Source: Bacillus sp. UNC438CL73TsuS30
GTDB lineage: Bacteria; Bacillota; Bacilli; Bacillales; Cytobacillaceae
Direction of reading: 5' to 3'
Length of the DNA stretch: 64,000 nt
NCBI RefSeq assembly: GCF_000482325.1
Contig: NZ_AXVA01000012.1
Coordinates: 124,001 to 188,000 of the forward strand
The notes under the pieces were generated by a model. It was not told the DNA's origin, did not search any database, and saw nothing but the letters and a program-made list of their open reading frames with translations. Shown here piece after piece: positions 1-64,000 of the stretch; the stretch's first letter is position 1, and each line of letters begins with the position of its first letter. The position numbers were made by a program, and so were the translations under genes.

Positions 1-899
1 GCCAGTGCGGCTCAAGCCAGCAGGCTGTTCACTTCGCGGCACAGGCCATCCTTGCGGGAGATATGGATGTCGTAATAGCTGGTGGTGTTGAAAGCATGTC
101 CCGGGTGCCGATGGGGTCTAGCTATAAAGGATCTGGAGACCCTTTCAGCCCCAATTTAAGAAAACGATTTGAGATGATTCACCAAGGGCTCTCTGCAGAG
201 CGGATTGCTGAAAAATATGGTTTTACCCGAAAGGAGCTTGATCAATTTTCACTCGAAAGTCACGAAAAGGCATTGCGTGCACAAGCCGAGGGCTATTTTG
301 ACAGAGAAATTTTTCCACTTGAAATAACACTTCCTGATGGCACAACAGCGGTTATTAGGGATGATCAGGGGCCAAGAAAAGGAACTTCTTTAGAGGCACT
401 TGCCGGACTAAAAACCTCCTTTGTTGAAGATGGGGTTATTCATGCGGGAAATTCCAGTCAAATCAGCGATGGCGCAGCAGCCCTTTTACTTATGTCCCGA
501 GAAAAGGCAGAGGAGCTGGGGTTAAAACCTCGCTTCCGTGTTCATACCCGTGTTGTCGTTGGATCGGATCCAACCTTGATGCTGACAGGGCCAATCCCGG
601 CCACCCAAAAGGCATTGGAAAAATCAGGTCTATCCATTGATGATATTGATATTTTTGAGGTCAACGAAGCGTTTGCACCGGTACCAATGGCCTGGTTAAA
701 AGAAACAGGTGCAGATCCGGCTAAGCTGAATCCAAATGGAGGTGCGATTGCTTTGGGTCATCCATTGGGCGGCAGCGGGGCACGGTTAATGGTGACAATG
801 ATACATGAGCTTGAACGTTCAGGCGGCCGCTATGGTCTGCAAACAATGTGTGAAGGGCATGGGATGGCAAACGCGACGATTATTGAAAGGCTAGTCTAA
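1..899 (+). CDS. Thiolase (acetyl-CoA C-acyltransferase), 5' end missing
   Basis: The gene enters from outside the window; codons are in frame from base 3. Thiolases cleave 3-ketoacyl-CoA, or condense two acyl-CoAs, in the cytoplasm during beta-oxidation or short-chain acyl metabolism. The first visible codons give CGSS, the nucleophilic-Cys motif, followed by GGVESMS, NEAFA and GGAIALGHPLG with the catalytic His. The C-terminal motif holding the second catalytic Cys reads CEGHG, where most thiolases have CxGGG. The Cys is kept, so the enzyme is probably active. An acyl-CoA ligase starts 18 bp downstream, so the two likely form an operon for activation and thiolysis of an acyl chain. The substrate cannot be read. 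Confidence 0.93.
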   Translation, partial: QCGSSQQAVHFAAQAILAGDMDVVIAGGVESMSRVPMGSSYKGSGDPFSPNLRKRFEMIHQGLSAERIAEKYGFTRKELDQFSLESHEKALRAQAEGYFDREIFPLEITLPDGTTAVIRDDQGPRKGTSLEALAGLKTSFVEDGVIHAGNSSQISDGAAALLLMSREKAEELGLKPRFRVHTRVVVGSDPTLMLTGPIPATQKALEKSGLSIDDIDIFEVNEAFAPVPMAWLKETGADPAKLNPNGGAIALGHPLGGSGARLMVTMIHELERSGGRYGLQTMCEGHGMANATIIERLV

Positions 900-917
900 T
901 ATTCTGGAGGAGATTGT

Positions 918-2504
918 ATGGGAACGACGATTGGAAAAGTTTTCAATTTGACGGTTAAAAAGTTTCCGAATAAGGAAGCGATTTTTGATGTAAGAAAAAA
1001 TGTTCGTTTCACTTATAAAGAATGGAACGAGCGGATCAACAGCCTTGCGAACGCACTTATAAAGGAAGGGGTTAAAAAAGGCGACCGTGTCTCGACTTTT
1101 CTATTTAATACGGAAGAATTAGGGACTGCCTTTTTTGCCTGCGCCAAAATCGGTGCTGTCTTTAACCCGATTAATTTTCGGTTAACTGCTGAGGAAGTTG
1201 CTTATATTTTAGTAGATGCTTCCCCAAAGGTTGTTCTTTTTGAAAAAGCTTTAGAGCCTATCATCGCCAACATCGAGAACCGTTTCCCAGCCATCTCCTT
1301 CTGGTATATTGATGAAGATACGCCCATCTATGCAAAAAACTTTCATGAACAGCTTGGTGCGGTTTCATCCGAAATTTTACAGGTGGAAGTTGATGAAAAT
1401 GATCTATATGCGATTATGTACACAAGCGGGACAACCGGCAGACCGAAAGGGGTAATGCATAGTCATCGGAATATGATTGAGCAAAGTATGTTGGTGATTG
1501 CGGCAAAGAAATATGAAGCGATGGATGTCGGGCTGGTAACCGCACCTATGTTCCATTGTGCGGAACTTCATTGCGCTTTCCTGCCAAGGGTTCATTCGGG
1601 CTGCCGTAATGTGATTCTGCACCAATTTAATCCAAAAAAAGTTCTTGAATTAATCAGTCGGGAAAAAGTCACGAAATTTTTTGCTGCTCCAACAATGTGG
1701 AATATGCTTCTTCAAGAGGAGTTGAGCCAATATAACCTTAGAAGCTTGAAGCTTGGTTTATATGGAGCTGCTCCAATGGCGCCTTCCCTTGTCCATGCTT
1801 GCCACGACCGCTTGGGAATATCCCTCGTACAGGCATATGGAATGACTGAGATGGGGCCGGCGATTTCCTTTTTATCTGAAAGCGATCAATTGCGGAAAGT
1901 GGGCTCTGCAGGCCAGGCCTGCTTAAATCATGATATTCGGGTTGTCCGTCCAAGAGAGGATGGTCCATCCGATCCGGATGATATTCTGCTTCCAGGCGAA
2001 CCTGGTGAAATTATTGTTCAGGGGTCGTGCATGATGCTTGGCTATTTTGGCCGGGAAGAGGCAACAGAAAAAGCAATGTATAAGGGCTGGTACCACTCAG
2101 GGGATATTGGCTATATGGATGAAGAGGGCTATCTTTTTGTAAATGATCGTGTGGATGACATGATTATCAGCGGCGGGGAAAATATTTACCCGCGCGAGGT
2201 AGAGGATACTTTACATGCTCATACTGGAGTCCTGGATGTCGCAGTAGTCGGGCAGCCGGATGACCGTTGGGGTGAGACGGTAACTGCTTTTGTTGTGAAA
2301 AAAGATGCCGCTGTCACCGAACAAGAGTTGGATGATTACTGTAAGAACAGCGACAAATTAGCAAACTATAAACGGCCGAGAAAGTATGTTTTCTGTGAGG
2401 CGCTGCCGCGGAATGCCAGCGGGAAAATTCAAAAGTTTATATTACGGAAAAAGTTAGAGGAACTGTTTGCTCAAGGGGCCTCATTTGGGAAAGCTCAACA
2501 ATAA
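918..2504 (+). CDS. AMP-forming acyl-CoA ligase (fatty-acid--CoA ligase family)
   Basis: A 528-residue ANL-superfamily enzyme that would adenylate a carboxylic acid and transfer it to CoA. The ATP/AMP-binding motif YTSGTTGRPKG lies near residue 168. Other core motifs follow: YGMTEMGP, then GWYHSGDIGYMDEEGYLF, the hinge DRVDDMIISGGENIYP, and the C-terminal PRNASGKIQK with the catalytic Lys. Length is typical of medium- or long-chain fatty acyl-CoA synthetases. ATG start with GGAGGAG seven bases upstream. It follows the thiolase gene closely and is probably co-transcribed. The substrate (fatty, aromatic or branched acid) is not decidable from sequence. Confidence 0.93.
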   Translation: MGTTIGKVFNLTVKKFPNKEAIFDVRKNVRFTYKEWNERINSLANALIKEGVKKGDRVSTFLFNTEELGTAFFACAKIGAVFNPINFRLTAEEVAYILVDASPKVVLFEKALEPIIANIENRFPAISFWYIDEDTPIYAKNFHEQLGAVSSEILQVEVDENDLYAIMYTSGTTGRPKGVMHSHRNMIEQSMLVIAAKKYEAMDVGLVTAPMFHCAELHCAFLPRVHSGCRNVILHQFNPKKVLELISREKVTKFFAAPTMWNMLLQEELSQYNLRSLKLGLYGAAPMAPSLVHACHDRLGISLVQAYGMTEMGPAISFLSESDQLRKVGSAGQACLNHDIRVVRPREDGPSDPDDILLPGEPGEIIVQGSCMMLGYFGREEATEKAMYKGWYHSGDIGYMDEEGYLFVNDRVDDMIISGGENIYPREVEDTLHAHTGVLDVAVVGQPDDRWGETVTAFVVKKDAAVTEQELDDYCKNSDKLANYKRPRKYVFCEALPRNASGKIQKFILRKKLEELFAQGASFGKAQQ

Positions 2505-2509
2505 TAAAG

Positions 2510-2547
2510 AAGGTTGTCAAAAAGCTGCCTGGCTTTTTGGCAACCTT
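2510..2547. terminator. Bidirectional hairpin terminator
   Basis: A 16-bp stem (2510-2525 with 2532-2547, one G-T pair) around a 6-base loop sits between the acyl-CoA ligase gene and the convergent small gene at 2552-2725. The minus-strand copy has the better T-rich tail, so it may serve both genes. Confidence 0.7.
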
Positions 2548-2551
2548 TAAG

Positions 2552-2725
2552 TTAAAAGAAATGGTGAAAAACAGCAGCAATCGACCGGACTATAAGGTGA
2601 AAAAGCCCTACAATTAATCTCCATATCAGACCTAATATCCCCTCAAAGATACACTCAAAAATTTCTTCAAATACATAATGACGGATTTTTTTCTTATGTT
2701 TTTTCTTTTCTTTAAATGGTTTCAT
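2552..2725 (-). CDS. Small basic/hydrophobic membrane-type protein, 57 aa
   Basis: Unrecognised short protein. Reading the minus strand from the ATG at 2725 gives MKPFKEKKKHKKKIRHYV, a strongly basic start. It is followed by an uninterrupted hydrophobic stretch (FEGILGLIWRLIVGLFHLIV) and an FHHFF end. A GAGGG stretch lies about 8 bases upstream of the start. The basic-then-hydrophobic layout suggests a single-pass or peripheral membrane peptide. It converges on the acyl-CoA ligase and shares the hairpin at 2510-2547. Its composition looks coding rather than random, but without homologues the call stays moderate and no function is proposed. Confidence 0.6.
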   Translation of the reverse strand: MKPFKEKKKHKKKIRHYVFEEIFECIFEGILGLIWRLIVGLFHLIVRSIAAVFHHFF

Positions 2726-2867
2726 TTCAGGTGCCCTCTTTAGGTCTTTGATTTACTTATATTGTAATGGATTGTCTCATTAAAAAAAATACCCATTAAT
2801 TGTAACTTAAATCCACTTCAAGTGCTGTCCAAAAAAGCTCCTTATATGACTATAGAATTCGATGCTC

Positions 2868-2900
2868 AAAAACTCGTATAATGGAAATACGAGTTTTTTT
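2868..2900 (+). terminator. Terminator-like hairpin in the recQ leader
   Basis: A 12-bp perfect stem (2868-2879 with 2887-2898) and 7-base loop end in a T tract just before the recQ ribosome binding site at about 2905-2911. No gene on this strand ends nearby, so it could work as a leader attenuator. It also contains a TATAAT (2877-2882) that could instead be a -10 element, though no good -35 is visible. Confidence 0.45.
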
Positions 2901-2919
2901 AATAGAAAGGAGTGACAAG

Positions 2920-5049
2920 ATGCTTCAACAAGCTCTTCCAATATTAGAAACGTATTTCGGGTACAAATCCTTTCGTAAGGGGCAAGAGCAGGCGATCCGC
3001 TCTGTATTAGAAGGAAATAATACGATTTGTGTAATGCCGACTGGTGGTGGTAAATCGATTTGCTATCAAATCCCAGCAATGGTGCTTCCGGGAACGACCA
3101 TCGTCATCTCACCGCTGATTTCCTTAATGAAAGACCAAGTCGATGCCCTTATCCAGGCAGGAATTCCTGCAACATTTATCAACAGTTCCCTAAGCTATAA
3201 CGAAGCAAATGAGCGAATTCGGGACTCTAAACAGGGGAAATACAAGCTTTTATACATAGCACCTGAGCGCCTGGAATCTCAGGAATTCATTGAGGACCTT
3301 AAACAAATGGAAATTCCGTTAGTAGCTGTTGATGAAGCCCACTGTATTTCACAATGGGGACATGATTTCCGGCCGAGTTATCGCCATATACAACAAATGG
3401 TAAATAACCTTCCGCAGAAACCTATCGTCCTTGCTTTGACAGCAACAGCTACACCAAAAGTTCGCGAAGATATTTGCACACTGCTTAAAATTGATGAAGA
3501 GAACACGGTGATGACAGGTTTTGAACGGGAGAACCTTTCTTTTTCTGTTATTAAGGGACAGGATCGTTTTAAATTTCTCATTGATTATATTAAAAAGAAT
3601 GAAAAGGAAGCCGGGATTATTTATGCCGCAACCAGGAAGAATGTCGACCAGCTTTATGAAAAATTAAAGAGAGAGAACATAGAGGTTGCACGGTACCATG
3701 CGGGGATGGGAGATGTGGAACGCGCCAAAGAGCAGGATCGATTTTTGGAGGATAAAGCCTCCGTGATGGTTGCTACATCAGCATTTGGAATGGGAATAGA
3801 TAAGAGTAATATAAGATACGTCCTCCATTTTCAGCTTCCCAAAAACATGGAAAGCTATTATCAAGAAGCCGGGCGTGCAGGACGAGACGGTCTTGATAGT
3901 GAATGTATTCTTCTGCATTCCTCACAGGATGTGCAAATTCAGCGCTTCCTGATTGACCAATCCAGTGACCGAAGCCGAATGACGCAGGAATTAGAAAAAC
4001 TGCAGCAGATGGTTGATTACTGCCACACCGAAAACTGTTTACAGGAATTTATTTTGCATTATTTCGGGGAAACCGAAACTAAAACCTGCGGCAGATGCGG
4101 AAATTGCTTAGATTCCCGTTCAAGTGTGGATGTTACGAAGGAAGCGCAAATGGTGCTGTCTTGTATGATCCGAATGGGACAGCGCTTCGGAAAAACGCTT
4201 ATCTCACAAGTGTTAACAGGCTCGAAGAATAAAAAAGTAACCGATATGGGCTTTAACACGCTCTCTACATTTGGAATCATGAAGGACCAAAGTGCGAAGG
4301 ATGTCGGTGATTTCATAGAGTTTCTGATTTCTCAAGATTTAATTGCCATTGAACAAGGAACCTTTCCGACACTTTATGTTCCGCCAAAAGGCAAAGAGGT
4401 TCTTTTGGGAAAACATCAAGTTCATCGCAGGGAAATTGTTACCGTCAAACAAGTATCCAAGAGCGACCCATTATTTGAAGTATTACGTGAGGTTAGAAGA
4501 AAAATTGCTGAAGCGGAGAAAGTACCTCCGTTTGTGATTTTTTCAGATGCAGCGTTAAAGGATATGTGTGCAAAACAGCCGAAATCTAGTGATGCCTTTT
4601 TACAGGTTAGCGGTGTTGGTGAAATGAAGCTGCAAAAGTATGGTCTCGATTTTATTCAGGCAATTCGCGAGTTTTGCGAGGCCAATCCTGAATACCAAAG
4701 TGAGCTAACATCCGAAAAGCAGCCGGCAAAAAAGCCTGCGAAAAAAGCGGTAGGGGACTCCCATTTAGAAACCCTCAAGCTTTATCAAAACAACCTTTCC
4801 ATAAAGGAAATTGCAAAACAGCGGGATTTATCCTTAAGTACCGTTGAAAACCATTTAATCCAATGTGCTCAGCAAGGGCTTGGAGTTGATTTTTCAACCA
4901 TTATTCCTTCTAAATATATACCATTATTGGAAAAAGCAGTTGAAGAAGCTGGACCAGAACGCTTAAAGCCGATTAAGGAGCTTCTACCGGACGAAGTAAG
5001 CTATTTCATGATTAAGGGCTATCTTTATTTCATGAGTAAAGAAAAATAA
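2920..5049 (+). CDS. recQ: ATP-dependent DNA helicase RecQ
   Basis: A 3'-5' superfamily 2 helicase for recombination and repair, 709 residues. Domains in order: helicase core with Walker A MPTGGGKS (about residue 43), DEAH box VDEAHCISQWG, TATAT, and motif VI YYQEAGRAGRDG. Then come an RQC zinc-binding region with the C...CGRCGNC cysteines, an HRDC domain (about 515-595) and a C-terminal helix-turn-helix extension (LSIKEIAKQRDLSLSTVENHL). The length fits the long bacterial RecQ form with HRDC. The ATG at 2920 is chosen over the in-frame ATG at 2881. It has AAAGGAG at the right distance, and the first 13 codons of the longer form fall in a leader hairpin. Confidence 0.93.
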   Translation: MLQQALPILETYFGYKSFRKGQEQAIRSVLEGNNTICVMPTGGGKSICYQIPAMVLPGTTIVISPLISLMKDQVDALIQAGIPATFINSSLSYNEANERIRDSKQGKYKLLYIAPERLESQEFIEDLKQMEIPLVAVDEAHCISQWGHDFRPSYRHIQQMVNNLPQKPIVLALTATATPKVREDICTLLKIDEENTVMTGFERENLSFSVIKGQDRFKFLIDYIKKNEKEAGIIYAATRKNVDQLYEKLKRENIEVARYHAGMGDVERAKEQDRFLEDKASVMVATSAFGMGIDKSNIRYVLHFQLPKNMESYYQEAGRAGRDGLDSECILLHSSQDVQIQRFLIDQSSDRSRMTQELEKLQQMVDYCHTENCLQEFILHYFGETETKTCGRCGNCLDSRSSVDVTKEAQMVLSCMIRMGQRFGKTLISQVLTGSKNKKVTDMGFNTLSTFGIMKDQSAKDVGDFIEFLISQDLIAIEQGTFPTLYVPPKGKEVLLGKHQVHRREIVTVKQVSKSDPLFEVLREVRRKIAEAEKVPPFVIFSDAALKDMCAKQPKSSDAFLQVSGVGEMKLQKYGLDFIQAIREFCEANPEYQSELTSEKQPAKKPAKKAVGDSHLETLKLYQNNLSIKEIAKQRDLSLSTVENHLIQCAQQGLGVDFSTIIPSKYIPLLEKAVEEAGPERLKPIKELLPDEVSYFMIKGYLYFMSKEK

Positions 5050-5105
5050 TCATATAGCTTTTTGTCGATATTTCCCGGGAATTTGAAAATAATGTAGATT
5101 TGAGG

Positions 5106-5135
5106 GGCTGCAAAAATTATCGTTTGCGGCCTTTT
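5106..5135 (+). terminator. recQ terminator
   Basis: A 9-bp GC-rich stem (5106-5114 with 5123-5131, one G-T pair), 8-base loop, then TTTT. It lies 57 bp after the recQ stop and before the yfkAB ribosome binding site. Confidence 0.7.
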
Positions 5136-5216
5136 GGGTCATGGTTTTCTTGCTAAGAGAATATCTTATGTTAGAATGGGAAAGGTTTTGAAAGACTGAT
5201 AGTAAGGAGATTTATC

Positions 5217-6335
5217 ATGCCAAATATGAAGAAAATCACCCCATTGTTTGATCCGTGGGAAGCCTATTTAGATGTTGAGCAACATGGAAAACTTCAATTA
5301 AGTAATATTGAATTCACAACAACGACCCTTTGTAATATGCGCTGCGAGCATTGTGCAGTTGGATATACCTTACAGACAAAGGATCCAGAGGCACTTCCGC
5401 TTGAATTGCTCCTGCAACGGTTAGAGGAAATTCCGATGTTAAGATCGCTTAGTATCACTGGCGGTGAGCCGATGCTTTCCCTTTCCTCGGTAAAAAATTA
5501 TGTAGTGCCAATTTTAAAATATGCTCATGAGCGTGGTGTTCGGACACAAATTAATTCCAATCTAACCCTTGAATTGGATCGATATGAAATGATTGTTCCG
5601 TACTTGGATGTTTTACATATATCACACAACTGGGGAACCGTGGATGATTTTGTCGAGGGCGGTTTTGCCAGAATGGAGAAGAAACCGAATTATAAACAAC
5701 GAGAAAAATATTTTGAAAGAATGATTGAAAATAGCCGAGAATTGGTGAAGGCGGGTGTAATGGTTTCGGCGGAAACGATGCTGAATAAGCGGACATTACC
5801 GTATTTGGAAAAAATCCATCGGCAAATTGTCGATGAAATGCTCTGTCAGCGCGTTGAGGTTCACCCGATGTACCCCAGCGATTTTGCCAGCAGCCTTGAG
5901 ACATTAACGCTGGACGAAATTCGAGGGGCGATTCATCATTTACTGGATGTTAGAGATGAAAATGTGTGGATGCTGTTTGGGACGCTGCCATTCTATCCTT
6001 GCAGCCAAAACCAAGAAGATTTAGATCTTTTGAGACGTTTATATGAAAGTAAAAATGTAACTGTCAGAAATGATCCTGATGGTCGTTCACGTCTAAATGT
6101 AAACATTTTTAACGGTGATATTATTGTCACAGATTTTGGCGATACCCCGGCGCTTGGTAATATTCAAACGACAAGGCTTGAGGATGCTTATCAAGCCTGG
6201 CAAGCTTCGAGTATCGCAAATGAATTAAATTGTCACTGTCCGGCTGTTTCATGCCTTGGTCCGAATATCTTAGTGAAAAACAGTTATTATAAAGAACTTG
6301 ATTTTACTACTTTAGAAGCGAAAATTGCAAAGTAG
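5217..6335 (+). CDS. yfkAB: Radical SAM protein of the YfkAB family
   Basis: A cytoplasmic radical SAM enzyme of unknown substrate. The [4Fe-4S]/SAM-binding triad appears as CNMRCEHC near residue 39, followed by the GGEP motif (SITGGEPM). The C-terminus carries extra cysteines (NCHCPAVSCLG), an auxiliary-cluster-like CxC-type signature known from the YfkAB family, in which B. subtilis yfkA and yfkB are read as one gene. Here the gene is one continuous 372-codon frame. ATG start with AAGGAG seven bases upstream. It stands alone between recQ and a convergent MFS gene. The reaction is unknown. Confidence 0.85.
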   Translation: MPNMKKITPLFDPWEAYLDVEQHGKLQLSNIEFTTTTLCNMRCEHCAVGYTLQTKDPEALPLELLLQRLEEIPMLRSLSITGGEPMLSLSSVKNYVVPILKYAHERGVRTQINSNLTLELDRYEMIVPYLDVLHISHNWGTVDDFVEGGFARMEKKPNYKQREKYFERMIENSRELVKAGVMVSAETMLNKRTLPYLEKIHRQIVDEMLCQRVEVHPMYPSDFASSLETLTLDEIRGAIHHLLDVRDENVWMLFGTLPFYPCSQNQEDLDLLRRLYESKNVTVRNDPDGRSRLNVNIFNGDIIVTDFGDTPALGNIQTTRLEDAYQAWQASSIANELNCHCPAVSCLGPNILVKNSYYKELDFTTLEAKIAK

Positions 6336-6345
6336 CTAAATGAGA

Positions 6346-6370
6346 AGGCCGCATGTTCAACATGCGGCCT
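6346..6370. terminator. Bidirectional terminator between convergent genes
   Basis: Near-perfect inverted repeat AGGCCGCATG with CATGCGGCCT around a short loop. It lies just after the yfkAB stop and overlaps the stop codon of the convergent MFS gene. Confidence 0.75.
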
Positions 6371-7595
6371 ATGCTGTATGCTTTAAAAACTTTGGCTGAT
6401 AGTGGACAGCGGCAAATAAAATCAACCCACTAATAATAAGTAAGGCGCTTGTACTGATGAATACGGCGGAATATCCAAAGGTTCCGGAAATAAAACCACC
6501 GAGCATCGGGCCAATAATATTTCCAAAAAAACGAAAGCTTGTATTATAACCAAGCACTTCTCCTTGCATTGCAATTGGTGCCTCCTGCCGGATATAAGCA
6601 ATTCGGGTCGGAACAACGCCGCCGATCAAAACGCCAAGAACAAAACGGATGATAACCAGCTGCCAAAATTGTGTGACAGCCGCCCCTGGTAAATAAATTA
6701 ACCCTGCCGCCAAGAGGAGGATGATTAAGATTTTCGTATATCCGTACTTGTCCGAGATTTTCCCCCATTTTTTCGTCATCATTAAGTTTCCTAGGCCAGC
6801 AGCGGAGAAGGCAATACCTGAATACAATGCGACATTTGTTTTTCCATGCAGGTCACTGACAAATAAAGAGAGAATCGGCTGAACACTAAAATGAGCAATC
6901 TGTTCAAGCGATGAAAGTAATATAACCGTAAGAAAAACAGGATTTTTTACGATATGCATTAAAACCTCTTTACTTGAGTAATGAGATTTCGTGCTTTTGC
7001 TGGTTTCAATCCGGAACTCTTTGGTGAAAATAACCAACAGGGCTGATATGAAAATGGAGATGGATGTCCATTTAAAGGAGGTTGCATATCCAAGTGAATC
7101 CGCTAGAACGCCCCCAAGCATGGGACCTAATAACGAGCCGGTAATACTGCCTGTCTGAAGTGTCCCCAATACTCTTCCAGCTATTTTTTTCGGAGTTTGT
7201 GTTGAAATGTATGCCTGGGACATGGAAATAAAACCAGAGAAAAACCCCATGAAGAAGCGAAGCATAAATAATTGAAAAACAGATTGAGCAAACCCCATTA
7301 GTAAGATGGAGGTTCCCATACCTACTCCAGAATAAATGAGAATTTTCTTCCTGCCAAACCGATCGCCAACTTTCCCCCAAATAGGCGAAAAAATAAAAGC
7401 GGACACAAAGGTGATTCCAAAAGTTAATCCAGACCAGTGTTGTACATACCTTTCTGAAAAGTTCCCCATCGACTCAATATATAGTGAAATAAAAGGCAGC
7501 ACCATCGTCATACTGCCGCCAACAAAAAAGTTGGCAAACCACATAATCCTTAGGTTTCGCTTTGCACTTTCCTGTTGATACACGATAAATAGCAC
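6369..7595 (-). CDS. MFS efflux transporter (drug exporter-like)
   Basis: A 12-helix major facilitator of 408 residues in the cytoplasmic membrane. The inter-helix 2/3 loop carries the family motif as GKVGDRFGRKK, and the second half repeats it in weaker form (GKISDKYG). A motif-C-like GSLLGPMLGGVLAD in helix 5 is typical of drug:H+ antiporters such as the PmrA/YttB group. The start is uncertain: the frame opens at GTG 7595, but GTG 7583 is also possible with a distant AGAAAG. It diverges from the SAM-riboswitch operon and is not covered by the riboswitch. The substrate is unknown. Confidence 0.85.
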   Translation of the reverse strand: MLFIVYQQESAKRNLRIMWFANFFVGGSMTMVLPFISLYIESMGNFSERYVQHWSGLTFGITFVSAFIFSPIWGKVGDRFGRKKILIYSGVGMGTSILLMGFAQSVFQLFMLRFFMGFFSGFISMSQAYISTQTPKKIAGRVLGTLQTGSITGSLLGPMLGGVLADSLGYATSFKWTSISIFISALLVIFTKEFRIETSKSTKSHYSSKEVLMHIVKNPVFLTVILLSSLEQIAHFSVQPILSLFVSDLHGKTNVALYSGIAFSAAGLGNLMMTKKWGKISDKYGYTKILIILLLAAGLIYLPGAAVTQFWQLVIIRFVLGVLIGGVVPTRIAYIRQEAPIAMQGEVLGYNTSFRFFGNIIGPMLGGFISGTFGYSAVFISTSALLIISGLILFAAVHYQPKFLKHTA

Positions 7596-7712
7596 TTCTT
7601 TCTAAATATATTTCGTTTATCTAAATATTATAGTGCCGAATTGAATTTTATTACAATGAAAGTTTCATTAGAAAAAGTTAAAGTTATTCTATTAGAAATA
7701 TTCAAAACACTA

Positions 7713-7740
7713 TTGACAATTTGATAATAGGAGTTAAAAT
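7713..7740 (+). promoter_or_regulatory. Sigma-A-type promoter of the SAM-riboswitch operon
   Basis: TTGACA at 7713-7718 and TAAAAT at 7735-7740 with a 16-bp spacer. It sits about 40 bp upstream of the riboswitch aptamer, where its promoter is expected. Confidence 0.7.
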
Positions 7741-7778
7741 AAGCTTATTATAAAAACTAGATTCATATAATATTGCGT

Positions 7779-7889
7779 TCTCTTATCAAGAGTGGCAGAG
7801 GGACTGGCCCGATGATGCCCAGCAACCGTTCCTAATCGGAATTGGTGCTAAATCCTGCAAAACAATTATTTGTTTTGAAAGATAAGAGA
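7779..7889 (+). promoter_or_regulatory. SAM riboswitch (S-box) aptamer
   Basis: Typical S-box sequence: closing helix P1 formed by CTCTTATC (7780-7787) and GATAAGAG (7881-7888), followed by AGAGTGGCAGAGGGAC and the hallmark GATGATGCCCAGCAACC. The downstream AGAGAGG (about 7885-7891) can pair with CCTCTCT of the terminator at 7917-7947. SAM binding stabilises P1 and frees the terminator, switching the operon off when SAM is plentiful. It controls the ABC transporter that begins at 8009. Confidence 0.95.
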
Positions 7890-7916
7890 GGAGAAATCTC
7901 TTTTTACTAGTGATTT

Positions 7917-7947
7917 AAACCTCTCTTTTCAGAGAGGTTTTTTTATT
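7917..7947 (+). terminator. S-box expression-platform terminator
   Basis: A 10-bp stem AAACCTCTCT with AGAGAGGTTT followed by a long T run. Its 5' arm overlaps the predicted antiterminator partner of the SAM aptamer, the usual S-box off-switch. Confidence 0.9.
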
Positions 7948-8008
7948 TTTAAAAAAGGGACCCTCCATCTTGGTATAAGACAGCAATAGAAAAAGGGGGA
8001 GCATTTCG

Positions 8009-9124
8009 ATGAGGAAAAATCTATTAAAAAGCACACTCGTTTCAGCACTTACAGCCACACTATTATTATCAGGCTGTGCTTCGGGAGGTACGACAAAGCA
8101 AGCAAGCGAAGACAAAAATGTTTCATTAAAAGGTGTACCAGCTGCGTATGCGAAGGGAAATCATTTTAAAATTAAAGTCATCCGTAAAATCGGAGGAGAC
8201 GATCATACAGCACAATTTTTAGCTGGTGCCAAGCAAGAAGGGGAAGCACTTGGCTTCCAAGTCGATGTATTTACCGCTAATGGCGATACTGCTAAATTCC
8301 ATGATGCGATTAACCAAGCATTGGACCAAAACTATGATGGTTACATTATTTCTCATGGAGATGATGATGCAACGGTCAATGATGTGAAGAAGATTGTTGA
8401 AAAAGGGAAAAGCGTCGTTACCTTCGACTCAAATCCAAAAATAGCGGATGTGGATGGTGTCACGTTAACTTCTCAAGATGATGAAAAGCTAGCACAATTA
8501 ACCCTCGATCAATTAGTAAAAGAAACAAACGGAAAAGCCAATATTGCCTATCTTTGGGTAGACGGATTCCCAGCAATGGTTAGAAGAAATAAGATTTATC
8601 AAGATGTTCTTAAGAAAAATCCTGGTATTAAAGAAGTGGACCGTTTTGGTGTAGCGGCTGCTGATACAAGTGTCCAAACGCAAAATGCGGTTGCCGCAAT
8701 GTTAAATAAATATCCAAAAGGTAAATTAGATGCGATTTTTGCCACATGGGATGCCTTTGCGATTGGTGCTGCACGTGCTCTTAAAGAAGCAGGACGTGAA
8801 GAAGTGAAAATCTATGGAATTGATGTTTCAAACTCCGATTTACAAGAAATTCAGCGTCAAGGCAGTGCTTGGAAATATACGGCTGCCGTTGACCCTAAAT
8901 TGATTGGTGCAGTCGATATGAGAATTTTAGCTAAAAAACTAGCAAAAGAGGATACACCAAAAACATATGACCTTGAAGCATCGCTAGTATCACAAAGTGA
9001 TCTGCAAAAGTCCAAGCAGCCTGTAAATATGGTAAATCTTGTAGAAATCATCCCAGGATGGGGTCAATCTACTGCATTTGAAGAGGATTGGATGAAGACA
9101 TTAAAAGATCATTACAAGAAATAA
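8009..9124 (+). CDS. ABC transporter substrate-binding lipoprotein, ribose/galactose class
   Basis: A 371-residue periplasmic-binding-protein-like lipoprotein on the outer face of the membrane. It has a basic N-terminus, a hydrophobic signal and the lipobox LLSGC with Cys at residue 23. The body fits the type I sugar-binding fold (family of RbsB): IGGDDHTAQFLAGAKQEGEA at the first strand-helix, DQNYDGYIISHG, FATWDAFAIGAARALKEAG and YGIDVSNSDLQEI. ATG start with AAAGGGGGAG upstream. It is the first gene after a SAM riboswitch, so the ligand is probably a sulfur metabolite carried on a sugar (inference), with 5-methylthioribose a natural candidate. A hairpin separates it from the ATPase gene. 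Confidence 0.88.
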   Translation: MRKNLLKSTLVSALTATLLLSGCASGGTTKQASEDKNVSLKGVPAAYAKGNHFKIKVIRKIGGDDHTAQFLAGAKQEGEALGFQVDVFTANGDTAKFHDAINQALDQNYDGYIISHGDDDATVNDVKKIVEKGKSVVTFDSNPKIADVDGVTLTSQDDEKLAQLTLDQLVKETNGKANIAYLWVDGFPAMVRRNKIYQDVLKKNPGIKEVDRFGVAAADTSVQTQNAVAAMLNKYPKGKLDAIFATWDAFAIGAARALKEAGREEVKIYGIDVSNSDLQEIQRQGSAWKYTAAVDPKLIGAVDMRILAKKLAKEDTPKTYDLEASLVSQSDLQKSKQPVNMVNLVEIIPGWGQSTAFEEDWMKTLKDHYKK

Positions 9125-9137
9125 TGCAGTTTTGATC

Positions 9138-9174
9138 ACACTCTCTTTTTCAGATGATGAAGAGAGTGTTTTCT
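9138..9174 (+). terminator. Intercistronic hairpin terminator/attenuator
   Basis: Perfect 10-bp stem (ACACTCTCTT with AAGAGAGTGT) and TTTTCTT tail, between the binding-protein gene and the ATPase gene. Such hairpins commonly let the binding protein be made in excess over the membrane parts. Confidence 0.75.
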
Positions 9175-9192
9175 TGAAAGGGGGAGACCATT

Positions 9193-10698
9193 TTGGCGAA
9201 GACAACACTAGAAATGAAAGACATATCAATTGAGTTCCCCGGGGTAAAAGCATTAAATCATGTTCATTTTTCACTGGAAACAGGAAAAGTCCATGCTTTG
9301 ATCGGGGCGAATGGGGCCGGTAAGTCAACTTTAATGAAGGTTCTATCCGGTGCTTACAGCCACTATACAGGTGAAATAGCGATGAATGGCCAGAAGCAGG
9401 ACATTCGCTCGCCGAAAAAAGCACAGGATGCGGGAATTCAAATAGTCTATCAGGAAGTAGATACTGCACTTATCTCCTACTTAACAGTTGCCGAAAATAT
9501 TATGTTGCTTGAAACGGTTCACAGCATGGGGAAAAAGCAGTTGATTAAATGGAAAGAGCTCCATGAAAAAGCGGCTGCAATATTAGCAGGCATGAATATT
9601 GAAATTTCCACCAAAAAGCTAGTAAGCGAACTGACACTTGCGGAAAAGCAAATGGTTCTAATAGCACGAGCGATCTCCCAGCAATGTGAATTTTTGATTT
9701 TAGACGAGCCGACAGCACCATTAAGCCATACTGAAACAACAGAGCTGTTCCGAATTATCCGAGATCTGCAAAAACAAAATGTCGGGATTATTTTTATCTC
9801 CCACCGCCTTCCGGAAATATTTGAAATCTGCGATGAAATTACGATTATGAGAAATGGCCAATGGGTCGCAACCGAAAGAATAGCGGATACCACGCAAAAT
9901 AAGGTGGTGGAGAAGATGCTGGGTCAAAAATTGGAGGAGCAGTTCCCCGAATTGCATACTCAAATTGGAAACACTGTTCTTGAGGTAAACAGCCTTTCAG
10001 ACCAAGATAAAATACGCGATTTATCACTACACGTCAAATCGGGAGAAATTGTTGGGATTGCCGGTTTAGTAGGGGCAGGAAAAACCGAGCTGTGTAAGGC
10101 GTTGTTTGGTTCGGAAAAATTGACAACGGGTGAAATTATTTTACATGGCAAAAAGCTGAAATTGCGCAATCCACATGATGCAGTGGTAAATGGAGTAGCG
10201 TTAGTGCCGGAGGAAAGGCGCAAAGAGGGGATTCTAGTCCTTGAGTCCGTTGAAACGAATTTAACGGCTGCAAATTTAAACCGATTTATGAAAGTATTTG
10301 GTTTTGTTGATCGAAAAAAAGAGAAGGAAAATGCTAAACAATTCATCCATCGTCTTGGGATTAAAACACCATCAGAGGAAACCAAGGTTCAAAATCTTTC
10401 TGGGGGGAATCAGCAAAAAGTTGCGATTGGTAAATGGCTTGTTGCTGAAGCAGATGTTTATATTTTTGACGAACCAACTAAAGGGGTAGATGTCGGGGCA
10501 AAGAAGGATATCTTCGATTTAATTGCGGAATTGGCGAAACGCGGGAAAGCCATCCTTTATGCAACATCAGAGTTATCTGAAATCATCGGCATTACGAATC
10601 GGGTCTATTGTTTATATGATGGACTGGCGGTAAAAGAATTGGAAACAAAATCAACAACAGAAGAAGAGCTTTTATTCTATTCAACAGGAGGCAGGTAA
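9193..10698 (+). CDS. Sugar-type ABC transporter ATPase with two nucleotide-binding domains
   Basis: A 501-residue fused ATPase of the RbsA/MglA type that powers import at the cytoplasmic face. First domain: Walker A GANGAGKST (about residue 40) and Walker B FLILDEPTAPL. Second domain: degenerate Walker A GLVGAGKTEL, then the signature LSGGNQQKVAIGKWL and DEPTKGVDVGAK. In this family one site is usually impaired; here the first signature segment is also weak (SELTLAEKQMV). TTG start with AAAGGGGGAG upstream. It sits between the binding protein and the permease, two bases before the permease ATG. Confidence 0.92.
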   Translation: MAKTTLEMKDISIEFPGVKALNHVHFSLETGKVHALIGANGAGKSTLMKVLSGAYSHYTGEIAMNGQKQDIRSPKKAQDAGIQIVYQEVDTALISYLTVAENIMLLETVHSMGKKQLIKWKELHEKAAAILAGMNIEISTKKLVSELTLAEKQMVLIARAISQQCEFLILDEPTAPLSHTETTELFRIIRDLQKQNVGIIFISHRLPEIFEICDEITIMRNGQWVATERIADTTQNKVVEKMLGQKLEEQFPELHTQIGNTVLEVNSLSDQDKIRDLSLHVKSGEIVGIAGLVGAGKTELCKALFGSEKLTTGEIILHGKKLKLRNPHDAVVNGVALVPEERRKEGILVLESVETNLTAANLNRFMKVFGFVDRKKEKENAKQFIHRLGIKTPSEETKVQNLSGGNQQKVAIGKWLVAEADVYIFDEPTKGVDVGAKKDIFDLIAELAKRGKAILYATSELSEIIGITNRVYCLYDGLAVKELETKSTTEEELLFYSTGGR

Positions 10699-10700
10699 TA

Positions 10701-11699
10701 ATGGAAGCAAAAATACAATCAAAGCCACAAGAGAAAAAAACATTTGACCTGTTTCAGTTTTTTTATAAATATGGAACAATCATCACGATTGTTGCCTTAA
10801 TCATTATTTTTTCGGCAGCTAACTCCAATTTTATTCAAGGAAGCAATATCGTTAATATCCTTCGGTCGATTTCAATTGTGACGATTATTGCGATTGGGAT
10901 CACAATCTCGTTATCTGTTGATGGGTTCGACTTATCGGTTGGGTCCGTCGCATCGCTTTCCAATGCTATCGTGATTTCGATGTTTGTTTGGTTTTCACAA
11001 AATACATTGGTTGCGATTATCTCTGCAATTGCCGCTTCTATTGTGGTCGGAGCCGTTAATTCCTTCATGATTGTCAAAATGCGGATTCCGGATATGCTGA
11101 TGACGTTGGCAACAATGTTTATCATTCAAGGGACAGCGTTATCCTATACAAAAGGGGCAACCGTTTCGCAAAACATGGTGATGCCGGATGGTACAATGGC
11201 AGAAGGTCTCATTAGTCCATTTTTTGCAAAAATTGGTGAGGTTCCGTGGATCATTATTATCATGGCGGTGGCGGTTTTAGTTGTTCATATTTTTTTAAAC
11301 TATACGAAACATGGACGCTACATGTATGTAATTGGCGGGAATAAGGAGGCAGCAAGGCTTTCAGGGATTCCGGTTAATAAGTATAAGGTGGCAGCCTACC
11401 TGCTTTCAGCTCTTTTTGCTTCGATTGGCGGGATTGTGCTTGCCTCTCGAGTCATGACATCGGAGATTAATTCCGGGGCTCCGTATTTGATGGACTCGGT
11501 TGCTGCAGCATTTATTGGATTTTCTGTTCTTGGTGCAGGGAAAGCGAATGCCTTTGGAACTTTTATCGGAGCTGTTTTGATTGGGATTCTTCAAAACGGA
11601 CTCGTGATGTTGTCTGTTCCTTATTATGCAATGGATATTGTAAAAGGAACTGTGTTAGCTTTCGCGCTAGCAATTACGTACTATAAGCAAAAAGCATAG
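10701..11699 (+). CDS. ABC transporter permease, RbsC class
   Basis: A 332-residue hydrophobic membrane permease with about eight to ten helices, similar to the ribose/galactose permease family. Conserved stretches include GITISLSVDGFDLSVGSVA, GGNKEAARLSGIPV and FIGFSVLGAGKANAFGTFIGA, the last being the typical EAA-like loop region of this class. It completes the SAM-riboswitch transporter operon and starts two bases after the ATPase stop. A terminator follows at 11712. Confidence 0.92.
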   Translation: MEAKIQSKPQEKKTFDLFQFFYKYGTIITIVALIIIFSAANSNFIQGSNIVNILRSISIVTIIAIGITISLSVDGFDLSVGSVASLSNAIVISMFVWFSQNTLVAIISAIAASIVVGAVNSFMIVKMRIPDMLMTLATMFIIQGTALSYTKGATVSQNMVMPDGTMAEGLISPFFAKIGEVPWIIIIMAVAVLVVHIFLNYTKHGRYMYVIGGNKEAARLSGIPVNKYKVAAYLLSALFASIGGIVLASRVMTSEINSGAPYLMDSVAAAFIGFSVLGAGKANAFGTFIGAVLIGILQNGLVMLSVPYYAMDIVKGTVLAFALAITYYKQKA

Positions 11700-11711
11700 A
11701 TGATTGTATTT

Positions 11712-11747
11712 GACCTTTTCGTGTTGGCGAAGAGGTCTTATTTTTTT
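11712..11747 (+). terminator. Terminator of the SAM-riboswitch transporter operon
   Basis: A 10-bp stem GACCTTTTCG with CGAAGAGGTC (one G-T pair), 6-base loop, then TTATTTTTTT. It starts 12 bp after the permease stop. Confidence 0.85.
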
Positions 11748-11783
11748 ATAAATTGGCACAATAAGGGGATAGGAGGGATTGTT

Positions 11784-12014
11784 GTGGAAAACTATGAGGT
11801 GTTTTTGCGCAGTAAAAACTGGATTGACAATGATTTGGATGCAAGGTACATCAATGTAAACCATCCCTATGCCATTTTAGTTTCCGGTGAGGAAGGCCAG
11901 GTTACCTTAAGAGGGAATACAGGTGATGATAACGGACAGAACGGGGAAGAGATTTTCAGCTTCAATTCTTTGAGAGAGCTCCAGGAATGGTTTGAAAACA
12001 ATATTGGCGAGTGA
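11784..12014 (+). CDS. Hypothetical protein, 76 aa
   Basis: A small acidic soluble protein without recognised domain; it contains RYINVNHPYAILVSGEEGQV and ends EWFENNIGE. The start is set at GTG 11784, six bases after AGGAGGG. Codons further upstream overlap the preceding terminator and are unlikely to be translated. It lies alone between the transporter operon and a repeat array. Function unknown. Confidence 0.6.
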   Translation: MENYEVFLRSKNWIDNDLDARYINVNHPYAILVSGEEGQVTLRGNTGDDNGQNGEEIFSFNSLRELQEWFENNIGE

Positions 12015-12053
12015 TTTTTCTACTGGGAAAAGCCGCTGGTGTTGCAAGGGGTC

Positions 12054-12308
12054 GATGAAGGCCGAAATGTTGAAGAAAAGATGAAAACTGTCCTTTATAA
12101 GAGGGATGAAGGACGAAATTGTTGGAGAAATAGTGAAAACGTCTTTCATAAGAGGGATGAAGGCCGAAATTGTTGAAGAAAAGGTGAAAACGTCTTTCAT
12201 GGGGTTGATGAAGGACGAAATTGTTGGAGAAATGGCGAAAACTGTCCTTCATAAGAGGAATGAAGGCCGAAATTGTTGAAAAAATGGTGAAAACGTCTTT
12301 CATAAGAA
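12054..12308. repeat. Array 1 of 51-bp palindromic repeats, 5 copies
   Basis: Five head-to-tail units starting at 12054, 12105, 12156, 12207 and about 12259 (the fourth has one extra base). Each unit begins GATGAAGG(A/C)CG and ends CGTCTTTCATA or a close variant, so its two ends are inverted repeats and can fold back. Read on the minus strand, a unit starts ATGAAAGACGTTTTCA, matching the plus-strand units of the 14-copy array at 35110-35823. The period is a multiple of 3, which leaves long open frames on both strands; these are not taken as genes. Confidence 0.9.
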
Positions 12309-12385
12309 TTGAAGATTGCTTATTCACTTAATTTTGATTTAAACTGTAATTTATCTGAATGTTAAAGGATAAATGGAGAGATTGA

Positions 12386-13147
12386 ATGGAAAATCAAGCA
12401 TCACAAACCTATGAAATTATGGAAGTATGTCTTCTTGCAGGGAAAATCATGCTTCAGAGCGGCGGGGAGACGTACCGGGTAGAAGATACCATGATGCGAA
12501 TTGCCGCTGCCTTTGGAATAGAAAATTCACATAGTTATGTAACGCCAACAGGGATCATTTTTTCAGCAGAAGGATCAGAACCTACGAAGACGAAACTTAT
12601 TCGGATCTCTGAACGATCCACTGATTTAAAAAAAGTCGCGATGGTCAACAGTATTTCACGCAGAATAAGCAGCGGGGAAGTCAGCCCAAAAGAAGCACTG
12701 AAATTATTAAAGGAACTTAACTCGTTAACCTTGACGTTTCCGTTCATGGTTCAAGTGGCAGCGGCTTCCTTGGCAAGCGGCTGTTTTATGATTATGTTTA
12801 ACGGGGGTTGGAATGATTTCATCCCGGCGATGATCTCAGGCGGTCTTGGCTATTTAAGCAATATTTACTTTCACCGTTTTGTACCCATTAGATTCTTTTC
12901 TGAGTTCCTGGCTTCCTTTGTAATAGGTCTGCTGTCCTTCTTATTTGTAAAATTAGGAATCGGTCATGAGTTGGATAAAATAATCATTGGCTCCGTTATG
13001 ACCTTGGTTCCGGGACTATTAATTACTAATGCGATTAGAGATTTGATGGCCGGTCATTTAGTATCAGGTCTATCAAAAGGGGCGGAAGCATTTCTAACTG
13101 CCTTTGCTATCGGATCAGGTATTGCAATCGTCCTGTCATTTTTATAA
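12386..13147 (+). CDS. ThrE-type threonine/serine exporter, N-terminal subunit (YjjP-like)
   Basis: A 253-residue membrane protein of the ThrE family half that carries the soluble N-terminal domain (about residues 1-125, with GGETYRVEDTM and VTPTGIIFS) and about five helices. The family exports threonine and serine with proton exchange, or moves related small acids. The second half is the next gene, a split arrangement also seen for YjjP/YjjB. ATG start with GGAGAG upstream. The substrate in this organism is unproven. Confidence 0.85.
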   Translation: MENQASQTYEIMEVCLLAGKIMLQSGGETYRVEDTMMRIAAAFGIENSHSYVTPTGIIFSAEGSEPTKTKLIRISERSTDLKKVAMVNSISRRISSGEVSPKEALKLLKELNSLTLTFPFMVQVAAASLASGCFMIMFNGGWNDFIPAMISGGLGYLSNIYFHRFVPIRFFSEFLASFVIGLLSFLFVKLGIGHELDKIIIGSVMTLVPGLLITNAIRDLMAGHLVSGLSKGAEAFLTAFAIGSGIAIVLSFL

Positions 13148-13165
13148 AAACAAGGAGGGCAGAGG

Positions 13166-13618
13166 ATGAATATTTTAGCTCAATTAATTACGAGTTTTAT
13201 TGCGACAGGTGCCTTTGGAATTATCTTTAATGCTCCCAAAAATACGTTAATTAAATGTGGTCTGATTGGCATGGGAGGCTGGCTTATTTACTATGTCATA
13301 GAAGATTATTTTGGAGATGCAGTTTTAGCGACTTGGATTGCAACAATATTTATTGCCGTGGTGAGTCATGTACTTGCGAAATTTTACAAGACCCCCGTGA
13401 TTATTTTCAGCGTAGCCGGGATTATTCCTCTCGTTCCCGGAGGACTTGCTTATGATGCAATGCGTAATTTTGTGGAAAATGATTATAACCAGGCTTTGGG
13501 AAATGCAGCCAATGTATTGATGCTTTCAGGAGCAATTGCTTTTGGGTTGATTTTTTCAGAAGTACTAAACCAGGTAATTCGAAAAATAAAACTTCAAAGG
13601 ATGAAGCTTCGAGGATAA
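13166..13618 (+). CDS. ThrE-type exporter, C-terminal subunit (YjjB-like)
   Basis: A 150-residue integral membrane protein with four to five helices. It contains GIIPLVPGGLAYDAMRNFVE, the conserved PLVPG segment of the ThrE C-terminal half. It follows the N-terminal subunit by 18 bp with AAGGAGGGC before its ATG, so the two are co-transcribed and likely form one transporter. A strong terminator follows. Confidence 0.85.
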   Translation: MNILAQLITSFIATGAFGIIFNAPKNTLIKCGLIGMGGWLIYYVIEDYFGDAVLATWIATIFIAVVSHVLAKFYKTPVIIFSVAGIIPLVPGGLAYDAMRNFVENDYNQALGNAANVLMLSGAIAFGLIFSEVLNQVIRKIKLQRMKLRG

Positions 13619-13640
13619 ATTCTTTTGCTATAAAAATGGC

Positions 13641-13673
13641 AAAGGCAGAGGACGAATGCCCTCTGCCTTTTTT
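13641..13673 (+). terminator. Terminator after the ThrE-type pair
   Basis: An 11-bp stem AAAGGCAGAGG with CCTCTGCCTTT, 8-base loop and following T run. Confidence 0.9.
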
Positions 13674-13679
13674 GCTTTA

Positions 13680-14010
13680 ACCCGCTGTGGGGTTGTTATC
13701 GTAACTTGTGAATGGTTGCCAATGATATCAGCCATCGCAAGGTAAAAATTTATTGAGATATGATTGTTTTTATATACCAATTGCCGCGGTTACTGTTCCA
13801 CTGATGGTTTTCCCTAAACGACGTAAGCCCTACCTCTCTTACATCCTTACGGCTCCGAAGCCGATCCAGTGTGAATAGTTTCTATTAAAACATAAGTAGA
13901 ATGCCAGAAAAAATTCTTACATTGCGTTCTTTTCTAAATTCCAAGTTACATAATTTGTAAAGCACAAGACATTATTTTACAGGTGAAAGTTGTTTTTGTC
14001 AAATATAAAT
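13680..14010. other. Intergenic stretch without a recognised gene; possible structured segment
   Basis: No convincing open frame with a ribosome binding site. Around 13825-13865 lie nested inverted repeats: CGGCT with AGCCG, and GTAAG twice matched to CTTAC. These could fold, but they match no riboswitch class I know. The remainder is AT-rich and looks like plain spacer between convergent transcription units. Confidence 0.35.
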
Positions 14011-14043
14011 TTGAAAAAGGCTGCTGAACCGTTATTCAGCCTT
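14011..14043 (-). terminator. Terminator of the amino acid permease gene
   Basis: On the minus strand, AAGGCTG and CAGCCTT flank a loop that includes the permease stop codon; T residues follow. Confidence 0.6.
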
Positions 14044-15432
14044 ACTATGGGAAAGGATTCCTGTCTTAATAATGACCCAATAACTGAGCACAATCACCCC
14101 AATTAGGCCGAGGCTAATAAAGACTCCCATTCTTTGTGTGGCATGAAGAAGACCACCTGAGACTGCTATAATGATTAAGGCAATTCCTAAATAGGAGGTA
14201 AATGGATATCCAAACATTTTAAATGTGTTTGAAGTATCGCTTTTCCTCAATTTAATCTGGGAAGAAAGAATAATCGTCCAGTTTAAAATCAGCATCACAC
14301 CTGCGGCCGTTGTAATGTACTCGTATATTTTTCCCGGTAAAATAAACGATAAACCAAGAGAGGCGGCTAAAGCAATGCCGGTTAAAAACAATGCTTTCAC
14401 CGGAGTACCTCGCCCGTTTTTCTTTGCCAATCCTTTCGGTGCATCGCCATCCTGAGCAAGAGAGATCAAGATATTGGTCACGGAAAAAAGTGCACCAATC
14501 ATGGTTGAAAATGCAGCACTAATAATAATGAAATTGAGAATGGTATCAATAAAGGGAATATGAAAAACGGATAAGGAAGTAACAAAAGGGCTTTTCAATT
14601 CATTGATTTTCGTCCACGAAACCATATAAAGGACAAAGAAAATCGATAAAATATATACAGATACTAGGGCGATCAGCATGCTGCTGCCGGCCTTTGGCAC
14701 TTCTTTGCGATTTTTCAATTCATTTGATGCAATTCCCATGATCTCTATTCCGCCAAAAGAGAAAAAAACAAAAATTAAAGCAGACCACATTCCTTTCATT
14801 CCTGTTGGCAGCATATGATGAAAGTCTGTAAAACCACTTAATGTAGTCGTTGGTGGAGAGATAAAATGAAATAACAGAAAAACACCAAAAAGAATGAAAA
14901 TCACGAGCGTAGATAATTTAATCATCGCAAATGTAGATTCAATTTTTCCAAAGTTTTTAACCCCTAATAAATTGATTCCGAAGGCAATAACCACATAGGC
15001 AACGGTAAAAATCCACAAGGCTATGTGGGGAAACCAAAAACGGGTGAAGGTTCCAAGCGCGACTGCCTCACTTGACATAATAAACACGCCAGATAGCCAA
15101 TACATCCATCCCGAAATAAACCCCATTGAGTTCCCGAAAGCATTTTTCGCGTAGGTACGAAACGAGCCAGGCTGAGGGTCCCTGACGGTCATTTCTGCAA
15201 GCGCGCTAAAAACAAAAAAGGCCGTAAACCCAGCAATTAGGTAATTAAATAAAATGGAAGGACCGGCTGTTTTAATGGATAGACCCGTTCCAAGAAAAAA
15301 ACCAGCTCCGATGACCGAACCGATTCCAAGAAGAGAAAGCTGCCACCAAGCGAGTACAGAGGATTTTCCCTTTTCCTGATTTTCTAATTTTTTATGGGCA
15401 ACCGTCTGCTTTATCACCTGATCATTGTGCAT
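14032..15432 (-). CDS. APC-family amino acid permease
   Basis: A 466-residue, 12-helix amino acid/polyamine/organocation permease. The first helix holds the substrate-backbone motif GIGSVIGAGFFLGTG, and ALAEMTVRDPQPGSFRTYAK follows in the helix 2/3 region. The start is placed at ATG 15432, five bases after AAAGGGGAG; the frame extends eight codons further up without a ribosome binding site. It resembles the YbxG/AapA group of amino acid permeases. Which amino acid it carries is not readable. It converges on the ThrE-type pair. Confidence 0.85.
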   Translation of the reverse strand: MHNDQVIKQTVAHKKLENQEKGKSSVLAWWQLSLLGIGSVIGAGFFLGTGLSIKTAGPSILFNYLIAGFTAFFVFSALAEMTVRDPQPGSFRTYAKNAFGNSMGFISGWMYWLSGVFIMSSEAVALGTFTRFWFPHIALWIFTVAYVVIAFGINLLGVKNFGKIESTFAMIKLSTLVIFILFGVFLLFHFISPPTTTLSGFTDFHHMLPTGMKGMWSALIFVFFSFGGIEIMGIASNELKNRKEVPKAGSSMLIALVSVYILSIFFVLYMVSWTKINELKSPFVTSLSVFHIPFIDTILNFIIISAAFSTMIGALFSVTNILISLAQDGDAPKGLAKKNGRGTPVKALFLTGIALAASLGLSFILPGKIYEYITTAAGVMLILNWTIILSSQIKLRKSDTSNTFKMFGYPFTSYLGIALIIIAVSGGLLHATQRMGVFISLGLIGVIVLSYWVIIKTGILSHSKAE

Positions 15433-15608
15433 ATAAACTCCCCTTTCTGACATCATATTTCGCTGATAGCATTCCCTGAATGAGGCTTTTCATGAAAGGA
15501 ATAAGCTTTTAGGAATGAACTATATTTTGTATATACCCAAAAATTTTCCCCTAAAGCGACTTAGGAGAGATCCTTTTTAAAAATAAAAACCAGGGCAAGA
15601 TTTTCCAA

Positions 15609-15617
15609 TGGTATAAT
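15609..15617 (+). promoter_or_regulatory. Extended -10 promoter of yugO
   Basis: TGGTATAAT, an extended -10 element with no clear -35, 92 bp upstream of the yugO ATG. Confidence 0.5.
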
Positions 15618-15708
15618 ATTATTAGAAAAATAAGGAAAGTGGGTTGGTTATAAAAATCCTCGAGGAAGGTAGAAATGTTTCTTTTTGTAGGGGGAAAGGA
15701 GGGGACAC

Positions 15709-16737
15709 ATGCTGTTTTTTCGAAGGCTGTTTCTAACAGCTTCCCGGTATCGATACCGGACTGTCCTTATTTTTACTATTCTTTTTATTTTTATTAATGC
15801 TGAAGTTATGCGGGTTATTGAGCCTAAAACCTTTGAAAATACTTTGCACGCCGTATGGTGGATTTTAACAACGATGACCACTGTCGGGTATGGGGATGTG
15901 TATCCGTCTACCCCATTAGGGAGAATCTGGGCAATGGTGATTGTGTATACGGCGGGTATTGGTATATTTGGAACGGTGATTGGGATGATTGTCGATAGCT
16001 TATCGCAAATCAAAAAAATGAAGGAGGAAGGAAGAATGGCATTCAGAGGGGAGGATCATTTCGTGATTATTGGCTGGACAACAAAAAGTAAGAATACTAT
16101 CCAAGAACTTTTTCTAGGCGGACCTAAAACGGAGATTGTCCTGGTTGATGAGCTAGAGAAAACACCATATGAACATGAACGGTTTCATTATATTCAAGGA
16201 AGTCCTACGGATGAAGAGACATTAAGAAAAGCGAAGATTGAAAAGTCGAAAGCTGTCTTGTTGTTTGCTCCGGATGGGATTACGAATCCGGATTTGGCTG
16301 ATGGGAAAACCTTGCTTGTTGCATCTTCCATTGAACGATATGATGAGGGCACGGAAAAAAATATTTATACGATTGCAGAGATTTTGAATGAAAAGCATGT
16401 GGGCAATTTTAAACATGTCAAAATTGATGAAATTATTTTATCTCATGAATCGGTCTCTAATTTGATGGCGAAGTCTGCTCAGAATAAGGGAGCAAGTCAT
16501 CTGTTTACGCAATTGTTGAGCCGTCAAGACGGGGATGAAGGCAGTGATCTTTGGGAGATAGACGTTAAACCTGAATGGAAAACGTACGGTGAGGCATACG
16601 AGTCACTTAAGGAAGCGGGGGCACAGCTAATTGCTGATCGAAAGGATTTAAACATACTTAAAAAATGGAATGAACCGATTCCAAAAGAGGCCCAGTTTTT
16701 TGTGATTTGTGATCGAAAAACATTTCTAAAGCTTTAA
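15709..16737 (+). CDS. yugO: Potassium channel with RCK/TrkA-N domain, YugO-like
   Basis: A 342-residue two-helix K+ channel. The first helix is at about 18-36, followed by a pore loop with the selectivity filter TTVGYGD (about 60-66) and a second helix ending near 100. Next is a cytosolic RCK N domain (FVIIGWTTKSKNTIQEL, DADELEK-type dinucleotide fold) and a C-terminal extension. Length and order match B. subtilis YugO, the channel tied to potassium signalling in biofilms. ATG start with AAAGGAGGGG four bases upstream. No mstX-like gene is visible just upstream, unlike in B. subtilis. Confidence 0.88.
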   Translation: MLFFRRLFLTASRYRYRTVLIFTILFIFINAEVMRVIEPKTFENTLHAVWWILTTMTTVGYGDVYPSTPLGRIWAMVIVYTAGIGIFGTVIGMIVDSLSQIKKMKEEGRMAFRGEDHFVIIGWTTKSKNTIQELFLGGPKTEIVLVDELEKTPYEHERFHYIQGSPTDEETLRKAKIEKSKAVLLFAPDGITNPDLADGKTLLVASSIERYDEGTEKNIYTIAEILNEKHVGNFKHVKIDEIILSHESVSNLMAKSAQNKGASHLFTQLLSRQDGDEGSDLWEIDVKPEWKTYGEAYESLKEAGAQLIADRKDLNILKKWNEPIPKEAQFFVICDRKTFLKL

Positions 16738-16859
16738 AAAACAAACACATCTAGGGAAAAAGGGGAGTTCCAATTTTATTGATCTTTATAAGCTGGTCGA
16801 TAAAAAGCTGCTGATTCCATCATTTAGGATCAAGAGGGTCCGCACTTATCAGTTGGGGA

Positions 16860-17075
16860 TCAGGTTAAGCACCCGAGCTGATAAATAGACGGAAAAAATT
16901 CGCTTATTTTGTAATTATTATCAAAAAAGGCTTAAATAGACGGAGAAATTTCGCCTATTGACTCGAAAGATTCGAAAATGGGAGATTTTTCTTTGCATAA
17001 TCGGAAAATCCTCCCTTATTTTCCTAAAAATTAGCCCCATTCCGCATTTAACCGAAAAATCTCCGCTTATTTTAC
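16860..17075. repeat. Degenerate palindromic repeats, period about 51 bp
   Basis: At least four related units. Two near-identical copies begin AAATAGACGGA at 16883 and 16934, exactly 51 bp apart. Two more diverged ones end at TTCCGATTAT-like and CCGCTTATTTT sequences at 17005-17025 and 17054-17073. A unit pairs its ends (AAATAGACGGA with TCCGCTTATTT), so it can form a hairpin. The spacer lies between convergent yugO and the DUF350 gene; no gene is seen in 16738-17242. Confidence 0.7.
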
Positions 17076-17242
17076 TTTTGCTGGTTACTATGTTAAGGAC
17101 AAGACATCTTATTTAAAAAGGAATGAGTTTTACTTTTATATATACCAATAACGATGCCCATACGACTGTCATTTCGACACGTATTTTAAGAAGAGTACCT
17201 CAAAACGGACCCCTTACATCTAGGGAAAGATGCGTTTATTTT

Positions 17243-17629
17243 TTAGTACGTCAAACACCCAGCAATCACAAGCCCGATTGAAACCGATAAAAACATCAAA
17301 AATAGCCCGACTGCTTGATTATCTTCTTCAATACTTTGCGTAACATTGAAACGGGGCGTAAGCCATTCCGCTAAATAAAACACAATAATCTGTGCCAATA
17401 TTCCAACTGCACCCCACAAAGCCATATCCGTAAGGGAAATAGAATTGGCAACAGTTGAATATAGAACAATTGCAAGACCTAAGAGTCTTCCTCCGAGCAC
17501 ATAACTGGCTGCTTTATTTCCTTTTGCCATTAAGGAGAATTCCTTAACCTTCGTTGTGATTTCCATTAAAAATAGCCCCACCAGCAATAGAAGAAGTGAA
17601 ACCGCTAAATAACTTAAAAAACTTACCAT
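17243..17629 (-). CDS. DUF350 (YjfL-like) membrane protein
   Basis: A 128-residue protein with four predicted helices, matching the DUF350/UPF0719 family, which often occurs in pairs of helices with LG.AI.L... and GxLxQ-like motifs. Start ATG 17629 with AGGGGG seven bases upstream; the TTG six bases earlier is too close to it. It is the last gene of an operon with an ATP-grasp ligase and a lipoprotein, the same combination as E. coli yjfL-yjfM-yjfC. The role is unknown; the context suggests it works at the membrane with the ligase. Confidence 0.8.
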   Translation of the reverse strand: MVSFLSYLAVSLLLLLVGLFLMEITTKVKEFSLMAKGNKAASYVLGGRLLGLAIVLYSTVANSISLTDMALWGAVGILAQIIVFYLAEWLTPRFNVTQSIEEDNQAVGLFLMFLSVSIGLVIAGCLTY

Positions 17630-17640
17630 AAACAATCCCC

Positions 17641-18861
17641 CTAATTTTTAATTCCCACAGGTAAGAAATACGATTCATTCCCCGTGATTTTTCCGCCGGC
17701 GCGAATCCCGATGCTGCTCGGTTTACCGCCAATCAAGAAGGACCCAAACACATAAGAAAGTTCCTCCATGCCCTTTTCTGTTTCAAGAGTAACGGTTGGA
17801 AGCGGTACATACGCTTGGTAAATGGGCAGGTCTTCCACATAGGTTTGGAGAGAATTTTGAACTTTAACTGAAGAATTCTTCTCCCAAATTGTTACAGTGT
17901 CCCCTTCTCTTCCAAACGATGGTTTTTGGACAAACTCCTGTTTTCCAATAAAAGCGTCCGGTTCTAAATAGATAGGCAGCATATATTCTTTAACCCAGTA
18001 TTGTTCTTCCTCGGTATAAAACGCTCTATTCTCGGCAAGTCCCCAAATTAAGCTTTGAATAGATTTAGGCTGAAGCAGAAAAGCCGAAACGGGGTTTAAA
18101 ATGGCAATTTTTCCATTTTTGGCAAGTTGCAATAATTCAATTCCGACATAATCACCCGTTCTTGGATCACGGTCCTCCACCAAGTGTTCAAGGGGATAGG
18201 TTTGACGGTACAGAACATCGATTGTAATACCGTCAGAATCAAGTAAGGCATCTTCTGTTATACTAAGCTCAGACATTGGCAAAATCTTATTCTTAACTTG
18301 GCAAAGCCCACTTAAATATTGAGTTGTATTCCAATCCTCTATATGGTCGTCATGAGCGGTAAAGACAACATTTGCTGATGGATTCCCATTTGCTGCATCA
18401 AGCACTGCCCTCGTAATTCCGGAGGAAAGAAGATCTTCTTGTTTATGATTAGGATCATGATAACCGAATTCTGAGCAAACTTTTCCATTGATTTGAAAGC
18501 ATTCAGCGATAAACGTCGGAGTATCACTATTGAACTCGAGCATTTTGAATCCATTTTTGGTTAAAACAAAATCAAATCTTCCGATAACAGTTTCAGGATA
18601 AAGACTCTTCATTCGAATAAATGGCAGACTGGAAGGTGGGAAACCAAGTGCGAGAAGCTGTTCATCGGTAAGAGTACGAAGAAGCTTAGCTGTTTTGAAA
18701 AAGATCTTCCCCATCCGTTCTGTTGCTTCACTAAGAAGCATGCGGGTTCGTTCTGTTATTTCAAAAATATGGTAGAGACTATATTCTCCCCCATACAGGT
18801 CTGACCAAAAGGAAGGAAATTTTGAATAAAATTGCTTTCGTTTTTCTTTATAAATGGACAT
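17641..18861 (-). CDS. Glutathionylspermidine-synthase-like ATP-grasp protein (YjfC/YgiC family)
   Basis: A 406-residue protein of the GSP_synth family, ATP-grasp carboxylate-amine/thiol ligases related to the synthetase half of glutathionylspermidine synthase. Seen in sequence: FKMLEFNSDTPT, DRDPRTGDYVG, and the ATP-binding segment FVQKPSFGREGDTVTIWE. The amidase domain of E. coli Gsp is absent. Bacilli do not make glutathione, so the true substrate must differ. Its gene sits 11 bp before DUF350 and 2 bp after the lipoprotein gene, which suggests one unit that modifies something at the envelope (inference). Confidence 0.85.
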   Translation of the reverse strand: MSIYKEKRKQFYSKFPSFWSDLYGGEYSLYHIFEITERTRMLLSEATERMGKIFFKTAKLLRTLTDEQLLALGFPPSSLPFIRMKSLYPETVIGRFDFVLTKNGFKMLEFNSDTPTFIAECFQINGKVCSEFGYHDPNHKQEDLLSSGITRAVLDAANGNPSANVVFTAHDDHIEDWNTTQYLSGLCQVKNKILPMSELSITEDALLDSDGITIDVLYRQTYPLEHLVEDRDPRTGDYVGIELLQLAKNGKIAILNPVSAFLLQPKSIQSLIWGLAENRAFYTEEEQYWVKEYMLPIYLEPDAFIGKQEFVQKPSFGREGDTVTIWEKNSSVKVQNSLQTYVEDLPIYQAYVPLPTVTLETEKGMEELSYVFGSFLIGGKPSSIGIRAGGKITGNESYFLPVGIKN

Positions 18862-18863
18862 GC

Positions 18864-19175
18864 TTACCCTCCAAATCCGCCCCTTGAACCGCTACCGAAC
18901 CCGCCTTTAAAACTGGAGGAGGATTTATAAGATTTATAGGCAGATGATTTATGTAGGGCCGACTTGCTTTTAAAGAAACTACCCCCGTGGTAATAATGAT
19001 GATAATAGCCTGAATGGGTATCATCACACCGCCAAACACCCTGGTTGTCGTCCCATTCCCAATCGGAACAACGATTATCATCCGGTTTAGGCGGCAGGTT
19101 CTGTGAACAACCGGATACCGTTCCAGCCACTAAAGAGGTAAGAACCCCCGTTATTAACCATTGTGTTTTTTTCAC
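18864..19175 (-). CDS. Small lipoprotein, His/Tyr and Gly/Ser/Lys-rich (YgiB/YjfM-like position)
   Basis: A 103-residue lipoprotein: basic start MKKTQW, hydrophobic signal, lipobox VSGC with Cys at 23. The mature part has four acidic/aromatic residues around two more cysteines (NRCSDWEWDD...WRCDD), then HSGYYHHYYHGG, then a low-complexity Ser/Lys/Gly tail ending GSRGGFGG. It occupies the place of the DUF1190 lipoproteins YgiB/YjfM that accompany YgiC/YjfC in enterobacteria, and its composition is similar. It is the first gene of the operon and may be the partner or substrate of the ligase. Confidence 0.75.
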   Translation of the reverse strand: MKKTQWLITGVLTSLVAGTVSGCSQNLPPKPDDNRCSDWEWDDNQGVWRCDDTHSGYYHHYYHGGSFFKSKSALHKSSAYKSYKSSSSFKGGFGSGSRGGFGG

Positions 19176-19267
19176 TGTCTCACCTCTTTTTTAATCTATT
19201 TTTATTATAGAGGGAATGATGAGGAAAACAATGGTAAAATTGAAACAAAAAAGAAAGAGGGATGAGG

Positions 19268-19717
19268 ATGCGGCTGGAATATCGCCTTGACGACCAGGAT
19301 TTGAATTATCCTGCATTATGGAGCTACCAGGACATACAGACAACAGAAGCTGTAGCAAGAATGACATGTGACTTTTTTGTTAAAGAAGGCCGGACGTATG
19401 CCGTTACGGCCACTGCCATGGATCCCGATGGTATGGCGGTTCTTTATGTTAAAAAAGAAGATTACGTAAACGAAGGAACAGAGCAGAACTATTCCTATAT
19501 CGGTTTTGAGATTAGAGAACTTTGTCCATCGGGAACAAGGCTTATAGAAAGCAAGGGATTATGGGGACATGAAGAAGTGCTGTCCAGCCTGCATTCAGAT
19601 TTTATTTATATTCAAAAGGATGGGATGTTTCTCGAATTTGCTTTGGATTCAAGAGAAATTGATGAAGACCGAAAATGCTATATTTACTATGGAAATTTTA
19701 CTGGTAAGAGTCGTTAA
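19268..19717 (+). CDS. Hypothetical protein, 149 aa
   Basis: Soluble, acidic protein of unrecognised family, rich in beta-type segments (RTYAVTATAMD, NYSYIGFEIREL) and ending CYIYYGNFTGKSR. The start is set at ATG 19268 with AAAGAGGG seven bases upstream; the ATG at 19262 is too close to it. It is divergent from the lipoprotein-ligase operon and followed by a 105-bp gap with a Spo0A-box-like site. No function can be proposed. Confidence 0.7.
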   Translation: MRLEYRLDDQDLNYPALWSYQDIQTTEAVARMTCDFFVKEGRTYAVTATAMDPDGMAVLYVKKEDYVNEGTEQNYSYIGFEIRELCPSGTRLIESKGLWGHEEVLSSLHSDFIYIQKDGMFLEFALDSREIDEDRKCYIYYGNFTGKSR

Positions 19718-19773
19718 CCGCAAAAAAGTATACCTCATGTAAAAAATTTCTTCGTTTTAAAGGAATGGAGAAA

Positions 19774-19785
19774 TTTTTGTCGAAT
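19774..19785 (+). promoter_or_regulatory. Spo0A-box-like site upstream of orphan kinase
   Basis: TTTTTGTCGAAT contains the 0A-box core TGTCGAA (19778-19784), 38 bp before the kinase ATG at 19823. A single 7-base core arises by chance, so this is a candidate only. Confidence 0.4.
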
Positions 19786-19822
19786 ACCTGAGAATACAGT
19801 TGGTTTTTGGGGGAATACGGCG

Positions 19823-21091
19823 ATGCTGGCGGAAAAACTTCTTTTGAATTTGTTAATCACAATTGCACCTGTCCTAATTTATAGCGTTCTTTCAGACAAA
19901 AATAGTAAAATGAACTCTCCTATTCTTAGCGGTACGCTGCAAAGTCTAGTTGCCCTAACCTGTATGTTTTTTACACATGCAAACTATGGATTTCATTGGG
20001 ACCTCCGTTACGTCCCTCTCGTTCTATCTTTTCTTTATGCGGGACCGAGAGCCGGTGTCATGGTTTTAGGGACCCTTGTTGTGACTCGAATCATTATGGG
20101 AGGAAACACCATTTATTTTGGGCTCGCCAATACGTTGTTAACTGCTTTACTATCATTTTTAGCTGCAAAAAGGTTTTGGAAATTATCTCCTAATAAAAGG
20201 GTGCTTATTTCAAGTGTAATTGGCTGTTGGCCCCTGTTGCTTTGCTTTGTTTCATTCAATACCTACCATTATTTTCAAGGGGCCCCACTCAAAATAGTTA
20301 TTAATATTCCTGATATCATTCTTATCGGATTTATACATACTCTTGCCATTATCATCACTTCAAAGCTAAGTGAAAATGTGATTGAACGAAATAAAATGAG
20401 AGAGGAAATTATCCGGGCTGAAAAGTTAAATACGTTGGGAGAACTTGCTGCCTCTATTGCCCATGAGGTGAGGAATCCATTGACCGTTGTGAAGGGATTT
20501 TTACAATTGATGCAAAAAGAGGAACAGGGTAAAAATTATGAATACTTTTCCCTTGTTTTGAGTGAATTAGGACGTGCTGAATCAATCATTAATGATTATC
20601 TGAATTTCGCGAAACCTAAATTTGAAAAATTAGAAAGGTTTCAACTGGCAGATGTTCTCTCAGAAGTCGTTATGCTTTTAGATCCGCTTGCGGTAAAACA
20701 AGGGGTGACGCTTAAAAGTGAATATAACCAAACTGATTTCTCGCTGTTTACAGATCGGAATCAATTAAAGCAAGCGCTGGTTAATTTGATAAAGAATGCA
20801 ATTGAAGCTACTCCAGAAGGAGGGAAGGTTACGATTCAGTTCAAGCATGATCATCAAAATGCTATTATTTTGATAACAGATACCGGCAAGGGAATGACAC
20901 ATGAGCAGCTATCAAGGATTGGAACCTTATTTTATACGACAAAGGATAAGGGGACTGGACTTGGTACATCTGTTTCATTACGAATTGTTGAAACCATGAA
21001 TGGGAAGGTGTCCTACAAAAGTCAACCTGGAGTTGGCACCGAAGTAACGATGATACTGCCTGCAGGTAAAAAGGAAGTCGTAAATATATAA
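19823..21091 (+). CDS. Orphan sensor histidine kinase, sporulation-kinase type
   Basis: A 422-residue membrane kinase. The N-terminal half (about 1-190) has five or six helices of the 5TM-LYT sensor type (YVPLVLSFLYAGPRAGV). A HisKA domain follows with H-box SIAHEVRNPLTVVKG (about 214-228) and then a HATPase_c domain with NLIKNAIEATPEGG, ITDTGKGM and TKDKGTGLGTSVS. No response regulator gene is adjacent, as for the KinA-E kinases that feed the Spo0A phosphorelay. ATG start with GGGGG nine bases upstream. The sensed ligand is unknown. Confidence 0.88.
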   Translation: MLAEKLLLNLLITIAPVLIYSVLSDKNSKMNSPILSGTLQSLVALTCMFFTHANYGFHWDLRYVPLVLSFLYAGPRAGVMVLGTLVVTRIIMGGNTIYFGLANTLLTALLSFLAAKRFWKLSPNKRVLISSVIGCWPLLLCFVSFNTYHYFQGAPLKIVINIPDIILIGFIHTLAIIITSKLSENVIERNKMREEIIRAEKLNTLGELAASIAHEVRNPLTVVKGFLQLMQKEEQGKNYEYFSLVLSELGRAESIINDYLNFAKPKFEKLERFQLADVLSEVVMLLDPLAVKQGVTLKSEYNQTDFSLFTDRNQLKQALVNLIKNAIEATPEGGKVTIQFKHDHQNAIILITDTGKGMTHEQLSRIGTLFYTTKDKGTGLGTSVSLRIVETMNGKVSYKSQPGVGTEVTMILPAGKKEVVNI

Positions 21092-21098
21092 ATAGTGT

Positions 21099-21133
21099 AA
21101 CTGGCCCTTCATACGAATGGTCAGTTTTTTTAT
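21099..21133 (+). terminator. Kinase gene terminator
   Basis: A 12-bp stem with one mismatch (21099-21110 with 21115-21126), 4-base loop, then a T run. Confidence 0.85.
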
Positions 21134-21385
21134 AACGAAAAAATTATTTCGGTAATAGAAATTATTATAATAATATAATGATGATAGAAGTGAATACAGT
21201 GAAAACACAATCATTCCCTGTTAAAAACCTTTATATCAGGGAAATTTTGTTTTGGTATTATCTGCAAGTTGTTTTATTTTTCAAAATATATTGCTTTTTA
21301 TAAAAATAAATTATATTATTTCAATATAAATTTTTATGAAATATGTATTCAGAACATTTCGACATTTGTCGAGGAGGTAAACACA

Positions 21386-22801
21386 ATGGATTTATTTAGA
21401 AAGAAATCAATCCAGGCCTTAATCAAAGAGGTTGGACAAAAAGATATAACCTTAAAAAAGGAATTAGGTGCCTTTGATTTATCGATGCTGGGCATTGGAG
21501 CCATCATCGGAACAGGTATATTTGTATTAACAGGAGTTGCTGCTGCAGAACATGCAGGACCAGCACTCATCATCTCTTTTATATTATCGGGTTTAGCATG
21601 TGTGTTCGCAGCACTTTGTTATGCGGAGTTCGCTTCAACAGTCCCAGTATCAGGAAGCGCCTATACGTATAGCTATGCGACATTCGGTGAAATCATTGCC
21701 TGGATTTTAGGTTGGGATTTAATTCTTGAATACGGACTTGCCTCATCGGCAGTTGCCAGTGGTTGGTCGGGTTATTTTCAAGGGCTTCTTTCCGGTTTCG
21801 GCATCCATTTTCCGAAGGCCATCACAAGTGCTTATGATCCGGCAAATGGAACATTTATCGATGTTCCAGCTATTATCATTGTTTTCTTTATCACTTTCTT
21901 ATTAACGCAAGGTGTTAAAAAGTCAGCTCGTTTAAATGCGATCATGGTAATTATAAAGCTAGCGGTCGTTGTACTATTTATCGTTATCGGCGTATGGTAT
22001 GTTAAACCATCTAACTGGACACCGTTTATGCCATTTGGTTTCTCAGGCGTTGCAACTGGTGCTGCAACTGTTTTCTTTGCTTATATTGGGTTTGATGCTG
22101 TTGCAACGGCGGCGGAGGAAGTAAAAAACCCGCAGCGTAATTTACCAATCGGAATTATCGCTTCGTTAATTGTTTGTACTGTTTTATACATTGCTGTATC
22201 GGCCATCTTGACAGGAATTGTACCTTACCAAATGCTTGATGTTAAAAATCCGGTTGCATTCGCACTTAACTTTATCCATCAAGATTGGGCTGCTGGCCTC
22301 ATATCACTTGGTGCAATAGCCGGAATAACAACGGTTTTACTTGTAATGATTTATGGACAAACCCGTTTGTTTTATGCGATCAGCCGTGACGGATTATTAC
22401 CAAAAGTTTTCTCAAAGGTTAATAAGAAAACGCAAACTCCAATGATGAACTCATGGATTACCTGTTTCCTTGTATCTATATTTGCAGGATTAGTGCCGCT
22501 GGGCAAATTAGCTGAGCTTGTTAACATCGGAACATTATTAGCGTTCATGACTGTTTCAATCGGGATTTTATATCTGCGTAAAAATAATCAAGGAGCACCA
22601 AAGGGTTTCCGTGTTCCGTTCGTACCATATGTACCAATCTTGGCTTTCGTATTCTGCGGATACTTGGCACTTCAGCTTCCAGCGACATCATGGATTAGTT
22701 TTGGAGTGTGGCTTGTAATCGGACTAGCTGTTTACTTCGGTTACGGACGCAAGCATTCCACCTTAAATAGTAGTGTAAAGGAAATGAGAAAAGTAAGTTA
22801 G
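21386..22801 (+). CDS. APC-family amino acid permease (cationic amino acid transporter-like)
   Basis: A 471-residue, 12-helix permease close to the YfnA/CAT group. The first helix reads GIGAIIGTGIFVLTG and the third region EFASTVPVSGSAYTYSY. Another family segment is FFAYIGFDAVATAAEEVKNPQRNLP, and the C-terminus is short. The start is ATG 21386 with GAGGAGGT seven bases upstream; the frame is open for 39 more codons upstream without a ribosome binding site. The leader has a 7-bp hairpin (TTCCCTG with CAGGGAA, about 21213-21246). The substrate is not readable. Confidence 0.87.
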   Translation: MDLFRKKSIQALIKEVGQKDITLKKELGAFDLSMLGIGAIIGTGIFVLTGVAAAEHAGPALIISFILSGLACVFAALCYAEFASTVPVSGSAYTYSYATFGEIIAWILGWDLILEYGLASSAVASGWSGYFQGLLSGFGIHFPKAITSAYDPANGTFIDVPAIIIVFFITFLLTQGVKKSARLNAIMVIIKLAVVVLFIVIGVWYVKPSNWTPFMPFGFSGVATGAATVFFAYIGFDAVATAAEEVKNPQRNLPIGIIASLIVCTVLYIAVSAILTGIVPYQMLDVKNPVAFALNFIHQDWAAGLISLGAIAGITTVLLVMIYGQTRLFYAISRDGLLPKVFSKVNKKTQTPMMNSWITCFLVSIFAGLVPLGKLAELVNIGTLLAFMTVSIGILYLRKNNQGAPKGFRVPFVPYVPILAFVFCGYLALQLPATSWISFGVWLVIGLAVYFGYGRKHSTLNSSVKEMRKVS

Positions 22802-22817
22802 TTTTATAAAATTGCGG

Positions 22818-22845
22818 AAAGGACCTCAAAAAGGAGGTCCTTTTT
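22818..22845 (+). terminator. Permease gene terminator
   Basis: A 10-bp stem AAAGGACCTC with GAGGTCCTTT and trailing T run, 16 bp after the stop. Confidence 0.9.
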
Positions 22846-22870
22846 CCTATGCACTAAATATTAAAAAATA

Positions 22871-22877
22871 TGTCGAA
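22871..22877 (+). promoter_or_regulatory. Spo0A-box-like site upstream of second orphan kinase
   Basis: TGTCGAA within TATGTCGAAAAT, 114 bp before the kinase ATG. This is the same core as at 19778. A TATAAT-type -10 follows at about 22914-22919. Candidate only. Confidence 0.35.
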
Positions 22878-22990
22878 AATCATCGGATAATTTAAATTTC
22901 TGTCGGTAATTTTTATAATAGATGGTAGAATAGTAGGAAAGATAAATTAAAATCTATCGCGTTCCTTATGTCATTGGAGGATTTAAAAAT

Positions 22991-24226
22991 ATGAAAGAGG
23001 GCTTCAGAAATCAAAAGTTAATATTTGAAGAGAAAAAAGCCATTAAATTATTTTTGTGGTTGTTTTATATAATCTATTTTTCATTTGACTTTTTTTACTA
23101 TTACATCTATTCGTTTTCGAATGGGAAGAAATTAACCATTCTTCATGAGGGCTTAGGAATATGGCTATATTTTTTATTAATTGGATTACTACCAATCGGA
23201 GTTTATTTCTTAAAAAAGGGAAACCCCTATATTGTTAAATATCTTTTTTTATATGGTTATATACTTTTTGACATTATTGACTGTCTTATGATCTATTTAG
23301 GAACAACTAAGCCTTTTGCGACTGGAAATGTTGTTGAAATTTTATTTATTGTTTTTTCTCCAGTATTTGTAAATAAAAGATTTTTTTGGAATGTCACCTT
23401 AGGGTTAATTGGTAAAGATCTATTTTTAGGAATAATCCTGCATGACTATCGTGTGTTACTCCCGGTTTTGATATTTGCCATCATAGATGCTATTGCTTTT
23501 ATTCTTTTAATAAGATTTAACTCCTATATTGACTCCTTAACACATGTACTTGATGAGCTAAGACAAAAAGAAAAACTTGCTGTTATCGGTCAAATGGCTG
23601 CCGCAATAGGTCATGAGATTCGAAATCCATTGTCTTCATTGAAAGGTTTTACTCAATTACAAAAGGAAAGATATCCAAATACAAATGATTTCTACCCAAT
23701 CATGATCCAAGAAATTGATCGGATTAATTCAATTGTCAATGATTTAATGTATTTAGGTAAACCCAGGGCTATTGAATATGTTAAATCAAACATTGAAGAA
23801 ATCATTGCTTATACATTATCGATTACCCAACAGCAAGCCGAAAGACATGCTGTTGTTATGGAAACTCTTATAGAGGGACCTTTACCTCCTATCGATTGTG
23901 ATGCAAAACAATTAAAACAGGTATTTATTAATCTATTCAAAAATGCAATTGAAGCGATGACGGAAGGTGGAAAAATAAAAATTAACGCGAAGGTTTTAAA
24001 AGGGCAAAAAATGTACATCTCTATCCAAGATGAAGGGTGCGGTATTTCGGAGGAAGTTATCCCTAATTTAGGTGAACCTTTCTATACGACCAAAAAAGAT
24101 GGAACAGGTCTTGGTTTAATGGTTTCAAATCAAATCATTAAAGATCATAAAGGCAGCTTTAATATCAGAAGTCATATCGGAAAAGGAACAAAGGTTGAAG
24201 TGATTTTACCAATATTTCAGAACTAG
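22991..24226 (+). CDS. Orphan sensor histidine kinase with six- to seven-helix N-terminal domain
   Basis: A 411-residue kinase. Residues about 15-185 form six or seven membrane helices, including GNVVEILFIVFSPVFVN. HisKA follows with H-box AAAIGHEIRNPLSSLKG (about 205-221), then HATPase_c with NLFKNAIEAMTEGG, IQDEGCGIS and KKDGTGLGLMVS. The N-terminal domain is clearly related to that of the HD-GYP protein at 24431 (GNAVEVFWLLLSPVFVN), so both probably sense the same kind of signal. No regulator is adjacent. GGAGG lies nine bases before the ATG. The coding sequence is AT-rich compared with the window's housekeeping genes. Confidence 0.87.
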   Translation: MKEGFRNQKLIFEEKKAIKLFLWLFYIIYFSFDFFYYYIYSFSNGKKLTILHEGLGIWLYFLLIGLLPIGVYFLKKGNPYIVKYLFLYGYILFDIIDCLMIYLGTTKPFATGNVVEILFIVFSPVFVNKRFFWNVTLGLIGKDLFLGIILHDYRVLLPVLIFAIIDAIAFILLIRFNSYIDSLTHVLDELRQKEKLAVIGQMAAAIGHEIRNPLSSLKGFTQLQKERYPNTNDFYPIMIQEIDRINSIVNDLMYLGKPRAIEYVKSNIEEIIAYTLSITQQQAERHAVVMETLIEGPLPPIDCDAKQLKQVFINLFKNAIEAMTEGGKIKINAKVLKGQKMYISIQDEGCGISEEVIPNLGEPFYTTKKDGTGLGLMVSNQIIKDHKGSFNIRSHIGKGTKVEVILPIFQN

Positions 24227-24430
24227 AGTCGCGAAAATTAAAGGGATTTTTTCCAAAAAAATATTTCTTATTTATACAAAATTCTTCTCACTTCAACAAT
24301 GTTAAATGATTTATAATGTAGGAAAGTATTGAAATGTAGTATTTCTTAGTATAAATTGTAGAATTTTGTTAGTCGGAAATTAACATCGGGGAAAATAAGA
24401 ATATTTACATTCTCTACATGAGGTAAACAG

Positions 24431-25630
24431 ATGAAAAAAAAATTAATAGACTCAAACATAAGACATGAAGAAGGCCGAACCTTAAAATGGTTTATTGTTT
24501 TATTTTATATTATATCAATTTCCTATGATTTATTTTATCATGTCATTTCAATCTATAGTCCAAAATTAAAATATGAAACGCCAGATATATTAGGATTATG
24601 GATTTATTTGTTCATGTTTGCATTAATTCCAATTGCACGATATTTATTTAGGAAGCAAAAACAACATCAGATAAAATATATTTATTTTGTTACCTACACT
24701 AGCTTAACTTTAATAAATGATATTATTTCCTTTATTGGTAAACCGGAGCTTTACAAAAGTGGAAATGCAGTTGAAGTTTTTTGGCTTTTATTATCACCTG
24801 TATTTGTAAATATTACTTTCGTTAAAGTGGTTACGATTAGCCTATTATTAAAATATATTATTTCTGGTCTAGTGATTCAAACTTCCTTTGTTTTATTACC
24901 TATTTTAATGATTGCAATCCTTTCAGTTTTTTCATTTATCCTTTTAAATCGATTCCAATCCTATCTAAATGCAATAAAAACCTCCTATGATCAACAATTG
25001 GAGGGGATTGTTAAAGGTGTAATAGCTACTCTCGAACTGAAGGATCCGTATACTCGGGGACATAGTGAACGGGTCGCAAGCTATGCTTTCGAATTAGCAA
25101 AAATAAGTGGGAAGTTTTCGAGAGACGAGTTAAAATCTTTTAATTATGCATGTTTATTACATGATATCGGTAAAATCCATATCCCTGATCATATTTTAAT
25201 GAAGTCTGGAAGCCTAACGAAAGAAGAATATGAAATTATTAAGTCACATACTGTGGTTGGCGCAGAAGCTGTTTCGAAAGTAGTAGGATTTAAAGATAGT
25301 ATTGGTGTAATTCGTTCCCATCATGAACGTTGGGATGGAGAAGGATATCCAGACGTGTTAAAAGGTGAGGAAATTCCGTATCTTGCTCGAGTTACCTCAA
25401 TTGCTGATGCATTTGATGCTATGACCTCTACAAGATCATATAGGGCAGCACTGTCAATTGAAGAGGCATATAAGAGGATTTTGGAGGGGAAGGGTACACA
25501 ATTTGACCCTGAATTAGTAGAACAATTTAAAAAAGTTCTTCCTTTATGGAGAAGCATTTATGATAAAGCAAATAAAGAACAAGGTTTCACCATTACTCTA
25601 AATAAACAAGTGAATTCAGATAGGGGGTGA
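24431..25630 (+). CDS. Membrane HD-GYP phosphodiesterase-like protein
   Basis: A 399-residue protein. Residues about 15-185 are a multi-helix membrane domain homologous to that of the upstream kinase; residues about 195-370 are an HD-GYP domain. All signature parts are present: HSERVASYA, LLHDIGKIHIPD, HTVVGAEAV, SHHERWDGEGYP and ADAFDAMTS. Such domains usually hydrolyse cyclic di-GMP or related cyclic dinucleotides, so activity is plausible. Its stop overlaps the ribosome binding site of the 19-residue peptide gene (AGGGGGTGA), so the two are translationally coupled. The context suggests a membrane sensor linked to the peptide system. Confidence 0.88.
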   Translation: MKKKLIDSNIRHEEGRTLKWFIVLFYIISISYDLFYHVISIYSPKLKYETPDILGLWIYLFMFALIPIARYLFRKQKQHQIKYIYFVTYTSLTLINDIISFIGKPELYKSGNAVEVFWLLLSPVFVNITFVKVVTISLLLKYIISGLVIQTSFVLLPILMIAILSVFSFILLNRFQSYLNAIKTSYDQQLEGIVKGVIATLELKDPYTRGHSERVASYAFELAKISGKFSRDELKSFNYACLLHDIGKIHIPDHILMKSGSLTKEEYEIIKSHTVVGAEAVSKVVGFKDSIGVIRSHHERWDGEGYPDVLKGEEIPYLARVTSIADAFDAMTSTRSYRAALSIEEAYKRILEGKGTQFDPELVEQFKKVLPLWRSIYDKANKEQGFTITLNKQVNSDRG

Positions 25631-25634
25631 GTAA

Positions 25635-25694
25635 ATGAAAATCCGCAAACTGAGCAAAGTTAAAGTAACGTGCTGGTGGTGCTGGTTTATGTGA
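25635..25694 (+). CDS. 19-aa Cys/Trp-rich peptide, candidate signal or RiPP precursor
   Basis: The translated peptide is MKIRKLSKVKVTCWWCWFM. Its first ten residues hold five Lys/Arg; the last seven are CWWCWFM, a very unusual aromatic/Cys core. ATG start with AGGGGGTGA, which overlaps the stop of the HD-GYP gene, at ideal distance; the peptide starts four bases after that stop. A hairpin terminator follows 8 bases after its stop, and a membrane M50 protease with a PqqD-like domain comes next. That layout resembles precursor peptides made in excess of their processing enzyme. It could instead be a leader peptide with three Trp codons. Calling it a gene is inference from position and composition. 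Confidence 0.6.
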   Translation: MKIRKLSKVKVTCWWCWFM

Positions 25695-25701
25695 ATTATT
25701 A

Positions 25702-25741
25702 AAAAACGGGGTGCTTGCTATTAAGCTATGCATCCTTTTTT
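25702..25741 (+). terminator. Hairpin terminator between peptide and protease genes
   Basis: Stem GGGTGC (25709-25714) with GCATCC (25730-25735), extendable by A6/T6 flanks, followed by a T run. It should stop most transcripts after the peptide gene, with read-through into the protease gene. Confidence 0.8.
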
Positions 25742-25768
25742 AATAGATTAAAAATAAAGGGTGTTTAA

Positions 25769-26959
25769 ATGAACATTTCCTATACTTCCTTTCTCAAATT
25801 GGCCGAAATCGAAATTCGCAAGGATAAAAAACATTATATTGTCGAAGATCAAGTTTCAGGTGAGTTTTATGAAATGACGGAGATTTGTATTGATGCGATT
25901 GATTTAATTAGCCAGGGAACACAATTAGGAGAAATCGAGCATCAACTTCGCGCGAAATATCCTAATGAAGACGTGGACCTGATTAAATTTGCTGACCAGT
26001 TAATCTCACTAAATCTAATAGCAGAAATTGACGGCGTAAAAATTGAGTGTAATCAAAGGGAAAAAGAAGATTTAGGATTTTTATGGATTCCCTCCACAAT
26101 TGGGAGAATCTTTTTCAATCAGTATGCTTATTTTATTTATTCGCTTTTATTTTTTGTTAATATCATTCTTTTAATCATAAACCCTTCTTTGTTCCCGCAC
26201 TATAAAGATTTATTCGTTCTTGATTCGATGTCTTTAATTCTACCGCTACTAATTGTACTAAGATCTCTTCTTGTTTTAATTCATGAACTTGGACATGTTA
26301 TCGCATTACGTTCTTATAATCTGCCTGCAAAAATAAATGTGGGGCACCGGCTGTTTCTTGTGGTATTAGAAACGGATATATCGACAGTATGGAAATTACC
26401 CGCAAAGGATCGGAATAAGTTATTTTTGGCAGGCATTTGTTTTGATACCGTTATCCTATTTTTGGCTTTAGCAGGTCAACTGTTTTTTGCCCACATTCAA
26501 GAGTTTTTCCTAGGCCTAATGAAAATTGTTGTTTTAGATATCTTTTTTAGAATGGTATATCAATGCTGTATTTACATGAAAACAGATTTTTATTACCTTA
26601 TCGAGAATAGTTCAGGTTGCTATAATTTGATGGAAAATGCTCAAGGGCTGTTGAGGGGCCTTATACCGTTTGGAAAATCACTTACCACTGGTGAAATTCT
26701 TTTTGAAAGCGAAAAAAAGACTGTAATCGGCTATTCCATTTTATATTTTATAGGGGTAGGTTTAACTGTATTTTTATATATTTTTTATTTCATTCCGGAA
26801 TTGTTTTATTCGATAAAGGAAGTAATCCCAGGCTTTAAAGCATTTCCTTCAAGTATAAGCTTTTGGGATTCGACTCTCTTCATCTTACAGATTGCATTGT
26901 TCTTTTACCTGCTCATTAATTCCTGGAGGGGAAAATACCTTCAAAAATCACAATTGTGA
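25769..26959 (+). CDS. Membrane M50 metalloprotease with N-terminal PqqD-like (RRE) domain
   Basis: A 396-residue membrane protein. Residues about 20-90 match the pattern of PqqD-like RiPP recognition elements (HYIVEDQVSGEFYEMTEICIDAI..., then FADQLISLNLI). Then come about eight helices with the zinc motif HELGH at 172-176 in a membrane segment, and a likely third ligand Asp in AGICFDTV near 228. Such site-2-type proteases cleave peptides in or near the membrane; YydH and Eep do this for peptide signals. It follows the 19-aa CWWCW peptide gene, so that peptide is its obvious candidate substrate. ATG start with AAAGGGTG. No radical SAM or ABC exporter gene is adjacent. Confidence 0.82.
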   Translation: MNISYTSFLKLAEIEIRKDKKHYIVEDQVSGEFYEMTEICIDAIDLISQGTQLGEIEHQLRAKYPNEDVDLIKFADQLISLNLIAEIDGVKIECNQREKEDLGFLWIPSTIGRIFFNQYAYFIYSLLFFVNIILLIINPSLFPHYKDLFVLDSMSLILPLLIVLRSLLVLIHELGHVIALRSYNLPAKINVGHRLFLVVLETDISTVWKLPAKDRNKLFLAGICFDTVILFLALAGQLFFAHIQEFFLGLMKIVVLDIFFRMVYQCCIYMKTDFYYLIENSSGCYNLMENAQGLLRGLIPFGKSLTTGEILFESEKKTVIGYSILYFIGVGLTVFLYIFYFIPELFYSIKEVIPGFKAFPSSISFWDSTLFILQIALFFYLLINSWRGKYLQKSQL

Positions 26960-26997
26960 CAGAGTTTTGTCAAAATCCATATTTCTAAGGGTTTTTT

Positions 26998-27021
26998 CCC
27001 CCGAGGATGGGGGAGTTCCCC
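26998..27021 (+). promoter_or_regulatory. Mutually exclusive C-G-C hairpins in the molybdoenzyme operon leader
   Basis: CCCCC (26998-27002) can pair with GGGGG (27009-27013) around a six-base loop GAGGAT. Alternatively GGGG (27010-27013) can pair with CCCC (27018-27021). Only one can form at a time. It lies between the protease stop and a strong terminator directly before the next operon, a position suited to attenuation. Confidence 0.45.
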
Positions 27022-27030
27022 TATATTTGT

Positions 27031-27087
27031 AACACTAACGTTTTTCTTACAATAAGGTAAGACAAAACGTTAGTGTTATTTTTTTTT
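27031..27087 (+). terminator. Very strong hairpin terminator abutting the operon's ribosome binding site
   Basis: A 20-bp stem with one bulge: AACACTAACGTTTT pairs with AAAACGTTAGTGTT, then CTTAC with GTAAG around loop AATAAG. A T tract then runs straight into AGGAGG (27088-27093) of the next gene. It may end the protease transcript, but any promoter further up would have to read through it. A TACAAT (27048-27053) in the stem-loop could be a -10 that avoids it. Confidence 0.9.
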
Positions 27088-27101
27088 AGGAGGAGCTTGA
27101 A

Positions 27102-28184
27102 ATGGAAGCGAAACTAGTAGCAAGTAAAAAACAGGAACGCTCGGTCAATGATGCGTTTGCATCCCATTTTGCGAAATCAGTCTTTTTAACTGTCGTCGGA
27201 CTAGCGATTTTAACCTTTATCGGAACAAGAATGTTTACCCATATTGACTTAAATCTATACGGGTACATGGTGGGAACCCTTGTCTTTATCGGTGGCTTTT
27301 TCTACCGATTCATTGCCTGGGGCGAAAGACCGCCAACCAAAATCATCATTAAAAAAGGTTTAAAACTGCTTTTTAGAAAAAGCACAGCGAAGACTGCAGT
27401 CAGTCATTTAGCGATTTACGATTTTATCCGGAATCGGGGAATTTACCGATGGGTGCAACATATCTTAATTGGCTGGGGCTGTGTGCTTGCCTGTCTTGTG
27501 ACCTTCCCGCTCGTATTTAGCTGGATGTACTTTACGATGGAAGACAACGGCTATTATAATATTGTGCTTTTTGGAATGAATGTCATGAAGGTTCCCGCTG
27601 AAGGGATTATCGCCTTTTTCTCTTATAATGCACTAAATATTGCAGCCATCATGGTCATTTCAGGTGTTTGCATGGCGCTGTACCGCCGTTTAAAAAACAT
27701 GCAGGCAAGAGCCGAGCAAAAATTCATGTACGATTTCTTACCGCTTTACCTATTATTGTTTATTTCGATTACAGGTTTGTTATTAACCTTTCAGAACATA
27801 GTATTACATGGCTGGATGCAGCCGCAAATGTCCTTAATCCACCAATTTTCAGTGATTATCACATTAATCTATTTACCATTCGGAAAGCTTGCTCATATTC
27901 CTTTCCGTCCAATGAGTGTATTTGCAAGAAATTACCGAGAACATTATGGAGAACAGCATATGAAAGAATGTAAAGTGTGCGGAGATCATTTTGTTTCAGT
28001 TGAACAATCAAACGATGTCATTCAAGTTTTAGGTGTCAATGAAATCGAATTTAATATGGAAGACGGTTTTAATCTTGCTGAATTGTGCCTGCCATGCCGC
28101 AGAAAATACCGCATTGCAAGATTCTCAGGATTCCCAACTCACCAAGTGAAGGTCAAGGAGGCAAACCAGAATGCAAAGGGATAA
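27102..28184 (+). CDS. NarI-like membrane subunit with C-terminal CxxC pairs
   Basis: A 360-residue membrane protein with five to six helices. The His-containing helices (WVQHILIGWGCVLACLV, MSLIHQFSVIITLIYLPFGKLAHIPFRPM) resemble di-haem cytochrome b subunits of nitrate-reductase gamma type. The last 80 residues are soluble, with CKVCGDHF and CLPCRRKY, a likely zinc or FeS site. It would pass electrons between quinol and the downstream ferredoxin/molybdoenzyme subunits. ATG with AGGAGG eight bases upstream. The gene overlaps the catalytic-subunit gene by 14 bp. The exact haem ligands cannot be assigned by eye. Confidence 0.75.
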   Translation: MEAKLVASKKQERSVNDAFASHFAKSVFLTVVGLAILTFIGTRMFTHIDLNLYGYMVGTLVFIGGFFYRFIAWGERPPTKIIIKKGLKLLFRKSTAKTAVSHLAIYDFIRNRGIYRWVQHILIGWGCVLACLVTFPLVFSWMYFTMEDNGYYNIVLFGMNVMKVPAEGIIAFFSYNALNIAAIMVISGVCMALYRRLKNMQARAEQKFMYDFLPLYLLLFISITGLLLTFQNIVLHGWMQPQMSLIHQFSVIITLIYLPFGKLAHIPFRPMSVFARNYREHYGEQHMKECKVCGDHFVSVEQSNDVIQVLGVNEIEFNMEDGFNLAELCLPCRRKYRIARFSGFPTHQVKVKEANQNAKG

Positions 28185-30339
28185 GTTTTTTAGAGAAATT
28201 GAAAATGTACGGCATCCAAACGAAACGTTAATAAAAACACATTGTGCTTATTGTGGAATGCAATGTGGAATGAATTTACGTGTAAATACAAAAACCAACA
28301 AAATCATTGGGGTAGAACCTCGTTATGACTGGCCGGTAAACGTTGGTAAAATGTGTCCGAAGGGTGTAACTGCCTATCAACAAACGAATCACGCGGATCG
28401 AATCTTAAAACCGTTAATTCGTGATGATGCTTCCTTAAAAGGGACACAAGAAGGCTTCCGTGAAGCAACTTGGGAAGAGGCATATGACCTGATTGCGAAG
28501 AAGTTTACCGAACTGCAAGGAAAGTATGGAAAAGATACATTATCCGTCTTTAGCGGTGTATCGATGACAAATGAAAAATGTTATTTAACAGGAAAATTTG
28601 CGAGGGTTGCCCTTCAAACAAGATATATTGATTATAACGGACGCTTCTGTATGTCCAGTGCAGCTGGTGGTTTCTTACGTTCCTTCGGAGTGGACCGCGG
28701 TTCTACATTACCATGGACCGATATCCATGAAACAGATTGCTTGTTCATTGCCGGAAGTAACACAGCTGAATGTCATCCCACCTCGATGTTCCGTGTCTGG
28801 CATGTACAGGAAAGAGGCGGCTACTTGATTGTGGCTGACCCTCGTGAAACACCAATTGCCAGAAGAGCAGATGTTCACTTAGATTTACGTCCAGGAACAG
28901 ACCTAGCACTGGCCAATGGAATTTTAAATCTGCTGATTCAAAATGGTTATGCCGACGCGGAATTTGTTAACAACCATACCAATGGTTTTGAAGAAACAAA
29001 AGAATTAGTTAAAGAATTTACTCCTGAATATACAAGTCAAATTACTGGTGTTGCAAAAGAAAAGATTATCCGTGCCGCTGAAATTTACGGCAAAGCACCA
29101 AATGCAATCGTAATGTTCGCGCGTGGAATTGAACAGCAGCATAAGGGAGTCGACAATGTTTCAGGTTACACCAACATGGCACTAGTAACAGGAAAAATTG
29201 GTCGTCCAAAATCAGGTGTTGCAACATTTACTGGTCAAGGAAATGGTCAGGGTGGCCGCGAACATGGTCAAAAATCAGACTTATTGCCGGGATATCGTAA
29301 GCTAACCAATCCGAAGCATGTGGAAGAAGTATGTCAGGTATGGGGCATTACTCCTGATGAAATGCCGAAGCCAGGGGTTTCAGCAGTGGAAATGTTTCAA
29401 TTAATGGAGCAAAAGGAAATTCGTGCTCTATACTTGCTTTGTTCAAACCCGGCCGTTTCTGCTCCAAATCAAAACTTTATTCGAAAAGCGTTAATGAGCC
29501 TGGATTTCATGGTTTGTGCTGATTTCTATTTATCTGAATCAGCAGAATATGCGGATGTTGTCCTTCCTTCCGTCACATGGTCAGAAGATGAAGGAACGGT
29601 AACCAATCTTGAAGGACGGATTATCAAAATTAATCAAGCGCAAGATCCAATCGGCGAATCGAAGCCGGACTGGCAAATGCAAGTGGAGCTTGCTGAAAAA
29701 CTGGGTAGAGGAAAGTATTTCTCCCATTTAAAAACGGCTAGAGATGTCGCAGATGAATTCCGTCTTGCCTCAAAAGGCGGCTATGCTGACTATTATGGAG
29801 CAACATGGGATAAAATCGACAAACAAGATGGTGTTTTCTGGCCTTGCCGAGATGAAAACGATCCTGGTACACCACATATGTTCCTAGATAAAAAGTTTTA
29901 TCATCCAGATGGAAAGGCAAAAATTTGTGCCCTTCCATACCGCCCGCCTGCTGAAGAGCCAGATGAAAAATATCCGTTACGCTTAACAACAGGACGTGTC
30001 GTGTTCCACTATCTATCAGGAAACCAGACAAGAAGAATTCAATTCTTACGCGATATGTGCCCAGAGCCATATGTGGAGGTCCATCCTGAAACAGCGGCAA
30101 AATATAATATTGAACATGAAGAATATGTCCGCCTGTTTACCCGTAGAGGTGAGGCTGAATATAAAGTGAAAATTACGGAAGCTATTCGAAAAGATACGGT
30201 GTTTGTGCCTTATCATTTTGGACACGATAAATCTATCAATCTATTAACGATTGATGCGCTTGATCCAATTTCTCGTATGCCGGAATTTAAAGCATGTGCA
30301 GCACAGATTGAAAAACTAGAAATGAAGAAGGTGCAATAA
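28171..30339 (+). CDS. Molybdopterin oxidoreductase, nitrate reductase NarB/NapA type
   Basis: A 722-residue Mo-bis-MGD enzyme. N-terminal [4Fe-4S] ligands: CAYCGMQCG with CPKG further on (residues about 26-65). The Mo ligand Cys sits in NGRFCMSSAAGGFLRSFG, the pattern of NapA and assimilatory NarB/NasA enzymes. SNTAECHPTSMFRV, GQGNGQGGREHG and a C-terminal molydopterin-dinucleotide-binding domain (PLRLTTGRVVFHYLSGNQTRR) follow. No Tat signal is visible, so it is cytoplasmic. Nitrate is the likely substrate, since NreABC-like sensors lie downstream, but other oxyanions cannot be excluded. The partner subunits point to a membrane-linked complex instead of a soluble assimilatory enzyme. Confidence 0.88.
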   Translation: MQRDKFFREIENVRHPNETLIKTHCAYCGMQCGMNLRVNTKTNKIIGVEPRYDWPVNVGKMCPKGVTAYQQTNHADRILKPLIRDDASLKGTQEGFREATWEEAYDLIAKKFTELQGKYGKDTLSVFSGVSMTNEKCYLTGKFARVALQTRYIDYNGRFCMSSAAGGFLRSFGVDRGSTLPWTDIHETDCLFIAGSNTAECHPTSMFRVWHVQERGGYLIVADPRETPIARRADVHLDLRPGTDLALANGILNLLIQNGYADAEFVNNHTNGFEETKELVKEFTPEYTSQITGVAKEKIIRAAEIYGKAPNAIVMFARGIEQQHKGVDNVSGYTNMALVTGKIGRPKSGVATFTGQGNGQGGREHGQKSDLLPGYRKLTNPKHVEEVCQVWGITPDEMPKPGVSAVEMFQLMEQKEIRALYLLCSNPAVSAPNQNFIRKALMSLDFMVCADFYLSESAEYADVVLPSVTWSEDEGTVTNLEGRIIKINQAQDPIGESKPDWQMQVELAEKLGRGKYFSHLKTARDVADEFRLASKGGYADYYGATWDKIDKQDGVFWPCRDENDPGTPHMFLDKKFYHPDGKAKICALPYRPPAEEPDEKYPLRLTTGRVVFHYLSGNQTRRIQFLRDMCPEPYVEVHPETAAKYNIEHEEYVRLFTRRGEAEYKVKITEAIRKDTVFVPYHFGHDKSINLLTIDALDPISRMPEFKACAAQIEKLEMKKVQ

Positions 30340-30903
30340 ATGGTGAAGAAGAGGTTATATTTAGAACTTGAAAACTGTATAGGCTGCCGCTCCTGTTTAG
30401 CGGCTTGTACACAGTGCGGCGGGCATGAACAGCGCAACAGAAACTATGTTTACGATGTGAATCCGCTGGTCAATCGCCAGACAATGCCTCTTATGTGCCT
30501 TCACTGTGTAAATCCGGCATGTGCGAGAAGCTGTCCAGCACAGGCCATTCAAATTCATGAAACAGGTGCCGTGCTTTCGGCCCTTGTGGAAAAATGCATC
30601 GGCTGTCAAAACTGTACGATTGCCTGCCCATACGGAATACCAAAGTTTGATACAGAGCAGAATTTAATGTATAAATGCGATCTTTGTATTGACCGGACGA
30701 AGGATGGAATTCCGCCAATGTGTGCTAGTGTCTGCCCTTCGAATACATTGCAATGGCTGACAGATGAAGAAATTGAAGCAAAACAAAAGCAATTCAATTT
30801 AGATAATGGTAAATGGGTAACAAGCATGCCTTATTTAGAAGGCGAAACTAATGTAAAAGTGAATCTGCCTGGAATTTTACAAGGCGTCACGAAATTGTTT
30901 TAG
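30340..30903 (+). CDS. Four-cluster ferredoxin-type electron transfer subunit (NrfC/PsrB-like)
   Basis: A 187-residue iron-sulfur protein. Its cysteine groups CIGCRSCLAACTQC, CLHCVNPACARSCP, CIGCQNCTIACP and CDLC...CASVCP would bind four [4Fe-4S] clusters, as in the electron-transfer subunits DmsB, PsrB and NrfC. It would wire the membrane subunit to the molybdoenzyme. It starts directly after the catalytic-subunit stop with GAAGGTG upstream, and the Rieske gene follows 11 bp later. No signal peptide is present, consistent with a cytoplasmic complex. Confidence 0.9.
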   Translation: MVKKRLYLELENCIGCRSCLAACTQCGGHEQRNRNYVYDVNPLVNRQTMPLMCLHCVNPACARSCPAQAIQIHETGAVLSALVEKCIGCQNCTIACPYGIPKFDTEQNLMYKCDLCIDRTKDGIPPMCASVCPSNTLQWLTDEEIEAKQKQFNLDNGKWVTSMPYLEGETNVKVNLPGILQGVTKLF

Positions 30904-30914
30904 GAGGGATTAAC

Positions 30915-31439
30915 ATGTCAGACAAAAATAATAGAATCCCGTATAGTGAAGATAATTACACCCACAATATAAATCGTAATAATGAGAGAAAACTAGACCG
31001 ACGCGGTTTCATGAAGATGCTTGCGGGGGCAGCAGGAGTGTTTGCTGTTTCTTCCCTTCCTTGGGGTGCTTTAGCTGCTAAAGAATTAACAGGTCTTAGT
31101 GATAAAAAATATCCAAAGCATAAAATTGCTGACTTACAGTCATTACCGGTAGGGGATGCAGTAGACTTTGCCTTCCCGGGTGAACACGATAGTGCGATTT
31201 TAATCAGGCTTTCAGAAAATAAATTTGTAGCTTACCAAAATGCTTGTACCCACTTACGCTGCCCTGTTTTTTGGAAAAAAGATGAGGGAGAAATGATCTG
31301 CCCATGCCACCACGGGAAATTTGATGTGAAAACAGGTGAGCCAATTGCCGGGCCTCCGAGACGTCCGCTTCCTGAAATTCATGTGAAAGTTGAGAACGGT
31401 GCTGTATATGCCGTGGGGGTGAAACGTTATGAAGCGTAG
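30915..31439 (+). CDS. Tat-exported Rieske [2Fe-2S] protein
   Basis: A 174-residue protein. A twin-arginine signal RRGFMK is followed by a hydrophobic segment ending ALAA (about residues 28-55). The Rieske fold has ligands in CTHLRC and CPCHHG. In Bacillus, Rieske proteins are usually part of the cytochrome bc complex, or are oxygenase subunits. One in an NarB-type reductase operon is unusual and suggests electron input from outside the membrane. It overlaps the next small gene by 11 bp and has AGGAGGG before its ATG. Confidence 0.88.
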   Translation: MSDKNNRIPYSEDNYTHNINRNNERKLDRRGFMKMLAGAAGVFAVSSLPWGALAAKELTGLSDKKYPKHKIADLQSLPVGDAVDFAFPGEHDSAILIRLSENKFVAYQNACTHLRCPVFWKKDEGEMICPCHHGKFDVKTGEPIAGPPRRPLPEIHVKVENGAVYAVGVKRYEA

Positions 31440-31620
31440 TTACGTACCAGTTGCACTCCTCTTGGCTGTATTAATGTTAAACATTATCTTTACCCAATAT
31501 ATGGTTCATCAATATTTTTATGAAAAGTACACGAATACGATTATTGCTGCGGTCATTAATATTATTTTATTTCCTGTAGCACTTATCATCTATAAAAAAG
31601 GTGTGAAGGTCAATGACTAG
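31429..31620 (+). CDS. Small two-helix membrane protein, 63 aa
   Basis: Two hydrophobic segments (PVALLLAVLMLNIIFTQYMV and TIIAAVINIILFPVALIIY) joined by HQYFYEKYT. It is unrecognised. It overlaps the Rieske gene upstream and the next gene downstream, so it is translated as part of the molybdoenzyme operon. It is probably a small structural or anchoring subunit (inference). Confidence 0.72.
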   Translation: MKRSYVPVALLLAVLMLNIIFTQYMVHQYFYEKYTNTIIAAVINIILFPVALIIYKKGVKVND

Positions 31621-31924
31621 TGAAACGTATATTGATTTTTGTTTTATCCGGTCAGAATCAGGCGGGTTCGTAAAGGAAATAGACCAGATGTTAAAAGAAA
31701 CTTTTGCGAATAAACGATTAAATTGGTTTCTTGAAGAAAAAACAATGGACGAAGCTGAAATGGTTGTTGCAGAGATAAAAGGAATGAGTGATTGGGGCTC
31801 TGAAGAAGAAACAATTATGTTTCTCGAGGAGAATGCCGGGGAGAAATTTTGGGAGTATCTGCAAGGATACAAGATGTTCATCTATCCGGCAAAGAGAGGA
31901 TGTAATAGCTGTGGAGTCCATTAA
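31613..31924 (+). CDS. Hypothetical operon protein, 103 aa, C-terminal CxxC
   Basis: Acidic soluble protein of unknown family; the C-terminus reads YPAKRGCNSCGVH with a CxxC pair. It starts inside the end of the preceding gene and overlaps the next gene by 14 bp, so it belongs to the molybdoenzyme operon. It may be an assembly chaperone, since such operons usually encode one and no NarJ/TorD-like protein is seen here. This is inference from context only. Confidence 0.7.
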   Translation: MTSETYIDFCFIRSESGGFVKEIDQMLKETFANKRLNWFLEEKTMDEAEMVVAEIKGMSDWGSEEETIMFLEENAGEKFWEYLQGYKMFIYPAKRGCNSCGVH

Positions 31925-32192
31925 TTTAGAGGATCTAAAACGATTTACCGGTGGGCCGGTTGAAATTGCGATTCGCGATGCAGAGGGTGGAGATCAGGCA
32001 CCAACTGTTAACAAAACGATAAAAAAAGTGCAGCCATGCCCGGATGGCACACATATCCGCTTTTATTTTGATGATTATTATTTTTTGGCAGTACCACTAG
32101 CAAGCGATGTTATTGAAACGGAAACTGAATGGTCCGCCTTTGATCCGGAAAGTGGTCTTCATTATACAGTAAAAAAAGTTCAGACCTACTAA
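31911..32192 (+). CDS. Hypothetical operon protein, 93 aa
   Basis: Small protein with a beta-rich middle (CPDGTHIRFYFDDYYFLAVPL) and no recognised domain. The start is set at GTG 31911 with AAAGAGAGGA about ten bases upstream; the frame continues 41 codons further up inside the previous gene, where translation is unlikely. It is the last gene of the molybdoenzyme operon and is followed by a terminator. Confidence 0.65.
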   Translation: MESINLEDLKRFTGGPVEIAIRDAEGGDQAPTVNKTIKKVQPCPDGTHIRFYFDDYYFLAVPLASDVIETETEWSAFDPESGLHYTVKKVQTY

Positions 32193-32206
32193 AGTCTGGC
32201 TTTTTT
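32181..32206 (+). terminator. Terminator of the molybdoenzyme operon
   Basis: CAGAC with GTCTG plus a flanking wobble pair, overlapping the last stop codon, followed by CTTTTTT. Confidence 0.65.
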
Positions 32207-32239
32207 ACTAATCTAAAAGGGGTTTAGGAGGGTTGATGA

Positions 32240-32896
32240 ATGACAACTTTACCGTCAAAAGAGGGGATTAGCTCCTACATTATTCACTCCCAAGAGGAGG
32301 AAATTAAACGAATTGCTTTAGAGCTCCATGAGGGGGTAGGCCAAAATCTATATAGTATTTTAACAGGATTACAGTTTGTTGAATCTGGTACAGAGCAACC
32401 GGCTATGAAGCATTATCTTCGTGAAATGTCTCAGCTTATCGAAAAAACCATCCAAGAAATTAGGCTGCTTTCGGTAGAATTGCATCCTCCTACCTTAACA
32501 ACCCTTGGTTTACTTCCCGCCATTAAGAGTTATATTAAATTGTATACTTCAACATTTGGTATTCTTGTTGATTTGGAAACAATAGGAGAAGAAAAACAAA
32601 TTCCCGAGCGGCAAAATATTGCAGTTTTCCGGGTTTGCCAGGAAGCTCTGGCCAATATTGCGAAATATGCCGACACCTCCAATGTTAAGATGAATTTTAT
32701 TTGGACAGAGACGGAATTAACCATAACGATACACGATTTTGGTAAGGGGTTTCAACCGGAGGAACATGAAATAACTAGTCCATTATCCGGGCTTGCTGCG
32801 ATGAAAGAAAGAATGCTTCTTACTGGCGGACAGTGTTCAATTTCCTCTAAAATAGGAGAAGGAACCTCGATAGAAATATCTCTTCCCTTGAAATAA
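32240..32896 (+). CDS. Soluble histidine kinase, HisKA_3 (NarX/NreB family), no sensor domain
   Basis: A 218-residue kinase consisting of a HisKA_3 dimerisation domain with ELHEGVGQNLYS (phospho-His near residue 31) and a HATPase_c domain (ALANIAKYADTSNV, IHDFGKGF, GLAAMKERM, IGEGTSIEI). It lacks any PAS, GAF or membrane segment, so its input must come from another protein, perhaps the GAF protein at 33587. It starts 47 bp after the molybdoenzyme operon and is followed by a NarL-type regulator. ATG with AGGAGGG upstream. Confidence 0.86.
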   Translation: MTTLPSKEGISSYIIHSQEEEIKRIALELHEGVGQNLYSILTGLQFVESGTEQPAMKHYLREMSQLIEKTIQEIRLLSVELHPPTLTTLGLLPAIKSYIKLYTSTFGILVDLETIGEEKQIPERQNIAVFRVCQEALANIAKYADTSNVKMNFIWTETELTITIHDFGKGFQPEEHEITSPLSGLAAMKERMLLTGGQCSISSKIGEGTSIEISLPLK

Positions 32897-32917
32897 AGGG
32901 ACAAAGGGGAGTTAGTT

Positions 32918-33571
32918 TTGATAAAAATCCTATTGGTTGATGATCACGCGGTTGTAAGAATGGGTCTGAAGATGCTCCTTAATACCAATCCGATGATGGA
33001 AGTAATTGGGGAGGCTTCGGAAGGAAACGAAGGAATAAAGAAGGCATTAAGGCTAAAGCCGGATGTAGTGGTCATGGACTTAAGTATGCCCCATGGTAAA
33101 GATGGACTTACTGCCACCACCGAGCTTAAAAAGGAAATGCCAACAATTAATATTTTGATTTTAACCATGCATGATGATGAGGAGTATCTGTTCCGGGCAA
33201 TTCAGGCAGGTGCATCCGGATGTATTTTGAAAAGTGCACCCCATGATGAATTAATGGCTGCGATTGAATCCGTTGCAGCTGGTGATGCCTATCTTCATCC
33301 GGCAGCTACAAAACGGTTAATGGAAGAATATTTGACAGGAATGAAGCATGACAGTTCAGATACTTATAATCTTTTGTCGGAACGGGAAAAAGAAGTCCTC
33401 ACCCTCATAGCAAAAGGGTACTCAAACAAGGAAATTGCCGAACAGCTGGTGATTAGTGTTAAAACGGTTGAAACCCATAAAGGGAACCTGATGGAAAAGC
33501 TGCAAATGAAAACCCGGCCTGAGCTTGTTGAATACGCGGTTAAAAAGGGGTTATTAGGGTATGGTTTTTAA
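32918..33571 (+). CDS. nreC: NarL/NreC-type response regulator
   Basis: A 217-residue regulator. The receiver domain has acidic pocket VDDH and phospho-Asp in VVMDLSMP (about residue 55), then LILTMHDD and a Lys in ILKSAP. The C-terminal LuxR/GerE helix-turn-helix reads LSEREKEVLTLIAKGYSNKEIAEQL. Length and pattern match NreC of staphylococci, which activates nitrate and nitrite respiration genes. TTG start with AAAGGGGAG upstream. It lies between two kinases and just downstream of the molybdoenzyme operon, its likely target. The gene name is by analogy. Confidence 0.85.
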   Translation: MIKILLVDDHAVVRMGLKMLLNTNPMMEVIGEASEGNEGIKKALRLKPDVVVMDLSMPHGKDGLTATTELKKEMPTINILILTMHDDEEYLFRAIQAGASGCILKSAPHDELMAAIESVAAGDAYLHPAATKRLMEEYLTGMKHDSSDTYNLLSEREKEVLTLIAKGYSNKEIAEQLVISVKTVETHKGNLMEKLQMKTRPELVEYAVKKGLLGYGF

Positions 33572-33586
33572 GGAGAAGCGCCACAG

Positions 33587-34039
33587 ATGACAAAATTAAG
33601 AGAATTACAGGCAGTTATTGAAATTTGTAATCAATTGAAAGCTGCAGTAAATTGTGAGTTTGTGGGGCTTGCCTTTCAAAATGAAATTGGCCCGGATGTT
33701 CGTTGGCATTATGTTTCAGGTAATTTGAATGATAAATATGAACGGATCACCGTTCGTTTCGGGAAGGGAATCGCCGGAAAAATCATTTCGAGCGGAAGTG
33801 CGATGATGCTTGGGGATTTTCCGAAGGATATCCTCGGGAAAGTAACAGACTATCCGATTATGCTGGCGGAAAAACTTGTATCTGCATATGCTGTGCCGAT
33901 ATTTTTTCATTCTGTCCCTAAAGGGGTATTGCTGATTGGCAATAGGGCAGCACATCATTTTACCAAACAGGATCAAGAATTGGTAAAGGATGCTGCTGAA
34001 GCTCTGGAGCAGATTTTAAAAGGGCATACATTACTTTGA
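33587..34039 (+). CDS. nreA: GAF-domain protein, NreA-like nitrate receptor
   Basis: A 150-residue single GAF domain: DVRWHYVSGNLNDKYERITVRFGKGIAGKIISSG, then MMLGDFP and FFHSVPKGVLLIGN. The layout and gene neighbourhood match NreA, the nitrate-binding protein that restrains the NreB kinase in staphylococci. AGGAGAAG lies nine bases before the ATG. Whether this version binds nitrate cannot be told from the fold alone. Confidence 0.75.
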   Translation: MTKLRELQAVIEICNQLKAAVNCEFVGLAFQNEIGPDVRWHYVSGNLNDKYERITVRFGKGIAGKIISSGSAMMLGDFPKDILGKVTDYPIMLAEKLVSAYAVPIFFHSVPKGVLLIGNRAAHHFTKQDQELVKDAAEALEQILKGHTLL

Positions 34040-34052
34040 GGGGGGAACAGAA

Positions 34053-35069
34053 ATGGAAAGAGAAATGCAGCAAATTAAAAACGAACTTTTAGACTATAAA
34101 TTTGCTCTTGATTCATCTTCAATTGTAGCGATAACAGATTCCCATGGAATTATTACATATGTGAATGATCAATTTTGCCTGATTTCAAAATACTCAAGGG
34201 AAGAATTATTGGGGCAGGATCATCGGATTATTAACTCTGGATATCATTCACAGGAGTTTTTTAAAAAGATGTGGCGGACGATTGGTTCTGGTGAGGTTTG
34301 GAAAGGGGAAATTCGTAATCGTACCAAAGATGGAACCCATTATTGGATGGATACAACGATTGTCCCATTTTTAAACCAAAAGGGTAAGCCTTATCAATAT
34401 GTTGCGATTCGATATGAAATAACGGAAAGAAAGCGCGTTGAGCAGGAATTGCAAAAAATGATGACGACCATCATTGATGTGCAAGAAGAAGAACGGAAGC
34501 GGTTGTCGAGAAATTTACATGATGGGATTGGTCAAAATCTTTACAGTCATTTGATTACGATTAATCGTTTGCTTAATGAGCAGGACCACCCTCTGCTTCA
34601 ACAGATGCAGCAAGAGGCAACGCAGTTAATTGAGGAAATTCGTGAAATTTCCTGGGAGCTTCGCCCCTCTGTATTGGATGACCTTGGGCTGGTTCCGGCG
34701 ATTCGTTCTTTTCTTTCTCGTTATTCAGAGCACTATAATATTGATGTCTATTTTGAGTGTGTATTGAACAAACGGCTGCCAATCAGTATTGAATTAACAA
34801 TTTATCGGATTATCCAAGAGGCGTTAACGAATATCCGTAAATATGCGGAAGTCTCAGAAGCAACTGTCACGATCAGGGAAATTGATGAACTTGTCAGGGT
34901 AATGATTGAAGATAAGGGAATAGGCTTTGATGTAGACAATGTTCAGCGTGGTGTTGGTCTTTTCAGTATGGACGAGCGTGCCCGGGCTGTTAGCGGGGAC
35001 CTATCAATTGTTTCTGAGCCAGGCAAGGGTACGAAAATTATTTTTGAGGTACCTGTTTCAAGATATTGA
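34053..35069 (+). CDS. PAS-domain histidine kinase, HisKA_3 (NreB-like)
   Basis: A 338-residue soluble kinase. A PAS domain (about 15-130) contains DSHGIITYVNDQFCLISKY and the PAC end YVAIRYEITERKR. HisKA_3 follows with NLHDGIGQNLYS (about residue 155) and then HATPase_c (ALTNIRKYAEVSEA, IEDKGIGF, GLFSMDERA). Staphylococcal NreB senses oxygen with four PAS-domain cysteines holding a [4Fe-4S] cluster. This PAS has no such set, so the signal must differ. It is the second HisKA_3 kinase next to one regulator. AGGGGGG precedes the ATG. Confidence 0.86.
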   Translation: MEREMQQIKNELLDYKFALDSSSIVAITDSHGIITYVNDQFCLISKYSREELLGQDHRIINSGYHSQEFFKKMWRTIGSGEVWKGEIRNRTKDGTHYWMDTTIVPFLNQKGKPYQYVAIRYEITERKRVEQELQKMMTTIIDVQEEERKRLSRNLHDGIGQNLYSHLITINRLLNEQDHPLLQQMQQEATQLIEEIREISWELRPSVLDDLGLVPAIRSFLSRYSEHYNIDVYFECVLNKRLPISIELTIYRIIQEALTNIRKYAEVSEATVTIREIDELVRVMIEDKGIGFDVDNVQRGVGLFSMDERARAVSGDLSIVSEPGKGTKIIFEVPVSRY

Positions 35070-35109
35070 TGGGAGTACTTCGGAATGACAGGCTGTTGTT
35101 TTCATGGGA

Positions 35110-35823
35110 TTGATGAAGGACGTTTTCGTAAGAAGTAGGCAAGAAACATTCTTCATAGCTTGGATGAAGGACGTTTTCGTGAGAACTGGGCAAGAAACGT
35201 TCTTCATAGCTTGGATGAAGGACGTTTTTCATGAGAAGCAGAAAGAACCGTCTTTCATTGGTTTGATGAAGGACGTTTTTCATGAGAAGCAGAAAGAACC
35301 GTCTTTCATAGGTTTGATGAAGGACGTTTTTCGTGAGAAGCAGAAAGAACCGTCTTTCATAGCTTGGATGAAGGACATTTTTCATGAAAAGGAGCAAGAA
35401 CCGTCTTTCATAGATTGGATGAAGGACGTTTTTCATGAAAAGCAGCAAGAAACGTCTTTCATAGATTGGATGAAGGACGTTTTTCATGAGAAGCAGAAAG
35501 AACCGTCTTTCATAGGTTTGATAAAGGACGTTTTTCATGAGAAGCAGAAAGAACCGTCTTTCATAGGATGGATGAAGGACGTTTTCGTGAGAAGTGGGCA
35601 AGAAACGTTCTTCATAGCTTGGATGAAGGACGTTTTTTATGAAAAGCAGCAAGAAACGTCCTTCATAGGTTTGATGAAGGACATTTTTCATGAAAAGGAG
35701 CAAGAACCGTCTTTCATAGCTCGGATGAAGGACGTTTTTCATGAAAAGCAGCAAGAAACGTCTTTCATAGATTGGATGAAGGACGTTTTTTATGAAAAGC
35801 ACCAAGAAGCGTCCTTCATAATC
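35110..35823. repeat. Array 2 of 51-bp palindromic repeats, 14 copies
   Basis: Fourteen exact-length 51-bp units, the first at 35110 and the last at 35773. Each unit has ATGAAGGACGTTTT near its start and CGTCTTTCATAG (or CGTTCTTCATAG) at its end, so the two ends are inverted repeats with a variable purine-rich middle. Two subtypes occur: one with TTTTCGTGAGAA and GGGCAAGAAACG (units 1, 2 and 10), the other with TTTTTCATGA and AGAAAGAACCG. The family is the same as at 12054-12308, but inverted. Because 51 is divisible by 3, both strands stay open throughout (17-residue repeats such as WMKDVFHEKQKEPSFIG). No ribosome binding site supports translation. Confidence 0.93.
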
Positions 35824-35852
35824 TATGCTCAAATACCATTCAAAAGCAAACA

Positions 35853-35893
35853 AAAAACACACGATTTCACATATCTGGAATCGTGTGTTTTTC
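35853..35893. terminator. Bidirectional terminator between the kinase/array and glnS
   Basis: A 14-bp perfect stem AAAAACACACGATT with AATCGTGTGTTTTT around a 12-base loop, between convergent transcription units. Confidence 0.85.
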
Positions 35894-35902
35894 AATTTAT
35901 CC

Positions 35903-37567
35903 TTAAATTTTAAACGAACTCTTCAAAGAAACAATACGGTTAAAGACTAATTTTTCCGCAATCGAATCCTTTGGATCTACGTTGAAATACCCGTGTCTAA
36001 AGAATTGGAATTTGTCGTGCGGCATACTTTCCTTCATGTTTGGCTCAACAAACCCTTGGAAAACCTCGAGAGAATTTGGGTTCACATTATCTAAGAAAGT
36101 TTTTTCTTCCCCATCAGTTGCTTCTTCCACTTCATCCAAAATCAACGGCTCATATAAACGGAACTCTGCCGGAACAGCATGCGCTGCTTCCACCCAGTGA
36201 ATCGTTCCCTTCACCTTACGGCCGGTAAAACCGGTACCGCTCTTTGTTTCAGGATCGTATGTACAGTGCAGTTCCACAACCTTACCGTTCGCATCCTTAA
36301 TCACTTCTTCACATTTGATGAAATAAGCATGCTTTAAGCGAACCTCATTCCCAGGGAACAAACGGAAGTATTTTTTCGGCGGATCTTCCATAAAGTCGTC
36401 CTGCTCAATATAGATTTCACGGGAGAATGGAATCTTCCTCATGCCCATTTCCGGATTTTCTGGATTGATCTCGGCATCTAACAACTCAATTTGTCCTTCC
36501 GGATAGTTCGTAATCACCACTTTTAACGGATTAATTACACCCATTGTACGCGGTGCTTTTAATTTTAAATCTTCACGGACAAAGTGCTCAAGCATTTGGG
36601 AATCCACTACACCTGAACCTTTAGAAACTCCTGTTTCACGAACAAAATTCCGAATCGATTCTGGGGTGAACCCTCTTCTTCTCATTCCGGAAATCGTCGG
36701 CATCCGCGGATCATCCCAGCCGTCAACATATTCTTCCTCGACAAGCTGTTTTAGCTTGCGTTTACTCATAACGGTATTAGTGATATTTAAACGGCCAAAT
36801 TCAATTTGCTGCGGTGTGCTCTCCATTTCACATTGCTCCACAACCCAATTGTATAATGGACGCTGATCCTCAAACTCGATTGTACAAATGGAGTGTGTAA
36901 CGCCTTCAATCGCATCCTCAAGCGGATGGGCGAAAGCATACATCGGATAAATGCACCATTTATCACCTGTGTTATGGTGTGTCGCATGGGCAATACGATA
37001 AATGACAGGGTCACGGAGATTAATGTTAGGTGAAGACATATCGATTTTAGCCCGTAGAACTTTCTCACCATTTCCGAACTCTCCTGCCCGCATCTTCTCA
37101 AATAATTCAAGGTTTTCCTCAATGGAACGATTACGGTAAGGACTTTCCTTCCCAGGTTCTGTCAGTGTACCGCGGTATTCACGGATTTCTTCTGCGGAAA
37201 GATCATCCACATAAGCTAAACCTTTTTTTATTAAAAGAACAGCACGGCTGTACATTTCTTCAAAATAGTTGGAGGCGAAAAATAAGTCATCCCATTCAAA
37301 TCCAAGCCACTTTACGTCTTCTTTAATAGAGTTAACGAATTCAACGTCCTCTTTTAAGGGATTCGTATCATCAAATCGTAAATTCGTTTTTCCGTTAAAA
37401 TCATCTGCTAAGCCAAAGTTGATAATAATTGATTTTGCATGACCAATATGTAAATATCCGTTTGGCTCAGGTGGAAAGCGGGTTACGACCGTTTGATGTT
37501 TTCCCGATTCTAAATCCTTTATCATGACATCTTTTATAAAATTGGAATTATGTTCCACTATTTTCAA
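35903..37567 (-). CDS. glnS: Glutaminyl-tRNA synthetase
   Basis: A 554-residue class I synthetase that charges tRNA(Gln) with glutamine. Motifs: [15 protein letters not shown] (HIGH) near residue 34, FDDTNP, and VMSKRKL (KMSKS) near 268. The C-terminal half is the two-barrel anticodon-binding domain. The length matches bacterial GlnRS (about 550), not GluRS. B. subtilis has no GlnRS and makes Gln-tRNA through GatCAB, so this gene points to horizontal transfer or retention in this lineage. No T-box leader is apparent upstream. It is convergent with the 51-bp array. Confidence 0.95.
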
Positions 37568-37733
37568 CCTCTTTCATTGTATCTACTACTATAAATACCA
37601 TAAATACTGATATTTTTCCATTATTCCCATCAATCATAAGCATAACAGAAGGGAAATAAATTTTAAAATTGCAAAAGTAACTATATTAAAGATAAAATTA
37701 ATGGATATATAGGTATTTGAGAGGAGAAGGTTC

Positions 37734-38720
37734 ATGCTTAATCTTGGAACAGTAGGGACAGGATGGATTACCGCGAAGTTTATTGAAGCAGCGAAACATA
37801 GTGGAAAACTAAATTTAACAGCCGTTTATTCAAGAACGGTGGAAAAAGCAAAACAACTGTCAGATACATATGATGCACCAAATTTTTATACAGATTTAAA
37901 TGAAATGGCTAGCAGCACTTTGATCGATGCTGTATATATAGCTTCACCCAATTCAGTTCATTTTGAACAGGCACTTTTATTTTTAAAAAATAAAAAACAC
38001 GTAATTTGTGAAAAGCCTATTTTTTCTACTACAGCTGAATTAGAAGAGGCTTATCGAACAGCTGAAGAGAATGGTGTGTTTTTATTCGAAGCAATCCGCA
38101 ATATCCATACACCTAATTTTGCAATCTTAAAAGAAAATATCCATTTGGCAGGAAAGCTAAGGAGTACTATTTTGCCGTATATTCAGTATTCCTCACGCTA
38201 CGATTTGTTTTTACAAGGAGAAGTGCCAAATATCTTCTCGGCGGAATATTCCGGTGGGGCACTGGTTGATTTAGGAGTATATCCTCTTTATTTAGCGGTT
38301 AGTTTATTCGGAAAGCCTGAAAAGGTAGCCTATCAGCCCGTTTTACTACATAGCGGGGTGGACGGAAGTGGTACGCTTGTGTTAACGTATGATGGTTTTG
38401 TTTGTACCATTCTTTGTTCTAAAATATCTCATTCCGAAATCCCTTGTGAAATCCATGGGGAAAAAGGAACCTTCGTTCTTGAGGATGCGGCACCAATCTC
38501 GGAAATCAAGTTTTTAGACAGTCATACCAAGAAAAGCCAAATCCTGAGTGTGGAGCAATATGACAAGGATATGGTATATGAATGTATTAATTTGACTGAA
38601 ATCATTGAAACCAATAATCATGAGAAATATGAAGAGTTGAAGAATTGGAGTCAAATTGTCCTAGAGGTAACGGAAGAAGCACGGAGACAAAATCAGATTA
38701 TTTTTGATGTTGAAAAATAG
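37734..38720 (+). CDS. Gfo/Idh/MocA-family NAD(P)-dependent oxidoreductase
   Basis: A 328-residue dehydrogenase-like protein. The N-terminal Rossmann fold starts GTVGTGWITAKFIEAA, and the family motif is HVICEKPIFST with the catalytic-region Lys near 97. The C-terminal beta-sheet domain contains GGALVDLGVYPLYLAVSLFG. Members oxidise or reduce sugars, inositols or related compounds. ATG with GAGGAGAAGG upstream. It is monocistronic, divergent from glnS and followed by a strong terminator. The substrate is unknown. Confidence 0.88.
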   Translation: MLNLGTVGTGWITAKFIEAAKHSGKLNLTAVYSRTVEKAKQLSDTYDAPNFYTDLNEMASSTLIDAVYIASPNSVHFEQALLFLKNKKHVICEKPIFSTTAELEEAYRTAEENGVFLFEAIRNIHTPNFAILKENIHLAGKLRSTILPYIQYSSRYDLFLQGEVPNIFSAEYSGGALVDLGVYPLYLAVSLFGKPEKVAYQPVLLHSGVDGSGTLVLTYDGFVCTILCSKISHSEIPCEIHGEKGTFVLEDAAPISEIKFLDSHTKKSQILSVEQYDKDMVYECINLTEIIETNNHEKYEELKNWSQIVLEVTEEARRQNQIIFDVEK

Positions 38721-38723
38721 GAG

Positions 38724-38752
38724 AGGCCGGGTTAACCCCCGGCCTTTATTTT
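38724..38752 (+). terminator. Terminator after the Gfo/Idh gene
   Basis: An 8-bp GC stem AGGCCGGG with CCCGGCCT, 6-base loop, then TTATTTTGT. Confidence 0.8.
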
Positions 38753-38802
38753 GTCTACTTTGAGAATGCTTTTGTGAACTCTTTATGAAATCGATAGAGC
38801 AT

Positions 38803-38816
38803 TTGATTTTTATCAC
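38803..38816 (+). promoter_or_regulatory. FNR-like box upstream of the NapH-like gene
   Basis: TTGAT-TTTT-ATCAC, one base from the FNR consensus TTGAT-N4-ATCAA, 61 bp before the start codon of the next gene. Confidence 0.6.
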
Positions 38817-38876
38817 ACTCCCCTAATATATACATTCCTTATAGTTAAGATATTGAAAGTTTTGGAGGGAACTGTG

Positions 38877-39896
38877 ATGAAATCAAAAGCCTGGTATATA
38901 AAACAGCTAAAACGAAAGCCCGTTCAAATAACAAGACATATTATTCAAGCTCTGTTCCTATTATTCTTACTCTATGTCGGACTGAGATTTTATCAATTTT
39001 ATTTGCACTTTGAGACGTTGGGAAAAGAGCCCTTTGTTGAACGGCCATCTGCTGTTGAAGGCTTCTTGCCAATTAGTGCCCTCGTGGGATTGAAGGTATG
39101 GCTGACAAGTGGTGATTTTGATAAAATCCATCCGGCAGGACTTGTTTTATTTAGCTTTTTTGTCGGGTCGGGAATTCTTTTTCGTAAATCCTTTTGCAGT
39201 TGGTTTTGTCCGGTTGGAACGGTGAGTGAATGGACCGGGATGCTTGGAAAAAAGCTGTTTAAAAGGAACTTTGACCTTCCACAGCCGCTCGTATGGTTAT
39301 TAACGCCACTAAAATATTTATTACTCTTATTCTTTTTAAAAATGATTATCTTTGATATGCCGACATTTGTGGCGAAAGGTTTCCTGGAGGATCCCTATAA
39401 CAAAGTTTCTGATGTGAAAATGCTGCTGTTTTTCTTAAATATCGGCGGCTTCACTTTGAAATTTATTTTGGTCATGTTCGTTCTTTCATTATTTTTTAAA
39501 AACTTTTGGTGCCGTTTCCTTTGTCCTTATGGTGCGATGATAGGGCTGGGTTCGATTCTGCGAATAACAAAAGTCCGGAGAAATGAGGATACCTGTACGA
39601 ATTGCGAAATGTGTACAAAGGTGTGCCCGCAACGAATAAAGGTACATACAAAAAAGGCAGTCGTGACTCCAAACTGTACGGCTTGCATGCAATGCGTGGA
39701 AGCATGTCCAATCAAAGATACATTAAATATGGCGGTGGCCAATAAAAGAGTAAACAAATGGCTTGTTCCTATTACTTTTCTTGTTTTGTTTATTTTAGTT
39801 GTAGGAATTGCAAAAATCACCGGCCACTGGAATACCATCATTTCCTATGAAGAATGGAAACAATTGATTCCGGAAGTGAATAACATCGGGCATTAA
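38877..39896 (+). CDS. Membrane 4Fe-4S protein, NapH/YccM-like
   Basis: A 339-residue protein with about five helices. Two membrane-proximal CxxxCP motifs, CSWFCPVG and CRFLCPYG, are typical of the NapH/NosR/CcoG class. A polyferredoxin part with CTNCEMCTKVCP and CTACMQCVEACP binds two [4Fe-4S] clusters. Such proteins move electrons at the membrane in nitrate, nitrous oxide or related respiration. The start is ATG 38877 with GGAGGG seven bases upstream; the frame extends eight codons further without support. An FNR-like box lies just upstream, consistent with anaerobic expression. The partner is not in the operon. Confidence 0.87.
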   Translation: MKSKAWYIKQLKRKPVQITRHIIQALFLLFLLYVGLRFYQFYLHFETLGKEPFVERPSAVEGFLPISALVGLKVWLTSGDFDKIHPAGLVLFSFFVGSGILFRKSFCSWFCPVGTVSEWTGMLGKKLFKRNFDLPQPLVWLLTPLKYLLLLFFLKMIIFDMPTFVAKGFLEDPYNKVSDVKMLLFFLNIGGFTLKFILVMFVLSLFFKNFWCRFLCPYGAMIGLGSILRITKVRRNEDTCTNCEMCTKVCPQRIKVHTKKAVVTPNCTACMQCVEACPIKDTLNMAVANKRVNKWLVPITFLVLFILVVGIAKITGHWNTIISYEEWKQLIPEVNNIGH

Positions 39897-40016
39897 CACT
39901 AAACAGCAGCCATCGATGAAGCCTGATCCTATCGTAAGCCAGAGGAGTTTTGGTTTTCATCGGAACATCGGGATATTCCCCCCATATATTATAGATAAAA
40001 AATAAACTGGGGGATT

Positions 40017-42386
40017 ATGATGTCTGGAGGCCCACATTGGATGCTGCCATTTCTCCCATATGGCGCAGAACTACTATACGCAGAGTCCCAGCCCAAAAAA
40101 GCATATCTGCAATTTGTGAATATGGATCAAGACGAATTTAACGAAGTCATTGGAATTTACCGACTAAATCAAGAACTTTACCTTTTTGTTTTAAATAACT
40201 TTCATGGTCACTGGCATATAATCTCTTTAATCAAGGGGAAAGGATATCAGGTAAGTTACCTTGGTACGGCAAATATTACGAGTCGGAAAGCAAAAAATCT
40301 GGTGGTCGGCTGGCAAGTTGGGGCGGTTCTGTCCAAATTGTCCATTTACGAATGGCAGCATAACGGCTTAAAGGAACTAGATCTCAAGGGGGACTACACC
40401 TTTAGTAAAATAGAAATAGAAGACATGCCGGGGCAAAACGGAAAGGACGGACTGGCAGAAATTGCTCTGTGGTCCCATGACACCGGTGAAGCCTACCGTG
40501 TAGAGGTTTACCGCTGGGAAAAGGATCGGTTTGTTCCCGCAAAGGATGTTGAACCCTATTACTTTCAAAAAGTAGAGAAATACTATCAACAGAAAATTAG
40601 GGAACATCCTGATTATTTATTTTATTATCCGTATCCAGAAGAAGCTGAAAAGAAGACCGCTCAACGCTCCTTCGATTTCAATGAATCAAGAGCTATTGCC
40701 CTTTTTCCTGCCTCGATAAAAGAAATAGGCGGAAACAAATGGGGGTATATCAATTCAAAGGGGAAATTCATCCTCCCACCGATCTATGATCAGGCTGAAG
40801 ATTTTCAGGAAAATGGCCTGGCCATTGTCAGATTGACAGATAAGGCAGGAATCATTGATACCAATGGCCATTTTATTGTCCAGCCAAAATATGATTATAT
40901 TACTTCCTTTTCAGAAGGACGGGCGATTGCCAATGATCTTCAGGGCTTCAAAATAATCGATGAAAGGGGAAAAGAAATTACCCCAAAGGCTTACTACTCA
41001 ATTAGCGAGTTTAAGGAAGGACGTGCGCGATTTGCTGATTCCAATCAGCAAGGGGAATATTTATATGGTTATCTCAACCGAAAAGGAAAAGAGATCATTC
41101 CTGCATCCTATGAGGATGCAAGTGATTTTTCAGAGGGAAAAGCGATTGTAAAAATAAAAAACGGCAGCTATGCGTTGATCGATCTTACTGGGAAGGTGCT
41201 TCACTCCTATATGTATGCGTTCGTCGGAAACTACGGGGAAGGTCTGCTTGCGTTTAAAAAGAGCGAGGATGGGAAATTTGGTTATATGGATGAGTTGGGA
41301 AATGTTGTGATCAAACCACAATTTTCTGGAGTAGAGGCATTTAGTCTAGGACGGGCGATTGTGAATGTTTCTGATGATTATTCCAACCATTATGGTGTCA
41401 TAAATCAAAAAGGACAGTTTCTCATGAAACCTGACCATTATCAAATATTCTATCTAGGGGAAGAAAGATATCAGATTGGAAAGGCGAATGATCCGGAAAA
41501 GCCCTATCTAGGTGCAAAATACGCAATTACAGATGTAGAGGGCCATCTTAATACTGGATTTATTTATTCTGATATCACGAAATATAAGGATGGGATTGCT
41601 TCCGTATCGAATGATCAATCCACTTTTTTTATTGATCGAAATGGAAATCGTGCTTATTATCTTCCGATGGTTTCGGGCACCGGTACTTTGGAAAAGGATA
41701 AGACCTTAATCAAAGGTGAAATTGATTATCAGCTTCTATATTTTAATAAAAAAGGAGAAATGGTTTGGAAGCAGAATACCATCATTCCTTTAAACAAGCA
41801 GCATGCAGTAACGGAACATAAATACAAGCCAAATAAGGACTATTTAGTTTATTTCCCGCAAATTCAAAGTGGGGCATTTGAGCAAGTAAATCAAACTTTG
41901 AAAGATCTCTCAGGTGTAAAGGAAATTCCCGCACATACACAGCTCGATTCTAGTTATATTGGAGATTTTGAAGTGAGTTATTTTAAGAAAAATCTCTTAG
42001 TTCTTGAAATAAACGGTTATGATTATCCTTTTGGAGCGGCACATGGGATGTCAATTAAAAAGTATGCTCATGTCAATTTGAAATCAGGCGTATTTTATCA
42101 CCTTAAAGACTTATTTAAGCCGGATGCAGCCTATGTAAAAATCATCAGTGACCTCATCAGGAACCAGATTAAGAATAATGAAAACTATTCCTACCTAAAT
42201 ATCAATGAATATAAAGATATTCAACCAAATCAGTCGTTTTTTATCAGCGAGGGTGGTTTGAATATTTATTATGCCCAGTATGAAATTGCCGCGTATGCTG
42301 CTGGTATGCCTACCTTTACGATACCATTTGAAGAATTAAAAGGAATCATTAATCGTAACGGGGATTTTTGGAGATCGTTTCATTAA
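40017..42386 (+). CDS. WG-repeat protein with C-terminal DUF3298/RsiV-like domain
   Basis: A 789-residue protein. Residues about 25-205 are an unrecognised domain, then about 235-550 hold eight or so WG-type repeats (WGYINSKGKFILPPIYDQAEDF; GIIDTNGHFIVQPKYDYI; GYLNRKGKEIIPASYEDA; GYMDELGNVVIKPQFSG). The end (about 600-780) resembles DUF3298 (YPFGAAHGMSIKKYAHVNLKSG and YEIAAYAAGMPTFTIPFEEL), the extracellular domain type found in RsiV. No clear signal peptide is seen at the N-terminus, which is odd for an extracytoplasmic domain. Either ATG 40017 or ATG 40020 may be used; the second has better spacing from GGGGG. Confidence 0.82.
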   Translation: MMSGGPHWMLPFLPYGAELLYAESQPKKAYLQFVNMDQDEFNEVIGIYRLNQELYLFVLNNFHGHWHIISLIKGKGYQVSYLGTANITSRKAKNLVVGWQVGAVLSKLSIYEWQHNGLKELDLKGDYTFSKIEIEDMPGQNGKDGLAEIALWSHDTGEAYRVEVYRWEKDRFVPAKDVEPYYFQKVEKYYQQKIREHPDYLFYYPYPEEAEKKTAQRSFDFNESRAIALFPASIKEIGGNKWGYINSKGKFILPPIYDQAEDFQENGLAIVRLTDKAGIIDTNGHFIVQPKYDYITSFSEGRAIANDLQGFKIIDERGKEITPKAYYSISEFKEGRARFADSNQQGEYLYGYLNRKGKEIIPASYEDASDFSEGKAIVKIKNGSYALIDLTGKVLHSYMYAFVGNYGEGLLAFKKSEDGKFGYMDELGNVVIKPQFSGVEAFSLGRAIVNVSDDYSNHYGVINQKGQFLMKPDHYQIFYLGEERYQIGKANDPEKPYLGAKYAITDVEGHLNTGFIYSDITKYKDGIASVSNDQSTFFIDRNGNRAYYLPMVSGTGTLEKDKTLIKGEIDYQLLYFNKKGEMVWKQNTIIPLNKQHAVTEHKYKPNKDYLVYFPQIQSGAFEQVNQTLKDLSGVKEIPAHTQLDSSYIGDFEVSYFKKNLLVLEINGYDYPFGAAHGMSIKKYAHVNLKSGVFYHLKDLFKPDAAYVKIISDLIRNQIKNNENYSYLNINEYKDIQPNQSFFISEGGLNIYYAQYEIAAYAAGMPTFTIPFEELKGIINRNGDFWRSFH

Positions 42387-42387
42387 T

Positions 42388-42426
42388 GAAAAACAGCGTG
42401 AATTCAGTAGATTCACGCTGTTTTTC
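42388..42426. terminator. Bidirectional terminator between convergent genes
   Basis: A 16-bp perfect stem GAAAAACAGCGTGAAT with ATTCACGCTGTTTTTC around a 7-base loop. Confidence 0.9.
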
Positions 42427-42430
42427 AATG

Positions 42431-42670
42431 TTAGGCATGCCTTCTTCGGTAGAACAACCAATAGCTTCCAATACCAAGAACAATGACGACACCCACTGTA
42501 CCCGGAATAATATACGATTTTAATTCAGGCTCTGTTTTTTGCGAGTAGGGGGCCTGCTCGGTTTTTTCAGATGTTTTATGCGAAGAAGCTTCTAAATGTG
42601 ACTGTGAAAATACGCTGAATCCTAAAAGAAAAAATAACAGCAATGCAATTTGGGAGATTTTTTTTAACAT
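42431..42670 (-). CDS. Small exported protein with C-terminal membrane anchor, 79 aa
   Basis: It has an N-terminal signal-type helix (IALLLFFLLGFSVFS), a polar Ser/Thr/Lys/Glu-rich middle, and a second helix GTVGVVIVLGIGSYWLFY ending in RRRHA. This layout resembles a short surface-anchored protein, though no LPxTG is present. Start ATG 42670 with CGGAG nine bases upstream; the TTG three codons earlier abuts it. The gene is monocistronic and its function is unknown. Confidence 0.65.
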   Translation of the reverse strand: MLKKISQIALLLFFLLGFSVFSQSHLEASSHKTSEKTEQAPYSQKTEPELKSYIIPGTVGVVIVLGIGSYWLFYRRRHA

Positions 42671-42786
42671 TATATTCAACTCCGAAATATTGTTATCTTG
42701 CTGTTTTCATTCTATCATCATTAAAGGCTACTTTTATCGTTTGGACAGTATTGTTCACAAAGGTTTCAAAAAGAAGGAAACCTAAC

Positions 42787-42800
42787 TTGATATAAATCAA
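42787..42800 (+). promoter_or_regulatory. Perfect FNR box upstream of the DUF2249 gene
   Basis: TTGAT-ATAA-ATCAA, an exact match to the FNR consensus, 63 bp before the DUF2249 ATG. Confidence 0.75.
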
Positions 42801-42862
42801 TTTGTTTCGGACACTCTGCTGATAAACTTTGGATATAAAAATTCAAAGGGGTCCTCTAAATC

Positions 42863-43114
42863 ATGCCATTTCAAATCGAAGAACAAAGAGCCGTGATGGA
42901 TGTTCGCGAAAGAATTTTAAAGGGGGAGCATCCCCGCCGTGAAATATTAAATTTTGTGAAAGAAGCGCCGGTAGGAACAATTTTTGAAATACATTTACCG
43001 CACCGAGCCGAACCGTTGATTGCTAATTTACAGGGATTAGGCATGAACGTCATTGTAAACGAATTAGAACCAATGCATTTTAGGCTTATGGCCGTAAAAT
43101 TAAATGAATTTTAA
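42863..43114 (+). CDS. DUF2249 (TusA-like fold) protein
   Basis: An 83-residue protein matching DUF2249: MDVRERILKGEHPRREILNFVKEAPVGTIFEIHLPHRAEPL. This family is common beside FNR, nitrite or NO-response genes, sometimes fused to hemerythrin domains; its chemistry is unclear. A perfect FNR box upstream indicates anaerobic induction. Its stop codon overlaps the end of the convergent Crp/Fnr gene by 4 bp. Confidence 0.82.
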   Translation: MPFQIEEQRAVMDVRERILKGEHPRREILNFVKEAPVGTIFEIHLPHRAEPLIANLQGLGMNVIVNELEPMHFRLMAVKLNEF

Positions 43115-43812
43115 TCCAGGCCGGCAATTTCTTTTAATTGGTCCAACTCTAGAATCTGAATCTTTCTCCTGCCATCCATTTTAATCAGCTTTTGAGAGAT
43201 AAAGGTTAACAGCTTTCTGCTAACTGATTCTGGAGTTGTTCCAATATAGCTTGCTAAATCCTTCTTTGAGATGGGTAAGGTGAACTTTCCATCTTGCGGG
43301 TTCATTTTTTGATAAAAAAGCACGAGTACTCGTGCCAGTCTTTGCTCTACCTCTAATAAACCGAGAAGACCTACAGATTCATCAGCTTCATAAAGGCGGT
43401 CGTTGACAGCGATTAAAAATCGGTAGGACAGTTCGGCATTTCCCTCCATTGTTTTTAAAAAATCCTTTTTATCGATATAACAAATAAATGTTTCATGGAC
43501 GGCTTCCGCATGTACATAGTGGTTTTCATCCCTAAGCAACGAATATAATCCAAAAAAGTCCTTTGGAAACAATAGGCGGACAATTTGTTCTTTTCCTTCC
43601 GCCGACATTTTGCTTAGCTTAATTAACCCTTCATTTACAACAAACAGTGTCTCTGAACGCTCGCCTTCCTGAAAGATGAATTCTCCCTTTTGAAATTTAC
43701 GGCTCCGCGTGACCTTCTGCAAAATCCGGAGATCGTCTTCTTTCATTCCTTGAAAGACAGGAACAGACAATAAGCATGAAGCTTCATGAGAACAGCAATG
43801 ATCACAGCACAT
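43111..43812 (-). CDS. Crp/Fnr-family transcription regulator with N-terminal Cys cluster
   Basis: A 233-residue regulator. The N-terminus MCCDHCCSHEASC is rich in cysteines that could bind an iron-sulfur cluster. A cNMP-binding-type barrel follows (about 20-130: FQKGEFIFQEGERSETLFVV). The C-terminal helix-turn-helix reads KKDLASYIGTTPESVSRKL. The E-SR spacing in the recognition helix is that of FNR, which reads TTGAT half-sites. Such half-sites occur upstream of this gene and of neighbours at 38877, 42863 and 43964. This is probably the anaerobic or NO-responsive regulator of the local set and may control itself. Confidence 0.88.
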   Translation of the reverse strand: MCCDHCCSHEASCLLSVPVFQGMKEDDLRILQKVTRSRKFQKGEFIFQEGERSETLFVVNEGLIKLSKMSAEGKEQIVRLLFPKDFFGLYSLLRDENHYVHAEAVHETFICYIDKKDFLKTMEGNAELSYRFLIAVNDRLYEADESVGLLGLLEVEQRLARVLVLFYQKMNPQDGKFTLPISKKDLASYIGTTPESVSRKLLTFISQKLIKMDGRRKIQILELDQLKEIAGLD

Positions 43813-43874
43813 GCAAAATCACTCCCAACTGTAGATAGTATCTTTTATTTTACCGTGGGTCCTATTTCTTTGGT

Positions 43875-43888
43875 GTGATATAAATCAA
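43875..43888 (+). promoter_or_regulatory. FNR-like box 1 in the divergent fnr/HMA region
   Basis: GTGAT-ATAA-ATCAA, one base from consensus, 63 bp upstream of the Crp/Fnr gene start and 76 bp upstream of the HMA-like gene start. Confidence 0.65.
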
Positions 43889-43892
43889 ATAC

Positions 43893-43906
43893 TTGATTCA
43901 GGTCAA
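43893..43906 (+). promoter_or_regulatory. FNR-like box 2 in the divergent fnr/HMA region
   Basis: TTGAT-TCAG-GTCAA, one base from consensus, four bases after box 1. A tandem pair may allow repression and activation of the two divergent genes. Confidence 0.55.
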
Positions 43907-43963
43907 GGTTATATTGCTCTTCTTCAAGTAAGCTGAAAGAAAGACAAGAAAGGATTGGTGAAC

Positions 43964-44173
43964 ATGAGTACCATCCAATTGGCATTAAATGATGTGGCTT
44001 GCACAGGTTGTATTGGAAAGATCAAGAAAAAGATAAAAAAATGCGATGGCATTGAAAAAGTGACAATTGTCCCCGGCAGCGGAACGATTCAAGTCATGTA
44101 CAATGAAGCGATTATTCGCCAAGATGAAATTCAAAGCAGTATTCACAAATTGGCATTAAGAATATTTGACTAG
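43964..44173 (+). CDS. Heavy-metal-associated (HMA-like) domain protein, 69 aa
   Basis: A small ferredoxin-fold protein with the metal-binding pattern NDVACTGCIGKIKKKI (CxxC) near residue 13, as in CopZ-like chaperones. The usual MxCxxC Met is replaced, and HMA loops normally read GMTCxxC, so the metal may differ from copper. Start ATG 43964 with AAAGGA nine bases upstream. It lies behind two FNR-like boxes divergent from the Crp/Fnr gene. Confidence 0.78.
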   Translation: MSTIQLALNDVACTGCIGKIKKKIKKCDGIEKVTIVPGSGTIQVMYNEAIIRQDEIQSSIHKLALRIFD

Positions 44174-44234
44174 TGCCAGTGTAATAATATTTCCTCCCCG
44201 TTAAATACTATGAAAAAAAAAGGGAGGAATTTGT

Positions 44235-45074
44235 TTGGAGCATAATCAGGATAGTAAATTTGAAGAGACTTTTTTACCAATGACATCAGTGGGAAGCGGC
44301 GTTGGCATTGCGGTTTTTCCTGATGTCTATTGTTATACGAATAAAATTGTCAATCTCGCATTAGTAGGAACCGCGGATGAATTTGTACTGATTGATGCGG
44401 GAATGCCAAAATCAGCGGATGAAATTAAAGCGATGATAGGGGAACATTTTGGCGAAAATGCCCGTCCGAAAGCTATCATTTTAACGCATGGCCATTTTGA
44501 TCATGTCGGTTCATTGGTCGAGTTGCTGGAGGATTGGAAAGTGCCTGTTTATGCACATGAACTGGAGATTCCTTTCTTAACAGGGGAGAAAGACTATCCT
44601 CCGGGTGACCCCAGTGTCGACAGCGGCCTTGTAGCAAAAATGTCCCCGATGTTTCCGAACCACGGGATTAATATAAGCGGCCAGGTCCAAGCACTACCAG
44701 AAGATCAATCGGTTCCTAATATGCCAGGCTGGAAATGGGTTCATACTCCAGGACACACACCGGGCCATATATCCCTTTTTCGCGAAGACGACCGTGCTCT
44801 CATTGCAGGTGATGCATTTGTTACCGTGAAGCAAGAATCCCTTTATAAGGTTATTACCCAGAAACAGGAAATCAGCGGCCCTCCGAGATACTATACAACG
44901 GACTGGAATGCTGCCTTTGAGTCAGTGAAAAAGTTAGAAGCATTAAATCCAAGGACGGCTGTAACCGGTCATGGTCTGCCAATGACCGGGGATGAATTAA
45001 CGAATAGTCTTCGTTATCTGCTTGAAAACTTTAGAAAAATCGCTATGCCGAACCATAGCCGTTACGTAAATTAG
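44235..45074 (+). CDS. Metallo-beta-lactamase-fold hydrolase
   Basis: A 279-residue MBL-fold enzyme with the dinuclear metal motif LTHGHFDHVGS (about 88-98), TPGHTPGHIS and GDAFVTVK, and a final His in VTGHGLPM. The type fits general hydrolases of the glyoxalase II-like group. TTG start with AGGGAGG eight bases upstream. It follows the HMA-like gene by 61 bp and may be co-transcribed from the FNR-controlled promoter. The substrate is unknown. Confidence 0.87.
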   Translation: MEHNQDSKFEETFLPMTSVGSGVGIAVFPDVYCYTNKIVNLALVGTADEFVLIDAGMPKSADEIKAMIGEHFGENARPKAIILTHGHFDHVGSLVELLEDWKVPVYAHELEIPFLTGEKDYPPGDPSVDSGLVAKMSPMFPNHGINISGQVQALPEDQSVPNMPGWKWVHTPGHTPGHISLFREDDRALIAGDAFVTVKQESLYKVITQKQEISGPPRYYTTDWNAAFESVKKLEALNPRTAVTGHGLPMTGDELTNSLRYLLENFRKIAMPNHSRYVN

Positions 45075-45115
45075 AAAGAGCCTATTATTGTAAAAAGCCT
45101 ATTCGTATTGTTTTA

Positions 45116-45141
45116 GGACTGCTGTTTAAGCAGCCCTTTTT
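45116..45141 (+). terminator. Terminator after the MBL gene
   Basis: GG-A-CTGCT pairs with AGCAGCC (one bulged A), then CTTTTTATT. Confidence 0.65.
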
Positions 45142-45273
45142 ATTATCTTTTAATGTTCTTTAACATCGACAATAATAGCGGTTTTTCTTTGCAGGAATTA
45201 TCTCTAAATAGACAGAATTGAATTATTTGTATATTCTTTATTAAGAACAATTCGTTTCCTTTGGAGGGTGATT

Positions 45274-45573
45274 ATGAAGATCTGTGTATTCCTGCTTTTT
45301 GCTGGATTATTAGATGCGGTTATGACGAATATTGGAATTAAGTATGGAATAATTAAAGAAGGAAATCCGGTCATGAAGCATGTGATCGAATTGGGCTGGG
45401 TATATTTTTATATGATTAAAATTATTCTACCCCTTGTATTAATCGGCTTGTTTTACCTCCGTCCGCTTAAAGGAAGAATCAGAACACTGCTTACAGCTGC
45501 CGGTATCCTCTATTTTTCCGTCCTTGCTTATCATCTAGTGTGGATTCTCCTTTATTTAAATATCACCGGCTAA
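45274..45573 (+). CDS. Small membrane protein, DUF5658-like, 99 aa
   Basis: Three predicted helices: ICVFLLFAGLLDAVMTNIGI, FYMIKIILPLVLIGLFYL and ILYFSVLAYHLVWILLYL. The N-terminal LLDAxxTxxGI...EGNPVM is the typical DUF5658 pattern. Start ATG 45274 with GGAGGG six bases upstream. The gene stands alone before the DEAD-box helicase. Function unknown. Confidence 0.72.
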   Translation: MKICVFLLFAGLLDAVMTNIGIKYGIIKEGNPVMKHVIELGWVYFYMIKIILPLVLIGLFYLRPLKGRIRTLLTAAGILYFSVLAYHLVWILLYLNITG

Positions 45574-45654
45574 TTAGCTAGACACTGCCCATTGAATAAG
45601 TTAGTATCAAAGACGAATATAATAAGAAGAACGTAAAGAAAAAAGGAGTACCCT

Positions 45655-46791
45655 ATGCTAAATACACTAAAGCCTTTCTTACAGGAAGCATGGCAGAAAT
45701 CAGGTTTCTTAGTGCCGACTGCCATCCAAACTGAAGCAATTCCCCTCGTCATAGAAGGGAGAGATCTCATCGCCGAGTCACCGACAGGTACAGGCAAGAC
45801 GCTTGCTTACTTGCTGCCGCTTTTAAATAAAGTTGACTCTAGCTCGTCTTCGTTGCAGGCTGTAGTGCTTGCCTCCTCGCAGGAGCTCGTAATGCAGGTT
45901 TATCAAGAGTTTCAAAAATGGTCAGAAGGCAGCGGAATTCGCGGTGCCTCTATTATTGGAGGGGCAAACGTAAAAAGACAGCTGGAAAAATTAAAAAAGC
46001 GTCCGCATATCATTTTTGCCACACCCGGCCGATTATACGAATTAATTAAACAGAAAAAAGTAAAAATGCATGAAGTCAAATTGGTCGTTTTGGATGAAGG
46101 AGATCAATTGCTGATTCCTGAGCATCTTGGGACTGTTCAAAATATAGTCAAATCAACGATGGCAGACCGACAAGTGGTTTTATTTTCAGCGACCATGAAA
46201 GTCGAGACTGAAAAGCTTGCAGCTGATTTAACCAAAGAACCAGAGGTTTTGCGAATTAAGAAGGATGAAGCAGCATCCTCGGGAGAAGTTGAACACATTT
46301 ACTTTCTTGCTGAACCGCGCGACAAAATCAAGCTTCTTGAAAAAATTGCTCGCTTAGAAGGAATCAAAGCATTGGCATTCATCAATGACATTGGTGAAAT
46401 TCAAGTTTTTAAAGAAAAGTTGCATTTTAAAGAGCTATCAGTTGGTATTTTACATAGTGATATGAAAAAATTAGAACGCCAAGCTACACTAAAGGCTTTC
46501 CGCGATGGAAAAATGGCGATGCTGATAGCAACAGATGTTGCAGCAAGAGGACTCGACATCCAAGGAGTTTCTCATGTTGTCCATATTGATTTTCCAAGGG
46601 ATATTGATCAATATGTTCACCGTTCCGGAAGAACTGGCCGTATGGGAGCAAACGGCACCGTCATCTCGCTCGTTACGGAAAGAGAAGAACGAGAACTGAA
46701 GCGTTTTTGCCGTGAGTTAAAAGTTCCTGTGCATAAACGGATCTTTTATAAAGGGCAAATTGCTGAACAGGAAGAAAAAGTAAGACGCTAA
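45655..46791 (+). CDS. yfmL: DEAD-box RNA helicase, YfmL-like
   Basis: A 378-residue minimal DEAD-box helicase: Q-motif SGFLVPTAIQTEAIP, Walker A SPTGTGKT, TPGR, SAT, DVAARGLD and HRSGRTGRMG. Motif II reads DEGD (VLDEGDQLL) rather than DEAD. Length and lack of a C-terminal extension match B. subtilis YfmL, which works in ribosome assembly and cold growth. AAGGAG precedes the ATG. A strong terminator overlaps the stop. Confidence 0.88.
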   Translation: MLNTLKPFLQEAWQKSGFLVPTAIQTEAIPLVIEGRDLIAESPTGTGKTLAYLLPLLNKVDSSSSSLQAVVLASSQELVMQVYQEFQKWSEGSGIRGASIIGGANVKRQLEKLKKRPHIIFATPGRLYELIKQKKVKMHEVKLVVLDEGDQLLIPEHLGTVQNIVKSTMADRQVVLFSATMKVETEKLAADLTKEPEVLRIKKDEAASSGEVEHIYFLAEPRDKIKLLEKIARLEGIKALAFINDIGEIQVFKEKLHFKELSVGILHSDMKKLERQATLKAFRDGKMAMLIATDVAARGLDIQGVSHVVHIDFPRDIDQYVHRSGRTGRMGANGTVISLVTEREERELKRFCRELKVPVHKRIFYKGQIAEQEEKVRR

Positions 46792-46818
46792 ACAGTGGGG
46801 GAATCCCCACTGTTTTTT
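46790..46818 (+). terminator. Helicase gene terminator
   Basis: An 11-bp perfect stem AAACAGTGGGG with CCCCACTGTTT, 4-base loop and T run. Confidence 0.92.
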
Positions 46819-46876
46819 AATGGAAGGATTTTTATTATATTTTCAAGAATAGTTAAGGGAATGAGGGGGAATACGT

Positions 46877-48340
46877 ATGGAAAATCCGAAGCTGAAAAAA
46901 TTACATAATGAATGGATAGAAGAAGCAACGATCAAGGAAATGCAGGAAAAATTAACAAGTGGGGAACTGACTTCCAGAGAACTTGTTTTGATGTATCTAA
47001 ATAGAATTTCATCCTATAATCAAGTCATAAATTCGGTCCTGGAAGTGAACCCGGATGCGTTGCAAATTGCTGCAGCACTCGATGCCGAACGGAAAGAAAT
47101 TGGCCCGCGCAGCTCATTGCACGGAATTCCCATTTTAATCAAGGATAATATTGATACGAAGGACAAAATGCACACAAGTGCCGGTTCCTTAGCTTTAAAG
47201 AATTCGATTGCCTTAAGGGATTCCTATGTTGCGGAGCAGCTGCGCAAGGCAGGTGCGGTGATTCTCGGTAAAACAAATATGACCGAATGGGCCAATTTCA
47301 TGGCGTATGGAATGAAAAATGGTTATAGCTCGCGCGGCGGTCAGGTATTAAATCCATATGGACCCGGAAAATTCGATGTGGGCGGTTCAAGTTCCGGTTC
47401 GGGTGCGGCGATTGCCGCCAACCTTGCCGCGGCAGCAGTCGGCACTGAAACATCTGGCTCAATCCTTAATCCGTCTTGCCATAATTCGATCGTTGGAATC
47501 AAACCAACGGTAGGGCTAATTAGCCGCAGAGGGATTATTCCGATTGCCCATACGCAGGATACTGCAGGGCCAATGGCACGTACGGTTGAAGATGCCGCCA
47601 TTCTGCTAAATGCATTAACCGGAAAAGACGTGGAAGATCCAATTACCGGGACAAATCCATTTGAAAATTACGATTTTACGAAGCACCTAGTGAGGGATGG
47701 CCTTAAAGGAAAAAGAATCGGCATTGCATGGGAAGGCTTTATTGACCCGATTCGCGAGGATCAGAGGGAAGTAATTCGTGCTGCTCTTGATGTTTTAAAT
47801 TCCTCCGGTGCTGAGGTGGTTGAGTCTATTGAGATCCCATCCGCAAAGGCCGAGTGGAAGTACGATGTCCTGACTTATGAATTTAAACCGGATGTAAATG
47901 CATATTTGAATGGACTTCATTCATCAGTATCTGTCCGCACGTTGGAGGATTTGATTAGGTTTAATCAGAACAATAAGGATACGATGCTTAAATATGGTCA
48001 AGCTGTCTTGCTTGAGTCAGAAGAAACGAGCGGTTCGTTGACGGAGGAGGCCTACTTCAAAGCATTAGAATTTGATGACTATTATGCAACTGTAAAAGGA
48101 ATTGATTTTGCTCTGGAAACCTACCAATTGGATGCGATTGTTTTTCCTGGGGAAGAAGGGTCACATATTAGTGCTAAAGCTGGCTATCCGACGATTGCCG
48201 TCCCGGCAGGTTACACGGCTGATGGGGAACCGGTAGGAATTACCTTTGCCGGAACCGCTTATCGTGAGCCGGTTCTTATTGAAGCAGCCTATGGTTTTGA
48301 ACAATTGCTGCCTATACGCAAGCCGCCCGTGTTAGAATAA
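46877..48340 (+). CDS. Amidase signature family enzyme (GatA-like)
   Basis: A 487-residue serine amidase. The catalytic triad is visible: Lys in ILIKDNIDTKD (about 91), cis-Ser in GGSSSGSGAAIAANL (about 173) and nucleophilic Ser in GTETSGSIL (about 193). Standalone, with no gatB or gatC nearby, so it is a general amide hydrolase and not the GatCAB subunit. That matters here because the window also encodes GlnRS. ATG start with GAGGGG. The substrate is unknown. Confidence 0.9.
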   Translation: MENPKLKKLHNEWIEEATIKEMQEKLTSGELTSRELVLMYLNRISSYNQVINSVLEVNPDALQIAAALDAERKEIGPRSSLHGIPILIKDNIDTKDKMHTSAGSLALKNSIALRDSYVAEQLRKAGAVILGKTNMTEWANFMAYGMKNGYSSRGGQVLNPYGPGKFDVGGSSSGSGAAIAANLAAAAVGTETSGSILNPSCHNSIVGIKPTVGLISRRGIIPIAHTQDTAGPMARTVEDAAILLNALTGKDVEDPITGTNPFENYDFTKHLVRDGLKGKRIGIAWEGFIDPIREDQREVIRAALDVLNSSGAEVVESIEIPSAKAEWKYDVLTYEFKPDVNAYLNGLHSSVSVRTLEDLIRFNQNNKDTMLKYGQAVLLESEETSGSLTEEAYFKALEFDDYYATVKGIDFALETYQLDAIVFPGEEGSHISAKAGYPTIAVPAGYTADGEPVGITFAGTAYREPVLIEAAYGFEQLLPIRKPPVLE

Positions 48341-48398
48341 GTTTGCCTCATTTCACTCATACTATCATTGAATTTCTTTCAAAAAGGAGATGGTAAGT

Positions 48399-48533
48399 GT
48401 GGGAAGAACGAAGCTTGGTAATGCAAATGCCCAACGAAATAATAATCGTAAAAAACCGATGAAGACCAGTTCGGAACTTGTTGAATTTACAACAGGTGAA
48501 GATTTAAAACGGAACCGTCCGAATAGTAAATAA
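48399..48533 (+). CDS. Small basic protein, 44 aa
   Basis: Reading from GTG 48399 gives MGRTKLGNANAQRNNNRKKP followed by a short acidic/hydroxyl part and RNRPNSK. AAAGGAGATGG lies upstream. It is highly polar, with many Asn, Arg and Lys, similar in style to minor spore or ribosome-associated small proteins of bacilli, but no family is recognised. A strong terminator follows directly. Confidence 0.65.
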   Translation: MGRTKLGNANAQRNNNRKKPMKTSSELVEFTTGEDLKRNRPNSK

Positions 48534-48538
48534 TCAAG

Positions 48539-48568
48539 AACGCCTCCCTGTGATTCGGGAGGCGTTTT
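48539..48568 (+). terminator. Terminator after the small basic protein gene
   Basis: A 10-bp GC-rich perfect stem AACGCCTCCC with GGGAGGCGTT and 8-base loop, then TT. Confidence 0.9.
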
Positions 48569-48590
48569 AAGTTGATGATTTTTTTAAATT

Positions 48591-48702
48591 GTTGATATCG
48601 TGCCAAAAAGTGTTGATATCCGGCTAAAAAGTGTTGATATCCAGTGAAAAAGTGTCGATATCCAGCTGAAAAGTGTTGATATCCAGCTAAAAAGTGTTGA
48701 TA
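48591..48702. repeat. Tandem 21-bp repeat, about 5.4 copies
   Basis: Units GTTGATATCC(A/G)GCTAAAAAGT start at 48591, 48612, 48633, 48654 and 48675, with a partial sixth. Each contains GATATC. The period is divisible by 3, so the minus strand stays open with a repeated GYQHFLA. It sits between the small basic protein gene and the convergent oxidoreductase. Confidence 0.93.
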
Positions 48703-48728
48703 ACCATTCTCGGGAGCCCAGCTGCCCA

Positions 48729-50270
48729 TTAGGAATAATACTCATCCCCGACATTTTTCAACGGTTTTAGCGCCGGACCTTCAATCACATCACCCGAATA
48801 AGAGAACCGCGAGCCGTGGCACGGGCAATCCCAGCTTTTTTCCGCGTGATTCCACTCCGTTTCACAGCCAATATGGGTGCAAGTGGTATCTACAATATAG
48901 AGTTTGCCATTTTCATCTTTATAAGCACCTGCTCTTTTCCCCTTATGCATCACAACAGACCCTTCGCCAGGCTGCAAATCTCCGGGATCCTTTGGCACAA
49001 ACTCCAATTTGCCCTTCAGGAGATGCTTCGCCACATCGGCATTGGTCGAAACCACCTGCTTTAAATCTGGATCAGCCTGGAACCGTGATGGGGAATAAAG
49101 TTCTTTATACGGATTGTCCCGTTCAAGAACATAATCCGTCAGCAAATGACCGGCAAAAATCCCAGTGGTCATCCCCCATTTTTTATAACCCGTTGCCACT
49201 AATACATTTTCCTTATTTTCGGTAATCTGACCGATATAAGGGACTCGGTCCAGTGTGATTAAATCCTGTGCGGACCAACGATAGGTATATTCAGAGAGAC
49301 CAAATACTTCCTTTGCAAAATCCTCAAGGGCACGATAATGTGCAAGCGTGTCCATTCCTTGGCCCGTCTTATGATTTTCCCCTCCAATAATGAGTAAATT
49401 TTCTCCATTGAACGGTGTATATCGAATCGACCGTGGCGGGTTATCGGCACTGATATACATGCCCCCCGGATATTCCTCCGTCAATTTAATCCCAATTGCA
49501 TATGACAGTGAAGCATACATTCTTGCAAAATAAAGCCCCGGTTTATCATAAAAAGGAAAATGGGAAGCGATCACTACTTTTTTACATGTAACGATATGCC
49601 CTTGCTTGGTCACAACCTTTGGATGAGAGGTTTCCTCCTCTTCTAAATCAACGGCTGTTGTATTCTCAAACACTTGACAGCCCGCACTTACAGCCTCATC
49701 CAAAAGTGCCTTTAAAAATTTAAGCGGATGGAACTGGGCTTGATTGCGCATCACGAGTGCACCGGTCGTTTGAATCTTAAAGGGAATCGTATCCTTTAAG
49801 GCACCATCGATTCCTAACCGCTGGTAGGCAGACATTTCTGTTTCTAGCTGCTTTTTATATTGCTCGGTTGTGGCATAAATGTAGGCATCCTGCTTGCTAA
49901 AATCGCAGTCAATTCCTTTTTCGTTTACCATTTTTTCAACAAACTGAATCGCATTTGAATGGGATTCAAAGTAGAGTTTGGCATTTTCCTCGCCAAAATG
50001 ATTGATTAATTCATCATATAATATGCCATGCTGGGCGGTAACTTTTGCCGTTGTATGCCCAGTAGTCCCATTCAGTACCCCGCCTGCCTCAAGCAGCGCA
50101 ACCTTTACTCCTTCTTTAGACAGCAAATAGGCTGCGGTAATACCTGTAATCCCGGCACCAATAATCGCTACATCAACTGATAGATCTTCCTTTAATGCTT
50201 CAAAAGTGGGTAATTCTATTTCACGCCAATATGTTTTAGGAAACTTATTGGTTGTTTCAGATGAGCTCAT
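48729..50270 (-). CDS. FAD-dependent oxidoreductase with C-terminal Rieske domain
   Basis: A 513-residue fusion. The N-terminal DAO-type FAD domain starts VDVAIIGAGITGITAAYLLSKEGV (about 30-53) and includes VATGYKKWGMTTG near 370. The C-terminal Rieske [2Fe-2S] domain (about 425-510) has ligands CTHIGC and CPCHGSRF. Such fusions are common in bacilli as amine or thioether oxidases of unknown physiological substrate. A purine-rich GGAGG lies before its ATG. It is transcribed alone, convergent with the small basic protein gene across the 21-bp array. Confidence 0.88.
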   Translation of the reverse strand: MSSSETTNKFPKTYWREIELPTFEALKEDLSVDVAIIGAGITGITAAYLLSKEGVKVALLEAGGVLNGTTGHTTAKVTAQHGILYDELINHFGEENAKLYFESHSNAIQFVEKMVNEKGIDCDFSKQDAYIYATTEQYKKQLETEMSAYQRLGIDGALKDTIPFKIQTTGALVMRNQAQFHPLKFLKALLDEAVSAGCQVFENTTAVDLEEEETSHPKVVTKQGHIVTCKKVVIASHFPFYDKPGLYFARMYASLSYAIGIKLTEEYPGGMYISADNPPRSIRYTPFNGENLLIIGGENHKTGQGMDTLAHYRALEDFAKEVFGLSEYTYRWSAQDLITLDRVPYIGQITENKENVLVATGYKKWGMTTGIFAGHLLTDYVLERDNPYKELYSPSRFQADPDLKQVVSTNADVAKHLLKGKLEFVPKDPGDLQPGEGSVVMHKGKRAGAYKDENGKLYIVDTTCTHIGCETEWNHAEKSWDCPCHGSRFSYSGDVIEGPALKPLKNVGDEYYS

Positions 50271-50367
50271 ATTCCATCCTCCAGTTACAAAAATTTGCTT
50301 ATGTTTAATTTTTCCTAAACTGATAAAAATAATCTATTGCCATCGGATATTTTTTAAGTCATTTAGA

Positions 50368-50396
50368 TTGACGAGGGATAATGGGATTGATATTTT
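50368..50396 (+). promoter_or_regulatory. Sigma-A-type promoter upstream of the PLP enzyme gene
   Basis: TTGACG at 50368-50373 and TATTTT at 50391-50396, spacer 17 bp, 113 bp before the start codon. No S-box is present here. Confidence 0.45.
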
Positions 50397-50508
50397 TATA
50401 TAAGAATATTCAATAAATTCTGGCGCCTTAACCGCTAAAAGTGTAAGCTTGAGCAGTTTTCGCCCTAAAAACGAATAAGAAAATACATATTAAAAGAGGG
50501 TGAAAGGT

Positions 50509-51648
50509 ATGGGAAAACATTTTGAAACAGAAATATTACACGAGGAAATGAAACGGGAAAGAAAGATTTCGAGTAAAGTAACCCCGATTTATCAATCATC
50601 TGCCTTTACGTTTAAGGATCTTGACGACCTGGAAGGATATTTTCAAGGTAATGGCAGCTACCTTTATTCACGTACGGGAAATCCAAACACAGATGAATTA
50701 GGGGAAGCCGTTGCAAGGCTTGAAGGAGCACCAGCTGGTGTGGCTGCCTCTTCCGGATTAGCAGCCATTCTTGCAGGAATTCTGGCAGTTGTGAAAAATG
50801 GCGATCATATTGTCGCGGCTGATGACCTTTATGGCGGCAGCTATCATATGCTCGAGAAAGAGCTAAATGATTTTGGTATTGAGACAAGCTTTGTTTCCTT
50901 TGCCGACCAATCTCAAGTGAAGGACGCTATTAAAAAAAATACAAAGCTTTTATATACGGAATCGATTTCAAATCCATTATTGCGCGTAGAGGATATTGAC
51001 GGGATCGTCCAAATTGCTAAAAAGTATGGGCTGATTACGTTGGTGGACAATACGTTCGCAACCCCTTATCATTGCCGTCCATATTTAATGGGCGTTGATT
51101 TAGTTGTCCATAGTGCGACCAAATATATTGGCGGACACAGTGATGTCATCTCTGGCGTTTTGACAGGTAGAGAGGATTTAGTTGCGCAGGCGAAAACTAA
51201 GGTGGTCAATCTTGGGACAAATGTCAGCCCATTTGAAGCATGGTTGACTGTCCGCGGTTTAAAAACACTTGCATTACGGATGAGAGCCCAATCTTCCAAT
51301 GCAAGAAAATTAGCGGAAGCCCTTTCTCAGAATAAATTTATAGAAAAAGTTTATTACCCACTTGATAAGGATGCTGAAGGCTACGGTGCGATGGTTACCA
51401 TTCAGCTTTCAAAGAAGGTGGATATTCAGCAATTTTTCCGTTCCTTATCCTGGATCAAAATTGCTCCAACACTTGCCGGGGTTGAAACGACCGTTTCTCA
51501 CCCATTAATGACATCGCACCGAGAATTACCGCAGGAGGTTGCGGAATCCTTAGGAATTACAAAAGAGGTCGTCCGAATTTCAGTTGGAATTGAACATGCC
51601 GAGGATATTATTGCTCAATTTGAGCAGGCAGTTGAGAAATCACTATAA
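50509..51648 (+). CDS. PLP-dependent trans-sulfuration enzyme (cystathionine gamma-synthase/lyase or methionine gamma-lyase)
   Basis: A 379-residue fold-type I enzyme. The PLP Lys lies in SATKYIGGHSDVISG (about 200), with YSRTGNPNTDELGEAVARLEG near the start and LAGVETTVSHPLMTSH near the C-terminus. It handles the C-S bonds of cysteine, homocysteine or methionine. Start ATG 50509 with AGAGGGTG upstream; three more in-frame codons upstream lack spacing. Without a SAM riboswitch or a cysK/metB neighbour, the exact reaction stays open. Confidence 0.87.
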   Translation: MGKHFETEILHEEMKRERKISSKVTPIYQSSAFTFKDLDDLEGYFQGNGSYLYSRTGNPNTDELGEAVARLEGAPAGVAASSGLAAILAGILAVVKNGDHIVAADDLYGGSYHMLEKELNDFGIETSFVSFADQSQVKDAIKKNTKLLYTESISNPLLRVEDIDGIVQIAKKYGLITLVDNTFATPYHCRPYLMGVDLVVHSATKYIGGHSDVISGVLTGREDLVAQAKTKVVNLGTNVSPFEAWLTVRGLKTLALRMRAQSSNARKLAEALSQNKFIEKVYYPLDKDAEGYGAMVTIQLSKKVDIQQFFRSLSWIKIAPTLAGVETTVSHPLMTSHRELPQEVAESLGITKEVVRISVGIEHAEDIIAQFEQAVEKSL

Positions 51649-51655
51649 TCGTGCG

Positions 51656-51691
51656 AATCACCCTGAAATCGTGTTCAGGGTGATTTTTTTA
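51656..51691. terminator. Bidirectional terminator after the PLP enzyme gene
   Basis: A 12-bp perfect stem AATCACCCTGAA with TTCAGGGTGATT, 6-base loop and T run; it precedes the stop of the convergent small gene. Confidence 0.92.
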
Positions 51692-51696
51692 TTAAT

Positions 51697-51861
51697 TCAT
51701 GAAGATGGAGACTGATGCGTATCTTCTGGTTTTGTTGGAATGGGGTCAATCCGACTTGAGTCTTCAGTGTCCAGTGCTTTTCGCATAGCAAGGATAAACG
51801 ATCCAAAAATAAATCCAAGACAAATGATAAAGCCAATTGCTGTAGCCCACCATAAAGCCAT
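51697..51861 (-). CDS. Small single-pass membrane protein, 54 aa
   Basis: One helix (WWATAIGFIICLGFIFGSFIL) followed by a polar, proline-rich tail ending DTHQSPSS. The minus-strand ATG at 51861 has GGGGGGA six bases upstream, an excellent ribosome binding site. No known family recognised. It shares the terminator at 51656-51691 with the convergent PLP enzyme gene. Confidence 0.72.
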   Translation of the reverse strand: MALWWATAIGFIICLGFIFGSFILAMRKALDTEDSSRIDPIPTKPEDTHQSPSS

Positions 51862-51935
51862 GAAAAATCCCCCCTTTTTACACTATATGCCTTGGGGGGA
51901 ACATTTTTTCCATTGTATTTAGTGATAATGTCTTA

Positions 51936-52121
51936 TTATTTCTTTTCATGTCCTCCATAATAATCTACCTTTTTAATATTTACTCCTACAAACGTTTCAA
52001 TAATCGACTGGCCGCCCGCAATGGAAAAAATGAAAATAAACACAAAGGTTATTTTGGGGAAGAGTAAATAGGCACCTCCAAGCAGGATGGCACTCCAAAC
52101 CCCGGCACACCAGTAACATTT
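51936..52121 (-). pseudogene. Remnant of a DUF1360-like membrane protein
   Basis: The minus-strand frame reads CYWCAGVWSAILLGGAYLLF, a second helix IFSIAGGQSIIETFVG and a tail ending YYGGHEKK before a stop. The Cys-x-x-Cys-x-x-x-Trp followed by an AGxQSxIE-type helix resembles the C-terminal half of DUF1360 proteins. In-frame, a stop (TAA at 52122-52124) comes just before it and no start codon is present. A GGAGG and ATG upstream lie in another frame. Truncation or frameshift is the simplest reading; family assignment is by pattern only. Confidence 0.5.
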
Positions 52122-52209
52122 TTAGCCTCCAGAGCAAAACGAATTATTTATGAGTCCCTGTATATTTTGAGCCTTAAATTAAAAATATATATTCGGAGGA
52201 GGCGAAAAA

Positions 52210-52824
52210 GTGAAAAAATCATTTTGGTTTAGTATTCTGTTTTTCCTATCAATATTCTGCATCCCAAGCGTTTCATTTGCCCAGCAAGTATATACGGTAC
52301 AGCCGGGTGATTCGCTTTGGAAAATTGCCGTCCGGTTCCAGGTTGGTTTATCGGAGATTATTTCAGCGAACCCGCAGTTTAAAAACCCAGCTTTAATTTA
52401 CCCAGGTCAAAAGGTGACGATTCCTGATTTGGGAGCCACCAAAAGTATTGAAAATCAGGTGATTCAATTAACGAACCAAGAGAGGGCGAAAAACGGATTA
52501 AAACCGTTCACACCTGATTGGGAGCTTTCAAGGGTTGCACGTTATAAGGCAATGGATATGAGAGATAAGAATTACTTCTCCCATACAAGTCCAACCTACG
52601 GGGATCCATTTACGATGATCAAGAACTTTGGGATTTCCTATCGCGCTGCGGCAGAGAATATTGCCGCCGGACAAACGACTCCACAAGAAGTGGTTAATGC
52701 TTGGATGAATAGTCCTGGGCATCGGGCCAATATACTAAGTACCAGTACCACCCGGATTGGGGTAGGCTACGCAAAAGGCGGATCCATGCGGTATTATTGG
52801 GTACAGCAGTTTATATCTAAGTGA
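52210..52824 (+). CDS. Exported LysM-CAP (SCP/PR-1) domain protein, YkwD-like
   Basis: A 204-residue secreted protein: signal peptide ending SVSFA (about residue 24), one LysM domain YTVQPGDSLWKIAVRFQV...YPGQKVTIPD (about 28-75) for peptidoglycan binding, and a CAP domain (about 85-200) with YFSHTSPTYGDPF and AENIAAGQ, NSPGHRANIL. This architecture is typical of Bacillus spore- or wall-associated YkwD-like proteins. GTG start with GGAGGAGG upstream. Monocistronic with its own terminator. Confidence 0.9.
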   Translation: MKKSFWFSILFFLSIFCIPSVSFAQQVYTVQPGDSLWKIAVRFQVGLSEIISANPQFKNPALIYPGQKVTIPDLGATKSIENQVIQLTNQERAKNGLKPFTPDWELSRVARYKAMDMRDKNYFSHTSPTYGDPFTMIKNFGISYRAAAENIAAGQTTPQEVVNAWMNSPGHRANILSTSTTRIGVGYAKGGSMRYYWVQQFISK

Positions 52825-52830
52825 CTATAT

Positions 52831-52863
52831 AGGGTCAGTCCTTCAATGGGGCTGACCCTTTCT
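52831..52863 (+). terminator. Terminator after the LysM-CAP gene
   Basis: An 8-bp stem AGGGTCAG with CTGACCCT, 13-base loop, then TTTCT. Confidence 0.7.
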
Positions 52864-52962
52864 ACGTCTTAGGACCGAGATGAAAATCAAGCTCTGGCGC
52901 AATTATGGAAACAAAGGAAAAAAGGTAAGATGATATCAAGATAACGAAAGGAGGAAAACGAA

Positions 52963-53313
52963 ATGAAAAAATTCGGTTTACTAGTAGCAGGAGGGATTGC
53001 AGCCGTCATCCTGCTCTCAACCATTGGTCCAATGATTGGTTTACTTCTCAGTCTTGTGATCCTATATTTCATTTTCAAACAGTTTTTAAAGAGCGAGTCA
53101 ACAGGTGCCAAAATCGGCCTTGGTATCTTAGGATTCATCGTCCTATTGGCATCAATTCACAATGCACCGGCGATTATTGGTGTCGGCGCTGCCTATGTGC
53201 TCTATCTTGTTTATAAAAAATGGAACGAGAACAAACAGACAAAAATGAAAAAGAACTCCAATGATCCGTTTGCCAATTTTGAAAAACAATGGAACGATTT
53301 AAAAAATTATTAA
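52963..53313 (+). CDS. liaI: LiaI-like membrane anchor protein
   Basis: A 116-residue protein with three to four helices and a charged tail ending NFEKQWNDLKNY. It lies directly before a PspA-family gene, where LiaI sits in the B. subtilis lia operon; LiaI anchors LiaH at the membrane under envelope stress. Length (126 in B. subtilis) and topology agree; sequence similarity is modest by eye. AAAGGAGG precedes the ATG. First gene of liaIHFSR; a liaG-like gene is absent. Confidence 0.78.
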   Translation: MKKFGLLVAGGIAAVILLSTIGPMIGLLLSLVILYFIFKQFLKSESTGAKIGLGILGFIVLLASIHNAPAIIGVGAAYVLYLVYKKWNENKQTKMKKNSNDPFANFEKQWNDLKNY

Positions 53314-53334
53314 ACCTTTGAGGAGAGATGCAAG

Positions 53335-53982
53335 ATGACAAACTTATTTACTAGAATTAAAAACACAATCGCTGCTGATTTACATGAGGCTCTGGACCAT
53401 AAGGAAAAGAAAAATCCAATTATGCTGCTTAATCAATATCTGCGACAATGTGAACAGGAAACGGAAAAGGTTCGTAAGCTCCTTGAACGCCAGTACACCC
53501 TTAAAGAGGAATTTACCAAGGAGCATGTTCAAGCGGTGGAACTTGCTGAAAAGAGAAAGCGCCAGTCTGAAATTGCTTCCCAGGCAGGAGAAATGGAACT
53601 TTATCAATTTGCAGCAGCTGAACATCAACAATATGCGGAACGTTCTGGACGGTTAAGTCAGTCTCTTGAGCAAATCAAAGGGCAACTCGAAGAATTAGAA
53701 AGAAAATATCAGGAAATGAACCATAAGTTAAAAGATATGCAAATTCGCCGGATGGAATTAATGGGGCGGGAAAATATGACTCGTGCGAATCATCGGATGA
53801 ACCTTGTACTGGACACAAATCCTAACTCTGAAAAATCTTATTCCCGTTTCAAAGAAATTGAGAACTATTTGGACCGTTTAGAAAATCAGGTGAATCAATC
53901 CTTTTATCGCAGCACGATTGATGCGAGAATTGCCCAATTGGAAAAAGAAATGAAAGTTGAAGAAAGCAAGTCCACATTATAA
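53335..53982 (+). CDS. liaH: PspA/IM30-family phage-shock protein LiaH
   Basis: A 215-residue almost fully coiled-coil protein beginning NLFTRIKNTIAADLHEALD, with ENPIMLLNQYLRQCE-type PspA features. PspA/LiaH rings protect the membrane during antibiotic stress. It follows liaI by 21 bp. A hairpin terminator lies between it and liaF, which would give the known strong liaIH message with weaker read-through into the regulators. Confidence 0.9.
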   Translation: MTNLFTRIKNTIAADLHEALDHKEKKNPIMLLNQYLRQCEQETEKVRKLLERQYTLKEEFTKEHVQAVELAEKRKRQSEIASQAGEMELYQFAAAEHQQYAERSGRLSQSLEQIKGQLEELERKYQEMNHKLKDMQIRRMELMGRENMTRANHRMNLVLDTNPNSEKSYSRFKEIENYLDRLENQVNQSFYRSTIDARIAQLEKEMKVEESKSTL

Positions 53983-54000
53983 CCAAATCATGGTATTCTA

Positions 54001-54027
54001 AAAGGGCGTAGGATCTCTACGCCTTTT
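54001..54027 (+). terminator. liaIH terminator / read-through point
   Basis: An 11-bp stem AAAGGGCGTAG with CTACGCCTTTT (one G-T pair) and 5-base loop, between liaH and liaF. Confidence 0.8.
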
Positions 54028-54087
54028 GACCATATCAAGAATGTCCGTAAAAGGGTCATGAATTTTATACTAGGGGAGGGTGAGCCA

Positions 54088-54822
54088 ATGTTTAAAAATA
54101 CGAAAAATGATTATATTGGCTGGCTGGCTATAATTGGTGCCCTCGTCCTCGGGCTTGAGATTTTATTTTTTAATAGAGGGCTTATTTTCTCTCTTATTTT
54201 CTCCTGTGGATTGATGTATTTAGGCCGCAAAAAAGCTGGGAAAAAGCGTGGAAGAGTGCTTTTCATTGCCGGTGTTTTTTTCTTTATTATTAGCATCATC
54301 AATATGATGACCTTCAAATTTTTATTATTAGCAATTTTACTGCACTTTTTTATTCAATTTATTACTTCAAAAAAAAATCCAAAGAAAATACAATTGGAAG
54401 TTGCCGAACCAAAGCAGGACCCGTTTGAAGAAACAATGTACAAGAGTAAGCCGCTCTTTGAAAATATCTTTTTGGGACAGCAAAAAACCCCTCAAGGTGT
54501 ATACGAGTGGGAGGATATCAATATCCAGGCTGGAATAGGCGATACCGTTATTGATCTTAGCTATACCATGCTTCCAAAAGGGGAAACTGTTATTTTTATC
54601 CGGAATATAATCGGAAACATGCAAATCCTTGTTCCATATGAAATCGAAGTAAGCATCCACCATTCTTGTATGGCGGGTTCCACTAATATTTTTGATCACC
54701 ACGAGCCAAAAGTATTTAACCAGGTGATTCATTTAAAAACACCAGGCTATGAAACGGCTGAGCAAAAGGTAAAAATCTTTACCTCGCTTGTGGTTGGGAA
54801 TTTAGAGGTGAGCCGGATATGA
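54088..54822 (+). CDS. liaF: Membrane inhibitor LiaF
   Basis: A 244-residue protein with three to four N-terminal helices and a C-terminal cell-wall-stress domain of the DUF2154/LiaF type (ISYTMLPKGETVIFIRNIIG, IEVSIHHSCMAGSTNIFDH-like). LiaF holds the LiaS kinase off in the absence of stress. Start ATG 54088 with AGGGGAGGGTG upstream; a longer frame from 54058 lacks a ribosome binding site. Its stop overlaps the liaS start (ATGA). Confidence 0.9.
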   Translation: MFKNTKNDYIGWLAIIGALVLGLEILFFNRGLIFSLIFSCGLMYLGRKKAGKKRGRVLFIAGVFFFIISIINMMTFKFLLLAILLHFFIQFITSKKNPKKIQLEVAEPKQDPFEETMYKSKPLFENIFLGQQKTPQGVYEWEDINIQAGIGDTVIDLSYTMLPKGETVIFIRNIIGNMQILVPYEIEVSIHHSCMAGSTNIFDHHEPKVFNQVIHLKTPGYETAEQKVKIFTSLVVGNLEVSRI

Positions 54823-55871
54823 GTACAGCACAACGTCAAATTGTCTGGAGTGTCTGCTTTTCCTTTTTGACCGCCATTATTGTTTCGGCTGTGTTCATTA
54901 ATGTTTTCCCGTTATCTAACTGGTCGGAGCTATGGGATCGGCACTTTATGGATATTCCGATTGTGATTTTTATACCGGTTTTTAGTATTGCTTTAGGAGT
55001 CCTGATTGGTGCCGTTTCTGGATTTTTCTGGAGGAGACAGCTTCTATCCGTTGATCATTCTCTACATCAACTAGAAGAAGGACGGCAGGCTGAGAATAAA
55101 ATAAAACCTTCTATTACAGAAGTACAAACGATTGCAAGTAGAATTGAGAAAATCGGCAAACAAATGTCAGAGCAGGCTAAGCTGTCGCAGCGGTTGGCAA
55201 CGGAAAAGGTGGAGGACCAGGAATCAAGGATACAGGAGATTATCGAGCAGGAACGAAATCGTCTAGCAAGGGAATTGCATGATTCTGTCAGTCAGCAGTT
55301 ATTTGCTGCCTCGATGATGATGTCTGCAATTAATGAAACAAAACAAATTTCCGAAGATGACCGGGAAGCGAAGCAGCTGAAAATGGTTGAGGAAATGATT
55401 CATCAGTCCCAACTAGAAATGCGGGCACTTCTGCTTCATTTACGACCTGTTGCCCTAAAGAACAAATCCCTGCAAGAAGGGATTGAAGAACTATTACTTG
55501 AATTATCCATGAAGGTAACGATGGATATTAAATGGAAGGTTGAAGCCTTTCCGCTTGATAAAGGAGTGGAGGACCATCTATTTCGGATTTTACAAGAGTC
55601 TGTATCCAACACACTTCGCCATGCAAAAGCAGGGAAACTTGACGTACTGCTCATCAAGCGGGATGACCTTGTTATTATGAGGGTGGTCGATGATGGGATT
55701 GGTTTTGAGGTAGATGACGAAACAAAAGCAGGATCTTATGGGATGCAGAATATGCATGAACGCGCCCTTGAAGTGGGCGGGACATTAAAGGTGATTAGTA
55801 TGAACAATAAAGGGACCCGCCTGGAAGTGAAGGTTCCAGTGATGAAGAATGGGGATGGTACAAGTGATTAG
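54819..55871 (+). CDS. liaS: Sensor histidine kinase LiaS
   Basis: A 350-residue kinase with two N-terminal helices flanking a short outer loop, a HAMP-like segment, HisKA_3 with [13 protein letters not shown] (about residue 154) and HATPase_c with [21 protein letters not shown] and GMQNMHERA. It senses envelope stress and phosphorylates LiaR. Translational coupling on both sides: it overlaps liaF by 4 bp and liaR by 8 bp. Confidence 0.92.
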
Positions 55872-56496
55872 AGTATTATTTGTAGATGACCATGAAATGG
55901 TTAGAATCGGTGTTTCCGCTTATTTATCTGCACAGCCTGATATAGATGTAGTTGGGGAAGCAGACAATGGGAAAAGAGGAGTAGAGCTTGCACTGGAACT
56001 TCGGCCTGATATCATTTTAATGGATCTGGTTATGAAGGAAATGGACGGAATTGAAGCAACCAGGCAGATTATTGAGCAATGGCCGGAAGCAAAGGTTATT
56101 ATTGTCACAAGCTTCTTAGATGATGAAAAGGTTTATCCTGCACTGGAGGCAGGGGCAACCAGCTATATGCTGAAGACATCTAAGGCTAGTGAAATTGCGG
56201 ATGCGGTTCGAGCTACATACCAGGGACAATCTGTCCTTGAGCCTGAGGTAACTGGAAAAATGATGGTCAAAATGCGCCAGAAAAATCAGCATTTACCTCA
56301 TGAAGAACTGACAAGCCGCGAGCTCGAGATTCTGCTGTTAATGGCCGAAGGGAAAACCAATCAGGATATTGCGGATGAACTATTTATTGCTTTAAAAACG
56401 GTGAAAACTCATGTTAGTAATATTCTAAGCAAGTTACGTGTCCAGGACCGCACCCAAGCGGTTATTTACGCGTTTAAGCATTCGTTAACGAAATGA
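55864..56496 (+). CDS. liaR: Response regulator LiaR
   Basis: A 210-residue NarL-type regulator: [15 protein letters not shown], phospho-Asp in [18 protein letters not shown] (about 52), LKTSKA with the conserved Lys, and a LuxR helix-turn-helix [25 protein letters not shown]. The start is placed at GTG 55864 within the liaS end, giving [13 protein letters not shown] as in LiaR homologues; ATGs at 55849 and 55855 are alternatives. It probably activates the operon promoter upstream of liaI. Confidence 0.92.
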
Positions 56497-56512
56497 CGAA
56501 AAAATTTTAGTT

Positions 56513-56547
56513 AGACTTTCCAAAGTGATTTTTGGAAGGTCTTTTTT
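56513..56547 (+). terminator. lia operon terminator
   Basis: A 12-bp stem AGACTTTCCAAA with TTTGGAAGGTCT (one G-T pair), loop of 5 to 6 bases, then a T run. Confidence 0.88.
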
Positions 56548-56566
56548 ATTTTTAACAAAAAACTAT

Positions 56567-56619
56567 TGATAATTATTCTCAATAACTGTTAAAATAATAA
56601 TAAATGAAAATGATTATCA
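56567..56619 (+). promoter_or_regulatory. Two Fur boxes over the efeOBU promoter
   Basis: TGATAATTATTCTCA (56567-56581) and TGAAAATGATTATCA (56605-56619) closely match the Fur 7-1-7 consensus TGATAATNATTATCA. They surround a promoter TTGATA (56566-56571)/TAAAAT (56590-56595) with an 18-bp spacer, so iron-loaded Fur would block transcription. Confidence 0.88.
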
Positions 56620-56651
56620 TTATTAAATAGAAATTCGGAGGATTTTATAGA

Positions 56652-57491
56652 ATGAATTTATATAAGGTATCAGGCGTTATTTTATTATCTAGCAGTCTAC
56701 TATTCGGATGTTCCAATACAGAAAAAAGCTCTGCACCTGCAAAAGTAAAAGAACGCAGTGCGGCTAATCTTGATGGTGTTACGAATACATATCGTGAGTA
56801 TGCTGTTGGCGAAATCGAGGAATTCGTTAAGGCAACAGACGCTTTTACAACGGCAGTGAAAAGCGGAGATCTTGAAAAAGCGAAAGAGCTTTACGGTCCA
56901 GCACGCATGTATTACGAGAGAGCTGAACCTATCGCCGAAGTATTCGGAGATCTTGATCCTAAAATCGATGCTCGTGAAGGCGATGTTCCTGAAGCAGAGT
57001 GGGGCGGGTACCACCGAATCGAAAAAGGGCTTTGGGTTGATAAGACTACCAAGGGCTATGAAAAATATGCTGATCAATTAATGAAGGACGTTAATTTGCT
57101 CCGTGCTAAGGTAGAAACAGTAGAGGTTACTCCTGACCTATTAATTACCGGAGCAGTGGACCTTTTGAATGAGGTTTCAACCTCCAAGGTAACAGGAGAA
57201 GAAGACCGCTATTCACATACTGATTTGTATGACTTTGTGGCGAACGTACAGGGAGCAGAGGAGATTTACAAACTTTTAAAGCCAGCTTTACATGATAAAG
57301 ATGCCGATGTGGCAAAAGAAATTCAAACCCGTTTTGATGAAATGTACAGCCTTTTAAATCAATACAAAAAAGGTGACGGATACCAGTTATATACCGAACT
57401 GTCTAAAGAACAAGTAAAAGAATTAAGTCAGGCGATTGATGCATTAGCAGAACCACTATCTCAAATAGGAATGGTAACGGAGGCGTCTTAA
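56652..57491 (+). CDS. efeO: Iron uptake lipoprotein EfeO (M75 domain)
   Basis: A 279-residue lipoprotein: lipobox LLFGC with Cys at 20, then an imelysin/M75 four-helix domain with the metal motif WGGYHRIEKGLW (HxxE). It delivers iron to the EfeU permease on the outer face of the membrane. The cupredoxin domain of E. coli EfeO is missing, as in the Bacillus form (YwbM). First gene of efeOBU, behind two Fur boxes. ATG with GGAGG upstream. Confidence 0.9.
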   Translation: MNLYKVSGVILLSSSLLFGCSNTEKSSAPAKVKERSAANLDGVTNTYREYAVGEIEEFVKATDAFTTAVKSGDLEKAKELYGPARMYYERAEPIAEVFGDLDPKIDAREGDVPEAEWGGYHRIEKGLWVDKTTKGYEKYADQLMKDVNLLRAKVETVEVTPDLLITGAVDLLNEVSTSKVTGEEDRYSHTDLYDFVANVQGAEEIYKLLKPALHDKDADVAKEIQTRFDEMYSLLNQYKKGDGYQLYTELSKEQVKELSQAIDALAEPLSQIGMVTEAS

Positions 57492-58784
57492 TTGTCAACG
57501 AACCCAAATATCAACAATGAATCTACTAAAATAGCAAAAACATTCTCGCGAAGAGATATCCTCAAAACTGCCGGAATTGGCGGTGTAGGGGTACTTGTCG
57601 GTGCTTCAGGTTTAGGCGGCCTGCTCTCTATAACGGAGAGCAAGGCAAAACAAATAGACTCTGGTGAGAGCATCCCGTTATATGGAAAACACCAACAAGG
57701 AATTACAACAAAAACACAGAATCATGTGTATTTTGCCGCTTTAGATGTAACGACAACGAATAAACAAGATTTAATTAGACTTTTTAAGGACTGGACAAAG
57801 GCAGCTGCTTTAATGACGGAAGGGAAGTCGGTCGGAGAGCTGACCAGTAATGAATTTCTTCCGCCAAAAGACACTGGGGAGGCAGCAGGATTATCGCCAT
57901 CCAAGTTAACAATTACTTTTGGTGTCGGTCCGACGTTATTTAAAAAAGACCAACGAGACCGTTTTGGGCTACAACATAAGCAGCCAAAGGAATTAGTGGA
58001 TCTTCCCAAATTTCCACTTGATGCATTAGAAGAGGAGTGGACCGGCGGAGACCTTTGTATTCAAGCTTGCGCTGATGATTTACAAGTCGCTTTTCATGCC
58101 GTTCGAAACCTCGTCCGCATTGCCAGGGGGAAAGCGATTCTGCGTTGGGCTCAATCAGGATTTCAACGTACGGCACAGGCTGATCCAAGGGAAGGAACTC
58201 CAAGAAACTTGTTTGGTTTCAAAGATGGGACTGCCAATCCAGATGTAAACGATGAAAAACAGATGAATGAGCAAGTTTGGGTACAGCCAGGAGATGGCCC
58301 CAATTGGCTTGCTAATGGAAGTTATCTTGTCGTCCGAAAGATCCAAATGTTTATTGAGGTATGGGACCGCACGACATTAAAGGAACAAGAAAATACATTT
58401 GGACGTTATCGAATTAGCGGAGCACCGCTCGGGCAAAAGAATGAATTCGACAAGCTTGATTTCAATCATAAAGATGAATATGGTAAAGACTTTATTCCTG
58501 TTAATTCACATACAAGACTTTCGCACGGGGATGGATCGCAAAAGATCCTGCGCCGGGCTTATTCTTATTCAAATGGAATGGATGTAAAAACCGGGAGCTT
58601 TGATGCAGGATTGTTGTTTCTATGTTTTCAGCGAAAACCAAGCAAACAATTTATCCAGATTCAGAAGCGGCTGGCAAAAATGGATAAGTTAAATGAATAT
58701 ACTTCCCACCGCGGAAGTGCGATTTTTGCTTGTTTACCAGGATGCAAACAAGGTGGTTTCATAGGGGAAACATTATTTAGCTAA
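57492..58784 (+). CDS. efeB: Tat-exported DyP-type haem peroxidase EfeB
   Basis: A 430-residue peroxidase. A twin-arginine signal SRRDILK is followed by a hydrophobic Gly-rich segment. The DyP fold carries the catalytic GFKDGTANPD Asp (about 250) and the proximal His in VNSHTRLSHGDG region near 340. In Bacillus (YwbN) it oxidises Fe2+ so that EfeO and EfeU can take up iron. TTG start with GGAGGC, directly after the efeO stop. Confidence 0.92.
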   Translation: MSTNPNINNESTKIAKTFSRRDILKTAGIGGVGVLVGASGLGGLLSITESKAKQIDSGESIPLYGKHQQGITTKTQNHVYFAALDVTTTNKQDLIRLFKDWTKAAALMTEGKSVGELTSNEFLPPKDTGEAAGLSPSKLTITFGVGPTLFKKDQRDRFGLQHKQPKELVDLPKFPLDALEEEWTGGDLCIQACADDLQVAFHAVRNLVRIARGKAILRWAQSGFQRTAQADPREGTPRNLFGFKDGTANPDVNDEKQMNEQVWVQPGDGPNWLANGSYLVVRKIQMFIEVWDRTTLKEQENTFGRYRISGAPLGQKNEFDKLDFNHKDEYGKDFIPVNSHTRLSHGDGSQKILRRAYSYSNGMDVKTGSFDAGLLFLCFQRKPSKQFIQIQKRLAKMDKLNEYTSHRGSAIFACLPGCKQGGFIGETLFS

Positions 58785-58813
58785 TGTTTTCCTCCTTAAA
58801 GGAGAGAGAAAGA

Positions 58814-60571
58814 ATGAAGACGAAAATAAAATTATCACTGGCCCTATTCATCAGCCTATTCATGCTCATCCTAATGATTCAGCCTGCAGCAGCAGCCGAA
58901 AATCATGATGAGCTTTTTGTACTAATTGGCGATAGCTTAATGAAAGCAAAACAAGGGGATCAAGTCACTGTTTCGAAAAACATGGAACAATTTTCAAAAG
59001 AGTGGAATGCTCTTAAAAAAGAAGATAGTAAACTTGCAAAAACAGTTAACACAAAACTAAATGATGTCAATCGTCTCCTTAAAGAGAAGGCGGATAATGA
59101 AGCCATTACCAAAGGTCTCTCTGCTCTTTCAAGTGCAGTTGTGCAATATGATCAAGAACAAAACCCAGTTGATAAAGAAAAGGGAAAAGAACAGGTTAAA
59201 AAGCTTCTTCCAATCATTGACACCATGAAGGAAAGCAGCGAACAAGGGAATATCTCAAAGGTGAAATTGCAATATCAAACATTAATGAACCAATGGACTG
59301 TCAATGAAACCTTCGTTCACGATGAAAGTATTTCTTCCTATGGAAATATTGAAAAATACACGGCTCTCGTCCGAATTGCGATCACACAGGACCCGCCGGA
59401 TTTAAAAAAGGCACAGCTTCAATTAAATGAATTAACGAAGGAAATTGAAAACTTCCTCGCTGGAAAGAACACAGGAAAGTCTCAAGAAACATATAGTTTA
59501 CAAGATTTATCTAACCTTTTAACGAAGGCTGAAGACCAAATTTCCCAAAAAGATTATCAAAGTGCGAGTAGTACGCTTAACGAGGTCTTAACGATTTGGC
59601 CAATGGTCGAAGGGGGTGTCCAGACACGGGATAGTAAGCTATATAATGATATCGAAACAAAGGTTCCAACAGCGACCAGCATCCTTAACTCAAAAAATGT
59701 TCATGCTCAAAAGGCTTCAGAAATCATTGAGGATTTACATATCAGACTTGCTCCATTGCTGAGCAAAACTGATTACACTTTATGGGATGCAGCATTAATC
59801 TTACTGCGTGAGGGCTTGGAGGCATTATTGATTGTTGCCACATTGCTTGCCTTTCTTAAAAAGATGGGGCAGTCTTCGAAGCAAAAATGGATATGGACAG
59901 GGGTTGGCGCAGGTATTTTTCTAAGTGCAATTCTTGCTATTTTCATCAACATTCTATTTTCAAAACTAACAGCTGCTTCAAGTAGGGAATATATCGAAGG
60001 CATTACCGGCATTGTGGCCGTGTTAATGATGTTAACCATCGGGGCTTGGCTGCATAATAAATCAAGTATCGGAAACTGGAATAAATTTATTAATCAACAG
60101 ATGGAACAGGCAATCGCAAAAGGCAGCCTTCTTTCTTTCTCGATGATTAGTTTCCTGTCTGTTTTTCGTGAAGGCGCAGAAACGATTATTTTTTATGCGG
60201 GGATTACCCCATATATCAGCTTACAGCAACTCGTCATCGGAGTATTGCTGGCAGTGGTAATCTTAGCTGTAGTTGGGTTCGTTATCATCAATTACAGTGT
60301 GAAAATTCCAATCCGCTTATTCTTTAAAGCGGCAACCATCCTTATATATGTATTGGCATTTAAAATTCTTGGGATCAGCGTCCATGCCCTGCAAATATCA
60401 AATATGATACCGACCACAACAGTTAATAAGCTTCCATACGTTGACTGGATTGGACTTTACCCAACGTGGGAAACGACTTTAACACAAATCGGCTTGCTTG
60501 TGATTATTTTCTTCATGACCTACGCGGTAAAGAAAAAATTCTTTAAAAAATCAATTCCTGCAAATGTTTAA
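58814..60571 (+). CDS. efeU: FTR1-type iron permease EfeU with extracytoplasmic N-terminal domain
   Basis: A 585-residue membrane protein. A signal peptide (about 1-30, ending AAA) and an all-helical outer domain (about 35-330) are followed by an FTR1 permease of seven helices. The two REGxE iron motifs are REGLEALL and REGAETII. The N-terminal extension resembles that of B. subtilis YwbL and is longer than in E. coli EfeU. Start ATG 58814 with AAAGGAGAG; a longer frame from 58784 overlaps the efeB stop but lacks a ribosome binding site. Confidence 0.9.
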   Translation: MKTKIKLSLALFISLFMLILMIQPAAAAENHDELFVLIGDSLMKAKQGDQVTVSKNMEQFSKEWNALKKEDSKLAKTVNTKLNDVNRLLKEKADNEAITKGLSALSSAVVQYDQEQNPVDKEKGKEQVKKLLPIIDTMKESSEQGNISKVKLQYQTLMNQWTVNETFVHDESISSYGNIEKYTALVRIAITQDPPDLKKAQLQLNELTKEIENFLAGKNTGKSQETYSLQDLSNLLTKAEDQISQKDYQSASSTLNEVLTIWPMVEGGVQTRDSKLYNDIETKVPTATSILNSKNVHAQKASEIIEDLHIRLAPLLSKTDYTLWDAALILLREGLEALLIVATLLAFLKKMGQSSKQKWIWTGVGAGIFLSAILAIFINILFSKLTAASSREYIEGITGIVAVLMMLTIGAWLHNKSSIGNWNKFINQQMEQAIAKGSLLSFSMISFLSVFREGAETIIFYAGITPYISLQQLVIGVLLAVVILAVVGFVIINYSVKIPIRLFFKAATILIYVLAFKILGISVHALQISNMIPTTTVNKLPYVDWIGLYPTWETTLTQIGLLVIIFFMTYAVKKKFFKKSIPANV

Positions 60572-60594
60572 AAGGGCCATTTCGGCCCTTTTTT
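60571..60594. terminator. efe operon terminator
   Basis: An 8-bp stem AAAGGGCC with GGCCCTTT, 5-base loop, T run; it overlaps the efeU stop and may serve the convergent regulator gene. Confidence 0.88.
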
Positions 60595-60623
60595 GATTGA
60601 GTATTTTTTTATATGGAACCGTG

Positions 60624-61544
60624 TCAGCCCCTAACCTTCGCTTCCATGAGGATGGAATGGAGGAATTTTTTGATATCAATTCGGGTAGTTGAGGCGGTGT
60701 GTTTTTTTCCTCCGAGTTCGAGCATTTTCATTCGTACTTGGGTATAGTCGAATAATTTGGATGAGAAGTACTCAAAGGTTGGGTTGGCATAATCCGTTAA
60801 ACCAAGTGAGGCAAGATGCTCGAGCACCTGTTGAATTGTACGGCGAATCCGTTGTTCCACGGCTTTCCCTTCCTTAGTTATTTCCTGCGGTGAAGAGGCT
60901 GAACCGAGCCGAGTTTTGGCCGCCTGTTCATACAACTCTTTCAAAGGCGGGAGGTCGCGATTTCCCTGTATTTCTAATTGATGTAAAATCGTTAAAAGAT
61001 CCAAAAGATCCTTTTCACCACTCTTGCCAACAATCCCAAGTTCAAGAAGGATGCTTTTGGCAGATGAGATAATTGAAGATTGCTTACTTGGACGAGCCTT
61101 CTCTAGAATGCGGTCGTTTGTATTGTGCTTCGTTAAAAAGCTTAATGATTTTTGAATATGTTGAAGTGATTTTTCCAGCATCAGATAGTCACTTACTTTT
61201 TTAAGGACACTGACCACCTCAAGCCGATTAATCGGCTTTGTGATATACTGCTCCACTCCAAGAGAATACGCTTCGCTAATCATATCCTTTGTTTCGACTT
61301 GAGAGATCATAATGATTTTCCCTTGAAAGGAGGGAGCAATTTCTCTGACTGTTTCAATTCCGTCCCTGATGGGCATGAGCAGGTCAATCATTAGGATATC
61401 GACATCTTTTAAAGAAAGAGTCTCTGCATCCACTTCAGCCCCGTCCGCTGCTTCCCCTACAATCGACCCCAAGCCTTCCTCTTCAATGATATTTGATAGC
61501 ATTCCTCTAATAGTAACGGTATCATCAACAATAAAAAAATTCAT
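60624..61544 (-). CDS. glnL: Response regulator, GlnL (YcbB) family
   Basis: A 306-residue regulator: receiver with VDDTVTIRGML, phospho-Asp in ILMIDLLMPIRDG (about 57) and a Lys in YITKPINR. The long C-terminal YcbB-type DNA-binding domain includes ARPSKQ...LLELGIVGKSGEKD and TRIDIKKFLHSI. In B. subtilis GlnL activates glutamine-use genes. Start ATG 61544 with AAGGGGTGA eight bases upstream, inside the stop region of the kinase gene, so the two are coupled. A GlnL-type site lies upstream of the divergent symporter gene. Confidence 0.85.
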   Translation of the reverse strand: MNFFIVDDTVTIRGMLSNIIEEEGLGSIVGEAADGAEVDAETLSLKDVDILMIDLLMPIRDGIETVREIAPSFQGKIIMISQVETKDMISEAYSLGVEQYITKPINRLEVVSVLKKVSDYLMLEKSLQHIQKSLSFLTKHNTNDRILEKARPSKQSSIISSAKSILLELGIVGKSGEKDLLDLLTILHQLEIQGNRDLPPLKELYEQAAKTRLGSASSPQEITKEGKAVEQRIRRTIQQVLEHLASLGLTDYANPTFEYFSSKLFDYTQVRMKMLELGGKKHTASTTRIDIKKFLHSILMEAKVRG

Positions 61545-61549
61545 GGTAA

Positions 61550-62809
61550 TCACCCCTTTTTCGTTAAATTATTGACCGGAAGCAGAATTTCAAAGGTTGT
61601 ACCTTTTCCTTTCTCTGATTCAACTAGGTTTATTGTGCCATTCAGATTTTCAATGACATTTTTTGTGTAGGATAAACCGATTCCATTTGAAGCAATCCCG
61701 GCTTGATCAAATTTTGTTGTAAAACCTGGTTCAAAAATATACATTTTGTTTTTCTCAGAAATCCCGTTTCCACTATCCTTTATACTTATTTTGACTTGTT
61801 CTCGAACCCTTTCAACCGTTAATACAATCTGTCCCTCCTGATGGATGGCTTCCACCGCATTGGCAACAAGATTATTGATAAGGGAAAGAAGGATAAAGGT
61901 ATGGTACTCCGAATGTTCCCCCGAAATGTTTACCTGAAAATCAACTGATTTCCCGAGCAGTTCACTATAATTTTTATTTGAAATCGTTACAACTGAAATG
62001 ATTTCGCGAATGTTCATAAAGTCGTCTAATTTTTCTTTAGCCATTAATTTAGACAAGCCAGCATAAATACGTTGATTATCTTTTTTTATTTCGTGTAATT
62101 CCCCGGCGATTTTCAACATGGCTTGGGCTTCGTTATGATTGTTTAGCGTTTTTAAATCTCGATAAATCGTGTAGCAGGCGCTAGTTAGCTGCTCTGCGTT
62201 CTTTGCTGATTTTTCCAATTGAAACATTTCTACATATAAATTTGAGACTAAAAGTAAAACCTCCTCGGTCCGCTTTCGTTGCTGCTCTTCAGCCAACCTT
62301 GTCTCACGTACTAAAATTATATTGAAAAAACCAAGTACAAAGAAGCTGCGGATTATGGCTACCCCGACAATAATTAAGAAGCCAGAGGTTGTCATTTTCA
62401 TATCAGTTGTGTAATGGCGAATGGTCATTTCTGAAAAATTGCCCATAATTTCGAGCACCATTCCAACTAGACCAATGAGCAGCGGGCGATGATATAATTT
62501 TTTCACTTTAAAAATATGAAAAAAGGCAGCAAAGACCATGTAATAGAAAAACACGGGAAAATGGTCAGGGAAATCAAAGGAGCCAACTTGAAACTTGTCC
62601 AGAATGATCCGGAAACAAACGACGGCACTTCCCGTTAATAAGCCGGCTAGAACGGGGTGGATTTTACGTGACCATAGCAATATAAAGAAAAATACAGGTG
62701 TACTTAAGCTGATTCTTAGATCGGCACCGGTTAAGGGATAAAACTTTACTTCTCCGGCAATAGGAACGGCAATGATCATAAACAAATAGGCTAAAATTTT
62801 ATCGCGAAT
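61550..62809 (-). CDS. glnK: Sensor histidine kinase, GlnK (YcbA) family; rare ATT start proposed
   Basis: A kinase of 419 residues (411 from the TTG at 62785). Five to six helices in the first 180 residues lead to a kinase domain with a diverged phospho-acceptor region (LAEEQQRKRTEEVLLLVSNLYVEMFQ) and HATPase_c with NLVANAVEAIHQEG, IKDSGNGIS and SNGIGLSYTKN. The ribosome binding site GGGGGGTGA lies seven bases before an in-frame ATT at 62809, while TTG 62785 and ATG 62779 are 25 or more bases away; ATT is the likely start. It pairs with the GlnL-like regulator and is divergent from a glutamate/dicarboxylate symporter. Confidence 0.82.
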   Translation of the reverse strand: MRDKILAYLFMIIAVPIAGEVKFYPLTGADLRISLSTPVFFFILLWSRKIHPVLAGLLTGSAVVCFRIILDKFQVGSFDFPDHFPVFFYYMVFAAFFHIFKVKKLYHRPLLIGLVGMVLEIMGNFSEMTIRHYTTDMKMTTSGFLIIVGVAIIRSFFVLGFFNIILVRETRLAEEQQRKRTEEVLLLVSNLYVEMFQLEKSAKNAEQLTSACYTIYRDLKTLNNHNEAQAMLKIAGELHEIKKDNQRIYAGLSKLMAKEKLDDFMNIREIISVVTISNKNYSELLGKSVDFQVNISGEHSEYHTFILLSLINNLVANAVEAIHQEGQIVLTVERVREQVKISIKDSGNGISEKNKMYIFEPGFTTKFDQAGIASNGIGLSYTKNVIENLNGTINLVESEKGKGTTFEILLPVNNLTKKG

Positions 62810-62871
62810 ACGATCACCCCCCTATCTATAGTAAAAAAATTATTTTCAATTGTAAAAATTTTTTTAACCCA

Positions 62872-62887
62872 CTTTGTAGTTTTTTGT
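62872..62887 (+). promoter_or_regulatory. Candidate GlnL operator upstream of the symporter gene
   Basis: CTTTGT-AGTT-TTTTGT matches the tandem TTTTGT-N4-TTTTGT described for B. subtilis GlnL at all but one base. It lies about 60 bp upstream of the likely symporter promoter and between the divergent genes. Confidence 0.6.
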
Positions 62888-62928
62888 AGGTTATCGTAGG
62901 TCGGCATTTATGATAAAAACTGTAATCG

Positions 62929-62956
62929 TTTACAAACTATATTCCTACTATAATAT
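62929..62956 (+). promoter_or_regulatory. Likely promoter of the symporter gene
   Basis: TTTACA (62929-62934) and TAATAT (62951-62956), spacer 16 bp, 40 bp before the start codon. A weak -35 fits a promoter that needs an activator. Confidence 0.5.
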
Positions 62957-62995
62957 TATCAAAAATCAAAAAACTTATCGATGGGAGAGAAGCGA

Positions 62996-64000
62996 GTGAA
63001 AAAAATTAGTTTAGCATGGCAAATTTTTATTGGGTTAATTCTTGGGATTATTTTAGGAGCCATTTTTTACGGAAATCCACATATCGAGCAATTTTTACAG
63101 CCAATTGGAAACATCTTTTTACGATTAATTAAAATGATTGTTGTGCCGATTGTCATCTCATGTCTTGTAGTTGGTGTTGCCGGTGCTGGCGATATGAAAT
63201 CGCTAGGGAAACTTGGGGGCAAAACGCTTCTATATTTTGAAATCATTACAACGATCGCGATTGTTGTCGGCCTTTTAGTTGCTAATATTTTTCATCCGGG
63301 TACCGGCGTGGATCGTTCGCAACTGGTTAAATCAGATATCAGTTCCTATGTTACGACTGAAAAAGCAACGGAGTCACACTCTCATATTGATACACTTGTA
63401 AATATTGTACCGACCAATGTGGTCCAGGCGTTTGCAAATGGAGATATGCTGGCGATTATTTTCTTCTCCGTTATGTTTGGTCTTGGTGTTGCAGCGATTG
63501 GTGAAAAAGGCAAACCAATCATTGAATTTTTTAGAGGTACAGCCGATGCGATGTTCTATGTAACCAATCAGATAATGAAGATTGCTCCATTAGGGGTGTT
63601 TGCCTTAATTGGCGTTACCGTTTCAAAATTTGGGTTGGAATCATTAATACCGCTTGGAAAATTGGTTATTACCGTATATGGCGCGATGGCTTTCTTTATT
63701 ATTGTCGTGCTCGGCATTGTAGCGAAAATTTGCGGCTACAACATTTTTAAGCTTTTAGCTTACCTGAAAGACGAATTAATTTTGGGCTACTCCACAGCGA
63801 GTTCGGAAACCGTTCTTCCGAAAATTATGGAAAAAATGGAGCGAATCGGCTGTCCAAAAGGGATTACCTCATTTGTTATCCCGACTGGTTATTCGTTTAA
63901 TTTGGATGGCTCGACTTTGTATCAGGCTATTGCCGCTTTGTTCATCGCCCAAATGTATGGTATTCATATGAGCATTGGACAACAGATTACATTAGTTCTA
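62996..64000 (+). CDS. Glutamate/dicarboxylate:cation symporter (DAACS family), 3' end missing
   Basis: A GTG start with GGGAGAG upstream opens a frame that runs to the window edge (335 codons seen). The sequence matches the GltP/GltT/DctA family: LRLIKMIVVPIVISCLVVGVAG, the serine-rich loop GYSTASSETVLPKIM, and IPTGYSFNLDGSTLYQA, which forms part of the substrate and cation sites. It imports glutamate, aspartate or C4-dicarboxylates with H+ or Na+. The divergent GlnK/GlnL-like pair and the GlnL-type site upstream suggest control by glutamine or a related signal. Confidence 0.92.
   Translation, partial: MKKISLAWQIFIGLILGIILGAIFYGNPHIEQFLQPIGNIFLRLIKMIVVPIVISCLVVGVAGAGDMKSLGKLGGKTLLYFEIITTIAIVVGLLVANIFHPGTGVDRSQLVKSDISSYVTTEKATESHSHIDTLVNIVPTNVVQAFANGDMLAIIFFSVMFGLGVAAIGEKGKPIIEFFRGTADAMFYVTNQIMKIAPLGVFALIGVTVSKFGLESLIPLGKLVITVYGAMAFFIIVVLGIVAKICGYNIFKLLAYLKDELILGYSTASSETVLPKIMEKMERIGCPKGITSFVIPTGYSFNLDGSTLYQAIAALFIAQMYGIHMSIGQQITLVL

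Follow-up and report, generated by a model that had tools for sequence, protein, structure and literature searches.

Conservation of a Cys-Trp peptide gene with an RRE-M50 protease and a MASE12-HD-GYP protein across many Bacillus-like genera suggests an unrecognised peptide-controlled switch

The locus described here lies in a 64,000-nucleotide stretch of DNA (the window), in which a 19-codon gene (ATG at 25635, TGA at 25692–25694) is placed between the genes for a predicted c-di-GMP phosphodiesterase and a membrane protease. The features are as follows:

22991..24226, + strand, MASE12 histidine kinase (Pfam MASE12 109.5 bits, HATPase_c 91.4 bits)
24431..25630, + strand, MASE12-HD-GYP protein, a predicted membrane c-di-GMP phosphodiesterase
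24467..24946, + strand, MASE12 membrane sensor domain of the HD-GYP protein (residues 13–172, six predicted helices)
25622..25629, + strand, ribosome binding site of the peptide gene, AGGGGGTG, overlapping the HD-GYP stop codon (25628–25630)
25635..25694, + strand, CWWC peptide gene, MKIRKLSKVKVTCWWCWFM (leader, residues 1–12; core from Cys13)
25698..25746, + strand, intrinsic-terminator-like hairpin between the peptide and protease genes
25769..26959, + strand, RRE-M50 membrane protease (396 aa)
25793..26029, + strand, RRE (PqqD-like) domain of the protease (residues 9–87)
26282..26296, + strand, HELGH zinc motif of the protease (residues 172–176)

An earlier examination of the letters alone (the sequence-only reading) had placed the 19-codon gene, with its ribosome site, four bases past the HD-GYP gene; this position and the 4 nt gap are borne out in the sequence, and a further 74 nt separate the peptide gene from that of the protease. 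Elsewhere in the window, positions 35038–35913 hold a long series of short, almost identical repeats (KDVFHEKQKEPSFIGLM-type units) that is open on both strands.

The peptide gene is confirmed as real, beyond chance, by its presence in 60/61 genomes of the genus Neobacillus, by a ribosome site upstream of it in 60/60 genus loci (using a permissive pattern) and by the selection acting on it: across 96 peptides pN is 0.084 and pS 0.74, giving a pN/pS of 0.11 (a rough value, as pS is near saturation). Cys13, Trp14 and Cys16 are invariant in this set while both Cys codons vary, and the KIRKLKK residues of the leader are kept while synonymous change is free. The peptide has the form of a short precursor with a conserved leader and a more variable core, as in RRE-dependent RiPP systems.

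Downstream of the peptide gene, a hairpin followed by a T run is predicted (166 nt folded, z −2.4; 4/200 shuffles as good), and a terminator-like hairpin lies 3′ of the gene in 92/96 relatives against 1.4 expected from mononucleotide shuffles. A leader ORF ahead of a terminator, found in these 92/96, is the layout of a transcription attenuator, in which the terminator ahead of the protease gene would be controlled through translation of the short ORF as a Trp/Cys leader peptide—and the Trp and Cys codons do adjoin the hairpin. We nevertheless consider attenuation extremely improbable, given the conservation of KIRKLKK at the residue level with synonymous sites free, a genus locus (G003, L090) that lacks the hairpin with peptide and protease still there, a controlled gene that is not one of Trp or Cys metabolism, and two genomes (G009 and G289) that retain CWWC without any protease gene to regulate. 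A terminator at this place would leave the cell with more mRNA for the precursor than for the protease. Neither the hairpin nor the MASE12 sensor domains on the HD-GYP protein and upstream kinase featured in the sequence-only reading.

The protease had been described from its letters as a PqqD-like domain joined to a HELGH-bearing membrane protease, a description that holds: the Pfam matches are weak, both being sub-threshold (PqqD 14.6 bits, cut-off 23.4; M50 13.5 bits, cut-off 27.2), and both folds are present in the AlphaFold model, where an RRE leader-binding domain is joined to a site-2 protease fold. The catalytic part matches in fold the regulated-proteolysis enzymes RseP and SpoIVFB, and His172, Glu173 and His176 are invariant in 62 proteases. 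The protein has the RRE domain expected of an RRE-dependent RiPP system, and the HExxH motif within a site-2 fold places it with the M50/site-2 proteases, its Pfam M50 score below cut-off notwithstanding; it falls outside the daptide M50 proteases (NF041824, 19.3 bits against a curated cut-off of 300). The enzyme looks built to recognise and cut the peptide, and we hold processing of the peptide by the RRE-M50 protease to be very probable.

Within Neobacillus, the protease occurs in 58/61 genomes and an orthologous MASE12-HD-GYP protein, like the peptide, in 60/61. In each of the 58 protease genomes the peptide shares strand and contig with the protease, at 24–126 nt from it in 56, 302 nt in G059 and 1934 nt in G014. 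In G014 the two genes are separated by an ORF (L070:5025-6314) that by eye resembles the reverse transcriptase of a group II intron. The contig of G053 ends directly past the peptide, and in G005 peptide, protease and HD-GYP are all absent. Data from the genus alone prove little, because synteny with the same neighbours is common inside it (among the matches listed).

A scan of named genomes found 130 relatives of the protease, of which 80 loci were kept; these relatives come from Alkalihalobacterium, Virgibacillus, Mesobacillus, Sporosarcina, Ornithinibacillus, Solibacillus and others. The sequence-only reading had proposed that the peptide and protease are coupled, and that short CWWC-like ORFs be sought upstream of protease homologues. 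A CWxC peptide lies within ~370 nt upstream of the protease in 79/80 loci (600 nt examined), and at the 80th (L133, the G014 contig) it lies at 1934 nt. Protease homologues without the small ORF, named in the sequence-only reading as a refuting outcome, did not turn up among the close ones. The coupling extends to genome content, in that the peptide is present in 43 of 397 genomes of the order and protease matches above 400 bits fall in the same 43. HD-GYP (E ≤ 1e-90) is likewise found in 43/397, a set that differs solely at G125 (where HD-GYP is present at a contig start) and G289. Three more close proteases occur in another family (329 class genomes), with the triple in both loci fetched.

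The more distant loci show the same arrangement: the gene order HD-GYP, peptide, protease is seen in 34/34 (L172–L207 apart from L187 and L197; L202 among them is Neobacillus). When neighbouring ORFs of at least 90 aa were clustered, no family besides HD-GYP, the protease and MASE12 kinases reached the threshold of six of these 34 loci. HD-GYP/peptide/protease is a real, conserved three-gene module, in which HD-GYP is as constant as the protease across cassette loci; the sequence-only reading, which noted the adjacency of the HD-GYP gene, had treated it as a mere neighbour. The remark that a radical SAM enzyme and an exporter are missing is upheld in the sense that neither is commonly shared (34 loci, threshold of six). 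By the same clustering, no modifying enzyme of the kind found in RRE-dependent RiPP systems recurs in at least six loci (a distant, unlinked one is possible), and no radical SAM epimerase or ABC transporter gene, as in an epipeptide (Epe/Yyd) system, is shared by six or more of the 34.

Weaker matches to the protease were found at 18 places in 17 of the 397 order genomes (tier 2). A ThiF-like gene lies within ~2.6 kb in 18/18 (by clustering, three checked with Pfam; in L255 on the other strand) and tiny K-rich peptides lie near 17/18 (by reading of the loci), while among 14 further class loci 10 showed peptides and 8 had a ThiF gene close to the protease; two downstream genes of a non-ThiF kind that were checked encode TPR proteins. 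The CWWC leader profile scores 20.8 on 27 of these peptides against 10.7 when their own residues are shuffled (sd 0.9, 0/2000), although the 27 are non-independent and K content, which shuffling preserves, was part of how they were found. The fit of the profile leads us to conclude that the leader goes with RRE-M50 in systems whose cores differ. The CWWC cassette forms one branch within a wider RRE-M50 family; most of the other members examined lie near a ThiF-like enzyme. The earlier interpretation is partly supported: the coupling of peptide and protease is borne out by each test applied to it, and the "minimal system" is recast as this branch.

Several tier-2 and remoter loci have features of their own. 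In L238, L242 and L244 the ThiF/RRE-M50 cluster holds several precursor copies in tandem and is preceded by the gene of an HTH-TPR regulator and a small Phr-like ORF (Pfam for L242 only); in L249, L251 and L252 the flanking genes encode oligopeptide-binding proteins and an MFS transporter (Pfam for L249 only). L283, L286, L288, L289 and L291 have RRE-M50 with a protein of ~700–760 aa downstream (TPR in L283 and L291, the two checked), precursors with KKTEAVKLT-like leaders and no ThiF seen beside the protease. On a Streptomyces plasmid (L292, NZ_CP109158.1) a distant RRE-M50 homologue, annotated as a hypothetical protein, lies directly past a ThiF gene; Streptomyces accounts for 20/25 plasmid records with a match (one region viewed).

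The ThiF enzymes and tiny precursors of this wider family make a RiPP-like setting, which favours an alternative in which RRE-M50 matures the CWWC product, which is secreted and serves as an antimicrobial, metal ligand or redox peptide, and HD-GYP regulates its production or is co-inherited; CWWC would also fit a metal or disulfide role. We judge this unlikely: the loci do not commonly share a gene for a modification enzyme, an exporter or immunity, HD-GYP matches the protease in constancy and is kept in both protease-loss genomes, and core types follow HD-GYP in Neobacillus (both considered below).

Two genomes, the sole known protease losses, retain HD-GYP and a CWWC peptide with no protease detected. 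The leader of the G009 peptide scores 21.3 against 41.1 (sd 2.6, n = 95), and in G289 (a draft assembly) the short ORF, MKALIAIACWWCFFF, lies 230 nt past HD-GYP and is without the leader motif. Protease loss goes with loss of the leader, not of the core or HD-GYP, in these two cases only. The G289 ORF looks usable without cutting, and could be taken to support an intracellular or membrane regulator in which the peptide is a small subunit of HD-GYP, its removal by the protease switches the enzyme and no signal is released. A long upstream ORF overlaps the peptide gene in 41/60 genus loci, which suggests co-assembly, and the likeness of the catalytic fold to RseP and SpoIVFB would suit regulated proteolysis; against this, RRE domains and a leader common to remoter precursor systems point to leader removal, and we rate the subunit arrangement as distinctly improbable.

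The relationship between core and HD-GYP was followed in 51 Neobacillus loci, where core distance correlates with that of MASE12 (0.75) and HD (0.76), as against RRE (0.20), M50 (0.08) and NarI (a species proxy, −0.03); overall MASE12 and HD are indistinguishable as correlates (partials 0.29 and 0.30). Two core types are present (36 and 12 of 48 loci), and the type changes once on the HD-GYP tree versus 5 times on the protease, 6 on the NarI and 6 on the kinase tree (quick trees; the HD-GYP clades were already known when the types were assigned from peptide sequence). Inside the types MASE12 (0.37, 0.62) is ahead of HD (0.22, 0.45); M50 also correlates with the core inside type 1 (0.19), as do kinase MASE12 (0.42), NarI (0.35) and RRE (0.32) inside type 2. 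The leader tracks HD-GYP as well (r 0.58 to 0.63), as linkage predicts. The HD-GYP and peptide genes touch, and their exchange as a single recombination block could mimic ligand–receptor matching; linkage could explain the Neobacillus pattern. Across genera (38 loci) MASE12 adds nothing to the core relationship beyond the protease (partial 0.02), and core tracking in Neobacillus is therefore not universal; the core against M50 given MASE12 yields 0.23 (38 loci of many genera, 1/999 permutations).

We favour, with somewhat better than even confidence, a three-gene peptide signalling module in which the protease frees the core and the core regulates MASE12-HD-GYP. The short gene would yield a precursor whose first 12 residues (KIRKLKKxKxT) act as leader, docking on the RRE domain of the protease; the site-2-type active site would cut at Thr12 or close to it and release a short Cys-Trp-x-Cys core, which a disulfide may close. 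This core would bind MASE12, the membrane domain carried by the co-translated HD-GYP protein (and by the MASE12 kinase where present), changing c-di-GMP breakdown. Computation supports the reality of the gene and selection on it, the three-way co-occurrence, the RRE and site-2 folds, the shared leader motif, leader decay without the protease and core tracking of HD-GYP in Neobacillus; from these we infer cleavage and its position, the destination of the product (no exporter is commonly shared by the 34 loci), MASE12 binding and the direction of the effect.

The HD-GYP protein, which has the fold and catalytic residues of an HD-GYP phosphodiesterase, may be the target of the peptide system; its regulation by the core is our best reading, offered as a proposal, in which MASE12 would do the sensing. 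MASE12 is a candidate peptide receptor by virtue of co-occurrence and of tracking within Neobacillus that is not seen across genera. That it is a dedicated receptor of processed Cys-Trp peptides in many Bacillales genera, with exchangeable peptide–receptor types in Neobacillus, is a tentative proposal to which we lend a little less than even weight. The MASE12 kinase is accessory, lying upstream or downstream of the cassette in many, not all, loci (the best match is within 5 kb in 16/34 distant loci), and four such kinases are away from any cassette, three of them in genomes without one. L262 (G111) has two tandem MASE12-HD-GYP genes upstream of a single peptide and protease.

If the module operates as proposed, it links c-di-GMP signalling to the field of precursor peptides and their leader peptidases in one compact, widespread unit, and the MASE12 sensor domain gains a candidate ligand; were the MASE12 reading also true, many Bacillales genera would set c-di-GMP via a membrane phosphodiesterase that directly senses a ribosomal peptide. 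Such a module would also point to RRE-M50 leader peptidases as a family that is largely unannotated. Among the matches listed in searches of open-access papers (HD-GYP with RiPP, MASE12, CWWC peptide in Bacillus), none concerned this cassette.

Among known systems, the CWWC cassette resembles the epipeptides in pairing a short precursor with a membrane M50 protease: in B. subtilis EpeX/EpeP (YydF/YydH) the M50 protein is thought to cut and export the precursor (PMC10885120, PMC7026026); PMC10885120 covers EpeP and M50 proteins in epipeptides and pearlins. Epipeptides have a radical SAM epimerase and ABC transporter, whereas CWWC loci commonly share neither, have HD-GYP as constant partner and a protease that carries an RRE domain itself. 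RRE-ThiF RiPP systems (microcin C, GrcB, IndF) are matched by the tier-2 relatives, likewise with ThiF and leader-sharing precursors, but not by the CWWC branch, which has no ThiF gene alongside; a term search of the review and the ind paper did not turn up M50, and IndP is an M16 protease. Lasso-peptide B1 proteins (TbiB1) differ in that the partner in the CWWC protease is a same-chain site-2 metalloprotease, with no cyclase. The Eep/SHP pheromones offer a small peptide matured by a membrane metalloprotease (PMC13361665). The literature consulted also included PMC12250964, PMC12150305, PMC7470986 and PMC12710340. The CWWC leader is cationic where the Eep/SHP precursor is hydrophobic, and its predicted target is a c-di-GMP enzyme rather than an Rgg regulator. 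In the AgrD–AgrC specificity groups, precursor and sensor types change together between conserved neighbours, a co-change that for CWWC is seen only in Neobacillus; the output of the CWWC cassette, unlike that of AgrD–AgrC, would be an HD-GYP phosphodiesterase.
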